A stretch of DNA of 64,000 nucleotides from Blastocatellia bacterium (GTDB taxonomy: Bacteria; Acidobacteriota; Blastocatellia; HR10): positions 1 through 64,000 of the forward strand of contig JANWYV010000039.1 of assembly GCA_025055075.1 (NCBI GenBank), written 5' to 3'. Below, piece by piece: positions 1-64,000 of this stretch (positions are counted from its first letter, which is position 1; every line of letters starts with the position of its first letter). Position numbers and translations under genes: made by a program. The notes below the pieces were generated by a model. It did not search any database, was not told where the DNA came from, and worked only from the letters and a program-made list of their open reading frames with translations.

Positions 1-136
1 GGCAATGTCAAGCAAAAATTCCTTCCTCGAGCCGAGCTGGAGAGGGAAGCGCACGCTGGACCTCATCGGCAGGCGAGTGAGCGCTTGTCTTGCGCTTCTC
101 GGTTCGATAAACTTGCGCCCTTGGGAGGTCGAAGGC

Positions 137-991
137 ATGGACGCATGGCTGTGCATTCGTATCGCGCACAGTCCGGACCCCGATGACGCCTTCATGTTCT
201 ACGCCCTCGCGAAGGGGAAGATTCCGACCGAAGGCTTTCGCTTCGAGCATGTGCTGCGGGACATCGAGTCGCTCAACCGCAGCGCGCTGGCGGGCGAGTA
301 CGAACTGACGGCGCTCTCGTTTCACGCCTATGCGTACGTCGCCGACACTTACGTGCTGTTGCGGAGCGGGGCGAGCATGGGGGAGGGCTACGGTCCGCTG
401 CTTGTGGGGCGAAGCGCGATGACGATCGCCGATCTGGCTGGCGCGCGGATCGCCGTGCCGGGGACGTTGACGACGGCTTTCCTCGTGCTCCGGCTCGCCG
501 TTCCGGACGCGCAGTATGAGGTCGTTCCATTCGATCGGATTCCGGAGTATGTCGCCGAGGGGAAGGCCGATGCGGGCGTGCTCATTCACGAGGGGCAACT
601 GACGTATGCGGCGCTCGGATTGCAAAAGGTCCTGGACTTGGGCGAGTGGTGGTTCGCGCACACAGGACTTCCGCTGCCGCTTGGGGGGAACGCGGTGCGG
701 CGCGATCTGGGGATCGAGGTGCAGCGCGCCCTGGCGAGATGGCTTCGGGAGAGCATCGCCTACGGACTCGCCCATCGGGAGGAGGCGCTCGACTACGCGC
801 TCGGGTTCGGACGCGGCTTGGACCGAGCTTCGGCGGATCGCTTCATCCGGATGTACGTCAACGAGTGGACGCTCGATTGCGGGGAGCGGGGGGAGGCGGC
901 GATTCGCCAGCTCTTGCAAATGGGGTATGAACGCGGCCTATTGCCACGTCCGGTCGCCGTCGAATTCGTCGGGGAATCACACGCCGGATAG
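137..991 (+). CDS. mqnD: 1,4-dihydroxy-6-naphthoate synthase (MqnD), futalosine menaquinone pathway
   Basis: This enzyme converts cyclic de-hypoxanthine futalosine to 1,4-dihydroxy-6-naphthoate in the futalosine route to menaquinone. The N-terminus has the family signature AHSPDPDDAFMF, followed by a periplasmic-binding-like fold; ALSFHAYAYV and the GYGPLLV segment match MqnD. The open frame runs upstream to base 5, but the ATG at 137 is preceded by GGGAGG with 8 bases of spacing and gives 284 residues, the usual family size. The CoxG-like gene starts 3 bases after the stop, so the two are probably co-transcribed. No other mqn gene is visible, so the pathway must be completed elsewhere. The family call is confident. 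Confidence 0.92.
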   Translation: MDAWLCIRIAHSPDPDDAFMFYALAKGKIPTEGFRFEHVLRDIESLNRSALAGEYELTALSFHAYAYVADTYVLLRSGASMGEGYGPLLVGRSAMTIADLAGARIAVPGTLTTAFLVLRLAVPDAQYEVVPFDRIPEYVAEGKADAGVLIHEGQLTYAALGLQKVLDLGEWWFAHTGLPLPLGGNAVRRDLGIEVQRALARWLRESIAYGLAHREEALDYALGFGRGLDRASADRFIRMYVNEWTLDCGERGEAAIRQLLQMGYERGLLPRPVAVEFVGESHAG

Positions 992-994
992 GGG

Positions 995-1543
995 ATGAAG
1001 ATCGAGGGGACGCATACGTTCAAAGCGCCGCGCGAGATCGTGTGGCGCGTGTTGTTGGATCCGCAGGTGATCGCTCGTTGCGTGCCCGGGTGCCGACAGC
1101 TCGAGCCGGAAGCCGAGAATCAATACCGGGCCGTGCTCGAATTGGGCGTCGCCTCCATTCGAGGGACATACACGGGGACGTTCCGGTTGCGAGACCTCAA
1201 TCCGCCCACTCGTTACGGGATCGTCTTTGAAGGGCGAGGTCCCCAAGGGTTCGCCAAGGGGACCGGAACGCTCATTCTCGAAGAGCGCGATGCGGAGACG
1301 TCCGTGCAGTATTCTGGAGACGTACAGGTGGGCGGCCCAATCGCCGGCGTCGGACAGCGCTTGCTGCAAGGAACGGCCCGCATGCTCGCCGGGCAGTTCT
1401 TCACGGCGCTCGAAGCTGAGATCGCCGCTCTCCAAAAGGCGGGGGTGAGTGGAGCGCCCGCGAGTGTTCCTCGGCATGGGATCCTTCGAACGTTCCTCCG
1501 ATACGTGTGGAATCGGGTGCGCGCTTTCTTCCGGCGGCGATGA
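995..1543 (+). CDS. CoxG-like SRPBCC protein (carbon monoxide dehydrogenase subunit G family)
   Basis: A 182-residue START/SRPBCC fold protein of the CoxG family. Features are the opening KIEGTHTFKAPREIVW, the VPGC motif near residue 31, and the GTG...GGPIAGVGQRLL segment. CoxG proteins bind hydrophobic ligands and help recruit or mature CO-dehydrogenase-type molybdenum hydroxylases at the membrane. The C-terminus is Arg/Trp-rich (about residues 165-182), fitting membrane association. No coxSML genes are in the window, but the molybdenum cofactor genes moaC and moeA lie 19 kb away. It starts 3 bases after mqnD. The exact partner is unknown. Confidence 0.82.
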   Translation: MKIEGTHTFKAPREIVWRVLLDPQVIARCVPGCRQLEPEAENQYRAVLELGVASIRGTYTGTFRLRDLNPPTRYGIVFEGRGPQGFAKGTGTLILEERDAETSVQYSGDVQVGGPIAGVGQRLLQGTARMLAGQFFTALEAEIAALQKAGVSGAPASVPRHGILRTFLRYVWNRVRAFFRRR

Positions 1544-1598
1544 GCTTCGACTCTGCTTGCCCTGTTGGCCCGGGGTGAGCCCTCCGCAAGAATCCTCG

Positions 1599-1627
1599 TT
1601 GACATAGCGTGGAGCCTTCACTATATT
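1599..1627 (+). promoter_or_regulatory. Sigma-70-type promoter for the secreted repeat-protein gene
   Basis: TTGACA at 1599-1604, a 17-base spacer and TATATT at 1622-1627. The -35 is perfect and the -10 matches 5 of 6. It sits about 70 bases before the chosen start at 1696, so transcription would begin near 1634. Confidence 0.7.
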
Positions 1628-1695
1628 GCGCGTCTGCTGTCGGAAGGCATGCCTTTCCGGCGGTTGAACGTCGCGCAAAGGAGGATATGGGGTGT

Positions 1696-4287
1696 ATGCG
1701 AGCTTTTGAGCGAACGTCATCTCCCGTGATCGATCGTCGGCGGCGAATCCTCATCATCGGCCTCATGCTCGGGCTCTTGGCTTCCTCCTCCCCTGAGCAT
1801 TTCGCCCAAGGCTCGTGGCAACGAGTGATTGGAACGGGCGAACTCCCTCCACCGGGGCCGTATGAGTATCGCTTGAGCGTGATGAACAACAATGGCATGG
1901 ACGTTCGGCAGGGCTTCTTTGGCACCCGGGTGTTCTATCGAGCGAAATGGCTTGGGCCGGTCCTGCGCGATCATCAGATCAACGCGGCGCGGGATGTCGC
2001 CTTCGCTCTCGCTGAGGAGACGGGCATGTTGCGCGGAGCGATCTTCCTTCGCGAAGCGGCCACTCGTCAATGGCGGCGGATCGTTCAGATCGGGGATCGC
2101 ACGCCGGAGGGGGAGGTCTTCACGCGGCTTGTGGAATTCTCCCTCAACGATGGGCGACAGATCCTCTTCGCGGCGGAGACTTCGGGACCGCCGCCCGAGG
2201 AAGGGATTCCGAGCGCCGGGCTTTTCCTGGCCGATGGGAGGACGATCGTCACCCTCCTCAAGACGGGGATGACGACCCCAGCGGGAACGCTCCTCAGCTT
2301 CTCGAACCCGCGATTGACGAACGACGGCCGGGCTTACTTTGTGGCGTCCGTGCGCACGGCGCAAGGGGCTGCAGAGACGGTGATCTTCCGCTACGCGGGG
2401 GGAACGCTGGATGTGCTCGCCCGTAAGAGCGATCCTGCGAGCACGGGCAGAATCCTCCTGGCCCTTCAGGCCGTGAGCCCACAAGGAGATGCCATCGCTT
2501 TCTTGGATCAAGTGGAGCGAGCCCTCTACGTCAGGAGGGGCGATTCGACGATTCGGGTTGTGAGAATTGGCGATGCGGCACCCGGCGTCTCGGGAGGGAC
2601 GTTCGTGGACCTCGCTGCGCCAGTCGACGCGATCTTTCCTGGATTGCCTTTTCTCGTCTCTCCGAATTCGCTCGGGCCTGGTGGCGATTTCGTGTTCGTC
2701 GGGGCGTTTCGCCGACCGAACCAGCAAGATCAAACGTTCGCGCTTTATCGCTACGCGTCCCCAAGCGGCCTTCAGGAGATCGTCCGCACGGGACAAAGCG
2801 TCGGCGGTTTCAGCGTGCAATTCCTCTGGGCGCCGACCTTGGGCGAAGGTGGAGTGATTTACTGCGGCGCAGCTTCGCAATCCATCCTCGGTGGAGGGAT
2901 TCTTCGCTTCGAGGGGAACAGCCGACAAGCGCAGAAGTTTCCTGGAGCGACGCAAACGGAGGAGAATTTGCTGCCCTATGCCATCAATCGCCGGGGCGAC
3001 GCTGTGTACGATCATATCCAGATCGTTCTGAACGCGAACTTCTCGACGCCGACCGGTCCTTTTGATAGACCCGCCTTTGGATTGAACGTTTCGCTTCGGT
3101 TGCACACGGGATCGGCGTCTTCGGAGACGTTGCTGGGTCCAGTCCAGTCCGCTCTTCCGGATAGTCCCTTTCTGGGCTTCTCGAATCTCGCTGCCAATCG
3201 TCGCGGCGATCTTCTCTTCATCGGGAATGTGAGCGGAGGCCGACATCTCTTCCGGGTCCGAGATGGCACGATAGAACTGGTGGCCCATCAAGGTCAGGTG
3301 ATCGGAGGTCTCAAGATTCGCTCCGTCACAGAGGCGGCCATCAATGATGCGGGCGTGATCGCCCTGCAAGTGGAGACGGAGGATGGGTCGGCGCTCCTGG
3401 TCCGCCGCGGAGGAGCGTTCCAAAAAGTCGTGGCTTCCGGAGATACCGTTCCTGGCGGACGCATGGTGGATATTTTCGACATCAGCCTGAATGAGCCGGG
3501 ACAGATCGCGTTCATCGCGAACGTGGCAGGCGAGGCCGGGGAGAATGTACGAAACCTCGTGTTCGTGGCCCGACCGACGACGGAGGGATATAGCCTCGAC
3601 CCGTTCTCGATCGTGGATCTGTCCTCGCTTCCACGCCTTCGGAACGCACAGGCGATCTTCTTCATGGATGTGGCGCTTGCCGATGATGGGACGCTCGCCC
3701 TCACGGTGCGCGCGCCGCGCGATGAGGGGGTTATTCTTGCGATCCCTCGACGGACGGGTCCCGGATACACGTTCCAGAAGGTCGCCGAGAGCAGTGGGGC
3801 GACGCCTTTGGGAGGCACCTTCCGCCGCGGTTCGGAGCTACAGATCGGCGGGTTCGCGCCGGAAGTCTTCTCTTTCCCTCAGATCAATGCCCAAGGAGTC
3901 GTCAGCTTCGTCGGCGTGGTGAGCCTTCCAAGCGGCGGCGAAGCACGTGCCCTCTTCGCATACTCGGGCGGATCGCTCGCGAAAGTCGTAGCGGATGGTG
4001 ATCCGACGCCTGAAGGGACGCCGGTCGAGCTTCCGCTGTTACCGGCGCACAGCATGTCGCCTACGGGTGAGATCGTCTTCTTGAGTCTGCGGTCTGGCGA
4101 ACCGAACTTGTATCTCTGGAGGCAGGGAACGCTCCGACGACTGATCGGCGCTCGACACCCTGGGCCTCAAGGAGAGCTGTTGACGCCGACTCCACCGCTT
4201 CTGGCGGTCGGAGGGGGAGTCGTCTTCGTGGGGGCGGTTCTCAACGCCGACTCGCGGCTGGCGATTTATCGGCTCGCTTTGAACTGA
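1696..4287 (+). CDS. Secreted tandem-repeat protein with NxxGxxAF-like repeats
   Basis: An 863-residue secreted protein. Four arginines are followed by a hydrophobic stretch (LIIGLMLGLLAS) and a likely signal cleavage near HFAQ. The rest is a chain of repeats of about 60-70 residues, each pairing a 'G(D/E)xxPxGxF' element (for example GDTVPGG, GDPTPEG) with an NxxGxxAF-like strand (NEPGQIAFIA, NAQGVVSFVG, NDAGVIALQV). This matches the predicted beta-propeller family called tandem repeat NxxGxxAF-containing. No enzyme motif is seen. The ATG at 1696 is chosen because AGGAGG lies 11 bases upstream; the in-frame ATG at 1687 is too close to it. It is probably monocistronic. The function is unknown, likely surface or adhesive. 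Confidence 0.75.
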   Translation: MRAFERTSSPVIDRRRRILIIGLMLGLLASSSPEHFAQGSWQRVIGTGELPPPGPYEYRLSVMNNNGMDVRQGFFGTRVFYRAKWLGPVLRDHQINAARDVAFALAEETGMLRGAIFLREAATRQWRRIVQIGDRTPEGEVFTRLVEFSLNDGRQILFAAETSGPPPEEGIPSAGLFLADGRTIVTLLKTGMTTPAGTLLSFSNPRLTNDGRAYFVASVRTAQGAAETVIFRYAGGTLDVLARKSDPASTGRILLALQAVSPQGDAIAFLDQVERALYVRRGDSTIRVVRIGDAAPGVSGGTFVDLAAPVDAIFPGLPFLVSPNSLGPGGDFVFVGAFRRPNQQDQTFALYRYASPSGLQEIVRTGQSVGGFSVQFLWAPTLGEGGVIYCGAASQSILGGGILRFEGNSRQAQKFPGATQTEENLLPYAINRRGDAVYDHIQIVLNANFSTPTGPFDRPAFGLNVSLRLHTGSASSETLLGPVQSALPDSPFLGFSNLAANRRGDLLFIGNVSGGRHLFRVRDGTIELVAHQGQVIGGLKIRSVTEAAINDAGVIALQVETEDGSALLVRRGGAFQKVVASGDTVPGGRMVDIFDISLNEPGQIAFIANVAGEAGENVRNLVFVARPTTEGYSLDPFSIVDLSSLPRLRNAQAIFFMDVALADDGTLALTVRAPRDEGVILAIPRRTGPGYTFQKVAESSGATPLGGTFRRGSELQIGGFAPEVFSFPQINAQGVVSFVGVVSLPSGGEARALFAYSGGSLAKVVADGDPTPEGTPVELPLLPAHSMSPTGEIVFLSLRSGEPNLYLWRQGTLRRLIGARHPGPQGELLTPTPPLLAVGGGVVFVGAVLNADSRLAIYRLALN

Positions 4288-4307
4288 GACCGACCGAACT
4301 TTTCCGC

Positions 4308-4829
4308 TCACAGAAGGCGTTTGGTCTGTGTCCAGAGGCTCCAGAGCCAATCGGCGAGCGTGTGAGCAGCAGCTCCCCACCAGAGGCCGAAAAAGAGGGC
4401 GAGCCAATATCGGCGTTCTACGGAGAGCAGCCAGCGCTTCACCGAGATCCAGGCCTGACGCAGACTCTCGCTCGCTCCCGGTTGCTCTTGCAGGGCGTGC
4501 CAGAACAGGATTCCCGCGGCACCAAGCAGGGCGAGCATGATCGAGAGATACACCGTGCGAACGAACGTGCCGAGCAACAGTCCGTGCGACAGCCGCGAGC
4601 GATGGCGGATGAGCACCTGATATGGCCACCAGAGGAATCGGAGCGGTCCCCATCGGGCATACGGCTTGCTTTGCACGTCCAGGTCGGGATTGAACATGAA
4701 TCCGGAGAAGAGGGTGGCGAGCGTCACGAGCCAGGCCAGATCGCGGCTCGCTGTGAGCGCATGCGTGAGGAGGAACGTCGGCAGAGCGAGCGCCAGCGTG
4801 ATCGCGTCATGAGTCTTGGCTCGAGGCAT
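4308..4829 (-). CDS. DUF2227-family membrane protein, putative metal binding
   Basis: A 173-residue protein of the DUF2227 (putative metal-binding) family. It has an early KTHDAIT motif, then FNPDLDVQSKPY with acidic residues, and HRSRLSHGLLLG. These His/Asp residues are the suspected metal ligands. Three to four hydrophobic segments (about residues 12-45, 82-105 and 140-160) suggest an integral membrane protein. It is convergent with the preceding repeat-protein gene, with a 20-base gap. The biochemical role is not established for the family. Confidence 0.72.
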   Translation of the reverse strand: MPRAKTHDAITLALALPTFLLTHALTASRDLAWLVTLATLFSGFMFNPDLDVQSKPYARWGPLRFLWWPYQVLIRHRSRLSHGLLLGTFVRTVYLSIMLALLGAAGILFWHALQEQPGASESLRQAWISVKRWLLSVERRYWLALFFGLWWGAAAHTLADWLWSLWTQTKRLL

Positions 4830-4900
4830 TTGCCCTCCTCCTGACGTCTGCCATTGTACGAAGCCGCGATGCGAAAAGCCAGTAGCGCCAGCGCGCCAGC

Positions 4901-4929
4901 TTCATTCGCTCGAAACGAATTGCTATAAT
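4901..4929 (+). promoter_or_regulatory. Promoter for the symporter operon
   Basis: A perfect -10 TATAAT at 4924-4929, with a weak -35 TTCATT at 4901-4906 at 17-base spacing. It precedes the symporter start by about 110 bases, leaving a leader of about 100 nt with no obvious riboswitch. Confidence 0.55.
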
Positions 4930-5038
4930 TGCGGCTCCAGTTTTCGGATCTCGCGCCAGAGCGAAGCGCGATCGGCTTCGCTGGGAGTGCTATGTGCGTG
5001 AGGTTAACGGCGAGAGTAAAGAGGGGAGATGAGGTCGT

Positions 5039-6919
5039 ATGGTGCGCTTCACGACGCTCGACTGGATCTGGGTGGGGCTCTATCTGCTCCTGATGGTGGG
5101 CTGCGGCGTGCTCTTCTATCGCCTGGGCAAACGTTCGGAGGCGGATTTCTTCCTGGCTGGGCGAGGTCTGCCATGGTGGTTGCCGGCCACTTCAGTTTAT
5201 GCCACGCATACAGCGACCGACACACCGATGTGGGTCACCGGCATCGTCTACCAGCACGGGTTGCGCGGTCTTTGGTACACGTTCTTCTCCGCGTGGTGCG
5301 CCATCAGCGCCTTCGTGAGCGCGCGCATCTTCCGTCGTTCGCTGGCCTATAGTCAGGCCGAGTGGCAGAGCTTGCGCTTCAGCGGATTGGGGAGCGAACT
5401 CCTGCGCGGATGGATCGCCGGGTGGATGGTCTTCATGAACATGTTCATCCTCGGCTGGGTCGGCATCGCGATGGGGAAGCTCTGCGAGCTGATCTTCGGT
5501 TGGCCGGAGTGGGTGGGCCTCGTGTTGTTTTCGACGATCTGCGCCATCTACGTCTTGGCCGCCGGATATTGGGGAGTCGTCATCGCCGATTTCCAACAAG
5601 GGATCATCGCCTTCATCGCGATCCTGATCGTCTCCTTTTGGGGAATCCTCGAGGCCGGAGGCGCGCAGGGGATCGTGGCGCGGCTGCAGGCAATGGGGGA
5701 AGAGTGGCGCCTCAATCCCTTCGCGTTCACAGGCGTGTTCTCCGGGGACTTCCCCATCGCTTGGTTCGTGACGATGCTGGTGATCGCCATCATCGGAGGG
5801 TTCGGGATGGGCACGGCCATTGATTGGTACATCGAGGCCCAGCGGATTCAATCGGCGCGCACCGTTCGCGATGCCTCGTACTCGATCTGGTGGGGGACGA
5901 TGCTCGTGCTCACGCGCAACGCCTTGTGGGCCGTCGCCATCCTGGGCTTCTATGTCCTCTATCCCAACATCCCCGATCGCGCCGAATACGAGTTGGGGTG
6001 GTACCGATTAGGCTTGGAGCTTCTTCCCGCGGGGATGTTGGGCTTCTTCTTCGCGGCGATCGTCGCCATTCACCTTTCGACGATCGCCTCGCATTTGAAC
6101 CTGGGCGCCGTGTACGCGACGCGCGACCTGTATCACCACTACATCCGGCCGCAGGCATCCGAGCGGGAATTGGTCTGGGTGGGGCGGATCTCGACGCTGC
6201 TGGTGCTCATCGGCTCGTTCTTCTACGGCCTGATGATGGAGGAGATCACGAAATGGCTCATCTTCGCCCTCTGGATCATGGCGGCCGGCGTGTGGCTGCC
6301 CAACATCTTGCAGGTCGTCTGGTGGCGCTTCAACGCCTGGGGATACCTGATCTCGTGGATCGCGAATTTGGGCCTGAGCTGGTTGATCGTTTGGGTCCTG
6401 CCGGCCTTCGGCGTGTTGCCGAGGTTGCCCGATTATATGCAATTCTGGATCCTCATGGGGCTGGGCGCGCTCATCTACGTGCCGGTGACGTATCTGACGC
6501 CGCCCGAGGATATGCGACAGCTCGTGCGCTATTACGTCATGTCGCGCCCCATCGGTTGGTGGGGGCCTGTGCGGGCAGAGGCCGAACGCTTGGGCTTGAT
6601 CACTCCACGAAACGTGACGCGCCATTCCTTCCTCAAGCGCACCTGGTCGGCTGAAGAGGCTGATGAGTGGACCCGGGAGGATTGGCTGGCCATCCTCATC
6701 TCTCCCCTCGCCTACATGGCCTTGATGCTCGGCGTGGCCCTAGTGCTCCTGCGGATGTGGAGCGGCGTGGTCATCCTCCTCGCGGGCATCGGGCTGACGG
6801 CGATCATGCACTGGATCATTGATCCCAAGCTCAAGGCCGTCTCGGCGGAGTACGAGAAGAAGCAAAAGGCCTATTTGGAACAGCTCGATAAGATCCTGCG
6901 CTGGGAGGACGTGCGATGA
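5039..6919 (+). CDS. Sodium:solute symporter (SSS family)
   Basis: A 626-residue multispanning permease of the sodium:solute symporter family. The hallmark start is present: a first transmembrane helix, then KRSEADFFLAGRGLPWWL and the ATHTATDTPMWVTG segment that corresponds to the SSS sodium/substrate helix. At least twelve hydrophobic segments follow. The substrate cannot be read from sequence; sugars, organic acids and amino acids are all possible. Its stop overlaps the start of a 46-residue membrane microprotein in an ATGA junction, and a second microprotein follows, so the three probably form one transport unit. Confidence 0.88.
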   Translation: MVRFTTLDWIWVGLYLLLMVGCGVLFYRLGKRSEADFFLAGRGLPWWLPATSVYATHTATDTPMWVTGIVYQHGLRGLWYTFFSAWCAISAFVSARIFRRSLAYSQAEWQSLRFSGLGSELLRGWIAGWMVFMNMFILGWVGIAMGKLCELIFGWPEWVGLVLFSTICAIYVLAAGYWGVVIADFQQGIIAFIAILIVSFWGILEAGGAQGIVARLQAMGEEWRLNPFAFTGVFSGDFPIAWFVTMLVIAIIGGFGMGTAIDWYIEAQRIQSARTVRDASYSIWWGTMLVLTRNALWAVAILGFYVLYPNIPDRAEYELGWYRLGLELLPAGMLGFFFAAIVAIHLSTIASHLNLGAVYATRDLYHHYIRPQASERELVWVGRISTLLVLIGSFFYGLMMEEITKWLIFALWIMAAGVWLPNILQVVWWRFNAWGYLISWIANLGLSWLIVWVLPAFGVLPRLPDYMQFWILMGLGALIYVPVTYLTPPEDMRQLVRYYVMSRPIGWWGPVRAEAERLGLITPRNVTRHSFLKRTWSAEEADEWTREDWLAILISPLAYMALMLGVALVLLRMWSGVVILLAGIGLTAIMHWIIDPKLKAVSAEYEKKQKAYLEQLDKILRWEDVR

Positions 6920-7056
6920 ACGAAGGGTTCTCGGTGTTGATCGGTCTCTCCATCGCCTACGTGGCTTCGTTTCTGGGAATGCTCTTCGCCTACATCTCCT
7001 ATCGCCGCCGACAACGCGAACGCGCTCAGGCGAGCAAGGAGGAGGAGCATGCCTGA
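6916..7056 (+). CDS. Single-span membrane microprotein 1 downstream of the symporter
   Basis: A 46-codon frame opens at an ATG overlapping the symporter stop (ATGA, 6916-6919). The product has one hydrophobic helix (about residues 7-28: SVLIGLSIAYVASFL...) followed by a basic stretch YRRRQRER and an acidic tail, giving a predicted cytoplasmic C-terminus by the positive-inside rule. I recognise no family. The overlap with the permease and the next microprotein, and the clean membrane-helix composition, support a real gene, perhaps an accessory subunit analogous to the small partners of other SSS permeases. Confidence 0.6.
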   Translation: MNEGFSVLIGLSIAYVASFLGMLFAYISYRRRQRERAQASKEEEHA

Positions 7057-7183
7057 AGGAGCGCTCCTTCTGCAGACGACGCGCCCGCAGAATACATTCT
7101 GGGGGATCGTGGTGCCCTCGTTGATCTTCCTGCTCTCGTTCCTCGTCGCCTATGCGCTTTATCGGAAGTTCGCCCAGAAGTAA
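7049..7183 (+). CDS. Single-span membrane microprotein 2 downstream of the symporter
   Basis: A 44-residue frame starts 8 bases inside the preceding microprotein gene and is preceded by a strong AAGGAGGAGG Shine-Dalgarno (7036-7045). The protein has a polar N-terminus (about 17 residues), one hydrophobic helix (FWGIVVPSLIFLLSF...; residues 18-38) and a short basic tail (YRKFAQK). No family is recognised. The strong ribosome site and nested overlap argue for expression together with the symporter. Confidence 0.6.
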   Translation: MPEGALLLQTTRPQNTFWGIVVPSLIFLLSFLVAYALYRKFAQK

Positions 7184-7199
7184 AAGATCGAAGGAGGAG

Positions 7200-7229
7200 T
7201 TGGCGCTCATCTGCAGACCGTGATATGAT
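7200..7229 (+). promoter_or_regulatory. Promoter for yebC
   Basis: TTGGCG at 7200-7205, an 18-base spacer and TATGAT at 7224-7229, about 58 bases before the yebC start. Confidence 0.45.
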
Positions 7230-7286
7230 TGAGACTCCCGACGAGGGGATCTCGTCCGAGAAGATCTCGAACCAGGGGATGGACGG

Positions 7287-8042
7287 ATGTCGGGACATTC
7301 GAAGTGGCACCAAATCAAACATAAGAAGCTCGCCGCAGACGCCAAGCGGGGGAAGCTCTTCAGCAAACTGATCCGCGAGATCAGTGTCGCGGCCCGATTG
7401 GGCGGCGGAGATCCGGAGACGAATCCGCGCTTGCGGAAGGCGATCGCCGAAGCCAAGGCTAATAACATGCCGCAGGAGACCATCCAGCGGGCCATTGATC
7501 GCGGCACGGGGAAGATCGCCGGCGAACAGTACGAGGAAGTGATCTACGAGGGCTACGGTCCGGGAGGAGTCGCCGTCTTGGTCGAAGCGCTCACGAGCAA
7601 TCGGAATCGGACCGTCTCCGAGCTGCGGCATATCTTCTCCCGGCACGGGGGGAACCTCGGCGAGAGCGGGTGCGTTGCTTGGATGTTCCAGAAGAAGGGC
7701 TATATTGCCGTGGAGAAAGGCGCTCTCTCCGAGGAAGCGATCTTCGATCTCGCGCTAGAGGCGGGCGCCGAAGACGTGCGCGTGGATGACGAGGGGAACT
7801 ATGAGATCCTCACGGCGCCGGAGGATTTCGATCTCGTCCTAGAGAGGGTCAAGCAAGCGGGGATTCAGCCGCTCACGGCCCAGATCACGATGATCCCGCA
7901 ATCCTACGTGCGCCTGGAGGGGAAAGACGCCGCCATGATGCTGAAGCTCATGGACGCGCTCGAGGATCACGACGACGTGCAGCGCGTCTCGGCGAACTTC
8001 GATATCCCGGCCGAGGAGATGGCGCGCGCCGCGCTCTCTTGA
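7287..8042 (+). CDS. yebC: YebC/PmpR (TACO1) family protein
   Basis: A 251-residue YebC-family protein with the invariant opening [14 protein letters not shown], the [12 protein letters not shown] motif, [21 protein letters not shown] and the [13 protein letters not shown] segment (consensus GG.lg..GsV.w.F). The family was annotated as a DNA-binding regulator, and TACO1/YebC proteins are now linked to translation, including relief of ribosome stalling. The length is normal. It lies alone between the symporter operon and a non-coding stretch and is convergent with the thiamine-binding gene. Confidence 0.95.
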
Positions 8043-8110
8043 TACGGATCGTCGCGCGTGATCCTTTCCTTTCCGCGTGGAGGTGCATCTCTTCGCCGAT
8101 ATGGCGTGTC

Positions 8111-8305
8111 GCTCTCCCCGATCGCATCGCGCATATCAGGCTCAGCGCGCTATTGCCAACTTCCACTGGAATACGCGAGGCAGATGCCGAGTAGGCAACG
8201 TCGTCCCCAAGAGGACGTGGTTTCTCGCGTCGCGAGCTTCAGTGGAACACCCCGTTGGCGTTCGTCCTAACGCCCTGCTGAATCGCCGAGAGATTCGTGT
8301 GGGGA
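8111..8305 (+). ncRNA. Candidate rod-like structured RNA, 6S-RNA-like in architecture
   Basis: The 370 bases between convergent genes (8043-8411) hold no convincing reading frame but contain nested inverted repeats in the right order for one long interrupted hairpin. These are TCAGC 8142-8146 with GCTGA 8277-8281; GCCAAC 8155-8160 with GTTGGC 8254-8259; TTCCACTG 8161-8168 with CAGTGGAA 8240-8247; ACGCGAG 8173-8179 with CTCGCGT 8224-8230; and CGTCC 8202-8206 with GGACG 8213-8217. A CCCC/GGGG pairing near 8116/8302 could close it at about 195 nt. Size and rod-with-bubbles shape recall 6S RNA, but I recognise no conserved 6S sequence. The strand is not certain. Confidence 0.35.
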
Positions 8306-8353
8306 AGTTCCGAATCGCGCAGCGCGAAAATTCGCGGTCAATAGATTCACGAC

Positions 8354-8391
8354 GGCGCTGAGGACGTTCACTTCTCTCATCCTCAGACGCC
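8354..8391 (-). terminator. Strong hairpin downstream of the thiamine-binding gene
   Basis: GGCGCTGAGG (8354-8363) pairs with CCTCAG-A-CGCC (8381-8391): 10 base pairs with one bulged A and a 17-base loop. It lies 21 bases beyond the stop of the minus-strand gene. There is no T-run on either side, so it may be a stabilising hairpin rather than an intrinsic terminator. Confidence 0.35.
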
Positions 8392-8411
8392 ACTATGCGT
8401 GTTCTCGAAGC

Positions 8412-8717
8412 TCACTTTCGCGCGAGTCGTCTTTTGACCGACGCGACTTTGCTGCGCATCGTCACGCTCTTATCCCGGCGATCGTCAATCGTGATCGTCG
8501 TGATGACGCGTTGCGCGCCGTGACGAAAGGCTGCCTCGTGCATCTTGCGAGCGAGGGAGAAGATGTCTCGGAGCTCCCCCTCAAACAACGTCCCCATCGG
8601 GGAGATCTCATACGGAACCCCCGCTTTCTCCAACACGCGAACGGCAGCCGCGATATGATCGCCAAGACTGGGCGTCCCGGTTCCAATTGGAACGACGCTG
8701 ACTTCGACAAGCGCCAT
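8412..8717 (-). CDS. MTH1187/YqgV-family thiamine-binding protein
   Basis: A 101-residue protein of the DUF77 family (MTH1187, YqgV, YkoF-like), a small ferredoxin-like fold that binds thiamine. It shows the family pattern VEVSVVPIGTGTPSLGDHIAAAV, YEISPMGTLFEG and RVITTITIDDRRDK. It begins 10 bases after the stop of the upstream DUF2934-Hsp20 gene on the same strand, so the two are probably co-transcribed. No thiamine transport or TPP riboswitch element is nearby. Confidence 0.88.
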   Translation of the reverse strand: MALVEVSVVPIGTGTPSLGDHIAAAVRVLEKAGVPYEISPMGTLFEGELRDIFSLARKMHEAAFRHGAQRVITTITIDDRRDKSVTMRSKVASVKRRLARK

Positions 8718-8727
8718 AACGTCCCTC

Positions 8728-9231
8728 CTAGGTCGTGCGCTCTCGGCGCGAGCGCTTTGGGCGAGGAAGGGACCGCTCGGCTTTGGGCTTGGGGAGCGTC
8801 ACCGTGAGCACGCCATCGCTCAACCGGGCTTTCGCGCGCGTGGAATCCACGGGCTGTGGGAGCCACACTTCGCGAAAGATGGGACCATAGCGGAATTCAT
8901 CGCCGTGGACGCGTACGCCTTCGGTCGTCCCCTCGACGCGCGCTTCTCCGAGCAAGAGAACGCGCTCGGCCTCGGTGACGACGCGCACGTCTGTGGCGCG
9001 CACTCCGGGAAGGCGGAATTTCAGGACGAATTCCTGCGGATGTTCCTCCAGGCGAAGCTCCGGCTTCCAAACGAGCTGGCTCTCGGCCGTCAGCCAATCC
9101 TCCAACTCATGTCCCGGCGCATATCCGCGCCGCGCCGCTAATTCGTAAGCCCGTTCGGCGATGCGAGCCCGAATCCGATCGGCTTCCTCGCGGATAGGCG
9201 ATGAATACGGATGAACGCGAATGACAGCCAT
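8728..9231 (-). CDS. DUF2934-Hsp20 fusion protein (atypical small heat-shock protein)
   Basis: A 167-residue protein. Residues about 12-54 match DUF2934, a short helical domain (IREEADRIRARIAERAYELAARRG, then GHELEDWLTAES). Residues about 58-150 form an alpha-crystallin domain (EFVLKFRLPGVRATDVRV, with a GVLTVTLPKP ending). The N-terminal fusion replaces the usual small heat-shock arm. The ATG at 9231 is chosen because a GAGGAGGAGACGG ribosome site precedes it and the domain starts there; the frame extends upstream without protein-like content. It is divergent from a canonical hsp20. DUF2934 has no known function. The protein is probably a chaperone with altered oligomerisation or targeting. 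Confidence 0.8.
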   Translation of the reverse strand: MAVIRVHPYSSPIREEADRIRARIAERAYELAARRGYAPGHELEDWLTAESQLVWKPELRLEEHPQEFVLKFRLPGVRATDVRVVTEAERVLLLGEARVEGTTEGVRVHGDEFRYGPIFREVWLPQPVDSTRAKARLSDGVLTVTLPKPKAERSLPRPKRSRRERTT

Positions 9232-9265
9232 CTCCGTCTCCTCCTCGGATGAAAAACACGCACCA

Positions 9266-9295
9266 ATTTTAGGCGACACAGAGAAGAAGGAGCAA
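9266..9295 (-). promoter_or_regulatory. Promoter for the DUF2934-Hsp20 gene
   Basis: Read on the minus strand: TTGCTC (9295-9290), an 18-base spacer and TAAAAT (9271-9266), 35 bases before the start codon. I see no CIRCE element. Confidence 0.4.
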
Positions 9296-9329
9296 CGGCA
9301 TGAGCTTTCGATGGGCGTCCAAAGCGCCA

Positions 9330-9359
9330 TTGACAGCGTTTTGGAGAGCCGCCTATTCT
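9330..9359 (+). promoter_or_regulatory. Promoter for hsp20
   Basis: A perfect TTGACA at 9330-9335, an 18-base spacer and TATTCT at 9354-9359. The predicted transcript has a leader of about 165 nt that contains the two hairpins at 9445-9498. Confidence 0.5.
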
Positions 9360-9444
9360 TCGAGAGGCCTTTGAGGAGATGGGGCGATCGCGTGGATTGG
9401 CTGAAACCTCAGCCGTCTCCATGGATCAGAACAGTGTAGACGAC

Positions 9445-9498
9445 GAGCCGGAGCGCCAACGTTCCGGCTCCCAATTCCGCCCCGAGGGGATGGGGCGG
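9445..9498 (+). promoter_or_regulatory. Two consecutive hairpins in the hsp20 leader
   Basis: GAGCCGGA (9445-9452) pairs perfectly with TCCGGCTC (9463-9470) over a 10-base loop. CCGCCCC (9477-9483) pairs perfectly with GGGGCGG (9492-9498) over an 8-base loop. The Shine-Dalgarno AAAGGAGGG (9515-9523) lies just downstream and is not sequestered by either stem, so this is not a classical ROSE thermometer. It may stabilise the mRNA or gate ribosome access. Confidence 0.4.
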
Positions 9499-9531
9499 CC
9501 GACGAATCTTCACGAAAGGAGGGCGATACCT

Positions 9532-9987
9532 ATGGCGCTCGTTCGATGGAGACCCTTCCGCGAATTGGAGATGTTTCGACGGGAGATTGACCGTCTCTTC
9601 GACGAGATCTTCGAGCGAGAATTCCCGGCTCCGCGTCGGGCGCGAGAGATCACGCGCGTCTTCGTGCCCGCCGTGGACATGTATGAGAAGCCGGACGAGA
9701 TCGTGCTCAAGGCCGAGCTGCCGGGGATGAACCGAGACGACATCAACATCGAGTTGACCGAGGACGCGATCACGATCTCGGGCGAGATCAAGCGGGAGGA
9801 GGAGGTGAAGGAGGCCGACTACTACTGTGCCGAGCGCACGTACGGCCGATTCTCGCGCACGATTGATCTGCCCGTGAAGGTGAACATGGAGAAGGCGGAA
9901 GCGACGTACAAGGATGGGCTCTTGGAGATTCGGTTGCCCAAGGCCGAGGAGGCCAAGCGCAAAGAGATCAAGCTGAAGGTGAAGTGA
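9532..9987 (+). CDS. Hsp20/alpha-crystallin family small heat-shock protein
   Basis: A 151-residue canonical small heat-shock protein with an N-terminal arm (LVRWRPFRELEMFRREIDRLFDEIF), an alpha-crystallin domain (VDMYEKPDEIVLKAELPGMNRDDINIELTEDAITISGE, cut here for brevity), a KDGLLEIRLPKAEEAK beta-9 region and a basic tail. It is an ATP-independent holdase that keeps unfolding proteins soluble. The start at 9532 follows AAAGGAGGG at 8-base spacing; an upstream in-frame extension to 9379 lies inside the leader and is not protein-like. It is divergent from the DUF2934-Hsp20 fusion. Confidence 0.93.
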   Translation: MALVRWRPFRELEMFRREIDRLFDEIFEREFPAPRRAREITRVFVPAVDMYEKPDEIVLKAELPGMNRDDINIELTEDAITISGEIKREEEVKEADYYCAERTYGRFSRTIDLPVKVNMEKAEATYKDGLLEIRLPKAEEAKRKEIKLKVK

Positions 9988-10092
9988 GAGCGATCTGGCT
10001 GGGGGAGATCACTCCCACAGCCGGATCGTTCGAGCGCTCTTGCCATTCGCGCACAAGTCGGGAGGCACCAAGCCTCCCAAGGAGATGGGAAT

Positions 10093-10719
10093 ATGCTGAT
10101 GGCGAAGCTTCTCGCTCTCATCACCCTGGTGGGGCTCTTCGCTGGGATGCCGGCGGTCTCTCCGCGCGCTTATTCCGAGGGACCGAAGGAAAGCGCGGCG
10201 CAAGAGGAATCCACGGAATCAGCACTTCGCCAAGCGCGCCGGCTGGCGGATGAGTTGCTGGAGAAGGTCCGTGGACTTCTCATGGCGGAGTTAGAGAAGG
10301 GCGGATATGAAGGCGCTGTGCGCGTCTGTTCGGAGATCGCGCAGGAGATCCCGCGCGAGATCGAGGCGCGAACAGGGGCTTCGATTCGACGGGTGAGTCT
10401 GAAGTACCGCAATCCCAAGGATATCCCCGACGAGTACGAGCGCCGCAAGCTCGAGGAGTTCGAGCAGCAACACCGCGCGCGAGCGCTCGCGGACGAATCG
10501 TTTGAGGTCGTGCGCGAGGATGGCCGACGGTATCTCCGCTACATGAGGCCGATCCTCGTCGGCCCGATGTGCATCACCTGTCACGGACCGAAGGAAGCCA
10601 TCCCCTCTTCAGTGCGAGCGCTCCTCGCCGAGAAGTATCCCGAGGATCGGGCGATCGGGTATCGCTCCGGGGATCTGCGAGGGGCGGTGAGCGTCAAAAT
10701 CCCTCTCCCAGAGCAGTGA
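10093..10719 (+). CDS. DUF3365 (Tll0287-like) c-type haem protein
   Basis: A 208-residue exported protein. A signal peptide (MAKLLALITLVGLFAGMPA) is followed by a helical segment and a Tll0287-like/DUF3365 domain with one haem c site CITCH at residues 160-164. The family pattern YLRYMRPILVGPMCITCHG is present. Such domains are periplasmic haem sensors or electron carriers. SD GGAG lies 8 bases before the ATG. The DUF1858 gene follows at 6 bases, then nrdJ, suggesting a redox- or oxygen-related transcription unit. It carries no fused kinase or cyclase output domain. Confidence 0.85.
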   Translation: MLMAKLLALITLVGLFAGMPAVSPRAYSEGPKESAAQEESTESALRQARRLADELLEKVRGLLMAELEKGGYEGAVRVCSEIAQEIPREIEARTGASIRRVSLKYRNPKDIPDEYERRKLEEFEQQHRARALADESFEVVREDGRRYLRYMRPILVGPMCITCHGPKEAIPSSVRALLAEKYPEDRAIGYRSGDLRGAVSVKIPLPEQ

Positions 10720-10725
10720 GCCGTC

Positions 10726-10935
10726 ATGATCACGAAGGACATCGCGATCGAAGAGTTGGTCGCTCGGCATCCGGAGTCGGTTCGCTTCTTGCTGCAGAAG
10801 GGGATTCGATGTCTGGAATGTGGCGAACCGACATGGGGGACGCTGGAGGAGAGCGCGCGGGAGAAGGGGTACGATGAGGCGGCCGTTGAACGGCTCGTTC
10901 AAGAGCTGAACGAGTGGCTCCGGGCGAAGGCGTGA
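10726..10935 (+). CDS. DUF1858 domain protein
   Basis: A 69-residue cytoplasmic protein made of one DUF1858 domain, a small helical bundle related to the N-terminal domain of ScdA/Ric. It has the family pattern ITKDIAIEELVARHPESVRFLLQKGIRC with a Cys pair (C29, C32; CLECG). DUF1858 proteins occur with hybrid-cluster and nitrogen-oxide metabolism genes. Here it follows a haem protein and precedes a class II ribonucleotide reductase. A role in sensing or repairing redox damage is plausible but not shown. Confidence 0.82.
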   Translation: MITKDIAIEELVARHPESVRFLLQKGIRCLECGEPTWGTLEESAREKGYDEAAVERLVQELNEWLRAKA

Positions 10936-10980
10936 AGACGATTGCCGGTCGAGGACGAAAGCGGATAAGATAAACGAGTC

Positions 10981-12762
10981 ATGGTCGAGGTGCCGCTTTC
11001 GCCGAACGCCCGTCGCGTCCTAGAATCCCGCTATTTGCGGCGGGATGCCGAGCGTCGGCTCATAGAGACTCCTGAGGAACTCTTCGCGCGCGTGGCGCGG
11101 GCGATTGCCGAGGCGGAGCTTTTGTTGGGAACGGCCGAGCGAGCCCGACGGTGGGAGGGGACGTTTCAAGAGTTGCTCACCTCGCGCGATTTCCTCCCAA
11201 ACAGCCCCACGCTGATGAACGCCGGCACGCCTCTTGGGCAATTGAGCGCCTGTTTCGTGCTTCCGGTCGGCGATACGATGGAAGAGATCTTCGAGGCCGT
11301 GAAGCAGATGGCGCTCGTGCAACGCACGGGTGGGGGCACAGGTTTCTCCTTCTCTCGATTGCGCCCGAAGGGAGATGTTGTGGCTTCGACTGGTGGAGAA
11401 GCTTCGGGTCCCGTCTCGTTCATGAAGATCTTCGACAGCGCGACCGAACACATCAAGCAAGGCGGAAAGCGGCGCGGGGCGAACATGGGCGTCCTGCGCG
11501 TAGACCACCCGGATATCTTGGAGTTCATCACGGCCAAGCGAGATGAGCGAGCGCTTCAGAATTTCAACATTTCCGTCGCCGTGACCGATGCCTTCATGGA
11601 AGCCGCTCGTCGCGGCGAGGAGTACGAACTCATCAATCCGCGGACGGGGCGCACCGTCGGCCGATTGAACGCTCGACGCGTCTTCGAGGAGATCGTGCGC
11701 GCAGCATGGGAGACGGGCGATCCCGGACTGCTCTTCCTCGACGCCATCAATCGCGCGAACCCGACGCCGCAGCTCGGCGCGATTGAGGCGACGAACCCGT
11801 GTGGTGAGATCCCCTTGCTCCCCTACGAATCGTGCAATCTGGGCTCGATCAACTTGAAGCACATGCTGCGCCAGCGAGATGGGCGAGTGGAGGTGGATTG
11901 GGAGAAGCTCCGCGAGACCGTCCGAAAGGCCGTGCGATTTCTCGACGACGTCATTGAAGTGAATCGGTATCCGATCCCGGAGATCGAGCGCATGACGCGG
12001 GGGAATCGGAAGATCGGCCTGGGCGTGATGGGCTTCGCCGAGATGTTGATCCGACTCGGCCTCTCCTACGATTCGGACGAAGCGGTGGAGTTGGCCGAAC
12101 GAGTGATGCGGGTGATCGCCGAAGAGGCGCTCGCCACGTCGGCGGCATTGGCGGAGGAGCGCGGCGTCTTCCCGAACTGGAAGGGGAGCGTGCATGAGGC
12201 GCACAACCGACGGTTGCGCAATGCGACGCTCACGGCCATCGCTCCCACGGGGACGATCAGCATCATCGCCGACACGAGCGCGAGCATTGAGCCGCTTTTC
12301 GCCCTCGCCTATCGGCGCACGCATGTGCTCGGCGGGCAAACGCTCTACGAGGTGAACCCTCTCTTCCTCGAATACCTGGACCGCCACGGGCTCAAGGCGG
12401 ACGATGTGCTGGATGCCGTCCTCACGCGGGGGCGATTGCGTGACGTCGCTCACGTCCCCGAAGAGTTGAAGCGGCTCTTTGTGACGGCCTTGGAGATCCC
12501 TCCGGAGCGCCACCTGCAGATTCAAGCGGCCTTCCAGCGCGCCGTGGACAATTCGGTCTCGAAGACGATCAACATGCCTCAGGAAGCGACAGTCGAGGAT
12601 GTCGCGCGAGCCTACTGGCGCGCGTGGGAGCTGGGATTGAAGGGCATCACGATCTACCGCTACGGGAGCAAATCAGCGCAGGTACTGGAACTGGGACTGG
12701 ACGAGGAAGCTCATCACTATGACCATGCCTCCCGATGCGATCCCGAAGAATGTCGCGTCTGA
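10981..12762 (+). CDS. nrdJ: Adenosylcobalamin-dependent (class II) ribonucleoside-diphosphate reductase
   Basis: A 593-residue class II ribonucleotide reductase that makes deoxyribonucleotides using adenosylcobalamin as radical source, without oxygen. Conserved parts: NSPTLMNAG, the first redox Cys in LSACFVLPVGD, a glycine-rich QRTGGGTGFSFS loop, the catalytic ATNPCGE motif at about residue 272, SCNLGSINL, and a C-terminal redox pair C586/C591 (CDPEEC). It is at the short end for the family and has no ATP-cone. No cobalamin riboswitch fits in the 45-base upstream gap. Its 3' end overlaps the next frame by 44 bases. Confidence 0.95.
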   Translation: MVEVPLSPNARRVLESRYLRRDAERRLIETPEELFARVARAIAEAELLLGTAERARRWEGTFQELLTSRDFLPNSPTLMNAGTPLGQLSACFVLPVGDTMEEIFEAVKQMALVQRTGGGTGFSFSRLRPKGDVVASTGGEASGPVSFMKIFDSATEHIKQGGKRRGANMGVLRVDHPDILEFITAKRDERALQNFNISVAVTDAFMEAARRGEEYELINPRTGRTVGRLNARRVFEEIVRAAWETGDPGLLFLDAINRANPTPQLGAIEATNPCGEIPLLPYESCNLGSINLKHMLRQRDGRVEVDWEKLRETVRKAVRFLDDVIEVNRYPIPEIERMTRGNRKIGLGVMGFAEMLIRLGLSYDSDEAVELAERVMRVIAEEALATSAALAEERGVFPNWKGSVHEAHNRRLRNATLTAIAPTGTISIIADTSASIEPLFALAYRRTHVLGGQTLYEVNPLFLEYLDRHGLKADDVLDAVLTRGRLRDVAHVPEELKRLFVTALEIPPERHLQIQAAFQRAVDNSVSKTINMPQEATVEDVARAYWRAWELGLKGITIYRYGSKSAQVLELGLDEEAHHYDHASRCDPEECRV

Positions 12763-13615
12763 GCGCCCATGGATTGGCGCGATGGTCCTCACGCCGATCG
12801 GCGTCGTGCGCAGTCCGATTGCCGATCGGCAAGAGATGCCGACCTTCGGCGTTCCCGCGCGGGTCGAGATCTTCCCCGAATTCGCCGATGGGCTCCGACA
12901 TTTGCATAAGCACACGCACGTGTGGATCCTGGCATGGCTGCATGAGGCCGATCGCACGCGGCTCCTGGTGACCCCGCGCGGTGTGAGCGATCCGAGCGAA
13001 GCGGGCTTGCATGGCGTCTTCGCCGTGCGTTCGCCCACGCGTCCGAATCCCATCGCGTTGACGGCAGCACGGATTGAGCGGATCGAAGGAACATGCCTGC
13101 ACCTGGATCGCTTGGATTTCGTGGACGGTACGCCCGTCGTGGATGTGAAGCCCTATTTTCGCAGTCGCGATGCGATCTATGCGGCGCGCAACGAACAAAT
13201 CGGGCGGCCAGCTAATCGCCAGGCGCTCCTGGAATCGCTGCTCCTTCAGGCAGAACATTTCCACGGCGAACGCTGTGGCGGATTGGCCTTCGGCGCGCGC
13301 ATCGTCGAACACTTCCGCTCGACTTTCCTCGATTTCGCCGAAGCGTGGGGCACGCACGCCATCGTCCCCGAAGATGCCGGGTGTTTGATTGACGCAGTGA
13401 TGACGCTTGTCGGAGCGACGCCCGGTCGAGGAACGCTCGGATTTCATGGCGCGCCTTTCGTTCGCTTCATTCGCGATGACCGCGTCTACAACTACGTGCT
13501 GCTGGAGCCGGGACGGCGATGGTCGAGCTGGACGGCGCTCCCGGCCGATGTTATCCTCGCGCTTCCGGAAGAAGAGCTATTCCGCGCCAGCTCGACGCTC
13601 GTGCGCGCGAAGTGA
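12719..13615 (+). CDS. TrmO-like tRNA methyltransferase fused to an FmdE-like domain
   Basis: A 298-residue two-domain protein. Residues about 22-150 are a TrmO/TsaA domain (TPIGVVRSPIADRQEMP, HKHTHVWILAWLHEAD, GVFAVRSPTRPNPIAL, DFVDGTPVVDVKPY); TrmO methylates N6 of the t6A37 nucleoside in tRNA using SAM. Residues about 168-270 resemble FmdE (AEHFHGERCGGLAFGAR, then CLIDAVMTLVGATPGRGTL), a domain with cysteine-rich metal sites first known from formylmethanofuran dehydrogenase. The usual FHGHxCPG core is changed to FHGERCGG. The start at 12719 has GAGGAAG 9 bases upstream; an ATG at 12782 would start just before TrmO. The purpose of the fusion is unknown. Confidence 0.8.
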   Translation: MTMPPDAIPKNVASERPWIGAMVLTPIGVVRSPIADRQEMPTFGVPARVEIFPEFADGLRHLHKHTHVWILAWLHEADRTRLLVTPRGVSDPSEAGLHGVFAVRSPTRPNPIALTAARIERIEGTCLHLDRLDFVDGTPVVDVKPYFRSRDAIYAARNEQIGRPANRQALLESLLLQAEHFHGERCGGLAFGARIVEHFRSTFLDFAEAWGTHAIVPEDAGCLIDAVMTLVGATPGRGTLGFHGAPFVRFIRDDRVYNYVLLEPGRRWSSWTALPADVILALPEEELFRASSTLVRAK

Positions 13616-13700
13616 GGCTCGCGGCGTCCCCTTGATCAGCGATCGAAGTGCTCGTGGCGCCTTGCCTCGCGCTTCCTTGTGCGCCTAGACTTCTCCCCCG

Positions 13701-14318
13701 ATGGTGTCCGTCGAAGAGCAGAAGCTGGTGAATGAGCTGAAAGCCGGCAAGGAAGAAGCGTTCGGCCTTCTTCTGGACGTCTATGGGCGCCGACTCTACA
13801 ACTTCGCCCTCCGAATGTGCCGACATGGCGAGGATGCGCGGGATGTGGTGCAGGAGACCTTGCTCGCCCTCGTGCGTTCTCTTCACACCTATCGGGGTGA
13901 AGGGTCGCTGCAAGCGTGGCTCTTTCACGTCGCCGCCAACGCTTGCCGGAAGATGCGCCGTCGAGGGAAGTTCGAGCCCGAGCAGGAATTATCCTTGGAG
14001 GCCTTCTTCCCTGCCGAGCAGGAGCAGAACGTGGAGATCCCCGATCCCCGCCCGAACCCCGAAGATCGGCTCCTGCGCACCGAATTGAACGCCGTGCTCG
14101 AAGACGCTATCGCCGAGCTGCCGACGAAGTATCGCAGTGTCCTCTTGCTGCGCGATGTGGAGCATCTCTCGACGGAGGAGACAGCGCGCGTGCTCGGACT
14201 CACGCCTCAAGCGGTCAAGACGCGACTTCATCGCGCTCGGCTCTTTTTGCGCGAGCGCTTGGCGCCGTATCTTGTGGCGTCCCCCGATTCGGGGACGCTC
14301 GAGTCGAAGGAGGGGTGA
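13701..14318 (+). CDS. ECF-type RNA polymerase sigma factor
   Basis: A 205-residue extracytoplasmic-function sigma factor. Region 2 spans about residues 20-85 (FALRMCRHGEDARDVVQETLLALVRSLHTYRG, then SLQAWLFHVAANACRKMRRR). Region 4 spans about residues 130-185 (IAELPTKYRSVLLLRDVEHLSTEETARVLGLTPQAVKTRLHRAR). Regions 2 and 4 are joined by an acidic linker. The stop overlaps the anti-sigma start (TGATG), the classic arrangement. Target promoters are unknown. The downstream haem gene has a normal sigma-70 promoter, so it need not be the target. Confidence 0.93.
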   Translation: MVSVEEQKLVNELKAGKEEAFGLLLDVYGRRLYNFALRMCRHGEDARDVVQETLLALVRSLHTYRGEGSLQAWLFHVAANACRKMRRRGKFEPEQELSLEAFFPAEQEQNVEIPDPRPNPEDRLLRTELNAVLEDAIAELPTKYRSVLLLRDVEHLSTEETARVLGLTPQAVKTRLHRARLFLRERLAPYLVASPDSGTLESKEG

Positions 14319-14569
14319 TGCTGACCTGCCGCCAACTCTTCGAGCGCCTCTCGGAGTTCCTCGACGGGGAGCTGGCCGAAGATGTGTGCGCGCACATCCG
14401 CGCGCATCTCAGTCAGTGCGCGCCCTGCCGGACCTTCCTCCACACGTTGGAGAAGACCGTGCGCCTCTGCGAGCAACTCCCCTCTCCTCCGCTTCCCGAC
14501 GACATCCGCCGCGATGTGCAGGAGCGACTCCGCGCGGAGTGGCGCCGACGCTTCGCGCGCTTCGAATGA
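14318..14569 (+). CDS. Zinc-binding anti-sigma factor
   Basis: An 83-residue protein whose ATG overlaps the sigma factor stop. It has a zinc-finger anti-sigma (ZAS) pattern: an early CRQLFERLSEFLDGEL helix, then HxxxCxxC with H30, C34 and C37 (HLSQCAPC). Such proteins bind the ECF sigma and release it on redox or metal stress. No transmembrane segment follows, so it is a soluble ZAS protein. It is preceded by AAGGAGGGG. Confidence 0.88.
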   Translation: MLTCRQLFERLSEFLDGELAEDVCAHIRAHLSQCAPCRTFLHTLEKTVRLCEQLPSPPLPDDIRRDVQERLRAEWRRRFARFE

Positions 14570-14574
14570 TCGGC

Positions 14575-14603
14575 TTGATTCGCCCTCGCGCCTCATATAT
14601 ACT
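14575..14603 (+). promoter_or_regulatory. Promoter for the octahaem cytochrome gene
   Basis: TTGATT at 14575-14580, a 17-base spacer and TATACT at 14598-14603. It begins 5 bases after the anti-sigma stop and is a housekeeping-type promoter, suggesting the cytochrome is at least partly expressed independently of the ECF factor. Confidence 0.6.
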
Positions 14604-14647
14604 CCGCGTCCGCGGCGGCGTGATCTTCAAAGAGGAGGGAGCGTGTT

Positions 14648-15976
14648 ATGTCTGGACTCCGACGGATGCTTGGAATTGCCCTTGTGGTCGGGATGATCCT
14701 CGTCCTGGGCGAAGCGGTGCGTGGGCCTCGCGGAGATGCACGAGGGCTCTTCCCTTCTTCCTCTGAAGCGCGTCCTCGACAAGGGGCGGCCTGCGTTGAA
14801 TGCCATAAGAAGGTCACCCCCAACATCGTCTCGGATTGGCAGTTGAGCAAGCACAGTCGGAATGGGATCGACTGTGCCGTCTGCCACGGCGAGGAGCACA
14901 AATCAGCCGAAGATGTGGAGAAGGTGCGCATCCCGACTCCGGAGACGTGTGCGCCCTGTCATGAGACGCAGGTCGAACAATTCAAGCGGGGCAAGCATGC
15001 CCTCGGGTGGGCGGCGATGAAGGCGATGCCGACGACGCATTGGCTCCCCATGGCGCTGACCGAAGGGATGAAAGGCTGCGGGGGATGTCACAAGATCGGC
15101 TTGAAGACAGAGGCGGAAATTCGGGAGCTGAAAAAGCAAGGCGCGGGATTCGGCGTGGCCTCGTGCGATGCGTGTCACACGCGGCACCTCTTCTCAGCGG
15201 AGGAAGCGCGCCAACCGCAAGCCTGTCAAACATGCCACATGGGCTTCGACCATCCGCAGTGGGAGATGTACTCGTCCTCCAAGCACGGGGTTCGATATCT
15301 CCTGAAGCAGAACAAGACGCTGCCGGAGACAGTTGCTGCCCCAACGTGCCAGACCTGCCACATGCCCGAAGGGAATCACGCCGTGCGCACGGCCTGGGGA
15401 TTCTTGGCTGTGCGATTGCCGCTACCGGAAGATAAGCAGTGGGCGGCCGATCAGACGACGATCTTACAAGCGCTCGGCGTGCTCGATCCTGAGGGCAAGC
15501 CGACGGCTCGCTTCGATCTCGTGAAGCAAGCCGACGTCGCACGTCTCACCCAAGAGGATTGGCAGAAGGAGCGCGAACGCATGCTCCGCGTCTGCAATCA
15601 GTGCCATTCGCTCCATTTCGCGCGCGCCGAATTGGAAAAGGGCGATCAGATGATTCGGGAAGCCGACCGCTTGCTGGCCGAAGCCATTCGCATCGTCGCC
15701 GGCCTCTACAAGGATGGCATCCTGAAGAAACCGGCCCACTATGCGTATCCCTTCCCCGACCTCCTCGCTTTTCACGATGCGCCGACGCCGATCGAACAGA
15801 AGCTCTTCCTCATGCATTTGGAATATCGCATGCGGACGTTCCAAGGGACGTTTCACGCAAATCCCGATTACGCGCTCTGGTATGGCTGGAGCGAGATGAA
15901 GCGCGCGCTCACGGAGATTCGCGCGATGGCGGAGGAGTTGCGGCGCGCACATCGACCGCCGACGAGGAGGCGATAA
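14648..15976 (+). CDS. Octahaem cytochrome c, hydroxylamine oxidoreductase-like
   Basis: A 442-residue exported protein with an N-terminal signal helix and eight CxxCH haem motifs at residues 49, 76, 101, 144, 173, 193, 234 and 316. This count, the clustering of seven motifs before a long C-terminal helical part, and the C-terminal FHANPDYALWYGWSEMK block match the HAO family. Members oxidise hydroxylamine or hydrazine, or reduce nitrite to ammonia, depending on whether a tyrosine crosslinks to the catalytic haem. Tyr408 and Tyr412 lie in the C-terminal block, but I cannot assign a crosslink tyrosine without alignment. No quinol oxidase partner (NrfH type) is adjacent. Confidence 0.82.
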   Translation: MSGLRRMLGIALVVGMILVLGEAVRGPRGDARGLFPSSSEARPRQGAACVECHKKVTPNIVSDWQLSKHSRNGIDCAVCHGEEHKSAEDVEKVRIPTPETCAPCHETQVEQFKRGKHALGWAAMKAMPTTHWLPMALTEGMKGCGGCHKIGLKTEAEIRELKKQGAGFGVASCDACHTRHLFSAEEARQPQACQTCHMGFDHPQWEMYSSSKHGVRYLLKQNKTLPETVAAPTCQTCHMPEGNHAVRTAWGFLAVRLPLPEDKQWAADQTTILQALGVLDPEGKPTARFDLVKQADVARLTQEDWQKERERMLRVCNQCHSLHFARAELEKGDQMIREADRLLAEAIRIVAGLYKDGILKKPAHYAYPFPDLLAFHDAPTPIEQKLFLMHLEYRMRTFQGTFHANPDYALWYGWSEMKRALTEIRAMAEELRRAHRPPTRRR

Positions 15977-15996
15977 CCCGACACGAGGTGAATCCT

Positions 15997-16030
15997 GGGG
16001 CCGGGGCGGGAAGACTCCGGCCCCGTCTTT
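15997..16030 (+). terminator. Intrinsic terminator between convergent genes
   Basis: GGGGCCGG (15997-16004) pairs with CCGGCCCC (16017-16024), with a 12-base loop, followed by GTCTTT. It lies 20 bases after the cytochrome stop and just before the stop of the convergent NHL gene. The T-tract is short, so efficiency is uncertain. Confidence 0.6.
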
Positions 16031-16035
16031 AGCGG

Positions 16036-18177
16036 CTAAGGTTCTGATGGCTGCTCCGGCTGCGGCCGCAATTTCCGCACGCGGTGGTTGAACGTATCGG
16101 CGATCACCAGATGCCCATCCGGAGCGATCGCCAATCCCGTTGGGAAATTCAACGTCGCCGCAGTCGCGAGTGCGCCATCGCCACCGAATCCGGCCGTCCC
16201 CCCTCCGGTCACCGTGTTGATGTTCCCATCGGAGCCGATCTTTCGCACGCGGTGATTCCCAGAATCGGCGATGTAGACCGTCCCCTCGGCATCCACGGCG
16301 AGCCCGCTCGGCGTATTCAACTCGGCCTCTTTGGCGGCACCGCCATCGCCGCCCGAACCCGGCGTCCCCTTCCCCGCGATCGTGACGATAGTGCCCGAAG
16401 AGAGATCCACGCGCCGCAGACGATGATTGCCCGCATCGGCGATGAGCAAGCGGCCGTCCTTATCGAAGGCAAGCGCCGCCGGGGTATCGAGTGCGGCAGC
16501 GATGGCCGGACCATCATCTCCCCCGAACCCTCGTTTCCCCGTCCCCACGATCGTCGTGATCGTACCGTCTAACTCCACGCGGCGCACTCGATTGTTCCCC
16601 GCGTCGGCAATATAGAGCCGACCCTCGGCATCCACGGCGACCGCTAATGGCAACCGGAGCTCGGCGCGTGTGGCCAAGCCCCCATCTCCCGAGAATCCCG
16701 CTCGTCCTGTTCCCGCGACCGTCGTGATCACACCGTCGGGAGTGATCTTGCGCACGCGGTGATTGAACGTATCGGCGATATAGAGGTTCCCTTCCGCATC
16801 CACCGCAAGACCACGGGGGAAATTCAATCGCGCTTCAATGGCTGGCCGTTCATCGCCGTTGTATCCCGAGAGGCCCGTGCCCGCGATCGTCTCAATGCGC
16901 GGATTCTCCGCGCCCAGCGTCAGGCGCCGAATTCGATGATGCTCTGTATCGGCGATGTAGAGGCGACCTCGCTTGTCTACGGCCACCCCATACGGCAGAT
17001 TGAGCGTCGCCTGGCGCGGATCTCCCCCATCTCCGATCCCCCCTCCGGCGACCGTGCGAATCACCCCTTGTGGATCCACAGCCCGCACGCGATTGTTCCC
17101 GGAATCGGCGATGAAGAGCGTTCCATCATCCCCCAGAGCCAGCGCCACTGGCATATTCAATCGCGCTTGCAGAGCGCTTCCTCCATCTCCAGAGAACCCC
17201 CGAGCGCTACTTCCGGCCACCGTCGTGATCACTCCCGAGGGATCAATCTTGCGCACGCGATTGTTCCCGGAATCGGCCACGTACAGATTTCCCGCGTTGT
17301 CGAAGACCACATGCATGGGGACGTTCAAACTCGCTTGTGCGGCCGGTCCCCCATCTCCGGAGAACATCGGCAGCCCCGTTCCGGCGATCGTCGTGATCGT
17401 TCCCCCGGAGACTTTGCGGATGCGATGATTCCCGGCATCCACGATGAGGAGGTCGCCCGAAGGAGAAATGGCCACGGCCACCGGCGAATTCAATCGCGCT
17501 GCCGTCGCGGCCCCCCCATCGCCTCCAAATCCGCGCGTGCCATCGCCAGCGACCGTCGAGATGTTCCCGCTGCCGTCAACCTTTCGAATCCGATGATTGC
17601 CCGTGTCGGCGATATAGATGTTTCCGGCAGCGTCCACGGCCACTCCGCGCGGATTGCTGAGCTGCGCATTCTTGGCCGATCCCCCATCTCCGCCAAAGCC
17701 CGACGAGCCCGTTCCCGCAATCGTCGTGATGATGAGGGCATTCTCCCTGCGCTCAATCCGACGAATCCGGTGGTTCGCCGTGTCCACGACGAGCAGATTC
17801 CCATTCTGATCGAAGGCCAGACCGCGCGGCGACCAGAGTTGCGCTTTATCCGGCGGTCCGTCATCACCTCCAAATCCTTTGACCCCACTCCCGACGATCG
17901 TGATGATCGTCCCAGCGCGCTCCACTTTACGAATGCGATGATTCTCGGTGTCCGCGATCAACAGCTCGCCTTCCGGCGTCAGGAGAATCCCCGAGGGCGA
18001 AGCCAACATGGCCTGCAACGCGCTTTCCCCCTCGCCAACGCCTCCGCCGGCGATCGTCTCGATGATCAATAGGCGCGCCTCTTGCGCGCGGAGCATCATC
18101 CCGCCGTGAGAGAGTCCCATGAGGCATCCGCTCACGAGAGCGAGGATTTTCGCGCATCTCGGCATTCGGTTGAGCAT
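16036..18177 (-). CDS. Secreted NHL-repeat protein, twelve repeats (two predicted six-bladed propellers)
   Basis: A 713-residue exported protein. Start and signal: MLNRMPRCAKILALVSGC with a cleavage near LRAQEA; the ATG at 18177 has GAGGAGG 6 bases upstream, so the 15 codons before it are dropped. It then has repeats of about 56 residues, each with LYIADxxNHRVRKI followed by GxxITTVAGTGxxGFSGDGGxA and LNxPxGLAVD. I count twelve NHL repeats, enough for two six-bladed propellers. No catalytic motif is present. Bacterial NHL proteins of this kind are surface or periplasmic scaffolds. It follows a FG-GAP protein gene with a 41-base gap. Confidence 0.88.
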   Translation of the reverse strand: MLNRMPRCAKILALVSGCLMGLSHGGMMLRAQEARLLIIETIAGGGVGEGESALQAMLASPSGILLTPEGELLIADTENHRIRKVERAGTIITIVGSGVKGFGGDDGPPDKAQLWSPRGLAFDQNGNLLVVDTANHRIRRIERRENALIITTIAGTGSSGFGGDGGSAKNAQLSNPRGVAVDAAGNIYIADTGNHRIRKVDGSGNISTVAGDGTRGFGGDGGAATAARLNSPVAVAISPSGDLLIVDAGNHRIRKVSGGTITTIAGTGLPMFSGDGGPAAQASLNVPMHVVFDNAGNLYVADSGNNRVRKIDPSGVITTVAGSSARGFSGDGGSALQARLNMPVALALGDDGTLFIADSGNNRVRAVDPQGVIRTVAGGGIGDGGDPRQATLNLPYGVAVDKRGRLYIADTEHHRIRRLTLGAENPRIETIAGTGLSGYNGDERPAIEARLNFPRGLAVDAEGNLYIADTFNHRVRKITPDGVITTVAGTGRAGFSGDGGLATRAELRLPLAVAVDAEGRLYIADAGNNRVRRVELDGTITTIVGTGKRGFGGDDGPAIAAALDTPAALAFDKDGRLLIADAGNHRLRRVDLSSGTIVTIAGKGTPGSGGDGGAAKEAELNTPSGLAVDAEGTVYIADSGNHRVRKIGSDGNINTVTGGGTAGFGGDGALATAATLNFPTGLAIAPDGHLVIADTFNHRVRKLRPQPEQPSEP

Positions 18178-18218
18178 ACGGATCCTCCTCGGTGAGCATC
18201 TGTGGACGTCGCCCGCCT

Positions 18219-19874
18219 TCATCCTCCTCCCCCAGAGGGCATCAAGGGACCGAAGACGATGTACACCGATCCGGCGCTCAAGCGAACGCCTCCTCCTTCC
18301 GGAGCGCCCACCAGAAGATCGGGCACTCCATCCCCGTTCACATCGCCGAAGGCGATGGAGCTTCCCGCGCGCTCTCCGTTATTGGCGCCGAAGACGATGA
18401 AGTCCGGTTGCCCAGCATCGCGCGTCGTGCCCCTTCGGGAGATGTTTTGATCCAAGAAGGCCGCGATCTCGCCCGCATCAATCTTTTGATTCTCCTTGGC
18501 ATCTCCTGCGGGAGCACCGACCATGAGATCCGCAATGCCATTCCCATCCAAATCCCCTGCAGCGAGCGCTACGCCGAATTCATCGAAGGGCTCGGCCCCA
18601 TAGAGCACGACATCTGGCGCCGGAGCGACCGTCGCGGCGACATCTCGCGCTGTCGAGGAAGCGAGCGTCGCTCCTCCGAAGAAGATGTACACCTCGCCTG
18701 CATCCGGCCGCTTCTCCTCAGGCCCATCCGCTTGGATCGCGCTCACGACGAGATCGAGGATACCGTCCCCAGTCACATCGGCCAGAAGCAGCGCGTAGCC
18801 CAATAGGTCTTGCGCCGTCGCACCGAAGATCCGCACGTCTGGTCCCGCAGCCGATCCGGGCGCGATGTCGCGCACAGTCCCGCGGACCAACTGTCCTCCC
18901 CCGAAGATCACGTAGACTTCCCCAGCTTCGGACCGATCGCCCTGCGGACCATCCGCCAACGGAGCGCTCGCCACAATGTCGGGCACGCCATCGCCGTTCA
19001 CGTCCCCGACGGCAATTTGGAATCCGAAGAAGCTGAGCAAGCTGGGCCCCAGAATCGTCACGTCTGCGCCCGCCGGATCGGCCAAGTCACGGGCCAAACC
19101 GCTCGCGAAGTCGCGCGCGCCGAAGATCACATGAAGCGTTCCGGCGAAGAGGCGTTCGCCTCGCGGCAGAGAGGCTGTCGCCGCTCCCGCGATGATGTCC
19201 GCGATACCGTCCCCATTGACATCTCCGACGGCGAGCGAGGACCCCAACGAAGCCGTCGGTTCCGGTCCGAAGATCACCATGTCGGCTCCAGGTGCGACCA
19301 ATCCCGCCATATCGCGTATGGTCCCGCGCGTCAGATGCGGTCCTCCGAAGATGACGTAGATCTCTCCAGCGCTCGATCGCATCTCGCCCGGCCCATCCGC
19401 TCCCGGAGCGCCCGCGATGATGTCCGCGATACCATCCCCGTTGACATCTCCGACAGCGAGCGACGTGCCCATGCGATCGTTCGGGTCTGCTCCATGAATC
19501 ACAATATCGGCGCGATCGTTCAAGTCCCGCGTCGTCCTGCGAATCAAATCCACCCCTCCCAATACGATGAACACGCCGCCGGCATCGAATCGGAAGCCCT
19601 CCGGCCCATTGGCCAAACGCGCGGCGACCACAACGTCATCCACGCCATCGCCGTTGACATCGGCCACACGAATGATCTCTAAGCGATCGCCGCTCGACGC
19701 TCCGTTAAGGGTGACGTGAATAGCACCCTGCGTGCCGAGATCAATCGTCGGAGGCGTCGTTTGCTGTCCCCATCCCACTCCGACGCCCCATTCGAAAAGC
19801 ACGCCGCTCGCCACGATCAACCCGGCGATCTTTCGGACGAGCGCATTCGCATTCTTCAAAACAGCCCGCTTCAT
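18219..19874 (-). CDS. Secreted FG-GAP/integrin-alpha-like seven-bladed propeller protein
   Basis: A 551-residue exported protein with a hydrophobic signal region (IAGLIVASGVLFEWGVGVGWG) and seven FG-GAP repeats. Each carries a calcium-loop-like DVNGDGxxDxxxGA and a following VYVIFGG strand (DVNGDGVDDVVV, three copies of the IADIIAGA type, VTGDGILDLVVS, LDGNGIADLMVG, VNGDGVPDLLVG). Seven repeats fit one integrin-alpha-like propeller. It has no anchor or sorting motif. It lies just upstream of the NHL-repeat gene and probably shares its transcript; both are likely secreted adhesion or matrix proteins. Confidence 0.88.
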   Translation of the reverse strand: MKRAVLKNANALVRKIAGLIVASGVLFEWGVGVGWGQQTTPPTIDLGTQGAIHVTLNGASSGDRLEIIRVADVNGDGVDDVVVAARLANGPEGFRFDAGGVFIVLGGVDLIRRTTRDLNDRADIVIHGADPNDRMGTSLAVGDVNGDGIADIIAGAPGADGPGEMRSSAGEIYVIFGGPHLTRGTIRDMAGLVAPGADMVIFGPEPTASLGSSLAVGDVNGDGIADIIAGAATASLPRGERLFAGTLHVIFGARDFASGLARDLADPAGADVTILGPSLLSFFGFQIAVGDVNGDGVPDIVASAPLADGPQGDRSEAGEVYVIFGGGQLVRGTVRDIAPGSAAGPDVRIFGATAQDLLGYALLLADVTGDGILDLVVSAIQADGPEEKRPDAGEVYIFFGGATLASSTARDVAATVAPAPDVVLYGAEPFDEFGVALAAGDLDGNGIADLMVGAPAGDAKENQKIDAGEIAAFLDQNISRRGTTRDAGQPDFIVFGANNGERAGSSIAFGDVNGDGVPDLLVGAPEGGGVRLSAGSVYIVFGPLMPSGGGG

Positions 19875-19926
19875 CCTCTTCGCCTCAAAGCGATGTCATG
19901 CGTTGGCCATCGAACGAGGGAGCGAC

Positions 19927-20421
19927 TCACCCATTCTCCTGTCGCACATAATCCCCCGACATCCCCCCCGTCTTTCGCTCCAGGCGAATATCTGTGATCG
20001 TCATCTCCCGATCCATGGCCTTACACATATCGTAGAGCGTGAGCGCGGCGATGCTCACGGCCACAAGGGCCTCCATCTCCACGCCCGTTTGCGCCGTCGT
20101 CGCCACCGAGGCCGTGAGGGCAACGCCGTTCGTTCTCAACTCCGTCTCGACTTCCACATGCGTGAGCGGCAGCGGATGACAGAGGGGGATCAATTCCGCC
20201 GTCCGCTTGGCCGCGAGGATTCCGGCCAAGCGCGCTGCCTCCAGTGGATCGCCTTTCGGCGTCCGTCGCTCTCGAATGGCATGCAACGTCTCCTCGCGCA
20301 TGCGCACGAAGCCGCTCGCCACGGCCCGTCGTTCGGTCACGGGCTTCGCGCTCACATCAACCATTCGAATTCGCCCTTCGGCATCCACGTGAGTGAGATC
20401 TTTCACGATCGTGCTCCCCAC
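19927..20421 (-). CDS. moaC: Cyclic pyranopterin monophosphate synthase (MoaC)
   Basis: A 164-residue MoaC. It converts the MoaA product to cyclic pyranopterin monophosphate, the first stable molybdenum-cofactor intermediate. Motifs: [73 protein letters not shown], and a final [12 protein letters not shown]. It overlaps moeA by 19 bases, so the two are coupled. A molybdenum enzyme is implied elsewhere; the CoxG-like protein near the window start fits that. Confidence 0.97.
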
Positions 20422-21650
20422 GGCAAGAAGAGTACGCGCGCGCGCTCACCCGCCTTCACCGACGCCACCCCCTCCGGGACAATGAGCAGCGCGTTCGCGC
20501 GAGCGAATCCCACGAGATCCGAACTCCCCTCCCAAGGGACGCGGCGAACGAACGCTCGCCCGTCGGCGAACCAGACGAAAGCCGGCAAATAACTCCGCCG
20601 CTCGGGCGAATGCTTGGCCTCCTCGCTCACCGTCGCTTCAAGGAGAGGAAGGCCTTCTTCTCGACATCCCAGCATCCGACGAAGCGCCGGAAGGACGAAG
20701 AGGAGGAACGTCACGACGACGGAGACGGGATTGCCGGGCAAGGCGAAGACCGGCTTCCCCTCGAAGAGCGCGAAACACGTTGGCTTACCCGGATGAAGGC
20801 GCACGCGCTCGAAAAATACGCGCGCGCCGATTCGCCGCAAGGCGACCTTCACCAGATCGGCTTCACCCATCGAGACACCGCCCGTGATGAGCAGTCCCTC
20901 GAAGCGCTCCAGAGCGGAACGGATGGAGGATTCGATCTGCGAGAGATCGTCGGCCGCGATCCCCAAGGGATAGGCCGCGACTCCTTCCATCGTCAAGCAA
21001 GCATAAAGCGTCGGACTATTGGAATCTCGAATCTGAGCGAGCGAAGGACGCGCGCCGACTTCCACCAATTCGCTTCCGGTCGAGAGCACGCCCAATATCG
21101 GGCGACGCGCGACGCGAACCGTCGCATGACCGAAGGAGGCGAGGACAGCGATCTCCGCCGGACCGATGCGAATCCCTGGCTCGAGCAGCAGCTCTCCTTC
21201 CCGCGCCTGACTCCCGCGTCGCGTGATATGCTGTCCCGCCCGAACAGGTTCCCGGAGGATCACCCATTCCCCCTCGCGCTCCGTCTTCTCAACCCGCTCG
21301 ACGGCATCCGCCCCAGGCGGGACGACAGCTCCCGTCATGATCTTCACCGCCTCGCCCGGAGCGATCGCACCGGAGAACGTTCCCCCAGCTAGCACTTCTC
21401 CCACGACGCGCAAGCGCGCGGGCACTCTCACCGTGTCTTCAGCCCGCACAGCATAGCCATCCATCATCGCGCGATCGAAAGGGGGAAGATCCATGTCCGC
21501 GCGGACCGACTGACGCAACACGCGCCCCAGAGCCTCGGCCAGTGGAACCGTCTCCTCACCGACCGGGGCGACGTTTTGCAGAATGATCGCTTGCGCCTCC
21601 TCGACCGCAATCACGGGCGATACGATACCAAATCCCCCGTGTCGCTTCAA
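20403..21650 (-). CDS. moeA: Molybdopterin molybdenumtransferase (MoeA)
   Basis: A 415-residue MoeA that inserts molybdenum into adenylylated molybdopterin. Motifs: [75 protein letters not shown] and [14 protein letters not shown]. Domain layout (MoeA N-terminal, MoCF-like binding, C-terminal barrel) is complete. The longest frame opens at a TTG; a GTG ten codons in would also work. It is upstream of and overlaps moaC. Confidence 0.96.
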
Positions 21651-21774
21651 GAATTCCCGACGCCAAAGCAGGTGAAGGCAGGAGCGCAGTCATCGGAGGC
21701 GGCGCAGCGCGATGGCGTCGGTGCGCTCATGCATTGCGCGATCGTCTCCGACGAGGTGGAAGCTGCGGGCAAGT

Positions 21775-23421
21775 TCATCCGCCGACTCTCCCCCGATAAA
21801 GAGCGTGCGTCCCTCCCTCATCGGCGAGGAAGAGATCCCGCCGCCCATCCCGATCGAAATCTATCCAAGCCGCTCCGCGAGGAGCAGAGACAGGCGTTAT
21901 CGCGAATCCAGGCCGCCCCACGATCCGACCGAACGTCCCATCGCCCCGATTGCGGAAGAGGAAGATCCCCCCCGCCTTCGCGACGAAGACATCCGTGCGA
22001 CCATCCTCATCGAAATCGGCGACGGCGAGCACGCCACCACTCCCCGCATTCGCGTATCCGGCGACCTCAGGATCCACCACGCTGAACGTCCCATCACCGC
22101 GATTGCGGTACAAAATGTCCTGTCCCTCCCGAACCACGAAGAGATCCAATCGCCCATCGCCATCGAAGTCGAACCACGCGACAGCCGTGCTGATTCCCCT
22201 TTGCACGATGCCAGCCGCCGGCGCGACATTTTGGAATCTCCCACCTCCGAGATTACGATAGAGGAAATCTGGCCCCTCATTCGCCACGTAAAGGTCCAAG
22301 CGTCCGTCCCCGTCAAAATCTCCCCACGCTGCAGCGCGCCCTTTCGCATCCTCAACAAGCCCAGCCGAGCGCGGATCGAGCGCGACGAACATCCCTCCCC
22401 CGTCGTTCCGATAGAGGACATCTTGCCCATCGTTGACGACATAAAGGTCCAAACGCCCATCGCCATCGAAGTCACCCCACGCAGCCGCACGGCCAGGAGC
22501 ATTCTCGATGATCCCCGAAGAGGTCGCCACCTCGCGAAATCGTCCCCCTCCTTCCTGGCGCAGCAGAAAATCTTGTCCTTCGTTGACGACATAGAGGTCC
22601 AAGCGCCCATCGCCATCGAAATCTGCCCACGCGGCCGCGCGCCCTTCGCCGACGCGCGGAATTCCGGAAGCGTCGGTCACATCCACGAGTCGCCCCTCGT
22701 CGTTCCGGAAGAGGAAGTACACCCCCTCCCCGATAAGGAAAAGGTCGGGGAACCCATTCCCATCGAAGTCCCCCCACGCGAACGCCCGGATTGGACGAGC
22801 GATGGGCGTGGCGAGAATCCTCTCCTCAAGGAAACGGAGTGCTCCAGAGATCGGGAACGAGGCTGTGAAGATTCTGTCCCCGAGGATGCTCCTGTCTCCA
22901 TTGGCGGCATTCCCAGCAGCATAAAAGGTCACTCCCGTGGCTCCCGTCGCCGGGGCATCCCAGGCGATCGGCCAGCTCTCTCCTCCTCGTTTCGAGAAGT
23001 CCTCGGTGCTCTCCGCCGTATGAGTCATATACTGCCGCTGTCCTCCCGGTCCGCCCATCTTTCGTTGCGTTCGGAGTGGATCGGCCAATCCCCGATTCCC
23101 CCCGACAACGGGGAATTCCCCGGCTGGAGCATTCCCGGGAGTGGTGAGCGCCGTCAGTTGAAATCCCCACCGCCGGCGATCTGAATCAGGATGCGTCACC
23201 GACAACTTCAGGAAATATCGCTCTCCAGGCACATAGCCGACGGGTATGCCCTCCAAGGACACCCGACCTCGAGTGTCGGGATTCACACGAAATCCCGTGT
23301 GGCAAAGCGCGCATGTCTGTTCCCCAGGGGCTCCCGTGAACCCGGGATCCGGTCCATCGGAGAAAGCCATAGCGACAGCCACGAAGGTGAAAATCCCAAC
23401 GCACCATCGCAATGCGTTCAT
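21775..23421 (-). CDS. Secreted VCBS/FG-GAP protein with choice-of-anchor V domain and one haem-type CxxCH
   Basis: A 548-residue exported protein. After the signal peptide the N-terminal domain reads GPDPGFTGAPGEQTCALCHTGF, matching the choice-of-anchor V (reelin-like) domain, with a CALCH motif that could bind haem c. From about residue 195, seven VCBS-type repeats follow (DFDGDGRLDLYVVNEGQDFL and variants), each with a calcium-loop-like DxDGDGxxDL, fitting one seven-bladed propeller. It ends without a sorting signal. It precedes moeA in the same direction but is separated from it by 124 bases. Its role is unknown, possibly an extracellular carrier or adhesin. Confidence 0.85.
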   Translation of the reverse strand: MNALRWCVGIFTFVAVAMAFSDGPDPGFTGAPGEQTCALCHTGFRVNPDTRGRVSLEGIPVGYVPGERYFLKLSVTHPDSDRRRWGFQLTALTTPGNAPAGEFPVVGGNRGLADPLRTQRKMGGPGGQRQYMTHTAESTEDFSKRGGESWPIAWDAPATGATGVTFYAAGNAANGDRSILGDRIFTASFPISGALRFLEERILATPIARPIRAFAWGDFDGNGFPDLFLIGEGVYFLFRNDEGRLVDVTDASGIPRVGEGRAAAWADFDGDGRLDLYVVNEGQDFLLRQEGGGRFREVATSSGIIENAPGRAAAWGDFDGDGRLDLYVVNDGQDVLYRNDGGGMFVALDPRSAGLVEDAKGRAAAWGDFDGDGRLDLYVANEGPDFLYRNLGGGRFQNVAPAAGIVQRGISTAVAWFDFDGDGRLDLFVVREGQDILYRNRGDGTFSVVDPEVAGYANAGSGGVLAVADFDEDGRTDVFVAKAGGIFLFRNRGDGTFGRIVGRPGFAITPVSAPRGAAWIDFDRDGRRDLFLADEGGTHALYRGRVGG

Positions 23422-23556
23422 CGCCCAATCTCCTCCTTTCCCTGAAGGCGCGAAGGCCTTCGGAAGATGAGCTTTCGCCTTGCGACGAGCGTCTCAGTTT
23501 ATCACCCTCATCGCGCGCCGCAAAAACCGCGCTCGTCCATGATGCTGAGTATGACC

Positions 23557-23584
23557 TGGACGAAGGTTTTCGGCGTGGTATACA
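23557..23584 (+). promoter_or_regulatory. Promoter for the SAM synthetase gene
   Basis: TGGACG at 23557-23562, a 16-base spacer and TATACA at 23579-23584. The leader would be only about 25 nt, with no room for a SAM riboswitch. Confidence 0.45.
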
Positions 23585-23616
23585 GTTTAGTGAACCTTAG
23601 CGCGAAGGAGCGAGCG

Positions 23617-24804
23617 ATGATCGTCGTGGATCATTTGACTTTTCCGAAGGTCGAAGCGTTGGAGGTCGAGATCGTCGAGCGAAAAGGGATAGGACATCCG
23701 GACACGATATGTGATGGGATCGCTGAAGCCACGAGCGTCGCCCTCTGTCGCTATTACGAGCGAGAATTCGGGCGCGTCCTGCATTACAACCTCGATAAAG
23801 CACTTCTCGTCGGCGGGCGCACGATCCCTCGCTTCGGCGGAGGAGAGATGCTCGATCCCATTCTTTTCACCCTCGTCGGGCGCGCGACGCTCAACGTCGC
23901 CGATCGGCACGTCCCAATCGAGGAGTTATATCGCGAGGCCGCAATGAGTTGGATCGCAACTCATTTCCGACATCTCGATCCTGAGCGACATATGCGCTTT
24001 CAATGCGTGATCCGACCGGGAAGCGCCGACCTCGTGGACCTCTTCCAGCGCGCGGCGACGACACCGCTCGCGAATGACACCTCCTTCGGCGTCGGCTATG
24101 CCCCGCTGACTCGGCTCGAACGCGTCGTCTACGAAACGGAGCGATTCTTGAATTCGGAACCGCTCAAGGCGACTCATCCCGAGATCGGCGAGGACATCAA
24201 GGTGATGGGGATGCGACGCGGAGAAGAGCTGACGCTCACGGTCGCCATCGCCTTCGTCTCCACTCACGTCCGCGATCTCTCGGACTATCGGGAGAAGAAG
24301 CAGGCGATTCGGAGCGAGATCGCGCACTTCGCCGAGCAGCTTGTGGATCGCCCGGTCACGGTGTACGTCAATCCCGCCGACGACGAGGCGAAGGGTTCGA
24401 TCTACCTCACGCTCACGGGGACGAGCGCCGAGGCCGGCGACGATGGACAAGTGGGACGTGGGAATCGGGTCAACGGGTTGATCACGCCCTTTCGTCCGAT
24501 GAGCTTGGAGGCGACGGCTGGAAAAAATCCCATCAGCCACGTGGGGAAGCTCTACAACATCACGGCCCGACGCATCGCCGAACAGGTCCTCGAAGAGATC
24601 GAGGAGGTCGAGGAAGCGTATTGCTACATCCTCAGCCAAATCGGTCGGCCGATCACTAAACCTCAGGTCGTGAACCTGAAGCTGCGCGCGCGACGGCTCA
24701 CGCGCGGCGTGCGCGGTCGCGCCTCCCAACTGGCGATGGCGAAGCTCGATGAGCTCCCCTCCCTCTGGCGCCGGCTGATCGAAGGCGAGATCAGCGTGTA
24801 TTGA
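23617..24804 (+). CDS. Archaeal-type S-adenosylmethionine synthetase
   Basis: A 395-residue methionine adenosyltransferase of the archaeal family (AdoMet_Synthase, PF01941), not bacterial MetK. Family landmarks: IVVDH at the start, [106 protein letters not shown] (shown in parts) and a [13 protein letters not shown] end. It makes SAM from ATP and methionine. The ATG at 23617 has GAAGGAG 6 bases upstream; the longer frame is leader. It stands alone and is divergent from the propeller gene. Archaeal-type enzymes occur sparsely in bacteria and suggest old horizontal transfer. Confidence 0.93.
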
Positions 24805-24830
24805 TGCAAAGGTCGTTGGCGCCATCGCTT

Positions 24831-25928
24831 TCAGGAGACGTGGAATCGGAAGTAGATCACGTCGCCTTCCTGCACGACGTAATCGCGCCCTTCCAAGCGG
24901 ATCAATCCGTGCTCGCGCGCTTTGGCGATGGACCCCGCAGCGATGAGGTCCTTGAACGGGATCACTTCGGCGGCGATGAAGCCGCGCTCGAAATCGGAAT
25001 GGATAAGGCCGGCGGCCTGCGGAGCCTTCGTCCCGGCCTTCACGGCCCAAGCCCGCACTTCCTTCTCGTTGCCGGTGAAAAAGGTAATGAGCCCCAATTG
25101 CCGATAGGCGGCATGAATCAGCTCGCGCACCCCCGTGCTCGTGACGCCGAGACCCGCTAAATATTCAGCCGCTTCTTCGTCGGTGAGATCGGTCAACTCG
25201 GCCTCCAATTGCGCGCAGAGGACGACCACATCGGCCTCCCACGCTCGCGCTTGCTCGCGCACGCGCGCGACACATGGAGTCTCGCGCCCGAGATCCTCCT
25301 CGCCGACGTTCGCGGCGTAGATCTTCGGCTTGGCCGTCAGAAGGAAAAGCTGCCGAACGATGGCTCGCTCCTCTTCGGAAAGGCTCAACCGGCGCACCGG
25401 AGTCCCAGCATTCAAGGCCGCCTCCAGCTTCTCCAGAACCGCCAACTCGAAGGCGACCGTCTTGTCGCCGACTTTCGCCTGCCGTTGCGCCTTCTCCTTC
25501 CGTCGTTCCACCGTCGCCAGGTCGGCGAGCGCCAGCTCCATCTCGACCGTCTCCATATCGCGGATCGGATCGAGCACCCCTTCTACGTGCGCGACGCTCT
25601 CGGCCTCGAAACACCGCACGACTTCGACCAGGGCATCCATCTCGCGGATGTGCGCGAGGAATTGATTTCCCAAGCCTTCGCCCCGATGTGCCCCGCGCAC
25701 CAAACCGGCGATATCCACGAATTCGATCGTCGAGGGGACGGTCGCCGAGGTCCTATACACGCGCGCGAGCAGCGCCAGCCGTTCATCCGGCACAGCGATG
25801 ATCCCGACGTTGCGCTCCACCGTCGAGAAGGGATAGCTCGCGACCTCGGCCACATGCCCGCGCACGAGGGCGTTGAAGAGCGTGGACTTCCCGACGTTCG
25901 GAAGCCCGATGATCCCGACGCGCAGCAA
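24831..25928 (-). CDS. ychF: YchF/OLA1-family ATPase
   Basis: A 365-residue Obg-like P-loop protein with G1 GLPNVGKSTLFNAL, the G3 region FVDIAGLVRGAHRGEGLGNQFLAHIRE, and the C-terminal TGS domain (LITFFTGNEKEVRAWAVKAGTKAPQAAG, then HSDFERGFIAAEVI). YchF prefers ATP over GTP, associates with ribosomes and modulates stress translation. The full family length is present. It is convergent with the SAM synthetase, with a 26-base gap, and close to the 3' end of the glycan cluster. Confidence 0.96.
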   Translation of the reverse strand: MLRVGIIGLPNVGKSTLFNALVRGHVAEVASYPFSTVERNVGIIAVPDERLALLARVYRTSATVPSTIEFVDIAGLVRGAHRGEGLGNQFLAHIREMDALVEVVRCFEAESVAHVEGVLDPIRDMETVEMELALADLATVERRKEKAQRQAKVGDKTVAFELAVLEKLEAALNAGTPVRRLSLSEEERAIVRQLFLLTAKPKIYAANVGEEDLGRETPCVARVREQARAWEADVVVLCAQLEAELTDLTDEEAAEYLAGLGVTSTGVRELIHAAYRQLGLITFFTGNEKEVRAWAVKAGTKAPQAAGLIHSDFERGFIAAEVIPFKDLIAAGSIAKAREHGLIRLEGRDYVVQEGDVIYFRFHVS

Positions 25929-26023
25929 GGTTCACGCTCCTTCGCTCGGAATTCGCACGGGATCCATTGTATCGCGTGGACGAGGGAAAAGAAATGGCGG
26001 ACAGGATCGCGCGCCACTGGCGA

Positions 26024-27046
26024 TCAGTGACGCGGCGAAGCTGCTCCCGCTAGGACGCGGTGAAACACCCGCACGTGTTCGGCAGCCGATCGGTTCCAAT
26101 CGAACATCCGAGCGCGCTCCACGCCCCGTTCTCGCAAACGCTCGCGCAAGGCGTCATCCTCAATCAACCGTCGCATCGCCTCGGCGATCTCCTCCACCGA
26201 ATAGGGATCCACGAGCAATCCCGCTTCCCCCACCACTTCCGCGCAACCCGTGCGGTTCGAGGTGATCACCGGACACCCGCAAGCCATGGCTTCGAGAATG
26301 GAGAGCCCGAATGTCTCTCGCAGCGAGGGCGCGACGAGTGCTCGGGCGCCTCGATACCACTTGGCAAGCTCGTGCTGCGGGAGAAGCCGACGGATGATCT
26401 TCACTCCCCGAATTCGAAACTCCCGAAGAATACGCCAGTCCCCGGGCGAGAGCACAATCAGATCCGGACGAAGCGCTTCCGAGAGCCGCGTATACGCCGC
26501 CAGAATCCGCTCGGTGTTCTTCATCGGATTGCCGCCGAAGATATGCAGCAGATATGGACGTTCGCGCAACGCGACATCGCCATCCGGCCTGAAGAGCTCG
26601 TGATCCACCCCATGCGGGATCGCATGAACCTTCTCCAGCGAGACCTCGAAGACCTCAGCGGCTTCCCGAGCAGCGAATTGCGAGGGCGCGATCACCGCCG
26701 CCACAACTTCCCGAAACCACACGCGATCCCGCTGAAGTCGAGCCTTCAGCCAAGGATGGTAGAGGCGGGCAATCACCCATTCCGCTTCCGAGACATAAAC
26801 CGGTGAGAAGATGCGCGCGCCATGGAACGTCACGATGACGGGAACGGAACTCTCCCGCAGCAGGAGAGGGATCGGTCGCATCCCTAACCCAGGATCCCAC
26901 ACCGCATCGCACTCAGGAGGGATCGGCCCCCATCTCCGAATCGGAATCACTTGAACTCCTAAGGCCGAAAGACAGCGCTCCACATTTTCTCGATAAACGC
27001 GATGACTCGCCGCATCTATCGAACGGGTCACAACAGCCAAGCGCAT
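26024..27046 (-). CDS. Glycosyltransferase family 4
   Basis: A 340-residue GT-B enzyme. The C-terminal nucleotide-sugar-binding domain is clear: GGNPMKNTERILAAYTRL, then EFRIRGVKII, ALVAPSLRETFGLSILEAMACGCPVITS with the EX7E pattern, and VVGEAGLLVDPYSVEEIAEAM. It is a retaining transferase acting on the cytoplasmic side of the membrane. Its start codon overlaps the stop of the preceding sulfotransferase by one base (TAATG). It is the last gene of the glycan cluster. The sugar is unknown. Confidence 0.88.
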   Translation of the reverse strand: MRLAVVTRSIDAASHRVYRENVERCLSALGVQVIPIRRWGPIPPECDAVWDPGLGMRPIPLLLRESSVPVIVTFHGARIFSPVYVSEAEWVIARLYHPWLKARLQRDRVWFREVVAAVIAPSQFAAREAAEVFEVSLEKVHAIPHGVDHELFRPDGDVALRERPYLLHIFGGNPMKNTERILAAYTRLSEALRPDLIVLSPGDWRILREFRIRGVKIIRRLLPQHELAKWYRGARALVAPSLRETFGLSILEAMACGCPVITSNRTGCAEVVGEAGLLVDPYSVEEIAEAMRRLIEDDALRERLRERGVERARMFDWNRSAAEHVRVFHRVLAGAASPRH

Positions 27047-27897
27047 TATTGCTCAACCTCGACCATCAGCCGTTCTACGCTCTCCCGCGAGTAGAAGTGC
27101 CAATACGGTCCATCGGTCTTGAGCAAGCGCTCCCCCAGAGCGCGCATGAGCGAGGCATCGTAGAGCGAACTCGCGTTTCGATTCTGCAAAGGGACGTTTA
27201 GCTCAGCGGCCTCGGGGACAATCGCACGGAGCGCTCGCCCGCCCGTCGCAATGATGTCCTCATATCGCAGGACAGCTCGCTCAGGAAGTACGCGCCAATA
27301 CTTCTCGAAGAACCATCCGAGAAGATAGAGCTGCCGCTCCCACCGATCCCGAATGCGAGCGAGTGCCCGCCGGAGAGAAGAGTCGAATAACTCGGCCATA
27401 GGCGCATAACCTCGATTTACCGGAAGGGAGACCGAATTCCAAGAGGCGAGCACGGCTAAAGGATTACGAATAATGGCATACGTAGGAAAATCGCGCGCCA
27501 GCCTCTCCAAGGGCGCCGTGAATGTCCCCGGATGCTTGACGACGAGCCAGAATTCGGGAGGAAGAGGCTTCTCGATACGAATCTTTCCGTGCGTCGCCAC
27601 ACGTCGTCTGAGTTTCCCCCAACGATACTCTTCCATGACATTCGCAGGAATCCCTCCACGAATATGAAGGGAAGGAGCACAGCCCAAGAGCGAGATGTCC
27701 CTTCGGGTCTTCTCGAAGAATCGGCGAACGGATCGGCACACCCCGTTTGCGTCCCCGCGCATCATCCCGACGAAGAATCGTACCCCCATTCCTGGTTCGA
27801 CCAAGGCGAGAACGTTGGGGAGCTGATTCAACAGCCAGCAGGCGAGCGTCGTCCCGGATCGGGGAACTCCTGTGAGGAGGATATCGCGCTCAGGCAT
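27046..27897 (-). CDS. Sulfotransferase family protein (cluster copy 2)
   Basis: A 283-residue PAPS-dependent sulfotransferase of the Sulfotransfer_3-like group. The 5'-phosphosulphate-binding loop is at the start (DILLTGVPRSGTTLACWLLNQL), and a 3'-phosphate-binding IIRNPLAVLASW region follows in the middle. The start at 27897 has AGGAAAG a few bases upstream and overlaps the preceding glycosyltransferase by 8 bases; the ORF could begin 6 codons earlier. Together with copy 1 this implies a doubly or alternatively sulfated surface product. The acceptor is unknown. Confidence 0.82.
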   Translation of the reverse strand: MPERDILLTGVPRSGTTLACWLLNQLPNVLALVEPGMGVRFFVGMMRGDANGVCRSVRRFFEKTRRDISLLGCAPSLHIRGGIPANVMEEYRWGKLRRRVATHGKIRIEKPLPPEFWLVVKHPGTFTAPLERLARDFPTYAIIRNPLAVLASWNSVSLPVNRGYAPMAELFDSSLRRALARIRDRWERQLYLLGWFFEKYWRVLPERAVLRYEDIIATGGRALRAIVPEAAELNVPLQNRNASSLYDASLMRALGERLLKTDGPYWHFYSRESVERLMVEVEQ

Positions 27898-28819
27898 CGT
27901 TCTTTCCTGCACCATCTCGAAGGTAGGCTTCGAGTTGAGCTGTCACTGTATTTTTGTCGAAGGCAAATTGGACCAACCCGACGAGACTTTGTCGAAGCAC
28001 AGCCCAATAGGAGAGACCGTGCTTTCGAGCGAAGCGAAGACCGTTACGAAAGGCGTACTTCACGGTCCGAGGGAAGTTTTGCCGCATGGAGAGCCCACCG
28101 CCTGAAGGTCCCCCGTGGTAGACAAAGGTCGAGAGATCGAGCAGGAGTCGGAATCCCGCGCGGCGGGCGCGTAGGCAATAATCATCGTCTTCAAAGAGCC
28201 CATGCGCAAACGACTCATCAAGATAACCAATCGTCCGAACGAGATCGCCGGAAATCGCCAAGCAGAATCCGATGAGCCGATCCACGGGAATCGCGCGCTT
28301 CCCGACACGTTGGCGGAGGCGTAGAGCGAATCGCTCGATCCGCTCCTGCTCTTCGAGCGAAAGATCTTTGATCCGAGGAAATAAATGCGTGTTTTGATAA
28401 GCCGTCACCCAATTGGTGACCGGCCCCACTAACCCGACCCCCGGCCCTTCGCTCAGGACCTCGAGGAGTCGGTCCAAGGAACCTTCGGGAAGATAGAGGT
28501 CGTCATTCAGAATCACAAGCACCTGGCCATCGGCGCGACGCATCCCCCGATTGTAACTTCCCCCGAAGCCGAGATTCCGCGGGTTCTGCAAGAACTGATA
28601 ATCGCCAAACGCCCGACGGAACTCCGGCTCATATTTCTGCACGAGGGCCAATGTCTGCCGGCTCAGGGGAGAAGCATCATCGAGCAGGATCAGTTGCTTA
28701 TCCGTTGAGCCGTTTCGCAAAAGGCTCGGGAAAAATAAGCGGTCGATCACCTCCAGTACGGCTGGCCCCGCGTTATACATCGAAGTAATGAGAGTCGCCG
28801 TGAGCTTGCCCGATGTCAT
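27890..28819 (-). CDS. Glycosyltransferase family 2 (rhamnosyltransferase-like)
   Basis: A 309-residue GT-A enzyme with ATLITSMYNAGPAVLEVIDRL, the DxD-like ILNDDLYLPEGSL, GFGGSYNRGMRRADGQVL, and an acceptor region FEDDDYCLRARRAGF resembling the ED.DyclR motif of rhamnosyltransferases. It is an inverting enzyme acting on the cytoplasmic side. The start at 28819 is set by an ATGA overlap with the upstream sulfotransferase; the 40 residues further upstream are not protein-like. Confidence 0.88.
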   Translation of the reverse strand: MTSGKLTATLITSMYNAGPAVLEVIDRLFFPSLLRNGSTDKQLILLDDASPLSRQTLALVQKYEPEFRRAFGDYQFLQNPRNLGFGGSYNRGMRRADGQVLVILNDDLYLPEGSLDRLLEVLSEGPGVGLVGPVTNWVTAYQNTHLFPRIKDLSLEEQERIERFALRLRQRVGKRAIPVDRLIGFCLAISGDLVRTIGYLDESFAHGLFEDDDYCLRARRAGFRLLLDLSTFVYHGGPSGGGLSMRQNFPRTVKYAFRNGLRFARKHGLSYWAVLRQSLVGLVQFAFDKNTVTAQLEAYLRDGAGKNDA

Positions 28820-29646
28820 GGCAGATATCCGAGAAGCTCGAGCGTGGGTTTCAAAATCCCTAATACTTCGCGCTGCATCTCGTCGCTCAGGTTCTCGCGC
28901 CAACGTCCGACGCGCTGACGGTGATCCCGACGCGACCAAACCGATTGATACCGGGCTTGGTAAGAGCCAATCGTGGAGTTTTGAATCTTCTCGGAGAATG
29001 CGACGACCTCCGGATGAAGGGGGAGACCGAGATATGCGAAGAGCTGTTGCGCGACGTCCTGGGGATGGGCCACCAGGTCTTCATAGCGGATCTGGAGGTG
29101 CGGGACATCGGCCAAATCGTTCAATCCAATATGGATAATCTCGCGCCAAGCATGGGCACAGCGGATGATCCCCTGATATCGGGTGAACAAATCGCGCCAT
29201 TGAGGTGGACGCTCATGAGCCCACCAACGCCCTCCGATCCCCGGAAGAAGCGAACAGGCCACATCGCGTCCGTCCCGAACAATATGGATGAATTTCGCTT
29301 CAGGAAAGACGGCTCGCAAGAAGGGAATGCGCAGGACGTTCCGAGGATTCTTCTCCACAATGAGGCGAGCGTCGCCTTTGCGCCAGCGAAACCACCATCG
29401 AATGAACGTTCGAACCATCGGAGTCGCCTGCTCTGCCGTAAAGCGATCCGACCCGTTCACCCCACGCCCGGCGATCCGCCAAGGAACATAGGCCTCGAAA
29501 ATGTACTTCACATCGGGGTGCGCCCCCACCAGTTCACCCAGGATGCTCGTGCCCGATCGAGAAACCCCGACGATAAAAGCGACGTTCAGGGAACAGCGAT
29601 CGAATCGATTAAGCTTTTCGATCTCTTGATCCCCCCTCAGCTTCAT
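28816..29646 (-). CDS. Sulfotransferase family protein (cluster copy 1)
   Basis: A 276-residue PAPS-dependent sulfotransferase with the PSB loop VAFIVGVSRSGTSILGELVG, a KNPRNVLRIPFL segment, and the 3'-phosphate motif FIHIVRDGRDVACSLLPG; RYEDLVAHPQDVAQQLFAYLGL is the usual C-terminal family signature. The ATG at 29646 is chosen because the region before it is low-complexity and basic; an in-frame start at 29730 is possible. Its stop overlaps the next glycosyltransferase in an ATGA junction. Confidence 0.84.
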   Translation of the reverse strand: MKLRGDQEIEKLNRFDRCSLNVAFIVGVSRSGTSILGELVGAHPDVKYIFEAYVPWRIAGRGVNGSDRFTAEQATPMVRTFIRWWFRWRKGDARLIVEKNPRNVLRIPFLRAVFPEAKFIHIVRDGRDVACSLLPGIGGRWWAHERPPQWRDLFTRYQGIIRCAHAWREIIHIGLNDLADVPHLQIRYEDLVAHPQDVAQQLFAYLGLPLHPEVVAFSEKIQNSTIGSYQARYQSVWSRRDHRQRVGRWRENLSDEMQREVLGILKPTLELLGYLP

Positions 29647-29759
29647 CGCCCTTTCACTCCATCTCCTGCAGCTCCCTAGGGAAGCTCTTTTTTTAAGCCT
29701 CTTCTCTTGCCCGCCCTTCCGAACGAGCACGCATCGAGCTGTTCACCCCCAATTGCCGC

Positions 29760-30665
29760 TCATGCGATTCGAATCCACAATGAAGCTCCATTTCGATTCA
29801 CCTCCCGCATCCGCGGATGTTCCCACAGGGGATCCAGCACGCGCGACAGCTCCGGATCCCGGCTGATGAAGGCATTCGGAAGGAGGACCTCGATTCCCGG
29901 ATCGCGCGCCAGCAGCCAGACGGCCAGCAGATACTGCTCCGAATAATAGCGCTTCCCCCAATTCGGAGGATAGTCATAGGGCAAGAAGATGTCGTGAAAC
30001 TGCACGATTACCCCCCGTCGCAGGCGGGGCAGGACGTCCAAGAAGACGACCGTCACATCCGAATTCATGAAGCAGCGATGCGAGCCGTCAATGAAGAGGA
30101 TGTCATCGCTCTCTAGCTCGTCAAAAAGCCGAGGATCCAGATCTTCGAGGCGTTCGCGAATGAGGACATCGCAGAGCGCGGCGACGGCGATCCGCGGATG
30201 CGGATCTATAGCGATGATCCGCGTCGCGAGCCCTCCATCTCGAATGGCCCGGCGCGCGAAGCGCGTCGAATAGCCGGAGCCGATCTCCACATATCGCCGC
30301 GGGGAGAAAAGGCGAAGGAGAGAATAAAGGCTCACGGCGTCTAAGGCCGGAATCCAGAGATTCCCCCCTCTCCAGCACGGCTCTCCCGGATCGGATGCGA
30401 GCATGGGGATGCGCCACAGGTCTTCTTGGAAGCGCAGGAAGCTTTTCAAGCGTTCTCGATATGCTGACCGCTGCCGATCGAAAAATGCATAGAGCGCGGC
30501 ATGGGGGGGCTTCCCATAGCCATAGCGCGGGACCGGGCGCACGCGCGCGTCCACGAATAAAAGCCGGCTCTCCCGGAGCGCTCTGACGACGGCTGTCGCA
30601 ATGCTCCAAGCGCGCACGAGCGAAGGCCGCGTTGTCCATTCGGCGATTTTGTGCCGAAGTTTCAT
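29760..30665 (-). CDS. Class I SAM-dependent methyltransferase (Methyltransf_24 type)
   Basis: A 301-residue methyltransferase. The SAM-binding motif I is YVEIGSGYSTRFARRAI, motif II IIAIDPHPR, followed by DDILFIDGSHRCFMNSDVT and GVIVQFHDIFLPYDYPP. This pattern is typical of O-methyltransferases in polysaccharide or natural-product clusters. It starts in an ATGA overlap with the preceding methyltransferase. A gap of about 114 bases follows before the sulfotransferase, so an internal promoter there is possible. Confidence 0.85.
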   Translation of the reverse strand: MKLRHKIAEWTTRPSLVRAWSIATAVVRALRESRLLFVDARVRPVPRYGYGKPPHAALYAFFDRQRSAYRERLKSFLRFQEDLWRIPMLASDPGEPCWRGGNLWIPALDAVSLYSLLRLFSPRRYVEIGSGYSTRFARRAIRDGGLATRIIAIDPHPRIAVAALCDVLIRERLEDLDPRLFDELESDDILFIDGSHRCFMNSDVTVVFLDVLPRLRRGVIVQFHDIFLPYDYPPNWGKRYYSEQYLLAVWLLARDPGIEVLLPNAFISRDPELSRVLDPLWEHPRMREVNRNGASLWIRIA

Positions 30666-31291
30666 CGCCCTTTTGCCGTCGTCGCGTCTCGCTTCATCGC
30701 GAGAACGCGCAGCTCATTATACACGATCAACTCGCCGAGCCAACGCCACGGGATCGGATAATAGCGCTTGGCCAGGATGGAGAATCCGCGCGGGACGAGC
30801 GCGCGCACAAGGCGCGGATAGTCGAAATAGGTCTTATGCGTGCGATCCACTTTGAAGCCCGTCGCCGTCGGCACGCGAATGCTCAACACCCCACCCGGCT
30901 TGAGGACGCGATGGATTTCGTCCAGCGCCACCTCCGGCGCCTCCAAATGCTCCAGGACATGGCAGAGGAGAACGCCATCGAACGATGCCGCCGGAAAGGG
31001 AAGGCGATAGAGGTCGCTCTGCACGCACCGATACCCTCGTTCGACGCAGTAGCGCACGCAGTAGAAGTTATGATCCACGCCGAAGGCCTCCGGGTAGACG
31101 CGGAAGAAATGGCCAATGCCGCATCCGACATCCAAGACGCGTCCGCGAAATTCCTTGAGATGAGGTCGGAACGAGCGCTCCAACGCTGCGAAGACCAAAC
31201 GCACGAGCCATCGCGGATATTTCATCCCCGTGAGGTACTCGAAATAAGCTCGACTTCTCGTCGTCTCCTCGCCCCGATACATCTTCTTCAC
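30662..31291 (-). CDS. Class I SAM-dependent methyltransferase (Methyltransf_11 type)
   Basis: A methyltransferase of about 209 residues. Motif I is GRVLDVGCGIGHFFRVYPE, followed by VDHNFYCVRYC, FDGVLLCHVLEHLEAPEVALDEIHRVLKPGGVLSIRVPT. This is a small-molecule methyltransferase of the UbiE/Methyltransf_11 group, here likely acting on a sugar or lipid intermediate. The GTG at 31291 overlaps the upstream glycosyltransferase stop (GTGA); an ATG at 31282 is the alternative. The open frame continues far upstream but is a shadow of the glycosyltransferase gene. Confidence 0.82.
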   Translation of the reverse strand: MKKMYRGEETTRSRAYFEYLTGMKYPRWLVRLVFAALERSFRPHLKEFRGRVLDVGCGIGHFFRVYPEAFGVDHNFYCVRYCVERGYRCVQSDLYRLPFPAASFDGVLLCHVLEHLEAPEVALDEIHRVLKPGGVLSIRVPTATGFKVDRTHKTYFDYPRLVRALVPRGFSILAKRYYPIPWRWLGELIVYNELRVLAMKRDATTAKGR

Positions 31292-32544
31292 GCGTTGTGC
31301 GACGTCGCACGCCGTTCTCCGTAGACGCACCGCCCGCGCCACATGACACCCGCCCCGGACCAGAGGCGCCATGGTACGGCGAAAGCAATGGCGGCGAAAA
31401 CGGCGTAGCCGAGGAAAGCGAGTCCCGCCGAGAGCGGCGTCAGCCGATCCGCCCAGCTCAAGCGCAAGGTCAGCCCGGTCATTGCCAGGTAAGCCATAGC
31501 TGCCGGTAAGGCCAAAGAAGCAGCGTGATCTCCCGCGCTCACTAATGTTCCAAGAAGCGCGAGTGGTGGAAAGACGGTGAGCCATAGGAGCATGCTTCCC
31601 CCGATAAGGGCGATCGGCCATCTCCGCCCAACTGCCGAACAGATCGAACGACTGTAGGCTTCCCAGATCTCCGCGAGCGTCGCGCGCGCCGGTGTGCGCA
31701 CCAGAGGAGCGCCCTCCACCGCGAGGACGCGATATCCGCGCTGCTTCAGCCGTATCCCGAGGATCGTTTCATCGAGCACTTCCCCACGAATCGCCGCGTA
31801 TCCTCCGATCTCCTCCAGTGCGCTCCGTCGTATGAGCGTGAACGCGCCAATGGTGAACGCTGGATCGCCGACATACGCCGACAGCAGAGCCAGCGGATGG
31901 AATGAACGCCATCGCCGGCCTCCTTCAGATGGGCGAAGGCCCCCCTTCCTCTCTCGCCAAGCGGCGATGAGCATGCCCAAGCGCAACAGGTTCAACGCTT
32001 GAGGCTCGACGACTCGATCCCAGAAGCTCACGTATTCGAACTTGGGGAGTAAGGACACCGCATCCAGCTGACGCTCGCGCGCCAGTGACAATGCCGTCCG
32101 CACAGCCGCTGGGTGCGCGACGATGTCGGCATCGACGGCCAAGATCCACTCTCCCCTCGCTATGGCTAATGCTTGCTGAAGCGCAAACGGCTTCCCTCGC
32201 CATCCAGGAGGCGGTTCTTCCCCATCCAAGACGCGCATTCGGGAATCCGATCGCGCCATCTCTCTCAAGATATCCAGCGTACGATCCGTCGAGCGATCGT
32301 TGACGACAATAACCTCCAATCGGGGATAATCTTGCCGCAATAGCGATCCAATGGCCTCGCGCAAAATTCGATGCTCCTCATTTCGCGCCGGGACCAGGAT
32401 CGAGACCAAGGGCCACTCGGAATCCGCTTCTGCCGACCCCTGCGCCACCGAAGAGAGCACGAACCGATATCTCCAGAGGACCATCGCGACCGTAAAGAGT
32501 ATGAGCCAGAACGCGGCGCTGCTCCACAGGAGCATCTCCATCAT
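31288..32544 (-). CDS. Membrane glycosyltransferase family 2
   Basis: A 418-residue processive-type GT2 with an N-terminal membrane helix, the SILVPARNEEHRILREAI nucleotide site, AVDADIVAHPAAV (DxD), GAFTLIRRSALEEIGGY, VLDETILGIRLKQRGYR, and three or four C-terminal transmembrane helices (about residues 325-400). The layout resembles HpnB and cellulose-synthase-like enzymes that use a lipid acceptor at the membrane. It overlaps both neighbours by 4 bases (ATGA upstream, GTGA downstream). Confidence 0.86.
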   Translation of the reverse strand: MMEMLLWSSAAFWLILFTVAMVLWRYRFVLSSVAQGSAEADSEWPLVSILVPARNEEHRILREAIGSLLRQDYPRLEVIVVNDRSTDRTLDILREMARSDSRMRVLDGEEPPPGWRGKPFALQQALAIARGEWILAVDADIVAHPAAVRTALSLARERQLDAVSLLPKFEYVSFWDRVVEPQALNLLRLGMLIAAWRERKGGLRPSEGGRRWRSFHPLALLSAYVGDPAFTIGAFTLIRRSALEEIGGYAAIRGEVLDETILGIRLKQRGYRVLAVEGAPLVRTPARATLAEIWEAYSRSICSAVGRRWPIALIGGSMLLWLTVFPPLALLGTLVSAGDHAASLALPAAMAYLAMTGLTLRLSWADRLTPLSAGLAFLGYAVFAAIAFAVPWRLWSGAGVMWRGRCVYGERRATSHNA

Positions 32545-33836
32545 CTTCCTTCCACTCCAAGAGGGGATCGAGCTGAGAAACCAACGGGCTCGCGATTCCC
32601 GAGCCGAGCGTTCAGAAACGCTTCAATCGTCGTCGCCGCTGCTTTCACTCCATCAAGGTCGCGATGGGCGCGCTGCAATCGCTGCATGTTCCGCGCATAG
32701 ATCTCCCGATGCGCGAGCATTTCTTCCAAGGTTTGCTCGAGCTGCTTCGGGTCAGCTAACACCTCAGGAAGGGCGAGCAACCGCCCCGCTCCTAGCTCCT
32801 CAATCTCCCGTCCGATTAACTCCTGCTCGAAGTGCGTGGCGACGATCAAGCACGGCGTCCCCGCGGCGATGGCTTGATAGAGGGTCCCGGCTCCGCCGTG
32901 GCAGATCACCAGATCCGAACGCTCCATTACGAGGCGCCCAGGCAGAAACCGCTCAACGCGCACGTTCTCTGGAACCTCTCCGGGCGCAAAGCTGATCTGT
33001 CCTCCGGTCGTCAAGATGGCGCGATACGGCATGCGGCTGAGCAGATCCAGCACCTGTCGGAATAACCCGGGATGACCCGTGCTCCCAAGCGTCACATAGA
33101 TGACGGGGCGTTGGCTCGTCCACTCGGCCAGCCATTCCGGTTCCGGTGACGACGGTTCCCAATATATTGGGCCAACGCGCACGAAGTTCTCCGGCAACGG
33201 ACGCGTCGGGGCCAGAAACTCGCTATCCAAAATCAGATTCAGGTCACCCAAAAAAAGCTCCCACAAATCGCGCTTCGGCTCCAAGCCGTATTGCGCGAGC
33301 AAGCGCCGATAGGGGCGAATCTTGTAGCGCAGGAGCCAACGGAACCCCCAAGGGATTACCATGTCGCTCATTCGCTCGCCCAGCAGGCGCCGAACCCAGA
33401 AGGCCGGCGCGGTTCGAAACGCTCGATAGGGCTTCGCCGCATAGGGATAAAGCCACCGCCCTCCAAGAAGGGAAACAATCGGGACCCTCCGTGCTCTGGC
33501 CGAGATGAACATCGTCAATCGAAAATCCACGACGACCAAATCCGGCCGCAGGCGATCGAGCAACTCCAACTCAGCGCGCACATGGGCACGGAGCCATCGC
33601 TCGTCGGGTCTCTTCCAAAATGACCGCAGGATGCCGAGCCCTTCGCCTGCTGGGATATCGGGCAGCTCGACGTAGCCGAGACGAGGGACCTCAAGCGCCC
33701 ACTCTCGGAGAAAGCGAGGCGCGCCCGCCAAGAGGACGCGATGGCCGCGCCGATCCAGCTCGCGCGCGATCATCAGGCAACGTCCAGCATGGGCGAGAAC
33801 CGTCGAAGCCGGCGCGAAGAGGATTCGCCCCCTCAT
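32541..33836 (-). CDS. Glycosyltransferase family 1 (MGT/UGT-like)
   Basis: A 431-residue GT-B enzyme of the MGT-type group (macrolide/sterol/glycopeptidolipid glycosyltransferases). It opens with RILFAPASTVLAHAGRCLMIARELDRRGHRV and has a donor domain with VIYVTLGSTGHPG, VRVERFLPGRLVMERSDLVICHGGAGTLYQAIAAGTPCLIVATHFEQ. Enzymes of this family glycosylate lipids or small molecules. The start at 33836 (MRGRILFAPAS) is preferred; ten extra codons lie upstream. It overlaps the membrane GT2 by 4 bases. Confidence 0.87.
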   Translation of the reverse strand: MRGRILFAPASTVLAHAGRCLMIARELDRRGHRVLLAGAPRFLREWALEVPRLGYVELPDIPAGEGLGILRSFWKRPDERWLRAHVRAELELLDRLRPDLVVVDFRLTMFISARARRVPIVSLLGGRWLYPYAAKPYRAFRTAPAFWVRRLLGERMSDMVIPWGFRWLLRYKIRPYRRLLAQYGLEPKRDLWELFLGDLNLILDSEFLAPTRPLPENFVRVGPIYWEPSSPEPEWLAEWTSQRPVIYVTLGSTGHPGLFRQVLDLLSRMPYRAILTTGGQISFAPGEVPENVRVERFLPGRLVMERSDLVICHGGAGTLYQAIAAGTPCLIVATHFEQELIGREIEELGAGRLLALPEVLADPKQLEQTLEEMLAHREIYARNMQRLQRAHRDLDGVKAAATTIEAFLNARLGNREPVGFSARSPLGVEGR

Positions 33837-33978
33837 GCTTTCTCTCGCAGGCTGCTCCCGCGACATCTCCCGCTGTGTGACCGGCGCATGCTCGCTATCG
33901 TGCGTTCATCGGCCATCGGTGAGGCCGATGGATAGGCAGACATGGGGACCGATGCAGACGTCAAGCGCCGCAGAGGCC

Positions 33979-34962
33979 TCAATATTCGAAGACCAAAACA
34001 CCCGCATTGAAGCCCGCGCCAAAGGTCACCATCAGGATTTTATCCCCCCGCTTCACGCGGCCATGACGTACATTCTCATCGAGCGAGATGGGGAGTTCTG
34101 CTGAGATCGTATTCCCGTAGCGCTCGTAATCCTGGATGATGCGCTCGCGCGGGATGCCCGCTGCTCGCGCCGCCTCCTCAAAGAGCGGCTTGCTCGGCTG
34201 GTGGATGAACGCCACGTCAATCTCCTCGCGCGAGATCCCAGCGGCTTGTAACGCTCCCTCGATACAGGCGCCCAAGTTATTGCGCAAGACCTCGAACATG
34301 ATCTCCCGCCGCCCCATGTAGAAACTCCCTCGGTATTCGGGCGGGATACGAGGCGAAGGCAAGGACGTCTCGTGCGGCATGGTGATCACATCATAATACT
34401 CCCCCTTAGTCCAGAGCCCGCCCGAGAAGAAATGTCCACGATCAGCCGCCTCGATCAAGACTCCGCCCGCGCCGTCGCCGAAGATCGCGCGATGCATCGG
34501 ATTGCGAAAGGGATTCCCGCGCGAGACGATCGTCCCTGCTAGGACGAGGATGCGTCGTTCTCCTGTGGCGATGCAGCGCAAGGCGTAGTCCATCCCGGCG
34601 ACCCATCCCACGCAGGACATGCCCACGTCCACCGCCGGACAATAAGCCCCGAGCTTGTATTGAACGACGCTTGCTGTCGAGGGCTCGTGATAATCCCCCG
34701 GGGTCGCACTGACGATGATGCGATCCAGTTCCTCGGGTGAGAGGCGGGCCGTTTCCAAGATCCGCCGGGCTGCCTTAACGATGATGTCCGAGCAGGCTTC
34801 ATCTTCATCCACCGCTCGGCGTTCCACGGCTCCCAGGAGTCGCCGAATCTGCCCATCCGATTCTTCGAGCCCGAGAATCTCCGAGTTTGTGATCACGCGC
34901 TGCGGCAAGTACGAGCCTGTCGCGGCAATTCGTGCAGGAATGTTCGCGTAGCTGTAGATCAT
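33979..34962 (-). CDS. 3-oxoacyl-ACP synthase III-like ketosynthase (FabH family)
   Basis: A 327-residue KAS III protein with the Cys-His-Asn triad visible: C117 (VDVGMSCVGWVAG), H254 (FIHQPSKPL), N284 (YGNTISAEL). It starts Claisen condensation between an acyl-CoA and malonyl-ACP, or an analogous acyl transfer. The ATG at 34962 has GGGAGGAG upstream. Position as first gene of the glycan cluster, with no other fatty-acid or polyketide genes present, suggests a specialised acyl starter for a glycolipid rather than housekeeping FabH. A 142-base gap separates it from the GT1 gene. Confidence 0.88.
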   Translation of the reverse strand: MIYSYANIPARIAATGSYLPQRVITNSEILGLEESDGQIRRLLGAVERRAVDEDEACSDIIVKAARRILETARLSPEELDRIIVSATPGDYHEPSTASVVQYKLGAYCPAVDVGMSCVGWVAGMDYALRCIATGERRILVLAGTIVSRGNPFRNPMHRAIFGDGAGGVLIEAADRGHFFSGGLWTKGEYYDVITMPHETSLPSPRIPPEYRGSFYMGRREIMFEVLRNNLGACIEGALQAAGISREEIDVAFIHQPSKPLFEEAARAAGIPRERIIQDYERYGNTISAELPISLDENVRHGRVKRGDKILMVTFGAGFNAGVLVFEY

Positions 34963-35182
34963 CGCCGCTCCTCCCGAGAGAGGGATTTCCTCCGCCGAAA
35001 GTTTGACCTCGGGTGAATTGATGTCCTGGGCATTGCAGGGGGATTCGCGCCGCGGGCGCACAACCCCCTACCTCGTCGCTTTCGTAAGTGCACTCGCTCA
35101 GCTCCTTCGATCGGTTCTTCGACTCCGCACCTTCGCGGAGCAGCCGCGCACTCGCGAGACCGAGCACCGGCGAGTAGCAAAG

Positions 35183-35209
35183 ACTATAGACAAGACCGCG
35201 AGTTGTCAA
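35183..35209 (-). promoter_or_regulatory. Promoter for the FabH-like gene and glycan cluster
   Basis: On the minus strand a perfect TTGACA (35209-35204) and TATAGT (35188-35183), with a short 15-base spacer. The transcript leader would be about 215 nt before the start at 34962. Confidence 0.4.
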
Positions 35210-35268
35210 GCGAAAAAAAATTCTCCCTCTAGAGACCTGTCATCGCGAGGGCACTCGTCCCCAAATTC

Positions 35269-35299
35269 TTGACGAGCTTCGCATCGCTCCTCCTATAAT
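35269..35299 (+). promoter_or_regulatory. Promoter for the AAA+ ATPase gene
   Basis: TTGACG at 35269-35274, a 19-base spacer and a perfect TATAAT at 35294-35299. The leader is about 78 nt to the start at 35384. Confidence 0.5.
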
Positions 35300-35383
35300 C
35301 GTCTTCGGGAAGGCAACATCGCGCGCGGAGCCGACGTCTAAGGCGGTGGTGAAGCGCGAGGACAACGGCGAGGGAGGACAGCC

Positions 35384-36532
35384 ATGGCGGCGCCAACGCG
35401 AGTTTTGCTCAATCCAGAGCGGCGGCACCCGCAGGTGGAAGAGTTCGAGCGAAAACTCCTGGAGCGGATCGTCGGTCAGGATCGGGCCGTGCGACGTCTG
35501 GCCAATCTCTACCAGGTTTATCTCTCCGGGCTCTGCCAGCCGGGACGACCGATCGGATCACTCCTGTTCCTAGGACCGACGGGCTCCGGAAAGACGCGCC
35601 TTGTCGAAGCCTGTGCGGAGATCCTCTTCGGCGATCCCAACGCCCTGGTGAAGATCGACTGCGCCGAGTTTCAACACAGCCACGAGATCGCTAAGCTGAT
35701 CGGCTCGCCGCCCGGTTACCTCGGCCATCGTGAGACGCCGCCGCTTTTGAGTCAAGAGAACCTGGATCGGTATCACACGGAGACGTTGAAGCTCACCTTC
35801 GTGCTGTTCGATGAGATCGAGAAAGCCTCGGACGCCCTCTGGCAGCTCCTGTTGGGCATCCTGGATCGAGCGACACTCACGCTCGGAGATAATCGCAAGG
35901 TGGACTTCTCCCGTTGCATCATCATCATGACCTCGAACCTCGGCGCCAAGGAGATGGCCGAGCTGATCTCCGGCGGGATCGGATTCACTCCCAAACACGG
36001 ACAGCAGGATTCCCTCGTGGATCAGAAGATCTATCGCACGGCACTGGAGGCGGCTCGCCGTCGCTTCTCCCCGGAGTTCATGAATCGCATCGATAAGGTC
36101 GTCGTCTTCCGCTCCCTCAAGGAGGAGCATCTGCGGCAGATCTTGGAGATCGAGCTGAAGCTGCTTCAGCAACGGATCATGCGATCTTCCGCACCGACGT
36201 TCGTCTTCACGTGCACGGAGGCAGCCAAGGAACTTCTCCTCCGCGAAGGGACCGACTACAAGTACGGGGCGCGCCATCTCCGGCGGGCGCTGGAACGGTT
36301 TCTGGTCTTCCCGCTCTCCAACTTGGTGGCGACGCGACAAATCGAGACGGGCGATGTCGTGATCGTGGATGTAGACGCCAAGGATCCGACGCGTCTGGTC
36401 TTCACCAAAGAAGTCGAAGGGGCGCTCGTGAGTCCTCCCTCCTTCAGCGATGAACCGGTCACCTGCGAACCCATCGCCGCACGAGAGCGAACGCGTGCGG
36501 CTTCCAACACGGGCACGGCGCGCCGATTGTGA
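35384..36532 (+). CDS. Stand-alone ClpB-D2/ClpX-like AAA+ ATPase
   Basis: A 382-residue protein with one AAA+ module. Walker A LFLGPTGSGKTR (residues 62-72), Walker B VLFDEIEKA, sensor 1 IIMTSN, arginine-finger region RFSPEFMNRIDKVVVF, and a ClpB D2-type C-terminal small domain (GARHLRRALERFLVFPLSN). It lacks the Clp N-domain, the D1 AAA module, a zinc finger and an IGF/ClpP loop that I can see. It could act as an unfoldase or remodelling factor on its own. It is convergent with frr, with a 4-base gap. Confidence 0.82.
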   Translation: MAAPTRVLLNPERRHPQVEEFERKLLERIVGQDRAVRRLANLYQVYLSGLCQPGRPIGSLLFLGPTGSGKTRLVEACAEILFGDPNALVKIDCAEFQHSHEIAKLIGSPPGYLGHRETPPLLSQENLDRYHTETLKLTFVLFDEIEKASDALWQLLLGILDRATLTLGDNRKVDFSRCIIIMTSNLGAKEMAELISGGIGFTPKHGQQDSLVDQKIYRTALEAARRRFSPEFMNRIDKVVVFRSLKEEHLRQILEIELKLLQQRIMRSSAPTFVFTCTEAAKELLLREGTDYKYGARHLRRALERFLVFPLSNLVATRQIETGDVVIVDVDAKDPTRLVFTKEVEGALVSPPSFSDEPVTCEPIAARERTRAASNTGTARRL

Positions 36533-36536
36533 GCCC

Positions 36537-37094
36537 TCAACGGCCGAGCAATTCTTCTTCCTTCTTCTTCGCCAGTTCGTTGATCCGCTCGATAGCAGCG
36601 TCCGTCAGCTTCTGCACCTCTTCCAGAGCGCGTCGCTCATCGTCTTCGGAGATGAGCTTATCCTTGCACATCTTCTTGAGGCGCTCGTTGGCATCGCGCC
36701 GGATGTTCCGCACGGCCGTGCGATGGTCTTCGGCGATCTCCCCGACGACTTTCGCCAACTGTCGCCGGCGCTCTTCCGTGAGCGGCGGGATGGGAATCCG
36801 AATGAGGCGCCCATCATTGGAGGGCGTCAGTCCGAGATCGGATGTCAAGATAGCGCGCTCGATCGCTGACAGCAGCGAGGGATCGTAGGGTTGGACCGTG
36901 AGCAGTGTGGGCTCCGGGGCATGCACCTGGGCCACTTGCGTGAGCGGCATGGGGGTGCCGTAGTACTCCACAGTGATTTGATCGAGGAGACTCGGCGACG
37001 CTCGACCCGTTCGCACGGTGGCCAGCTTTCGCCGACAATCTTCAACCGCCGCATCCATCCGGGTCTTGGCGTTGTTCAAGACGTCCTTGATCAT
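36537..37094 (-). CDS. frr: Ribosome recycling factor
   Basis: A 185-residue RRF that, with EF-G, splits post-termination ribosomes. Motifs: [32 protein letters not shown] and the C-terminal helical [33 protein letters not shown] region. The start at 37094 follows GAGGGAGGAGG; the frame upstream overlaps pyrH and is not real. It forms the usual pyrH-frr pair with a 13-base gap. Confidence 0.97.
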
Positions 37095-37107
37095 ATCCTC
37101 CTCCCTC

Positions 37108-37890
<783 letters not shown>

Positions 37891-37894
37891 CTAT

Positions 37895-37922
37895 AAAAAA
37901 GCCCCTCGCGAAGGAGGGGCTT
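37895..37922 (-). terminator. Intrinsic terminator downstream of tsf
   Basis: On the minus strand, a stem of nine base pairs (AAGCCCCTC with GAGGGGCTT, loop of 6) is followed by a run of six T. Stem arms are 37914-37922 and 37899-37907; the T-run is 37900-37895. This is a textbook rho-independent terminator separating rplM-rpsI-rpsB-tsf from pyrH-frr. Confidence 0.92.
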
Positions 37923-37929
37923 CGGATGC

Positions 37930-38574
37930 TCAGCCGGTCGCGGCCGAAAGCGTCGAGTCTTCGCCAAGCTTGTAGCGCGTGAATCTCCGGATGCGGATGT
38001 TCTCCCCGAACTTCGCGATCAACTCCGCGAGCAATTGATAGATCGTCCGGCTCGGGTCTTTGATGAAGGGCTGCTCCAGAAGCACCGTCTCGGCATAGAA
38101 CTTCGCCAGGCGCCCCTCGACGATCTGCTCCAGGACGCGCTCGGGCTTCCCCTCCATCTTCGGGTCAGCCAACGCCTGTTCGCGGGCGATCTCGCGCTCT
38201 TTGGCGAGCACGTCCTCGGGCACATCCTCCTTGCGGATATATCGAGGTTCGGCCGCGCAAATATGCATGGCTAGGTCTTTGACGAACTGCTGGAATTCCG
38301 GGTTGCGGGCGACGAAATCCGTCTCGCAGTTCACCTCGACGAGGACGCCGATCTTGCTCCCATGATGGACATAGGCACCAATGATTCCTTCGGCGGTCGC
38401 TCGTCCTTCCTTTCGCTTGGCCGCCGCCAGGCCACGCTTGCGGAGGATCTCAATGGCCTTCTCCTCATCCCCGCCGGCCTCGATCAAGGCTGCGCGGCAC
38501 TCCATGATCCCCACGCCCGTCTTCTCGCGAAGAGCTTTCACCGCTTGTGCAGAGATCTCAGCCATAGTGCTCAC
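37930..38574 (-). CDS. tsf: Elongation factor Ts
   Basis: A 214-residue EF-Ts, the nucleotide exchange factor of EF-Tu. Motifs: [25 protein letters not shown], the family signature [25 protein letters not shown]. This is the short form of the family: one core subdomain plus a partial second. The frame opens with ATGA overlapping the rpsB stop; MAEISAQ three codons in is an alternative start. Confidence 0.97.
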
Positions 38575-39377
38575 TCCCGCTCAGGAATCTCCTCCTCGAT
38601 TTCCTCCAAGAAGTGCTCCGTGTCGCTCATCGTCGAGGCCTCGGCCTCCGACGTCGTCGCTGCCGCCTCGGCGACTTCCGGCGCCATCTCCTTCATCATT
38701 TGCCGCCCTTCGATAATGGCGTCAGCGATCTTGGAGACGAAGAGGCGCACGGCGCGCAGCGCATCGTCATTGCCCGGGATGGGATAATCGATCCCTTCCG
38801 GATCGCAATTCGTATCCACGACGGCGACGATAGGAATGCCCAACCGCTTGGCCTCCCGAACGGCCAGCTCCTCTTTCTCCGTATCCACGACGAAGAGCAC
38901 ATCGGGCAATCGGGTCATATTACGGATGCCGGCGAAGTTCTTCTCCAATGCCGCGCGTTTGCGCTCCAGGCGAATAGCCTCCTTCTTCGGCAGTTGTTCC
39001 AACCGCCCATCGGCCTTCATCTGCTCCAGCTCCTGCAGCTTCTGAATCGACTTCCGAATCGTCTGGAAATTCGTCAGCAATCCACCCAGCCAGCGATGGT
39101 TGACGTAGAATTGGCCGCACCGGGTGGCCTCTTCAGCGATGGCCTCTTGCGCCTGTCGTTTCGTCCCCACGAAGAGGAAGGTCTTGCCTTGCGCCGCCAT
39201 CTCGGTCACGAACTTCACGGCCTCGCGGAAATGCCGCTGTGTCTTCTGCAGATCAATGATATGGATGCCATTGCGTTCGCCGAAGATGAATTCGCGCATC
39301 TTCGGATTCCAGCGGTGCGTCTGATGGCCGAAGTGGACGCCCGCCTCCAACAGCTCCTTCATCGTGATCGTGACCAC
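38571..39377 (-). CDS. rpsB: 30S ribosomal protein S2
   Basis: A 268-residue S2 protein. Motifs: [87 protein letters not shown] and [19 protein letters not shown]. The C-terminal acidic tail is extended. The start is a GTG at 39377 with GAGGAGGTGAGG upstream; the internal ATG five codons on is also possible. Confidence 0.97.
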
Positions 39378-39560
39378 TGTCGTCCCTCACCTCCTCGATA
39401 ACGATTTTTTTCGCGCTCGGCCGTCCCCGTTCTGTTGCCCGCAGAGTCCCCCACACCCGCGACGCAGAATTCCAGGGCCTACGGAAGTCCCCATGGAATC
39501 CCGCGCGCGAACCTCGCCGGAGATCGCCCACGATGTCCGGGGAGAGTCACTCCCGAACGC

Positions 39561-39956
39561 TCACCGCTTGGAATATTGGAATCGCTTTCGGGCTCCCTTC
39601 TGCCCATATTTCTTGCGTTCCTTGATGCGCGCATCGCGGGTGAGCAGACCGGCTTCCTTCAAGCGGGGGCGCAGATCGGAATTGAATTCGAGCAGCGCGC
39701 GCGCGATCCCGTGTCGGATCGCCTCGGCCTGCCCCGTGATTCCCCCACCGCGCACGTTCACGCGGACGTCGAACTTACCCCAGGTATCTGTCAGCAACAA
39801 CGGCTGCCGAACGACAGCCCGATGTCGTTCCAGGGGGAAATAATCCTCCAAGGGACGTTCATTGACCAGGATCTGCCCCGTCCCCGGACGCAAGATGACG
39901 CGCGCTGTCGAAGTCTTGCGCCGTCCCGTCCCCCAATATTGAATCAACTCCGCCAT
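39561..39956 (-). CDS. rpsI: 30S ribosomal protein S9
   Basis: A 131-residue S9 with [21 protein letters not shown], the [19 protein letters not shown] segment and the basic end [17 protein letters not shown] that reaches the P-site tRNA. It lies 9 bases after rplM. The 183-base gap before rpsB shows no clear promoter or terminator. Confidence 0.97.
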
Positions 39957-39965
39957 GGCGACTCC

Positions 39966-40400
39966 TTACAAGGTCAAAGGTTCCGGTCGCTGGGCCTCGT
40001 GCGGGTGCTCGGGCCCCGCATAGACGCGCAGCTTCTTCGCCATCTTCTTGCCCAATTTCGTCTTGGGCAACATCCCCAGGATCGCCCACTCCACAATCCG
40101 CTCCGGATGCTCGGCCAGCATCCGCTTGGCGGGAATCTCCTTCAAGCCGCCGGGATACCCCGTGTGATACCGATAGACCTTCTGCTCCCACTTCCGCCCC
40201 GTGAACTGCACCTTCGCGGCATTGATGACGATCACATGATCGCCCATATCCAGGAAGGGCGTGTACTCCGGCTTATGCTTCCCCATGAGGATCCGTGCCA
40301 CGCGCGAGGCCAACCGGCCGACGGTCATTCCCGCCGCGTCCACGACGTACCATCTGCGCTGCGCGTCCAGATTCTTGCCACTCGGAACGTAGGTCTTCAT
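39966..40400 (-). CDS. rplM: 50S ribosomal protein L13
   Basis: A 144-residue L13 with [61 protein letters not shown] and a basic [25 protein letters not shown]. First gene of the rplM-rpsI-rpsB-tsf operon; its promoter is at 40437-40466. Confidence 0.97.
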
Positions 40401-40436
40401 GCTCTCCCTCGATGCCCGACTTCAAGGCGAACGCTA

Positions 40437-40466
40437 AAGATAGCGAACCCCGGGCCGGAGTGTCAA
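40437..40466 (-). promoter_or_regulatory. Promoter for rplM
   Basis: On the minus strand, a perfect TTGACA (40466-40461), an 18-base spacer and TATCTT (40442-40437), with a leader of about 30 nt to the rplM start. Confidence 0.6.
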
Positions 40467-40496
40467 GCACGAGGAGAGTGTCTCTTCCTCGACATA

Positions 40497-40526
40497 TTGA
40501 CAAGGCGCAATGGCGTCAGCTACAGT
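40497..40526 (+). promoter_or_regulatory. Promoter for the carbamoyltransferase gene
   Basis: A perfect TTGACA at 40497-40502, an 18-base spacer and TACAGT at 40521-40526. The start codon is at 40536, so transcription would begin within about 4 bases of the ATG. There is no Shine-Dalgarno; this suggests a leaderless mRNA. Confidence 0.55.
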
Positions 40527-40535
40527 TGCCCCCCG

Positions 40536-42242
40536 ATGTACATCCTCGGGTTGGCCACAATGGGAGAGGCCGCCGCCGCTTTGCTTCGTGACGGCGAGCT
40601 CATTGCTGCCGTCGAAGAGGAACGTTTTTCGCGAATCAAGCATCATGTCGGCTTCCCGCACCAAGCCCTGCGCTACGTCCTGGAGGAGGCTCGAATCAAC
40701 ATGGCCGACGTGGCTCACGTGGGCTTGTATTGGCGCCCGTGGGTGCTCGGCCATCGGATTCGAACGACGCTAGCAGCACTCACGCGCTCGCCCGATCACT
40801 TCATTCGGCGCGTCGTGCGCGGCCGCGAGCAGATCTCCGGCCATTACTTCCCGATGATGCGCCTGCCGCGTCTGCTGCGCGAAGAATACGGAGGCGGCGA
40901 CTTCCGATTCCACTATCTCGAACACCACCTCTGCCACGCGGCGAGCGCGTTCTTTTGCTCCCCGTTTGAGTCGGCCGCCATCTTCACCTTCGATGGAACG
41001 GGAGAAGCGACGACAACGCTCTTCGCCCACGGACAGGGCACGCGCATTCGGAAGTTGAAAGAGATTCGCCTACCTCACTCGCTCGGGCAGTTCTACTCGG
41101 CCATCACGAATTTCCTCGGCTTCGATATGTTCGAGGGCGACGAGTATAAGGTCATGGGCGCCGCCGCTTACGGCGAGCCCGAATTCTACGATTTCTTCCG
41201 CCAAAACGTGCTGCGTCTGACGGGCGAGGCCGAGTTCCAGTTGAACACGGCGCTACTCGATCATCATCTGGCGAAGCGCTACCAATTCCCCGAATCCCTG
41301 ACGCGCGTGCTGGGCCCACCGCGTCGCCCCGATGAACCGTTCACCCAGCGCCATTTCAACATCGCGGCCAGCGCGCAGAAGGTCTTTGAAGAGACCGTCC
41401 TTCATCTCTTGCGCTGGTTGAAACGGGTTACGGGCGAACGCGCTCTCTGCCTGGCCGGTGGCTGTGCGCTCAACGCCGTGCTCAATGGGCGCATCGAGCG
41501 CGAATCGGAGTTCGAGGCCGTGTACATCCAACCGGCCGCTCACGATGCTGGCGGTGCTCTTGGCGCCGCGCTCTACATCTACCATGCGATCCTCGGCCGC
41601 CCGCGACACTTCGTAATGGAACACGCATATTGGGGGCCTCAGTTCGAACGCGCGGACTATCTTCGGGCATTGTCCGCGACCTCCCTACAGTGGGAGGAGC
41701 TGGAGGAGGAGACGCTCCTTCGCCGCGTCGCTCAGCTTCTGGCTGAGGGGAAAATCATCGCTTGGTTCCAAGGGCGCATGGAGTGGGGGCCGCGCGCGCT
41801 TGGGAACCGCTCGATCCTCGCTGATCCTCGGCGACCGGAGATCCGCGAGGTGATCAACCACAAGGTGAAGCTTCGTGAACCCTTCCGGCCCTTCGCCCCC
41901 TCCGTCCTCGAAGAGCGCGTCGAGGCTGTCTTCGGTCGGCGCCTACACGCTCCCTTCATGATCACCGTACACCCGGTCGTCCCAGAGATGCGGTCTGTGA
42001 TCCCGGCCGTCGTCCACGTGGATGGGACGGCACGCCCGCAAACGGTCAGCCGTAAGGCGAATCCTCGCTACTGGGAGCTCATTCGCGAGTTCGAGCGCCT
42101 CACGGGCGTCCCCGTGCTGCTCAACACATCCTTCAACATCCAGGAGCCGATCGTCTGCACTCCAGAGGATGCCGTGGACTGCTTCCTCCGCTCGGAGATG
42201 GACTTTCTGGTCCTGGACCGATTCCTGGTCCGACGGCGATGA
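40536..42242 (+). CDS. Carbamoyltransferase (NodU/CmcH family)
   Basis: A 568-residue ATP-dependent O-carbamoyltransferase. The N-terminal Kae1-like domain (MYILGLATMGEAAAALLRDGELIAAVEEERFSRIKHH, in part; EHHLCHAASAFFCSPF; FTFDGTGEATTTL) makes carbamoyl-adenylate. The C-terminal YrdC-like domain (AWFQGRMEWGPRALGNRSILADPR, LREPFRPFAPSVL, LLNTSFNIQEPIVCTPEDA) transfers the carbamoyl group to a hydroxyl on the acceptor. The frame extends 367 codons upstream, but that is an antisense shadow of rplM-rpsI; MYILGLA is the family start. The acceptor is unknown; a surface sugar is possible. Confidence 0.93.
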   Translation: MYILGLATMGEAAAALLRDGELIAAVEEERFSRIKHHVGFPHQALRYVLEEARINMADVAHVGLYWRPWVLGHRIRTTLAALTRSPDHFIRRVVRGREQISGHYFPMMRLPRLLREEYGGGDFRFHYLEHHLCHAASAFFCSPFESAAIFTFDGTGEATTTLFAHGQGTRIRKLKEIRLPHSLGQFYSAITNFLGFDMFEGDEYKVMGAAAYGEPEFYDFFRQNVLRLTGEAEFQLNTALLDHHLAKRYQFPESLTRVLGPPRRPDEPFTQRHFNIAASAQKVFEETVLHLLRWLKRVTGERALCLAGGCALNAVLNGRIERESEFEAVYIQPAAHDAGGALGAALYIYHAILGRPRHFVMEHAYWGPQFERADYLRALSATSLQWEELEEETLLRRVAQLLAEGKIIAWFQGRMEWGPRALGNRSILADPRRPEIREVINHKVKLREPFRPFAPSVLEERVEAVFGRRLHAPFMITVHPVVPEMRSVIPAVVHVDGTARPQTVSRKANPRYWELIREFERLTGVPVLLNTSFNIQEPIVCTPEDAVDCFLRSEMDFLVLDRFLVRRR

Positions 42243-42246
42243 GGCC

Positions 42247-43758
42247 TCACGGTCCGGCGAAAGCTGCCAACGTCGCACACAACTCATTCAGTGCTGAGAT
42301 GACGTCCGCCGCCTCGCCCGTGTGGTGATTGGCCATGAAGCTGAAGACGAGCCGTTCTCCGCGCGCCGTCGTCACATATCCGGAGAGCGTGAACGTGTAA
42401 GCGAGCGTCCCTGTCTTCGCGCGCACATTTCCCTCGGCCGGCGTTCCTCGCATGCGGCGCTCAAGCGTCCCATCCACGCCCGCGATCGGGAGCGATTCCC
42501 GATAGATCGCTCCATGCTCGTGCTGACTCATGTAGCGAAGCAGATCTACCGTCGCCGCTGGCGTCACCAAATTCAGGCGCGAGAGGCCCGATCCGTCCCG
42601 CACGCGCACTCCCGACGTCCGCGCGCCGATCTCCCGAAGGAACTCCCGGATGACCTCGAGCCCCTTCTCGGCCGATCCCTCGCCCTTCACCTCGGCCCCG
42701 AGGACTCGCAACAAAATCTCCGCATGCAAATTCTGGCTGATCTTGTTCAACACGCGAATCTCCTCGCTCAAGGGGAGGGATTCGACGGCCGCCAGCTCGA
42801 CCATCTGTCGAAGATCGAGCGGACGCTCGCGCCGCACCTTCCAATCAGCCGCGACGACGCGTCCGCGCACGCGGACGCCACGCCGCTCGAGGGCTTCGCG
42901 AAAGAGCGTGGCCGCATATAGCGCCGGATGGTGCACGGCGACAGCGGCTCGATACCCCGCGCTCTCGCGCGGCATCATACCGCGAATCTCCAGGACGTTG
43001 TCTTGAAGCCCGCGCTCGAGCTCGATCTGCTGCGGCGTCCCTTCGGCCGTCGTCACGGCGCGATTGAGCACGGTCATGTAGGGTGAGGGGGGAGAGAGGA
43101 TCACCCGCACGGGATCTCCCTCGCGCTCTCCCGGCCTCAGGACCACATCCACGAAATTATCGTCCACTGAGAGCGCGCTCACCTCCGCCCCATAGTACCA
43201 CTGCAGATCATCCCATTCCCACCCAACGCCTAAGCGCGGTCCAACGAAGTAACTCTCATCCCCGACGATGTCGCCCAAGATCTCGCGCACGCCCGCGCGC
43301 ACAAGCTGATCGGCCAACTCGAAGAACGGCGTCAAATATCCCCCGGTCAGCGCGCGCGTGCTGAGATTTGGATCCCCGCGTCCGTAGAGGATCACGTCCC
43401 CCTCCACATGACCGCGCTCATCCGGCCGCGCCGACGCATACACCGATGTGCGGAATCGAAAATCCGGCCCCAAGCGCACAAGTGCCGCCGCCGTCGTGTA
43501 GAGCTTCATGTTCGAAGCCGGAGTGAAGAGCTGATCCGGCTCGCGTTGAAGGAGGACCATCCGCCGATCCAACGATTCGACGAGAATCCCCCAGCGCGTC
43601 GTCGCGAATTCGGGTCGTCGGATGATCTCCTCCACGCGCCGCTCCAATTGCCGAACGGTCCGCAGCGGCGGCTGCGCCATTCCCCCTGCGGCGTGACCGC
43701 TCATCCCGATGAGAGCCATCGCGACGATAAGGCTTCGTCTGCTCTTGTTCGTGAACAT
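42247..43758 (-). CDS. dacB: D-alanyl-D-alanine carboxypeptidase/endopeptidase (PBP4 family)
   Basis: A 503-residue class C penicillin-binding protein. A signal peptide (SLIVAMALIGMSGHAAGGMA) is followed by the SxxK motif ASNMK, the SxN motif in ISQNLHAEILLR and the KTG motif VRAKTGTLAYTF. The architecture is the two-part PBP4 type, with inserted domains between SxxK and SxN. It cleaves D-Ala-D-Ala bonds and crosslinks in periplasmic peptidoglycan. The ATG at 43758 is chosen for GGAGGGGG just upstream. It is convergent with the carbamoyltransferase. Confidence 0.92.
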   Translation of the reverse strand: MFTNKSRRSLIVAMALIGMSGHAAGGMAQPPLRTVRQLERRVEEIIRRPEFATTRWGILVESLDRRMVLLQREPDQLFTPASNMKLYTTAAALVRLGPDFRFRTSVYASARPDERGHVEGDVILYGRGDPNLSTRALTGGYLTPFFELADQLVRAGVREILGDIVGDESYFVGPRLGVGWEWDDLQWYYGAEVSALSVDDNFVDVVLRPGEREGDPVRVILSPPSPYMTVLNRAVTTAEGTPQQIELERGLQDNVLEIRGMMPRESAGYRAAVAVHHPALYAATLFREALERRGVRVRGRVVAADWKVRRERPLDLRQMVELAAVESLPLSEEIRVLNKISQNLHAEILLRVLGAEVKGEGSAEKGLEVIREFLREIGARTSGVRVRDGSGLSRLNLVTPAATVDLLRYMSQHEHGAIYRESLPIAGVDGTLERRMRGTPAEGNVRAKTGTLAYTFTLSGYVTTARGERLVFSFMANHHTGEAADVISALNELCATLAAFAGP

Positions 43759-43860
43759 CGGCCCCCTCCCCATCGAACCGGTCGTCTCCTCGCGACGACG
43801 TCGCATCCTTCCCGCCGCCTCGCGAGATCGCGCCTGTCATTTTCGCGCGAAAGCAGCGCG

Positions 43861-43890
43861 TTGATCAAGCGCTCGCGCGTGCGATATATT
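43861..43890 (+). promoter_or_regulatory. Promoter for larE
   Basis: TTGATC at 43861-43866, an 18-base spacer and TATATT at 43885-43890. The start codon at 43904 is only 14 bases beyond the -10, so the leader would be about 7 nt and lacks a Shine-Dalgarno. Confidence 0.5.
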
Positions 43891-43903
43891 CACCGTACTG
43901 AAC

Positions 43904-44758
43904 ATGAGCGAGGTGAGGTGGGACGAGCTGCAGCGGAAAGAGGAATGTCTGCGCGAGCTGTTTCGCCAGATGGGATCGGCGATCGTCGCGTATTCCGGAG
44001 GCGTGGATAGCGCGTATGTCGCCTTCATCGCGGCTCGCGTGCTCGGCCAGCGGATGCTCGCCGTGACGGCTGAGAGTCCGAGTCTGGCTGCCCGCGAGCG
44101 CGAGGAGGCGATGGCGTTCGCTCGGCGCTTTCGGATCCCACATCTCCTGATTCGGACCGAAGAATTCGACGATCCCGACTATCGCCGGAATCCGCCCAAT
44201 CGGTGTTACTACTGCAAACGCGAACTGTACGAGAAGTTGAGCCGATTGGCGCGCGAACGCGGCTTTCGCGCCATCTGCGATGGGGCGAACGTGGATGATC
44301 TCGGCGATTTTCGACCGGGACGCCAAGCTGCCCGCCAATACGGCGTCATTAGTCCGCTCATCGAATGCCACCTCACCAAAGCCGAGGTCCGGGAGCTGTC
44401 TCGACGGCATGGCCTCCCGACATGGGAGAAACCGGCCTCGGCCTGTTTGGCCTCTCGCATTCCCTATGGGATGGAGGTGACGGTGGAGAAGCTCCGAACC
44501 ATCGAACGCGGAGAAGAGATCCTGCGCGAGTTGGGCTTTCGGATCTTTCGCGTCCGTCATCACGGCCCGTTGGTCCGCTTAGAATTCGGTCGCGATGAGT
44601 TGCCGCGCGCCGTGGAGCCGGCGATCCTCGAGCGCTTGGTGCGCGAATTCAAAGCGCTCGGCTTCGCGTTCGTGACGCTAGATCTGGAAGGATATCGCAT
44701 GGGGGCGCTCAACGAAGTCCTCGCGCTGCAGGACGAAGCGGCGCCGAAATCCGGCTGA
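43904..44758 (+). CDS. larE: ATP-dependent sulfur transferase (LarE family)
   Basis: A 284-residue PP-loop enzyme. SGGVDS (residues 31-36) binds pyrophosphate. C181 in KPASACLASRIPYG matches the sacrificial cysteine of lactate racemase cofactor synthesis. A second pair, C101 and C104 in NRCYYCKREL, resembles the LarE subgroup proposed to use an iron-sulfur cluster as sulfur carrier instead. LarE thiolates the nickel-pincer cofactor precursor used by LarA-type racemases. No larA, larB or larC is in the window, so the target is unproven. Confidence 0.88.
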   Translation: MSEVRWDELQRKEECLRELFRQMGSAIVAYSGGVDSAYVAFIAARVLGQRMLAVTAESPSLAAREREEAMAFARRFRIPHLLIRTEEFDDPDYRRNPPNRCYYCKRELYEKLSRLARERGFRAICDGANVDDLGDFRPGRQAARQYGVISPLIECHLTKAEVRELSRRHGLPTWEKPASACLASRIPYGMEVTVEKLRTIERGEEILRELGFRIFRVRHHGPLVRLEFGRDELPRAVEPAILERLVREFKALGFAFVTLDLEGYRMGALNEVLALQDEAAPKSG

Positions 44759-44760
44759 CA

Positions 44761-44789
44761 TGGACAAGGACGCGCGCCTCGAGTACACT
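44761..44789 (+). promoter_or_regulatory. Promoter for rseP
   Basis: TGGACA at 44761-44766, a 17-base spacer and TACACT at 44784-44789, leaving a leader of about 28 nt. It begins right after the larE stop. Confidence 0.5.
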
Positions 44790-44822
44790 TTGTCGCGTGA
44801 AATGTCGAAAGGGGAGTAAGCC

Positions 44823-46214
44823 GTGTTGGACTTTGTGACGACGCTCATCGTGTTCCTCTTCGTCATCGGGGTCCTCATCTTCGTCCACGAGTTGGGTCAT
44901 TTCGCCGTGGCCAAGCTCTTCAAGATTCGGGTGGAGGTCTTCAGCCTCGGCTTTGGCCCTCGCTTGTTTGGCTTCCGACGCGGAGAGACGGACTATCGCA
45001 TCTCGGCCATTCCGCTTGGCGGCTACGTGAAGATGCTCGGCGAAAATCCCGACGAAGCGCAGCTTGGTCCGCTTCCACCGGAGGCCTTTTTGGCGCGACC
45101 GAAGTGGCAGCGTTTCCTAGTCGCGTTGGCCGGCCCGGCGATGAATCTATTGCTGGCGATCGCTCTCCCGGCCGCCCTCTTTATGGTGAGCTATCCGGGC
45201 CCAGCTTACCGAGTCGAGAAAGCCCGCATTGGCGCCATCATCCCTGGCTCTCCCGCCGAACGCGCGGGCTTGCGTCCTGGGGACGTCATCGTCGAATTTG
45301 ATGGCCATCAGAACCCCACGTGGGGGGAAGTGGAAGACCTCACGCTCGCGAAGCCAAACCAAACGGTCATCGTCGTCGTCGAGCGCGAGGGGAAACGCTT
45401 GCGCGTCCCGCTCACGCTCGAAGCGGTTCAAGGTCGATTCGATACCGTCGGCGAATCGGGATTGCTCCCCCCCCCAACGACCGATGGAGTGACCATCGCG
45501 CAGGTCGAACGCGGATCGCCGGCGGAAGCGGCCGGATTGCGCCCGGGGGATAAGATCGTCCGCATTGATGACGTGGAGACTACGACCTTCCCCATTCTCG
45601 TAGCTGTCGTCAGCCGGAGCATCGGGAAGGAATTGACGCTGACCTACGTGCGCCAGGGAGAACGCCGGGAGGTGAAAGTCGTCCCCTTCAATGATCGCGG
45701 GCGTGGACGCATCGGCATCGCTCCGGAACCCGAACCGATGCCGCGCGGCACCGTGCGCATGGGAATGGGCGCTGCGCTGCGAGAATCCTTTCGGCAGAAC
45801 CTCTTCTACGCGCGCCTCACGTTGGAAGCTCTCGTCGAAGTCCTCCGCGGTCAACGGACTGTGCGCGAGACGTTCGCCGGCCCCGTGCGCATCGCCGATC
45901 TGTCGGGGAAGGCGGCCGAACGTGGGCTGAAAGAGCTCCTCATCGTCATGAGCCTCATCAGTCTCAGCCTCGGCCTCTTCAATCTCTTTCCCATTCCCGT
46001 GCTCGACGGTGGGCTTATCCTCATGCTCTTCGTGGAATGGGTGATGGGATTGGCGGGGAAAGAGCTGACGATGTCGCTTCGGGAGAAGATTCAGACGGTG
46101 GGGCTGGCGCTCATCCTCCTGCTCATGGGGTACGTCCTCTACAGCGACATCGCCATCACGCTCAGCGAGCGCATGCGTCCGCAGAATCCGCCTCCGGCGC
46201 ACGCGACCCCATGA
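44823..46214 (+). CDS. rseP: Site-2 intramembrane metalloprotease RseP
   Basis: A 463-residue S2P protease. HELGH at residues 22-26 in the first helix binds zinc. Two PDZ domains occupy about residues 130-310 (GSPAERAGLRPGDVIVEFDG and GSPAEAAGLRPGDKIVRIDD), and the second zinc site is LFPIPVLDGG near residue 385. RseP cleaves membrane-bound anti-sigma factors and signal peptides. The start is GTG. The only anti-sigma in this window (14.3 kb) is soluble and unlikely to be its substrate. Confidence 0.95.
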   Translation: MLDFVTTLIVFLFVIGVLIFVHELGHFAVAKLFKIRVEVFSLGFGPRLFGFRRGETDYRISAIPLGGYVKMLGENPDEAQLGPLPPEAFLARPKWQRFLVALAGPAMNLLLAIALPAALFMVSYPGPAYRVEKARIGAIIPGSPAERAGLRPGDVIVEFDGHQNPTWGEVEDLTLAKPNQTVIVVVEREGKRLRVPLTLEAVQGRFDTVGESGLLPPPTTDGVTIAQVERGSPAEAAGLRPGDKIVRIDDVETTTFPILVAVVSRSIGKELTLTYVRQGERREVKVVPFNDRGRGRIGIAPEPEPMPRGTVRMGMGAALRESFRQNLFYARLTLEALVEVLRGQRTVRETFAGPVRIADLSGKAAERGLKELLIVMSLISLSLGLFNLFPIPVLDGGLILMLFVEWVMGLAGKELTMSLREKIQTVGLALILLLMGYVLYSDIAITLSERMRPQNPPPAHATP

Positions 46215-46236
46215 GTCCCTTGCGGGTGGGGTCTCC

Positions 46237-46509
46237 TCATCGGCGACGGGTTTCGCTGCGGCGAACCTCTTCGACCTCGCGATCGCGAATTTCCGGACGC
46301 ACGTCCTCGGCCACCTTCCGCCGCAGCAAGCGCAGCGCGCGATCGCTAGCTTTCTTCAACTCTCGCTTCCCGTCCTCGAACTCGACTTCGACCATCTGCG
46401 CATTGCCTGCTCCGATGACGCGAATGATCGTCCCATAGCGCACGCTTGCCGCTCCGGCGTACATGACCTCGTCGCCGACTTGAAACTCGATGCGCGGTTT
46501 CGAGGGCAT
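46237..46509 (-). CDS. Small KOW/SH3-like basic protein, unknown function
   Basis: A 90-residue protein. Residues 8-50 (FQVGDEVMYAGAASVRYGTIIRVIGAGNAQMVEVEF, in part) form a pattern of short beta strands like a KOW or SH3 barrel. The C-terminal 35 residues are highly charged (KKASDRALRLLRRKVAEDVRPE). It starts at 46509 after AAGGAGGAG. It is the last gene of the biotin carrier operon. I recognise no family, and RNA or ribosome binding is only a guess from fold and charge. Confidence 0.62.
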   Translation of the reverse strand: MPSKPRIEFQVGDEVMYAGAASVRYGTIIRVIGAGNAQMVEVEFEDGKRELKKASDRALRLLRRKVAEDVRPEIRDREVEEVRRSETRRR

Positions 46510-46517
46510 ACTCCTCC

Positions 46518-47015
46518 TTATTCGATCACCGCGAGAAGCTCGCCCGCTCCGACGGTCTGCCCCTCGCGGACGTGAACTTCGGCGAGACGCCCGGACTTCG
46601 GGGCTTTCACCTCGTTTTGCATCTTCATGGCTTCCAGCACGAGGATCCCCTGCCCGGCCCGTACCGTGCTCCCGACTTCGGCCAACACGCGCACGACCTT
46701 CCCCGGCATGCGGGCCGTGAGCGCGACGCGTCCTTCCGCTCCGACTTCGCTCGTTCGTCCCCGGTGTCGCCGATCTCTCACGCGAAGATGCCACTCCCGC
46801 TCTCGAATCGTCACCGTCACGAATCCGTCCTGCGCATTTCCCTCCACGCGCGCCTCGATCACCTGCGGCCCGAAGAGCAGCGTGTAGACACCGGGCTCTG
46901 GCGTGAAGACCTTCACCTCGTGAGGGCGCCCGTCCACTTGCACCGTGAGGCCGCCATTGCGCTCCTCGACCTCCACCAAATGTCGTCCGGTTTCAGATTC
47001 GACCTCGATCTTCAT
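46518..47015 (-). CDS. Biotin carboxyl carrier protein (BT-domain plus biotinyl domain)
   Basis: A 165-residue protein. The first 75 residues form a beta-rich BT-like domain (RHLVEVEERNGGLTVQVDGRPHEV). Residues about 95-165 are a biotinyl domain with the canonical EAMKM site, where the Lys is biotinylated. This arrangement resembles the C-terminal part of propionyl-CoA carboxylase alpha rather than short AccB. The ATG overlaps the accC stop in ATGA, so the two subunits are made together. Confidence 0.88.
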   Translation of the reverse strand: MKIEVESETGRHLVEVEERNGGLTVQVDGRPHEVKVFTPEPGVYTLLFGPQVIEARVEGNAQDGFVTVTIREREWHLRVRDRRHRGRTSEVGAEGRVALTARMPGKVVRVLAEVGSTVRAGQGILVLEAMKMQNEVKAPKSGRLAEVHVREGQTVGAGELLAVIE

Positions 47016-48526
47016 AGTCGCGACGCGAGTTGAAAGAGTCGTCCTTGCCACTTCCAAACGCTCGTGGGCGTCGTCTGCGCCGGTTCGCGCGATTCCCGTT
47101 TGCTCGCGGCGAACAACGCCGCCGCGATCAACGCCGCATCTCGCGAGAGAAGATCCTCTTCCGAATAGGGCGCAGTCCTGCGAGCCGCGAGGAAGCGCGC
47201 GAGATAGCCCGTGTCAATGCGTCCCGCCAGGAAATCGGGATCGCGGAAGATCTCCCGATAGAGAGGGACTGTCGTGCGAATCCCAGTGATGGCCGTCTCC
47301 TCCAACGCCCATCGCATGCGCTCGATCGCTTGCTGACGCGTATCCCCCCACGCGATGAGCTTCAGCAGGAGCGAATCGTAATGGATCGGGACCTCCCATC
47401 CAGCGTAGACACCGCTGTCCACACGGATCCCAGGTCCGAAGGGCAGCCGAAGCGTCTCGATGCGGCCCGCCGAAGGGAAGAAATCGTTCTCTGGATCCTC
47501 GGCGTAGATGCGGCATTCGATGGCCGACCCGCGCAATTGGATCTCGCTCTGTCGCAGGCGCAGGGGTTCGCCCGCCCCCAGGCGAATTTGCTCGCGCACC
47601 AGATCCACGCCGGTGACCATCTCCGTCACCGGATGTTCGACTTGAATGCGGGCGTTGACTTCAAGGAAGTAGAAGTTGCGCTCCTCATCCACGAGGAATT
47701 CAACCGTCCCGGCATTGGTATACCCGGCTGCTTGGGCGAGACGGACAGCGGCTTCTCCCATGCGCTGTCGCAGCTCGGGATCGTTCAAACTGGCCGGCGC
47801 TTCCTCGATCACTTTCTGATGGCGCCGTTGCAGGGAACACTCGCGCTCTCCGAGATACACGGCGTGCCCGTAGCGATCGGCCAGGATTTGCACCTCAATG
47901 TGACGAGGGCGCTCGATCGCCTTCTCGATGTAGACCGAAGGGTCTTTGAATGCCGCCTGCGCTTCCGCCTGCGCCATGGCCAGCGCGCTCGGCAACTCGT
48001 CGGAGGAGCGGACCAGGCGCATGCCTTTCCCACCGCCGCCAGCCGCCGCCTTCAACATCACCGGATACCCTACCTGCTCGGCGATCGCTTGCGCGTGCGC
48101 GAGGTCTCGAATCGGTTCTTCCGTCCCCGGGACGATGGGGACTCCCGCTGCACGCGCCAAGGCGCGCGCTTGCGTCTTCTGTCCCAATTGCTCCATCGCC
48201 TGCCAATTCGGCCCGATGAAGACGAGGCCAGCCTCTTCCACGGCGCGCGCGAACTCCGCGTTCTCGGCCAAGAACCCGTATCCGGGATGGATGGCTTCGG
48301 CCCCCGCTCGCAAGGCCGCCTCAATGATCCGATCCCCGCGCAGATAACTCTCCACCGAAGGCGGCGGACCGATCAAATACGCTTCGTCCGCCAATCGAAC
48401 GTGCAGCGAGCGCTCATCCGCTTCCGAATAGACAACCACTGGAGAGATCCCCAGCTCCCGACATGCGCGAATCACGCGCACGGCGATCTCTCCTCGATTG
48501 GCGATGAGGATCTTGCGAAACATCAC
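47012..48526 (-). CDS. accC: Acyl-CoA carboxylase biotin carboxylase subunit
   Basis: A 504-residue biotin carboxylase. It opens with FRKILIANRGEIAVRVIRACRELG and has the ATP-grasp motifs AAAGGGGKGMRLV, ERECSLQRRHQKVIEEAPA, EFLVDEERNFYFLEVNARIQVEHPVTEMVTGVDLV. It carboxylates biotin on the carrier protein encoded next. It is slightly longer than AccC (about 450), consistent with an acyl-CoA/propionyl-CoA carboxylase subunit; the carboxyltransferase subunit is not in the window. It overlaps both neighbours by 4 bases. Confidence 0.94.
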   Translation of the reverse strand: MMFRKILIANRGEIAVRVIRACRELGISPVVVYSEADERSLHVRLADEAYLIGPPPSVESYLRGDRIIEAALRAGAEAIHPGYGFLAENAEFARAVEEAGLVFIGPNWQAMEQLGQKTQARALARAAGVPIVPGTEEPIRDLAHAQAIAEQVGYPVMLKAAAGGGGKGMRLVRSSDELPSALAMAQAEAQAAFKDPSVYIEKAIERPRHIEVQILADRYGHAVYLGERECSLQRRHQKVIEEAPASLNDPELRQRMGEAAVRLAQAAGYTNAGTVEFLVDEERNFYFLEVNARIQVEHPVTEMVTGVDLVREQIRLGAGEPLRLRQSEIQLRGSAIECRIYAEDPENDFFPSAGRIETLRLPFGPGIRVDSGVYAGWEVPIHYDSLLLKLIAWGDTRQQAIERMRWALEETAITGIRTTVPLYREIFRDPDFLAGRIDTGYLARFLAARRTAPYSEEDLLSRDAALIAAALFAASKRESREPAQTTPTSVWKWQGRLFQLASRL

Positions 48527-49299
48527 CGCATCCCCTCGTCTCTCCCCCGCAGCAGGAGATCATCCCGCAGGACGATGTCGTCGGTCGTCCCCAGAATCCC
48601 ATCTGGGCCCTTCGAGACGAGTTGGTAGCGCTGGAAGGGCATCGGCGCTGCCGCCGCGACATCTCCTGAGATGGCGCTATAGACGAATTCGCGGCCCCAG
48701 GCATCCACGGCCGGCTTCAAATTCGGATCCATCTCCTGCAGATCAATGAGCCGACGCGGATACGTGCCGTACTGCTGCCGATACGTCTCAATAGCCCACG
48801 CTAAGCGATAGAGGTTCGCCCGCGTGGCCGCCTCGCGCCGGATGCGCCCATTTTCAATCATACGGGGGATGCGCGCCAGGAAGACGCCCGCGTGGACAGC
48901 GAGAAGCAGCATGGCGGCCGCAAGCCCAGCTCGCGCTAACCGTTCTCCACCGTATCGGTCGGGCGCGCGCTGCGCCTCTCGCCGCCCTCGATAAGCGAGA
49001 TAGGCCGCGATCAGGATCACCGGGACGAAGAAGCGCGCCAGATAGACGAGCATCGAGCCGATCGCCTCCGTCCAGACGAACGGGCTCACATACACCTCAT
49101 GCACGAGGATGATCGCCTCGATGAGAACGGTGAGAACAATGGCGCTCATGGCCGCGACGGGCTTACCCACGCGCGGCACTCGGAATTCGGGCTCTGGCAG
49201 TTGAAGCGCCACCCAGCGCGCGCCGCACGCACACGCCAGTGCTTCGCGAGCGACCGCTCGCCCGCAGCTGGGACAGGCTTTCCCCGACTCGCGCTTCAT
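48523..49299 (-). CDS. Zinc-ribbon membrane protein with GspG-like C-terminal domain
   Basis: A 258-residue protein. A zinc-ribbon (CPSCG, then CACG; residues about 9-30) is followed by two or three transmembrane helices (about 48-150) and a C-terminal domain (about 175-250) with NLYRLAWAIETYRQQYGTYPRRLIDL and a YQLVSKGPDGILGTTDDIV ending that resembles the C-terminal part of type II secretion pseudopilins (GspG). The N-terminal prepilin helix is missing, so it is not a pilin. The start at 49299 has GGAGGCGG upstream. The role is unknown. Confidence 0.65.
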   Translation of the reverse strand: MKRESGKACPSCGRAVAREALACACGARWVALQLPEPEFRVPRVGKPVAAMSAIVLTVLIEAIILVHEVYVSPFVWTEAIGSMLVYLARFFVPVILIAAYLAYRGRREAQRAPDRYGGERLARAGLAAAMLLLAVHAGVFLARIPRMIENGRIRREAATRANLYRLAWAIETYRQQYGTYPRRLIDLQEMDPNLKPAVDAWGREFVYSAISGDVAAAAPMPFQRYQLVSKGPDGILGTTDDIVLRDDLLLRGRDEGMR

Positions 49300-50015
49300 A
49301 CTTCCGCCTCCTTCTCCATGCTCGCTCCCCCCGTGAAGGCCGATGGGGAGAAGGCTCGCGATGTCGCCTGCGTCGAGGAGAACGCCTCCGCATCGAGAGC
49401 CCGCGTCATCCGCCACGTGTAGTAGACGCGCTGCGCGACCGTCCAATGCGAGAGGATGGCGATGAGCCACAAAACAGCAGGCATCTTGTGAAGGAAATAG
49501 CTCCCTTCTGCCCCCGGCACCTCCGTCAGCGCTCCGATGATCAGTAACGTCAGCCGCTCCGGACGTTCCAAGAACCCGACGCGACAATGGGGGATCAACG
49601 ACTCGGCCCGCGCGCGCGCATAGCTCGTCATCAGCGAACCGATCATCGCAATCCCCGTCAGCACGACGTAGAAGAGGCTTTGATCGGGCGTCGGGCGAGC
49701 GAAGTAAACGATCAGGCCGAGGAAGATGATGACGTCCGAATAGCGATCCAAGACCGAATCTAAGAAGGCGCCAAAGCGCGTCACCTGACGGCTCAAACGC
49801 GCCAGAGCACCATCGAGGATGTCACAGGCTCCGGCGACGATGAGCACCAATCCAGCGGCGATGAATTGTCCGTGGGCGAAGAGCACGGCGGCCCAAATCG
49901 TGACCAGCAGACCGATGACCGTCAGCAGGTTCGGATGCAAGCGATAGCCCGCCAACCATCGGGCGAGGGCATCGCGCGCGATCCCACCATATTTTCCGAT
50001 CACTTCGCTGAACAT
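49296..50015 (-). CDS. CDP-alcohol phosphatidyltransferase family protein
   Basis: A 239-residue membrane enzyme with the complete CDP-OH motif: D65, DG 68-69, AR 72-73, G82, D86 and D90 (DILDGALARLSRQVTRFGAFLD). About six transmembrane helices. Members join CDP-diacylglycerol to an alcohol such as glycerol phosphate, inositol phosphate or an archaetidyl-type head group. The substrate cannot be read from sequence. Its stop overlaps the next gene in ATGA. Confidence 0.9.
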   Translation of the reverse strand: MFSEVIGKYGGIARDALARWLAGYRLHPNLLTVIGLLVTIWAAVLFAHGQFIAAGLVLIVAGACDILDGALARLSRQVTRFGAFLDSVLDRYSDVIIFLGLIVYFARPTPDQSLFYVVLTGIAMIGSLMTSYARARAESLIPHCRVGFLERPERLTLLIIGALTEVPGAEGSYFLHKMPAVLWLIAILSHWTVAQRVYYTWRMTRALDAEAFSSTQATSRAFSPSAFTGGASMEKEAEV

Positions 50016-50087
50016 GCGCTCATCCGACGTGACTTATCTTAGACCCCACCCCCTCGACTGTCAAACGACTCGCGGAGGACGCCTCGC

Positions 50088-50945
50088 TCATACTTCGCGC
50101 GCCTTTTGAGCGGCCTCTTGCACGATCTTCACGCCCGCGCTTGCGCCGAGGCGGGTCGCTCCCGCTTGGAGCAAGCGGCGCGCCATCTCGGCGTCGCGGA
50201 TCCCCCCGGCTGCCTTCACCCCCATCTCCGGCCCGACCACGCGGCGCAGCAACAGGACATCCTCGATCGTTGCCCCGCCCTTGCTGAATCCCGTCGAGGT
50301 CTTCACGAAATCTGCTCCCGCGCGCTTGGCCAAGACGCATGCCTTCACCTTCTCCTCTTCGGTCAGAAGCGCCGTCTCCAAGATGACCTTGCAGAGGACG
50401 CCGAACTCATGACAAGCCTCGACCACGGCGCGAATGTCCTGCTCGACGATCTCACCCTGTCCCGATTTCAACGCCCCGATGTTGATGACCATATCAATCT
50501 CGCGCGCGCCCTCGAAGATCGCGCGCCGCGTCTCGTAAACTTTCACATCGGAGAACGTCGCTCCCAACGGGAATCCGACGACCGTGCACGGTCTTACCGC
50601 TGATCCTTCGAGCCGCCGGGCGACTTCGCGCACCCAGTAGGGATTGACCACGACGGCGGCGAATCCATAAGCGAGCGCTTCCTCGCACACCCGAAGGATC
50701 TCTTCGCGCGTCGCCTCCGGCCGCAGAAGCGTATGATCAATGTAGCGCGCCAAATCGCGCGCCGTTTCAGCCGGCTCCGGTTTCCCTCCCAGCCGCTCCG
50801 CCCCCAGGGCGACCGCGTCACGCAACAGTTCGGGCTGTTGTTGGAAACATTCGCTCGGCCCCGGTCCCTCCAGCAAGTCCAGTTCCCGCAGCTTCGCCAA
50901 AATGGCTTCGGTAATGTCGGCTACGAGCTTGCGATCAACATTCAC
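50088..50945 (-). CDS. deoC: Deoxyribose-phosphate aldolase
   Basis: A 285-residue class I aldolase. Core motifs: [85 protein letters not shown] and the Schiff-base Lys in [18 protein letters not shown]. It splits 2-deoxyribose-5-phosphate to acetaldehyde and glyceraldehyde-3-phosphate. The N-terminal 60 residues extend beyond the usual family length of about 220. It is the first gene of the operon that runs to 46.2 kb. Confidence 0.94.
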
Positions 50946-51138
50946 CGTCCGTGCCTCCGCGCTCGTTCACCCCCCTTTATATCACACCGGCGCGGGTCGA
51001 GACCAGCAAGAAGGGGAAACGCCACGCGCGAACATAAGCGCGAAGAGATGCCCGACTGAACGCGCGCTCCCATCCTGCACAGCCTTCCGGAATCTGAAGC
51101 GCGCCAGGAGAACGGTACGGTTCGCGCCAACGAGCAGC

Positions 51139-51687
51139 TCACAGCGTCGAACATCCCGACGCTTCGAGATAATCGGCGAGCACGCGCTCCCACCTCCCTT
51201 GCGCCTTGAGGATCAGCTCGATCGTCTCGCGCACGGCGCCGCGCCCGCCCGCGCATCGAGTCACATAGTGCGCTGCGCGCTTGACATCCTCGACGGCATT
51301 GGCGACGGCCACAGCCAACCCCGCGCGCCGCATCGGAGGAAGATCGGGAAGGTCATCCCCGATGTACGCGACCTCCTCATCGCGCGCGCCCTCCTCGCGC
51401 AGGATGCGTTCGTAGGCCTCGAGTTTGCGTTCCACGCCCTGGTATAGATGATGCACGGCAACTTCGGCTGCGCGCCGCTCCAACGTGCGCGAATGTCGGA
51501 TCGTGATCACCCCCGTCCGCAATCCGGCACGCGCGGCGAGCTTCAATCCTTGTCCATCGTGCGCGTCGAAGAGCTTGATGTCATCGCCGTCGGGCAGCAG
51601 GATGATGCGCCCGTCTGTGAGCACTCCGTCGCAATCCATGAGGAGCACGCGAATGGCTTGCGCGCGACGCTTGATTTCCTCATCCAT
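51139..51687 (-). CDS. kdsC: KDO 8-phosphate phosphatase (KdsC-like HAD hydrolase)
   Basis: A 182-residue HAD phosphatase with the catalytic VLLMDCDGVLTDGRI motif (Asp nucleophile) and YIGDDLPDLPPMRRAGLAVAVANA. It hydrolyses 3-deoxy-D-manno-octulosonate 8-phosphate to KDO. The usual ITGRxSxxV second motif is changed to ITIRHSRTLERR. It lies downstream of kdsA in one direction, with a peptidase-like gene between, supporting the KDO assignment. Confidence 0.88.
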   Translation of the reverse strand: MDEEIKRRAQAIRVLLMDCDGVLTDGRIILLPDGDDIKLFDAHDGQGLKLAARAGLRTGVITIRHSRTLERRAAEVAVHHLYQGVERKLEAYERILREEGARDEEVAYIGDDLPDLPPMRRAGLAVAVANAVEDVKRAAHYVTRCAGGRGAVRETIELILKAQGRWERVLADYLEASGCSTL

Positions 51688-51705
51688 CGCTCCCCCTCCC
51701 CGCCC

Positions 51706-54045
51706 TCAGCGTTCGAGGAACACGGGAATGTCATTCAGGATCCAACGCCCGTCGCTTCGCCGCAAGACGTAGAGGGCGCGCGACGACGTTTGTCTTCCGC
51801 CGACCGTCGTCGCCGCGATCCGAGCATCCACCAGGACGCGATTGCGATCGAGGGCCTCCGCGCGCAGGATCTCCGTCTTCCATTCCTTGAGGAACGAAGC
51901 CCCCGTGATGAATCGCTTCAAATTCTGCGGCGTGACGATCTCGCGCACGGCGGCCGGTCGGCCGGTGCTGAGCGCGCCGTCAAGTTGACGAATGAACTCC
52001 TGAACGGAACGTTCAACCGCCGGAAGCTTTTGCGCAGCGCTTTCGGCTCGAATGAGGGCATCGCGAGCCATGAGCAACGAGATGTCCTCGGCGAAGGCGA
52101 AGCTCGCTTGGCGAAAATGCTCAGCCGCCTGCGCCGATTGCCCGCGCGCCAGCGCGATCTCTCCCAACGCCATCTGCGCCCACGCGTACACACCGAGCGC
52201 TATCGGCTCCTGAGCGAGCGCTTTCTGCACGTATCCCTCCGCTTCATCTCCCCTTCCTAAAAGCGCGAGCGCGCGGGCTAACGCCGCTTGCGCGAGCGGA
52301 CGATCCGGATCTTGCGCGAGCGCCTGACGCAGCATCGTTTCCGCTTCTTGGACCCTTCCCTGCACCAAGGCCAGCGTCCCTTGACTCACCAGCCGATCGG
52401 CCGAGGGCCGCCGAGGCCACGTATCGTTCGTGTAATCGGCTTGAAGATACAAGCGATCCGGATCTACGGTGACGGACACAGGCTCATCGCGAAATCGCGC
52501 CTGTCCGTACCCCTGTGCTTCGACGCGCACCGATTGTCGCAGACGTCGTCCTTGAGTCGTGATCCCCTCCACCTCAACCACGGCCTCGCCGCTGCCGAAA
52601 TTCGCCACCTGAACGGTCCACGTGTCGGCTTCCGCCACGGGCTTCCCCACGGCGAAATCCGGCAGCACGACGTCGGCGAACCATTGATCGAAGATGCTCT
52701 TGATGACCTCCGACGCATCGAGCGCCATGCACCGGCGTTGGAAATCCTCGAACGCGAGATTCGCGTCCGAACGCGCAAACATGTCGCGCAGAAGCCCATG
52801 GAAGCGCTCGGGTCCGAGCGCGTGCGCCAGCAGCCGTAACACCATCGGCGTCTTATTGAAGATGCTCGTGTAGTACTGACGCGCCAGCAGCGTTTGCCGC
52901 AACAATGGGACATCGTAAGCGCTCCCCCCACTCACGAGCGTTGCGTAAGCTCGTCGGAAGCGCTCGATCGCTCGATCTCGACCAGACGCTCCGAATCGAT
53001 GCTCCAGATAGAGGAGGGCGAGATAGCTCGGCATCCCTTGGTCCAAGACGGCATGTCCGACGCCCCGAATGTTCACGCGCGCGCCCATCCAAAGCCGCGC
53101 CATCTGAGCGGCCAGGAAGAAGAGCACGTCTTCGTCGAGCACCTCGCGGGCGAAGATGCGCTCATCAAGGATCAGCAGCCCCGGCGCGCCATAGGCCGGG
53201 ACCTCGCTCGATGCGATCACGCGTATCGTCCGCTCCAGGGGAACGCCGAAGAATGCCGTGTAGAACTCGCGGAGGCGACCGATCTCCGCCCGCAAGCGCT
53301 CGAGCGTCTCTGCGCGAAGCGTCGTCAATCCGCGCGGCACATGGAATTCCACGCCGCCCTGATCCCCCCCAACTCGCTCGAAATCGCGCGCGATGAAGAT
53401 GGGCTGCGCGAGCATTGGTTCCTCGAACGTCACGAGGCGCCTCCCCCCCTCCACTTTCTCCGCCACCAATCGTCCCGAGGAGAGACCAAAGAGCGCGTCC
53501 GGGCTCTCGATGCTCAAGGTGAAGGGCGACAGATCTACGCGATACTCGATCTGAAACGGCGTGTGAATCATCGGCAACCAAAGGCTCTCGGGCAAGAGCA
53601 CGCATTCTTCCGGCGTCAGCGCCGCACGCGGCGTCGCCTCCTCCACATGGACCGTGTAGGTGAGCGCGAGGCGCACGGTTTGTCCAGCCCGCACGGGTTC
53701 CGGGAGCGTCAGGGCGTAGTTGACCAGTCCGGTCATCTCATCTTTGCGCGAAGTGAACGAGAGCGGCGTCTCTTCCAGACGGATCTCCCCAATTTCGGCG
53801 ATCGGCCCCAGGCGCAGCATGATGCGATCCACGACCTGCGACGAAGGATTCGTGACCGTGAGCGTCATCCGCACGCTTGCCCGCGCCTCGGCCGGCATGA
53901 GGCTCACGCGCCCCTCGTAGCGCTCCACCCGCAAGAGCAAATAGGCGGGTGCCGTCGGCTCCTGCGCGAAAGAGCGCCCCACTGCTCCCGAGATGGCGAG
54001 CGCCAGGACCCCCCCCCAGACGCGATCACGCCACCGTCGCCTCAT
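51706..54045 (-). CDS. Secreted M1-peptidase-like protein lacking the zinc site, with TPR repeats
   Basis: A 779-residue exported protein. After a signal peptide ([20 protein letters not shown]) it has the beta-sandwich and catalytic-domain pattern of M1 aminopeptidases. The zinc motif HExxH is replaced: residues 311-321 read [11 protein letters not shown] where HELAHQWFG is expected, and the downstream NEGF motif is DQGMP. Zinc ligands are therefore absent. TPR-like helices (about residues 580-690) and an NTF2-like C-terminal domain follow. It sits between kdsA and kdsC, overlapping kdsA by 20 bases. It is probably a structural or binding protein of the cell envelope. Confidence 0.8.
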
Positions 54046-54883
54046 CTCCACGCGCCCCCTCGACAGAGCGAACGAGCTGATGAATCTCCTTGAGCACGGT
54101 GAGCAGCGGAGCCACGCGCTCCAAGGGGAGCGAATTCGGACCATCCGAGAGCGCGCGCTCCGGTTGATCGTGCACCTCCATGAAGATCCCATCCACGCCG
54201 CACGCGACGCCCGCGCGCGCCAAAGGCTCGATGAACTCCGATTGCCCGGAGCTGCGCCCTCCCGCTCCTCCCGGCAACTGCACGCTGTGCGTCACGTCCA
54301 AGATGACCGGATACCCAAACGTACGCAGGATCGGCAGCGAGCGCATGTCCACGACGAGATTGTTGTAGCCGAAGGTCGTGCCCCGTTCCGTCACCAGAAT
54401 CCGCTCGCATCCGACGGTGGTCGCCTTCTCGATCACATACCGCATGTCCCACGGCGCCAGGAACTGCCCTTTTTTGATGTTGACGGCACGCCCACTTCGA
54501 GCTGCGGCGACGATCAGATCCGTCTGTCGGGAGAGGAAAGCCGGGATCTGCAGCACATCCACGACCTCGCTCACGGGCCCGACCTGCACCGTCTCATGCA
54601 CATCAGTGAGGATGGGCACCCCCACCTCGCGCCTGATCCGGGCGAGAATTTTCAAGCCGGCCTCCAACCCTGGCCCCCGAAACGAATGGATCGAGGAGCG
54701 ATTCGCTTTGTCATAAGAGGCCTTGAAGATGTACGGGAGTCCGAGCCGCCCCGCGATCTCAGCCAAGCGTTCGGCCATCCAGAGGGCATGTTCCTCGCTC
54801 TCGATGACGCAGGGCCCGGCGATGACCAGCAGATCCGGCCCCCCGATCACCCGATCCCCAATACGAAAGCTTTTCCTGTTCAT
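54026..54883 (-). CDS. kdsA: 3-deoxy-8-phosphooctulonate synthase (KdsA)
   Basis: A 285-residue KDO-8-phosphate synthase. Motifs: [113 protein letters not shown] and a final [23 protein letters not shown]. It condenses arabinose 5-phosphate with phosphoenolpyruvate, the committed step to KDO and lipopolysaccharide core. It lies 6 bases after the DsrE-like gene. Confidence 0.97.
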
Positions 54884-54889
54884 CGCCGA

Positions 54890-55309
54890 TCAGAACGTGA
54901 AGACCTTCTCCGCATCGCTCACTTCTTCCAGCAGGAAGTCCGTGAGCGTGCGCGCGCCGTCAATCTCCGGGATCAAATCTTCCTCCCGAACGCCATACAT
55001 GTACATCGAGGATGTGCAAGCGAATAGCCGCACGTCATCACCGTGCTCTTTGGAATCGCGCAAGAAGGCATGCAGGTCCACGAAGTCCGCTTCCCGAAGC
55101 CGCCGCATGATCTCCGACTCCATCGGGCGAACGAGGTCCGAGAAATTCAACTCGTTGATGCGCGCCCGAGTGACCTTCACGATGGCTTCGTCGCGAAAGA
55201 AGACGCGCACTGAGGTCTCCTGCGATGCCGTCAACGCGCGAATGAGCGTGCTCACTTGGAAGAGATTGTTGAAACTGCCGTTGGACACAATGATCGCGAC
55301 CTTCTTCAT
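54890..55309 (-). CDS. DsrE-family protein
   Basis: A 139-residue protein of the DsrE/DsrF-like fold: MKKVAIIVSNGSFNNLFQVSTLIRAL, then VRVFFRDEAIVKVTR and a late LFACTSSMYMYG with the family cysteine. DsrE proteins bind or transfer sulfur in persulfide chains. The start at 55309 follows GAGAAGGCGG; six extra codons lie upstream. It is the first gene of the KDO operon, which is an unusual partner. Confidence 0.8.
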   Translation of the reverse strand: MKKVAIIVSNGSFNNLFQVSTLIRALTASQETSVRVFFRDEAIVKVTRARINELNFSDLVRPMESEIMRRLREADFVDLHAFLRDSKEHGDDVRLFACTSSMYMYGVREEDLIPEIDGARTLTDFLLEEVSDAEKVFTF

Positions 55310-55354
55310 ATCCGCCTTCTCACGCACGATCCCCTATCGTCACTGAGAAGGCCA

Positions 55355-55383
55355 ATTTTAAACGAACCCCGTCACTCGAACAA
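55355..55383 (-). promoter_or_regulatory. Promoter for the DsrE-kdsA operon
   Basis: On the minus strand, TTGTTC (55383-55378), a 17-base spacer and TAAAAT (55360-55355), about 46 bases before the start at 55309. The -35 is weak. Confidence 0.4.
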
Positions 55384-55609
55384 CATCGCGCTCAATGTCT
55401 CCGATGGCGACCTCATCTCGATGGAAAGGCTTGCCATCAACTGCCGATCGCACATGCCGGATGACGGCCTCTCCACCTTGCGCTCCCGTTCGCGCCTCCG
55501 GGGAGCAACGGATCACTCCGCACTCCCATGGGAAACGCTCTCGCCGTTCGCCGCGGCTGCTGAGGCCGTTCATGCGCGCGGGTTCAGCGGCGGAGTCAAA
55601 GATGCCCAT
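55358..55609 (-). CDS. Hypothetical small protein, weakly supported
   Basis: An 83-residue frame in the 430-base gap between the DsrE-like and DUF3352 genes. The C-terminal half (AVIRHVRSAVDGKPFHRDEV, then AIGDIERDVVRVTGFV) reads like a folded protein and uses codons like those of the neighbours, but I recognise no family and see no ribosome site. The stop overlaps the predicted operon promoter. It could be a shadow. Confidence 0.25.
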   Translation of the reverse strand: MGIFDSAAEPARMNGLSSRGERRERFPWECGVIRCSPEARTGAQGGEAVIRHVRSAVDGKPFHRDEVAIGDIERDVVRVTGFV

Positions 55610-55686
55610 CAATCGAGGCCTGCTCGCGCCCATCTTCGTCCGGCTGACATCCTGACGGCTTTCTCCCAACGCGGACGCACAGCAAA

Positions 55687-55715
55687 TGGGCATCCAATCG
55701 GTGGCGTGATATAAT
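55687..55715 (+). promoter_or_regulatory. Promoter for the DUF3352 gene
   Basis: TGGGCA at 55687-55692, a 17-base spacer and a perfect TATAAT at 55710-55715, about 32 bases before the start at 55747. Confidence 0.6.
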
Positions 55716-55746
55716 GTTGGCAAGCGCATCAAGGGGGGATCAGATC

Positions 55747-57459
55747 ATGAAGGCACGAGTCTTTTGGAGCGGATTTTTGATGGGACTCTTCGCGCTTGGG
55801 CCGACGACGGGTCTTGTGCGCGAAGGGTCAGCGAGTGTCCCACAACGCCGTCAGGGCACGCGGCCCGTGAAGCCGCAAGAAACGGGGCTTGAATCGCACA
55901 TCCCTCATGATGTGGCGGCTGTCGTTTTCATCCGCGATCTCTCGGCATTTCGAGAAGGCGTGCGGCAGAGCGCACTGGCGCGCGCTGTCGCTGGGGTCTC
56001 GCTCCCTTTGACTCATTATCTCCGCGAGATCGCGAATCACCACGATCTTTCCGATGCTGCGAGCCTCGGTCCGGAAGCTCGATACGCGCTCGTCGTCCCA
56101 GAGGCCGCGGATTCCTTCCGCGTCATCGTACTCGCGGAAGCCACTTCGAGCGAGAGCGCGGCACGCGCGGTCGAACACTTGCGCGTGGCTTTTGAACGTC
56201 TCGGCCCCGTGCGTTCGCACCAGGGACGATCCGTTTCGATCCTTCAAACGAGCCAATCCCTTCAGGGTGAGCCCCTCGGTTTCGCCCGGATGGGACGCGT
56301 GCTTCTTTTCGGGCCGACGACGACCATCGAGCGCCTGGTGGAGGATCCGGCGAAGAAGCCCACGCTTGCGGAATCCTCTGGCTTTCGCCTCCTCCGCGAG
56401 CGATGCGCTGGAGGAACGGCTTTCGCCTTCCTGAATCTCGAACGGATCATGCCATATTTGATCGGCCAACTGACGGCGCGCACCTCGAGTGGTTCGATCT
56501 CGCTCTTGGTCCCGATCCTTCAATTCATCGGTCTCTCGGCCTTCAAGGCCGTCGGCTCCTCGCTCGCGCTCGAGGGGAGCACGGTTCGTGAAGAGTATTG
56601 CGTCCTCATTGAGCGGGGACACAGTGCGATGATCGCGGCATTGACGGAGTTGCCGCCCATCGAATTCGCCACAGCGCACGCGATCCCCGAAGACGCTGCG
56701 CTCGCGATCTTCGCCGGAGTGGATCTCATGCGCCTCTATGAGGCCACTTTGGCGACGCTCGGACCGCTCCTCACGGCCCAACTCGGAGGGCAATCGCCGG
56801 AAGCCGCCGTTGCGTTGCTGGAGACGCAGCTTGGGTTCCGCATCAAGGAGGACTTATTGGCTGCCCTCGGATCCGAGCTGGCCATCGCGTGGTCGTCATC
56901 GGCCGGTCTCATCGAGCGCGATTTCATCCTCTCCGTGCGGAATTCCGATCGCTTGCGCGCCATCTTGGAGAAAGTCGTCGCACGACAGGGGCTACGCCCC
57001 ATCGCCCATGGTGCGCATACGATCTATCCCCTCGCGGATGATACCGCGGTCGCAGTCACCGCTGCGGAGGCCATCATCGCTCGTCCCGAACGCGCGAAGC
57101 GACTTCTGGATGAACGCGATCGCGGCCGAGTCCTCGGACGCACGCCGGAATTCGCGCAGTGGATGCGCGAGCGACCGCCTCAAGCGGCGCTCGGCGTCTA
57201 CGCGACGCGCGCGGCCTTTCGCCTCCCATGGTTACAGCCACTGGTCGCCGACGCGCGCTCGGTCGAATCCCTTCCCCTGCAATTGTTGACCGGATTCGGC
57301 GTCCGCGATCCTCTGGGCCTGAGGGGAACGTTCACTTCAGCCCTTGGCTCCCTCATCCTTCTGGATGCCCTCCCGACAATCCGAGCGGGGACTCCGGCAT
57401 CCTCCCTGTTCAGCGCGCTTGCGCGATTCACGCGCATGTTGGCGGAAGGCTCGCGATGA
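55747..57459 (+). CDS. Exported DUF3352 protein
   Basis: A 570-residue exported protein of the DUF3352 family. An N-terminal signal segment (VFWSGFLMGLFALGPTTGLV) is followed by the family pattern IPHDVAAVVFIRDLSAFREG, DGSxLGP-type RYALVVPE, and a second half with AIPEDAALAIFAGVDLMRLYE and EDLLAALGSELAIAW. Family function is unknown; members are large periplasmic or lipoproteins. Starts at 55747 after AGGGGGGATC. Its stop overlaps the next start (ATGA). Confidence 0.8.
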   Translation: MKARVFWSGFLMGLFALGPTTGLVREGSASVPQRRQGTRPVKPQETGLESHIPHDVAAVVFIRDLSAFREGVRQSALARAVAGVSLPLTHYLREIANHHDLSDAASLGPEARYALVVPEAADSFRVIVLAEATSSESAARAVEHLRVAFERLGPVRSHQGRSVSILQTSQSLQGEPLGFARMGRVLLFGPTTTIERLVEDPAKKPTLAESSGFRLLRERCAGGTAFAFLNLERIMPYLIGQLTARTSSGSISLLVPILQFIGLSAFKAVGSSLALEGSTVREEYCVLIERGHSAMIAALTELPPIEFATAHAIPEDAALAIFAGVDLMRLYEATLATLGPLLTAQLGGQSPEAAVALLETQLGFRIKEDLLAALGSELAIAWSSSAGLIERDFILSVRNSDRLRAILEKVVARQGLRPIAHGAHTIYPLADDTAVAVTAAEAIIARPERAKRLLDERDRGRVLGRTPEFAQWMRERPPQAALGVYATRAAFRLPWLQPLVADARSVESLPLQLLTGFGVRDPLGLRGTFTSALGSLILLDALPTIRAGTPASSLFSALARFTRMLAEGSR

Positions 57460-59057
57460 CAGCCGAACGCAGGGCGAGGATCGGCGCGCGACGCAGATGG
57501 CAATGGGGAATGAGCATGGTGCTCATTCTCCTCGGATTCCTCCCCCCGCTCGGATGCCATCGCCCGCAACAGACGCATACCCTCGTCATCGCCATTGAGG
57601 CACCGCCGCTGACCTTCGATCCGCGCGGCCCCACAAACGCCGTGACCGCGCGCTTGCAGCAGCTCCTCTTCAACACGCTCACGCAGAAGGACGAACGCTT
57701 TGAGATCATCCCGGAGCTGGCCGAGTCCTGGGAGATCTCCGACGATTTCACCGTCTATACGTTCCGCCTCCGCCGCGGCGTGCGATTCCACGATGGCCGA
57801 GAACTGACGGCGCGGGACGTCGCCTATACGTTCAACACGCTGATCGCTCCGACGTTCGACTCCCCTAAGCGAGCGGCCTTAAGCAAGCTCGAACGCGTCG
57901 AACCCGTGGACTCTCACACCGTCGTCTTTCGCTGTCGCGAGCCCTATCGGGGATTGCTCGTGGATCTGATCGCCATCGGCATCATCCCGGAGCATTCGGG
58001 CGAAACGATCGCGCGACAACCGATCGGCACTGGCCCCTTCCGATTCGTGCGTTACGTGGAGAACCAAGAGGTAGAACTGCTTGCCTTCCCGGAGCATTTT
58101 CAGGGCGCACCGCGCGTCCGCCAACTTCGGGTGAAGATCGTGCGCGATCCGACGACGCTCGCTCTGGAGCTGCTCGGGGGGACCGTTCACTTCGCCTTGA
58201 ACGCACAACTTTCGCCCGACTTCGTGGCCGAGCAGCAAGCGAGCCAACAGCTCCAGGTCGCGATCTCTGACGGCGCTGCGCTCGAATACCTCGGACTCAA
58301 CACGACCGATCCCATTCTCCGAGATCGCCGCGTGCGACAAGCGATCGCCTACGGGATCAATCGCCAGGCCATCATCGTGAACCTGCTGCGCGGACAAGCC
58401 CGACCGGCCAAGAGCGTCCTCCCGCCGACGCATTGGGCCTATCACGAAACCGTGAAGACCTACGAATACGATCCGGCGCGTGCCCGCCAACTGCTGGATG
58501 AGGCCGGGTATCGCGATCCCGACGGCGAGGGTCCGCAGCCGCGCTTTCGTCTCACGCTCAAGACTTCCTCGGCCGAACATCCACGAAAGATCGCCACGGC
58601 CCTTCAAGAGCAACTGCGCGCCATCGGCATCGAGTTGCAGATTCAGTCCTTCGAATTCCAGACGTTTTTGAACGACATCAACACGGGGAATTTCCAGCTC
58701 TTCTTCCTCCGGCAGATCGGCGCGAACCAATTCCCGGACATCTTCAAAGCGGCCTTCGGCTCCCGCTCGATTCCGAACGATCCGACGATCCGGGAGTCGG
58801 AACGAACGGGTTTCCTCAACCGCGCCCGCTATCGAAATCCGCAACTGGACGTTCTGATCGCGCGCGCTGAGGCGGCCAACGATCGCGCTGAACAGCGCGC
58901 CCTTTATGCGCGAATTCAGGAGATCCTGGCCGAGGATGTGCCGTGGATCTACCTCTGGTATCCGGCTAACATCGCCTTGGCGAATCCCCGCGTGCGCATT
59001 CCGACCATCCCCACCTCCGGCGATTTCCAATTCCTGAAAGATGTCGAGGTGCCGTAA
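57456..59057 (+). CDS. ABC transporter solute-binding lipoprotein (family 5)
   Basis: A 533-residue lipoprotein with the lipobox PPLGC after a hydrophobic signal, then a family-5 (dipeptide/nickel/oligopeptide) binding domain: ELAESWEISDDFTVYTFRLRRGVRFHDGRELTARDVAYTFN, GTGPFRFVRY, GLNTTDPILRDRRVRQAIAYGINRQAII, and DVPWIYLWYPANIA. The start codon overlaps the DUF3352 stop. No permease or ATPase genes are adjacent, so the transporter partners lie elsewhere. Ligand unknown. Confidence 0.92.
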   Translation: MTAERRARIGARRRWQWGMSMVLILLGFLPPLGCHRPQQTHTLVIAIEAPPLTFDPRGPTNAVTARLQQLLFNTLTQKDERFEIIPELAESWEISDDFTVYTFRLRRGVRFHDGRELTARDVAYTFNTLIAPTFDSPKRAALSKLERVEPVDSHTVVFRCREPYRGLLVDLIAIGIIPEHSGETIARQPIGTGPFRFVRYVENQEVELLAFPEHFQGAPRVRQLRVKIVRDPTTLALELLGGTVHFALNAQLSPDFVAEQQASQQLQVAISDGAALEYLGLNTTDPILRDRRVRQAIAYGINRQAIIVNLLRGQARPAKSVLPPTHWAYHETVKTYEYDPARARQLLDEAGYRDPDGEGPQPRFRLTLKTSSAEHPRKIATALQEQLRAIGIELQIQSFEFQTFLNDINTGNFQLFFLRQIGANQFPDIFKAAFGSRSIPNDPTIRESERTGFLNRARYRNPQLDVLIARAEAANDRAEQRALYARIQEILAEDVPWIYLWYPANIALANPRVRIPTIPTSGDFQFLKDVEVP

Positions 59058-59099
59058 AATTGATCGGGACTTCGGAGAAGCGAGAGGAGGAAAGGGGTA

Positions 59100-60710
59100 A
59101 TGGAACCGACGGGAACAAAGAGCGCGGAGCGAAAAGCGCGGTTTGAAACCTCATCTCACATTGAACTGAAGGCCGTCTATCGGGCGAGCGACCTCGCCGG
59201 GTTCGATCCCGAGCGCGACTTAGGCGAGCCGGGAGCCTACCCCTTCACCCGCGGCGTCTATCCGACGATGTACCGCGGGCGGTTGTGGACGATGCGCCAA
59301 TACGCTGGATACGCGACGGCCCGCGAGTCCAACCGCCGCTATCGATATCTTCTGGAACAAGGGCAGACGGGGCTCAGCGTGGCGTTCGATCTGCCCACGC
59401 AGATGGGCTACGATTCGGATCACCCGCTCGCACAAGGTGAAGTTGGGAAAGTCGGTGTGGCCATTGACACGCTCGCCGATATGGAGACGCTCTTTGAGGG
59501 CATCCCGCTGGATCGCGTTTCGACCTCCATGACGATCAACGCGACAGCGCCGATTCTGCTGGCCATGTATTTGGTCGTCGCGCGCAAGCAAGGCGTCGCC
59601 TGGGATCGCGTGAGTGGCACCGTTCAAAACGACATCCTGAAGGAATACATCGCGCGCGGGACGTACATTTATCCTCCCGGGCCGAGCCTGCGCTTGTGCA
59701 CGGACATCTTCGAGTTCTGCACGCGCCATGTTCCGAAGTGGAACATGATCTCCATCTCCGGCTACCATATCCGCGAGGCCGGGGCGACGGCTGTACAAGA
59801 ATTGGCGTTCACCTTCGGCGACGCCATCACCTATGTGCAAGCGGCCGTGGACCGCGGATTGATCGTTGATGAGTTCGCTCCGCGCCTCAGTTTCTTCTTC
59901 AACGTGCACAACCACTTTCTCGAAGAGGTGGCGAAGTTCCGCGCCGCCCGACGCATTTGGGCGCGATTGATGCGAGAGCGCTTCGGAGCGCGCGATCCGC
60001 GTTCGATGATGTTACGATTCCATGCGCAGACGGCCGGTTCGACGCTCACGGCCCAGCAGCCCGAGGTCAACGTGATCCGCGTCACGTTACAAGCTCTGGC
60101 GGCCGTGCTCGGCGGCGCGCAATCGCTCCATTGCAATGCGCGAGATGAAGCTTTGGGCTTGCCCACAGAGGAGTCGGCTCTTTTGGCGCTCCGAACGCAA
60201 CAGGTCATCGCTTATGAATCGGGCGTCGCCGACACGGTGGATCCCCTCGGCGGCTCGTATGCCATTGAGAGCCTTACGAACGAGATCGAGCGGCGCGTCT
60301 TCGAGTATCTCGAACGCATCGAGGCGCTGGGCGGGATGCTGCGCGCCATTGAGCTTGGATGGGTGCAAAGAGAGATTCACGAATCTGCTTACGAATATCA
60401 ACGCGCCGTCGAGTCGGGCGAACAGATCGTCGTCGGTGTGAACCGCTTCGTCCTTCCCGAAGAGCGTCCGATTCCTGTCCTCCGCATTGATCCGGAGATC
60501 GAGCGCGCGCAAATCGAGACCTTGCGTCGCATCAAGGCCGAGCGCGATCACGCGGCCGTGCGCACGGCGCTTGCCGAGCTGGAGGAAGCCGCTCGTTCGA
60601 CCGAAAATCTCATGCCCTTCATCATCCGTGCTGTCGAAGTCTACGCGACGCTCGGCGAGATCAGCGACTGCCTCCGTCGCGTCTTCGGCGAACATCGCGA
60701 ATCCTTGTGA
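59100..60710 (+). CDS. Methylmalonyl-CoA mutase large (catalytic) subunit
   Basis: A 536-residue mutase catalytic domain: [136 protein letters not shown]. It is only the TIM-barrel catalytic part; the B12-binding domain (DxHxxG) is absent and must be a separate small subunit elsewhere. It interconverts succinyl-CoA and methylmalonyl-CoA with adenosylcobalamin. With the carboxylase genes at 47 kb it suggests a propionate route. Confidence 0.95.
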
Positions 60711-60771
60711 GGCTGATCCCGCGCCCTCGCTTCAGGCGTGAGAACGCGTTCGGAGGATGAGCGACATCTCT

Positions 60772-60825
60772 GAGAGAACACCAAGGCCCGTTCTCTTCCC
60801 CCGCAGAGTGCTCTCTCTGGTGTTC
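60772..60825 (+). other. Mutually exclusive inverted repeats upstream of tRNA-Leu
   Basis: GAGAGAAC (60772-60779) can pair with GTTCTCTT (60790-60797), or GAACACCA (60776-60783) can pair with TGGTGTTC (60818-60825). The two pairings share bases 60776-60779, so only one can form. The region follows the mutase stop and precedes the tRNA promoter; it may be a transcript end structure of the mutase gene. Confidence 0.35.
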
Positions 60826-60864
60826 GGCGTCCCTTCTTGCGAAGGGATGACGAGCCCCCTCAGC

Positions 60865-60894
60865 TTGACGCAGCGCGCATCCCCTCGCTAGAAT
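60865..60894 (+). promoter_or_regulatory. Promoter for tRNA-Leu
   Basis: TTGACG at 60865-60870, an 18-base spacer and TAGAAT at 60889-60894, with the mature tRNA starting at 60920. Confidence 0.6.
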
Positions 60895-60919
60895 GGCTGC
60901 GGCGCGAGAACAGAGGTGG

Positions 60920-61011
60920 GCCGGAGTGGCGGAATTGGCAGACGCGCCAGACTCAAAATCTGGTGGCCGCTTGAGACGGCCGTGTCGGTTCGACTCCGAC
61001 CTCCGGCACCA
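60920..61011 (+). tRNA. tRNA-Leu (anticodon CAA)
   Basis: A class II tRNA with a long variable arm. Acceptor GCCGGAG pairs with CTCCGGC, and CCA is encoded (61009-61011). The anticodon stem CCAGA/TCTGG (60947-60951 and 60959-60963) encloses the loop CTCAAAA with anticodon CAA at 60954-60956, reading UUG. The T-arm GGTTCGACTCC is present. Confidence 0.95.
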
Positions 61012-61032
61012 CATCCCCTCTTGAATGTTCGA

Positions 61033-61166
61033 CTGAGGCGACTGAGCTCAACCTCTTTTGAGGGGATGGCGAAGCTTGAGCGTCGTCACCCGCGTGAAGT
61101 TCCGCATATGCCCGAACTTCCTTTGAGGAAATGGCGAAGCCCACTCCCTATTGAGGCGATTCGGCG
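61033..61166 (+). repeat. Cluster of imperfect TTTGAGG-centred palindromic repeats between two tRNA genes
   Basis: Two near-identical 20-base units (TTTTGAGGGGATGGCGAAGC at 61056-61075, CTTTGAGGAAATGGCGAAGC at 61121-61140) share an AAC-CTC/TTC-TTTGAGG palindromic core; TGAGGCGA-type variants occur at 61034 and 61152, and a third AACCTCCTTTGAGG core lies at 61508-61521. Distances between cores are 25, 65 and 28 bases. A perfect inverted repeat GAAGTTC/GAACTTC (61096-61102, 61114-61120) lies between. No regular spacing and no cas gene are seen. The rest of 61012-61327 shows nothing coding. Confidence 0.45.
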
Positions 61167-61327
61167 TTTCAAAACCACCTCCGCGAGTTGGAACAACCCC
61201 TATTTCTGTTGATCCCGGAGCCAACATCAATGGGCGACCACCCTCAGGTGGCAGAGGACGTCCTGGTCCTGTGCGAGGCCAATGGCGAAATCCTTCGAGC
61301 GCACTGGCATTCCTCGCAAAAAAATAA

Positions 61328-61402
61328 TGGAGCGGGCGACGGGATTCGAACCCGCAACACTCAGCTTGGGAAGCTGATGCGCTACCGTTGCGCCACGCCC
61401 GC
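61328..61402 (-). tRNA. tRNA-Gly (anticodon CCC)
   Basis: A class I tRNA on the minus strand. Acceptor GCGGGCG pairs with CGCCCGC, and CCA is encoded (61330-61328). Anticodon stem TCAGC/GCTGA encloses the loop TTCCCAA with anticodon CCC at 61370-61368. The GGTTCGAATCC T-arm is present. A run of seven T follows within a few bases of the CCA, probably the terminator. Confidence 0.95.
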
Positions 61403-61472
61403 TCCCGCGATCCCCATTGTCAAAGAAGCCCTCGAAGGAAGGTGTAGAATTTAGCCAAAGGTCCTTGAAAAG

Positions 61473-62138
61473 TCAATGCCGGAGACGCGCCGAGCATGGA
61501 TCCCCCAAACCTCCTTTGAGGCCCCCCACGACATCCCATCGGTTGGCTCGAATCAGCGCCACTCCGTCTCCTCCACTGTCGGGAAGATCAAATTCCGTCA
61601 ACGGAAGTCGAGGTGTTCGCTCGTCAGTCGTCACGCCAACGTCTGGATGAGATAATCAACCGCATGAATTCCGCCATCGGCGGGAGGAATGGATCGGGCC
61701 ACGAGCGCGCGAACCGGTAACTGGTTCAGTGCTTGCCGATAAGCGTCGTTTCCACTCCCGAACCACGAGATGATCAAATCGAAGGAAGTCAGGCGCTCCC
61801 GAAGGTCCTCTGGCATCTCTCCGTTGAAGAGGTGATAAAGTGGCAGCGAATCCAAAGCATGAGCGCGATCAACCAGCCCTCGCCCTTCCAACAACGGAGG
61901 CAAGGCCGGATGTCCGAAATAACTCAATCGTAGCTTGGGGAGCGCTTCGTCGGACCGCGGCGATGGCCGGCAACGCCAGCAGGAGATCGCCGATCGCTCC
62001 TTCGTGAACGATCAGGATTCGTTGCCCAGGACTCTCGCCCACACGCGACTCCCTTGCCTTGGGTTCTTCCTCAGATGCGCTCCTCGAACGAGGCGCAGGG
62101 ACATGCGTCAATCTACCGACCCGATGACCTGGAGTCAA
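61473..62138 (-). pseudogene. Frameshifted and truncated heptosyltransferase-like (GT9) gene
   Basis: Three consecutive reading frames together spell the N-terminal half of a family 9 glycosyltransferase. Frame 1 gives RILIVHEGAIGDLLLALPAI (the family opening) up to about 61930. Frame 2 continues GHPALPPLLEGRGLVDRAHA down to IHAVDYLIQTL, stopping at 61631. Frame 3 continues GVTTDERTPRLPLTEFDLP and ends at 61473. The first junction fits one extra base and the second one lost G in a G-run. The C-terminal half with the nucleotide-sugar site is missing (about 190 of 340 residues remain). Sequencing error cannot explain the truncation. Confidence 0.72.
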
Positions 62139-62275
62139 CCCAAAGCGTGATCCCTGACAGCAAAATCAACCTCGGCACAATGGGTGACGACCTAGGAGCT
62201 GAATTAGGTAATTTCGGAACCTGGGGCCTTCGCCACGATTCCGTGTGGACCTACCGATTTTTTGGTGAGGCGTTT

Positions 62276-63400
62276 CTAGAGTGCGAGCCGCACCCACTGG
62301 ATGCCCATCGCCGTCTCATCACCAGCGTAGAAAGCCACGAACACCGTGCCATCAGGCAGCAGCAGGGGAGTTGGATGACCGAAAGTCCAGCGGCCCATAT
62401 CCACCCAATACTCATCAAAAGCGCGCTTGCCCCCCATACCTGATTCCCGACCGCCGTGCTTTTTCTCGTAGAAGACGATCTCCTCTTCCGTCCTCCACGT
62501 CCTGCCGAAATCGTCGCTCAGGATGGCCCTCAGGCTGGGCGGATCATGACGATGCACATAGGCGGCGAAGACACGACCGTCTCCCAACGCTAGGGGCGCA
62601 CAAATCTGTCCGGCAATGCCAATGGAGACAGGCTGACTCCATTGTCGGGCATCTGGCGAGCCCCAAGCGATATGGATATCCCGGTCCTGTTGCGCCTGGC
62701 GATCGTATGTCCAAAACATGGCGATCAACTCCCCCGTTTCTGGATCCATGGTGAGACGCTGATCCCAATAGAGCACTTGCCCAGACGGATCGTGGGCGAC
62801 AATCGCCATCTCGTCCCACGTCATACCGCCGTCGGCAGAGATGCGCAAGGCAGCGTGGTGATGCCCCGGACGAGGATCATCGTACTCCTTCCAGGCTTCG
62901 TAGGGTAATGCCAGCCGACCATCCTTCAGAAGCAACAGGGAGCCGGTCGTCGCGTTGCCTTTGTGAGGCGCCAAAGGGACTTCATGGGGCGTCACCCATG
63001 AACGCCCATCATCTTCGGACCAGGTGAAAAACACTTTGGTGGGCAGAAGCCCCTGAGTCTGAGGATTCGCTAGGGGCCGCGTCGGATCCGAGCGATCTAC
63101 CCAAGCCAGTGAGGCGATAAGCCTGGTGCCAAGAGCAGTGAGCGCAATGCAGCGGATGCGGCCACCACTGCCTGGTGGGAATTCTCCGAATCCGTCCAAC
63201 ACCATCTGCCACGTATAGCCTCCATCATCGCTGGCCATGATACGGACATCCTCGTCGGCCGAATCTTTGGAGCTGCCGGAGCGAAAGCCGACTATGAGTC
63301 TTCCACTCTCCAGCCGCGCCAGCGACGGGAAAGTGCAGAAGCGCGCCTCCAACGGAGCGGAAGTCGCATCGAAGATAACGCCCCGATCAATAATCCGCAC
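62276..63400 (-). CDS. Sialidase-like (BNR/Asp-box) six-bladed propeller protein
   Basis: A 374-residue exo-sialidase-fold protein with four Asp-box motifs (SDDGGYTW, SEDDGRSW, SADGGMTW, SDDFGRTW), an FPSLARLESGRLIV RIP-like region and a C-terminal GHPTPLLLPDGTVFVAFY. I see no signal peptide, so it may be cytoplasmic. The start is a GTG at 63400 with AGGAGG 7 bases upstream (63413-63408); the frame upstream overlaps the next gene. It lies 22 bases after the fumarylacetoacetase-family gene, so they form an operon, perhaps for degradation of an acidic sugar. Substrate unknown. Confidence 0.78.
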   Translation of the reverse strand: MRIIDRGVIFDATSAPLEARFCTFPSLARLESGRLIVGFRSGSSKDSADEDVRIMASDDGGYTWQMVLDGFGEFPPGSGGRIRCIALTALGTRLIASLAWVDRSDPTRPLANPQTQGLLPTKVFFTWSEDDGRSWVTPHEVPLAPHKGNATTGSLLLLKDGRLALPYEAWKEYDDPRPGHHHAALRISADGGMTWDEMAIVAHDPSGQVLYWDQRLTMDPETGELIAMFWTYDRQAQQDRDIHIAWGSPDARQWSQPVSIGIAGQICAPLALGDGRVFAAYVHRHDPPSLRAILSDDFGRTWRTEEEIVFYEKKHGGRESGMGGKRAFDEYWVDMGRWTFGHPTPLLLPDGTVFVAFYAGDETAMGIQWVRLAL

Positions 63401-63422
63401 GCTGATTCCTCCTAGTAAAGGC

Positions 63423-64000
63423 TTAATGGTCTTTGGAAAGGTCAAGATGCTCCGCATCAATTCGGGCGTCGCAAGGGGGAGGGCCATCTTGCGTGAGGGT
63501 TTCCATCACCACGCGGTTGCAGAGCTGGCCGATTCCCTCAATCCAGGCGACGACTTCATCCCCGTCCTTCAGGAAAGCCGGAGGACGACGGGCCATGCCC
63601 ACGCCCGGTGGCGTCCCCGTCGAGAGAATGTCCCCAGGCCGCAGCGTGAAAAGCTGCGAGAAGTAGTGAATCAGATACGGGATCGAGAAGATCATCTCCC
63701 CCGTGTGCGAATCCTGCCGCAGCTCCCCATTCACCCACAGCCGCAAGCGCAGGCCGTGAGGGTCGGGCACTTCATCAGCCGTCACCAGAAACGGACCGCA
63801 GGGAGCGAAGCCGTCAAACGTCTTGCCGTGCGTCCACTGGCCGGTCCGAAACTGAAAATCCCGCGCACTCACATCGTTGAGCACCATGTAGCCCGCTACA
63901 TACGCCAGGGCCTCCGCTTCAGAGAGATATTTCCCCTCTCTCCCGATCACCACGGCCAGCTCCACCTCGTAATCGAGCTGCTCGACAGCCAGCGGTCGCA
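63423..64000 (-). CDS. Fumarylacetoacetate hydrolase family protein (N-terminus beyond the window)
   Basis: The visible 192 codons hold the FAH catalytic domain: DYEVELAVVIGREGKYLSEAEALAYVAGYMVLNDVSARDFQ contains the metal-binding E-x-E and D residues (shown in part), then GKTFDGFAPCGPFLV, LWVNGELRQD, MIFSIPYLIHYFSQLFTLRPGDILSTGTPPGVGM. Members hydrolyse or hydrate beta-keto acids in aromatic or sugar-acid catabolism. The gene runs off the right edge; its start is not visible. Downstream is the sialidase-like gene. Confidence 0.9.
   Translation of the reverse strand, partial: RPLAVEQLDYEVELAVVIGREGKYLSEAEALAYVAGYMVLNDVSARDFQFRTGQWTHGKTFDGFAPCGPFLVTADEVPDPHGLRLRLWVNGELRQDSHTGEMIFSIPYLIHYFSQLFTLRPGDILSTGTPPGVGMARRPPAFLKDGDEVVAWIEGIGQLCNRVVMETLTQDGPPPCDARIDAEHLDLSKDH

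Follow-up and report, generated by a model that had tools for sequence, protein, structure and literature searches.

Two single-helix proteins encoded behind a bacterial SSS permease as candidate subunits of a sodium:sugar symporter

SSS secondary transporters are usually treated as single polypeptides. In a 64,000-nucleotide stretch of DNA from a Blastocatellia bacterium, referred to here as the window, an SSS permease gene is followed by two short overlapping frames, ORF1 and ORF2. Two questions arise at this locus: (i) whether frames of this size are genes; and (ii) if they are, whether their products belong to the transporter. The reading we favor, with a probability of roughly 0.7, is that they encode single-helix subunits of a multi-part Na+:sugar symporter, its sugar probably mannose, which would act much as MAP17 does for human SGLT2.

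Two short frames behind the permease

The initial annotation described frames of 46 and 44 residues behind the permease, overlaps of 4 and 8 bases, a strong ribosome site, and a single membrane helix with a basic flank in each product. The coordinates bear this out (Table 1). The whole permease frame occupies 5039–6919 (626 aa), ORF1 overlaps its end by 4 bases (ATGA), and ORF2 overlaps ORF1 by 8; a ribosome-binding sequence stands before each short frame, and each product has one hydrophobic helix with the basic flank on its C-terminal side.

Table 1. Features of the permease locus (window positions)
Feature	Position	Strand	Basis
SSS permease core (residues 1–522 of the 626-aa protein)	5039–6604	+	Pfam SSF match; split in most relatives; model and fold matches
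C2TM, two-helix C-terminal permease part (residues 529–626)	6623–6916	+	separate gene of ~97 aa in most relatives
Ribosome-binding sequence GGGAGGA before ORF1	6903–6909	+	read in sequence
ORF1, 46-aa single-helix protein	6916–7056	+	conservation; pN/pS; profile matches
Ribosome-binding sequence AAGGAGGAGGAG before ORF2	7036–7047	+	read in sequence
ORF2, 44-aa single-helix protein	7049–7183	+	conservation; pN/pS; profile matches

Both frames, with the same overlaps, are kept in the four other congeneric species read (L002–L005), ORF2 being extended to 60 aa in L005; the frameshifts in relatives that would have counted against the initial annotation were not found in these congeners. In the non-overlapping parts, pN/pS pooled over ten (not independent) pairs from the five congeneric sequences is 0.29 for ORF1 and 0.28 for ORF2, compared with 1.25–1.70 when those stretches are read in either of the remaining forward frames; for the permease as a whole it is 0.10. 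Because pN/pS is low and the frames and overlaps are kept, ORF1 and ORF2 are, on this sequence comparison, both genes. Their shortness, and the lack of a Pfam or NCBIfam family for either, might suggest chance frames or decaying remnants behind the permease, but purifying selection, conservation over many phyla and residues invariant in all 79 ORF1 and all 77 ORF2 alignment rows rule that explanation out for practical purposes.

The alignments comprise 79 of 89 separate ORF1 frames and 77 of 88 ORF2 frames, those left out being mostly near-copies. In ORF1, M1, G10, S18, G21 and A25 are present in every row, Y15 in 78 and A14 in 75; in ORF2, P23 is present in every row, F41 in 76 and L37 in 75. 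Conservation lies on one side of the helix in both (permutation P = 0.0007 for ORF1 and 0.00025 for ORF2), and a stripe of small residues like that of ORF1 is typical of tight helix packing. The face of ORF1 comprises G10, A14, S18, G21 and A25, and that of ORF2 G19, P23, S30, A34, L37 and F41. From the stripe and the one-sided conservation, it is probable that each small helix packs against a conserved surface of a partner. In 79 of 79 ORF1 and 76 of 77 ORF2 proteins, the flank after the helix is more basic than the one before it.

Several other features of the window were noted in passing. The next gene on the + strand, at 7287, is of the YebC/TACO1 type. A large protein of 892 aa (1609–4287) has matches resembling DUF7453 repeats (PF24251) in three stretches; a 568-codon open frame antisense to it (1717–3423, minus strand) is probably an effect of high G+C. 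A small thiamine-binding-type protein (PF01910; 8415–8717, minus strand) is encoded near an Hsp20 frame (9379–9987).

The permease and its C-terminal part

The window permease matches Pfam SSF (PF00474) over residues 37–441 (E 4.2e-28; 98.8 bits, cut-off 22.8), and this profile match over the core places it in the SSS family (TC 2.A.21). Of 20 loci read from the phylum, up to 10 kb each, 19 hold the core, 66–79% identical to that of the window. In 16 of these 19 the permease is two genes, one for a core of ~521–545 aa and one for a protein of ~97 aa that matches window permease residues 529–626. We name this end piece C2TM; in the permease model it forms two long helices (546–570 and 574–620). 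Since core and C2TM are split genes in most relatives, the comparison of sequences indicates that the window permease is a fusion of the two, and that the full set is core, C2TM, ORF1 and ORF2. Three groups have the fused state, namely the window genus, one composed mainly of Gemmatimonadota, and one more; it requires at least four changes (fusion or split) on a quick tree whose 23 open forks make all change counts minima.

Some loci depart from the usual spacing or have neighbors of their own. At L106, C2TM starts 674 bases past the core stop, with something inserted between; at L137, about 1.75 kb separates the two and holds a 1.5-kb same-strand frame (6756–8285). Directly upstream of the core, L069 has an AsnA-type (aspartate-ammonia ligase) gene by Pfam, and the protein encoded upstream of the core at L078 is 92% identical to the L069 protein.

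The permease model (pLDDT 80.8, pTM 0.83) finds its best fold matches in human SGLT2-MAP17, SGLT1-MAP17 and vSGLT (Foldseek E 4e-14 at best, TM 0.66; VIA Z 19–23); SiaT and NIS score Z 20–22. With that pLDDT, and with SSS structures at Z 19–23, the model falls within the LeuT-type SSS fold. The position at which the alignments end differs among the matches: SGLT1, SGLT2 and vSGLT reach residues 558–579 of the model (558–576 for the human SGLT-MAP17 chains) and plant DUR3 reaches 572–577, whereas NIS, SiaT, SMCT1 and CHT1 stop at 487–508. These end points suggest that the first C2TM helix (546–570) occupies the place of the last SGLT helix. S364 and S365 of vSGLT, which we take to be Na+ ligands, align with S347 and T348 of the window permease, and both positions are invariant in a 20-row core alignment; Na+-coupled uptake is accordingly a prediction from family membership and this alignment.

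The position of the C2TM helix bears on where ORF1 and ORF2 might bind. In passages of PMC9616851 and PMC10203128, MAP17 is described as contacting helix M13 of hSGLT2, the activity of hSGLT2 as needing MAP17, and MAP17 itself as thought to be structural and as reported to promote surface expression of hSGLT2. Given that M13 binds MAP17 and that a C2TM helix would stand at the place of the last SGLT helix, we propose by analogy that ORF1 and/or ORF2 bind there, at the M13-like helix of C2TM. At E 1, no MAP17 chain was among the PDB sequences matched by profiles of the two small proteins; single helices carry little signal in such searches.

Occurrence, gene order and role of the pair

A scan of GTDB (one genome per species) gave 455 confirmed core loci, and we analyzed the best 80 (66–93% identity), a set that leans to close relatives and shares several genomes with the phylum set. 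These best 80 of 455 include Acidobacteriota, Aminicenantes, Ignavibacteria, Rhodothermales, Neomarinimicrobiota, Calditrichota, KSB1, Krumholzibacteriota, Gemmatimonadota, Planctomycetota, Elusimicrobia, Fibrobacter and others, with the proviso that nearly all the genomes are metagenome bins and single lineage labels may be wrong. C2TM is present at 78 of the 80 loci, and ORF1 and ORF2 are present at 76, the same 76 for both, as scored with profiles whose 23 seed sequences came mostly from those same loci. Three of the four exceptions have at most 297 bases left behind the core. At the other one, L119, the 578 bases that follow the core contain C2TM but lack ORF1; its tree neighbors L074, L075 and L136 carry ORF1–ORF2 on the opposite strand at distances of up to 4 kb. 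All three small parts lie on the same strand within 1.5 kb at 73 of the 76 loci; at L136 and L165 the pair is on the opposite strand, 2.8–4.1 kb off, and at L137 C2TM starts 1.8 kb behind the core.

The association is with one SSS subfamily. Among 25 distant SSS loci (26–33% identity), neither ORF1 nor ORF2 was found at any of the 22 with downstream DNA, where scores reach at most 3.4 bits (ORF1) and 5.7 bits (ORF2), compared with at least 29 and 26 at the 76 loci; the pair is thus not a general SSS trait. A more independent check than the seeded profiles is an ORF1 profile built from the five congeners only. Across 396 phylum genomes this profile finds ORF1-like frames in far relatives (20 at E ≤ 3e-7), almost all of them following an SSS gene of the same type; its further matches with no core nearby (E 5.7e-4 to 0.008) we treat as chance. 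In the same 396 genomes the core was found in 26 (E 1e-100, three candidates scored per genome), and ORF1 in 27 (E 1e-4, with an alignment that includes rows from some of the genomes then found). These comprise all 26 genomes with the core and, in addition, G312, in which the core is cut by the contig start; the congener-only profile matches the same 26. ORF1 occurs at one place per genome, and so does the core, except in G085, where it is split over two contigs. Within the window's class the set is confined to the window's genus among the 396 genomes, yet it is common in distant lineages, which points to horizontal gain or wide loss. In plasmid records, all SSS proteins are below 60% identity to the permease (about 26% among the eight listed).

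ORF1 starts inside the upstream gene or within 5 bases of it at 77 of 81 loci, and ORF2 starts within 10 bases of its upstream gene at 73 of 81. Motifs like a Shine–Dalgarno sequence precede 63 of 82 ORF1 starts and 53 of 81 ORF2 starts, compared with 33 of 445 control ATGs, although ORF2 start codons were chosen by rule and its N-termini are unsure. At six census loci, and also at L054, ORF1 and ORF2 form one protein, of 112–144 aa at the six, a state that takes at least two changes on the quick tree with its 23 open forks. Each of the six fusions has three hydrophobic stretches, the extra one lying between the two. Joining two helices that each cross from outside to inside in a single chain calls for another crossing in between, and the fusions in this way fit the topology derived from charge. 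A model of the natural fusion at L164 has three long helices but is loose (pLDDT 72.9, pTM 0.36).

The pair can also leave the permease operon. It does so in one family, where it lies on the opposite strand at L074, L075, L136 and L165; within f13 it has moved to the opposite strand in G273 and G101 and to another contig in G061. This separation, which shows that strict co-translation is not needed, and the missing ORF1 at L119 weigh against the subunit reading. In G061 (L070:2823–4463) it stands at a contig end behind a frame that, named by eye, resembles an FtsX-like ABC permease.

The initial annotation had proposed that the two proteins may be subunits or regulators of the permease, resembling the small partners in other SSS systems though shorter and two in number, and this proposal gains support from the 76 of 80 loci, the match across 396 genomes, the ORF1–ORF2 fusions and the conserved helix faces. 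Of its two halves, regulation seems the improbable one. As regulators, ORF1 and ORF2 would bind the permease conditionally, inhibiting it, adjusting its specificity or directing its turnover, in the manner of MgtS, SgrT or AcrZ. Proteins of 30–55 aa do act so on other transporters, as related in part of PMC10710835, and one family encodes the pair away from the permease gene. However, their occurrence matches that of the core and ORF1 lies within 5 bases of the upstream gene at 77 of 81 loci, and matched occurrence with overlapping or close genes suggests fixed amounts rather than conditional expression. Somewhat less probable still is a role as assembly or insertion helpers, needed during synthesis and absent from the finished transporter. 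It would suit single-helix proteins that have a conserved face and are made together with the permease, as well as the promotion of hSGLT2 surface expression attributed to MAP17 in part of PMC10203128. Against it, both proteins are specific to one SSS subfamily and, in our judgment, it would be unusual for a single permease to need two distinct helpers.

We therefore return to ORF1 and ORF2 as subunits, for which the following scheme may be drawn. An SSS core of the 13-helix type would bind Na+ and substrate and perform transport, and the fused C2TM would supply the extra end helix typical of SGLT-type members. ORF1 and ORF2 would be two different single-helix subunits, oriented by the positive-inside rule with the N-terminus out and the C-terminus in, whose conserved faces pack against the permease. 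Their function would most likely be structural, so that the permease folds, stays and works in the membrane, as is thought for MAP17 on M13.

Cargo and known systems

The cargo would most likely be mannose or a small mannoside, a guess drawn from alpha-mannosidase and epimerase neighbors. GH38 alpha-mannosidase genes lie near the core at 13 of 94 loci, GH92 genes at 13 and GlcNAc-2-epimerase-family genes at 11; several of the mannosidase and epimerase genes are within 70 bases of the core and in the same direction. A Pfam scan of 68 of the 97 same-strand neighbors within 300 bases found epimerase 9 times (near-copies from Rhodothermales included), GH38 7, GH92 6, ROK 2, GH2 2 and GH130 once. 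A GH38 or GH92 gene is present at 10 of the 20 phylum loci (186 kb in all), compared with none of 19 other pieces of such genomes (380 kb); L194, the only control piece with a hit, was left out because it sits beside L067, a foreground locus on the same contig, and includes some of that locus's GH38 region.

A different cargo is a possibility that we take seriously while leaning against it: ORF1 and ORF2 would still be real subunits, with the mannosidase and epimerase genes marking sugar-use regions in general. Neighbors vary by lineage, and at 44 of 74 GTDB loci GH38, GH92 and epimerase genes are all lacking (30 of 74 have at least one). Epimerases of PF07221 have several sugar substrates, and the presumed sugar-contact residues of vSGLT, Q69 and E88, are not kept, being aligned with D61 and T81 in the window permease. 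No mannosidase gene lies next to the locus in the window, the one GH38 gene of the genome being on another contig. On the other side, GH38, GH92, GH130, ROK and epimerase genes recur among the scanned neighbors, and 10 of 20 phylum loci stand against 0 of 19 control pieces. Mannose or a small mannoside stays the best guess.

Taken to its full extent, the subunit reading describes a four-piece Na+:mannose or mannoside symporter spread over many phyla: a core, a detachable C2TM subunit and two obligate single-helix subunits, some of them shorter than 30 residues, with repeated fusion and separation of the genes. Such a system would parallel SGLT-MAP17 in bacteria, with the partner helix doubled, and we found no Pfam or NCBIfam model for any of its three subunit families. 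We would put even odds on this fuller version. If it is true, subunits of 30–50 residues can be fixed parts of a transporter over long evolution; annotation would gain three families for frames that length filters tend to skip, and there would be a bacterial system in which to study how helices of the MAP17 type enable an SGLT to function. Because the parts separate in nature, the need for each helix is directly testable.

None of the three small parts of the window reaches the cut-off of a Pfam or NCBIfam family. Among the families listed, the best matches have E 0.0023 (Pfam) and 0.0024 (NCBIfam) for ORF1 rows; 0.0019 (Pfam) and 0.0013 (NCBIfam PspB, 20 of 77 rows) for ORF2 rows; and, for C2TM rows, 1.1e-5, from a baculovirus family touched by 6 of 25 rows, and 1.3e-4. 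All fall below the cut-offs and are taken as chance likeness between hydrophobic helices. PDB sequence searches with the small parts gave nothing under E 0.17.

The named family presumably nearest to ORF1 and ORF2 is NF045580, 'symporter small accessory protein', likewise a short hydrophobic partner of a symporter (33 model positions). The window ORFs do not belong to it: they give no match at E 1 (cut-off 35 bits), and a search of their own genome yielded only an unrelated site scoring 10.6 bits. At E 1e-4 the model matched none of 247 phylum genomes, while a Methanosarcina acetivorans control was matched. DUF485/YjcH, DUF997/YhdT and DUF4212 are also small hydrophobic partners encoded beside SSS genes, but they have two helices and roughly 80–110 aa, whereas ORF1 and ORF2 have a single helix. 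For C2TM, also two-helix, these three families are absent from the full match list of the window row and from the 25 families listed, of 53, for the 25 rows at E 1; DUF485 touches 2 of 77 ORF2 rows (best E 0.049).

Small partners are known for other transporters as well. MetP-MetS of Corynebacterium is likewise Na+-coupled, and the gene for its second subunit, a small protein, adjoins that for the transporter (PMC3219685); it differs from the window set in belonging to the NSS family and having one small partner. AcrZ, MgtS, SgrT and others, of ~30–55 aa, bind membrane transporters (PMC10710835, in part), but their targets are RND, Pit and PTS transporters; MgtS-type models touch 2–3 of 79 ORF1 rows, only at E 0.05–0.2. 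In the open-licence literature we found nothing on small subunits of this bacterial SSS set, which may be in print elsewhere.

The closest parallel is with SGLT2-MAP17 and SGLT1-MAP17, in each of which a sugar transporter of the SSS fold has a separate single-helix protein. The window set differs in having two different tiny partners rather than one, in a single gene cluster, and a C-terminal two-helix part that is detachable; in structural alignments its permease is about 15–20% identical to the SGLTs. Small transporter partners as such are known already from MAP17, MetS, AcrZ and MgtS; what is new here is two different conserved helices together with a detachable end piece on a single SSS core.
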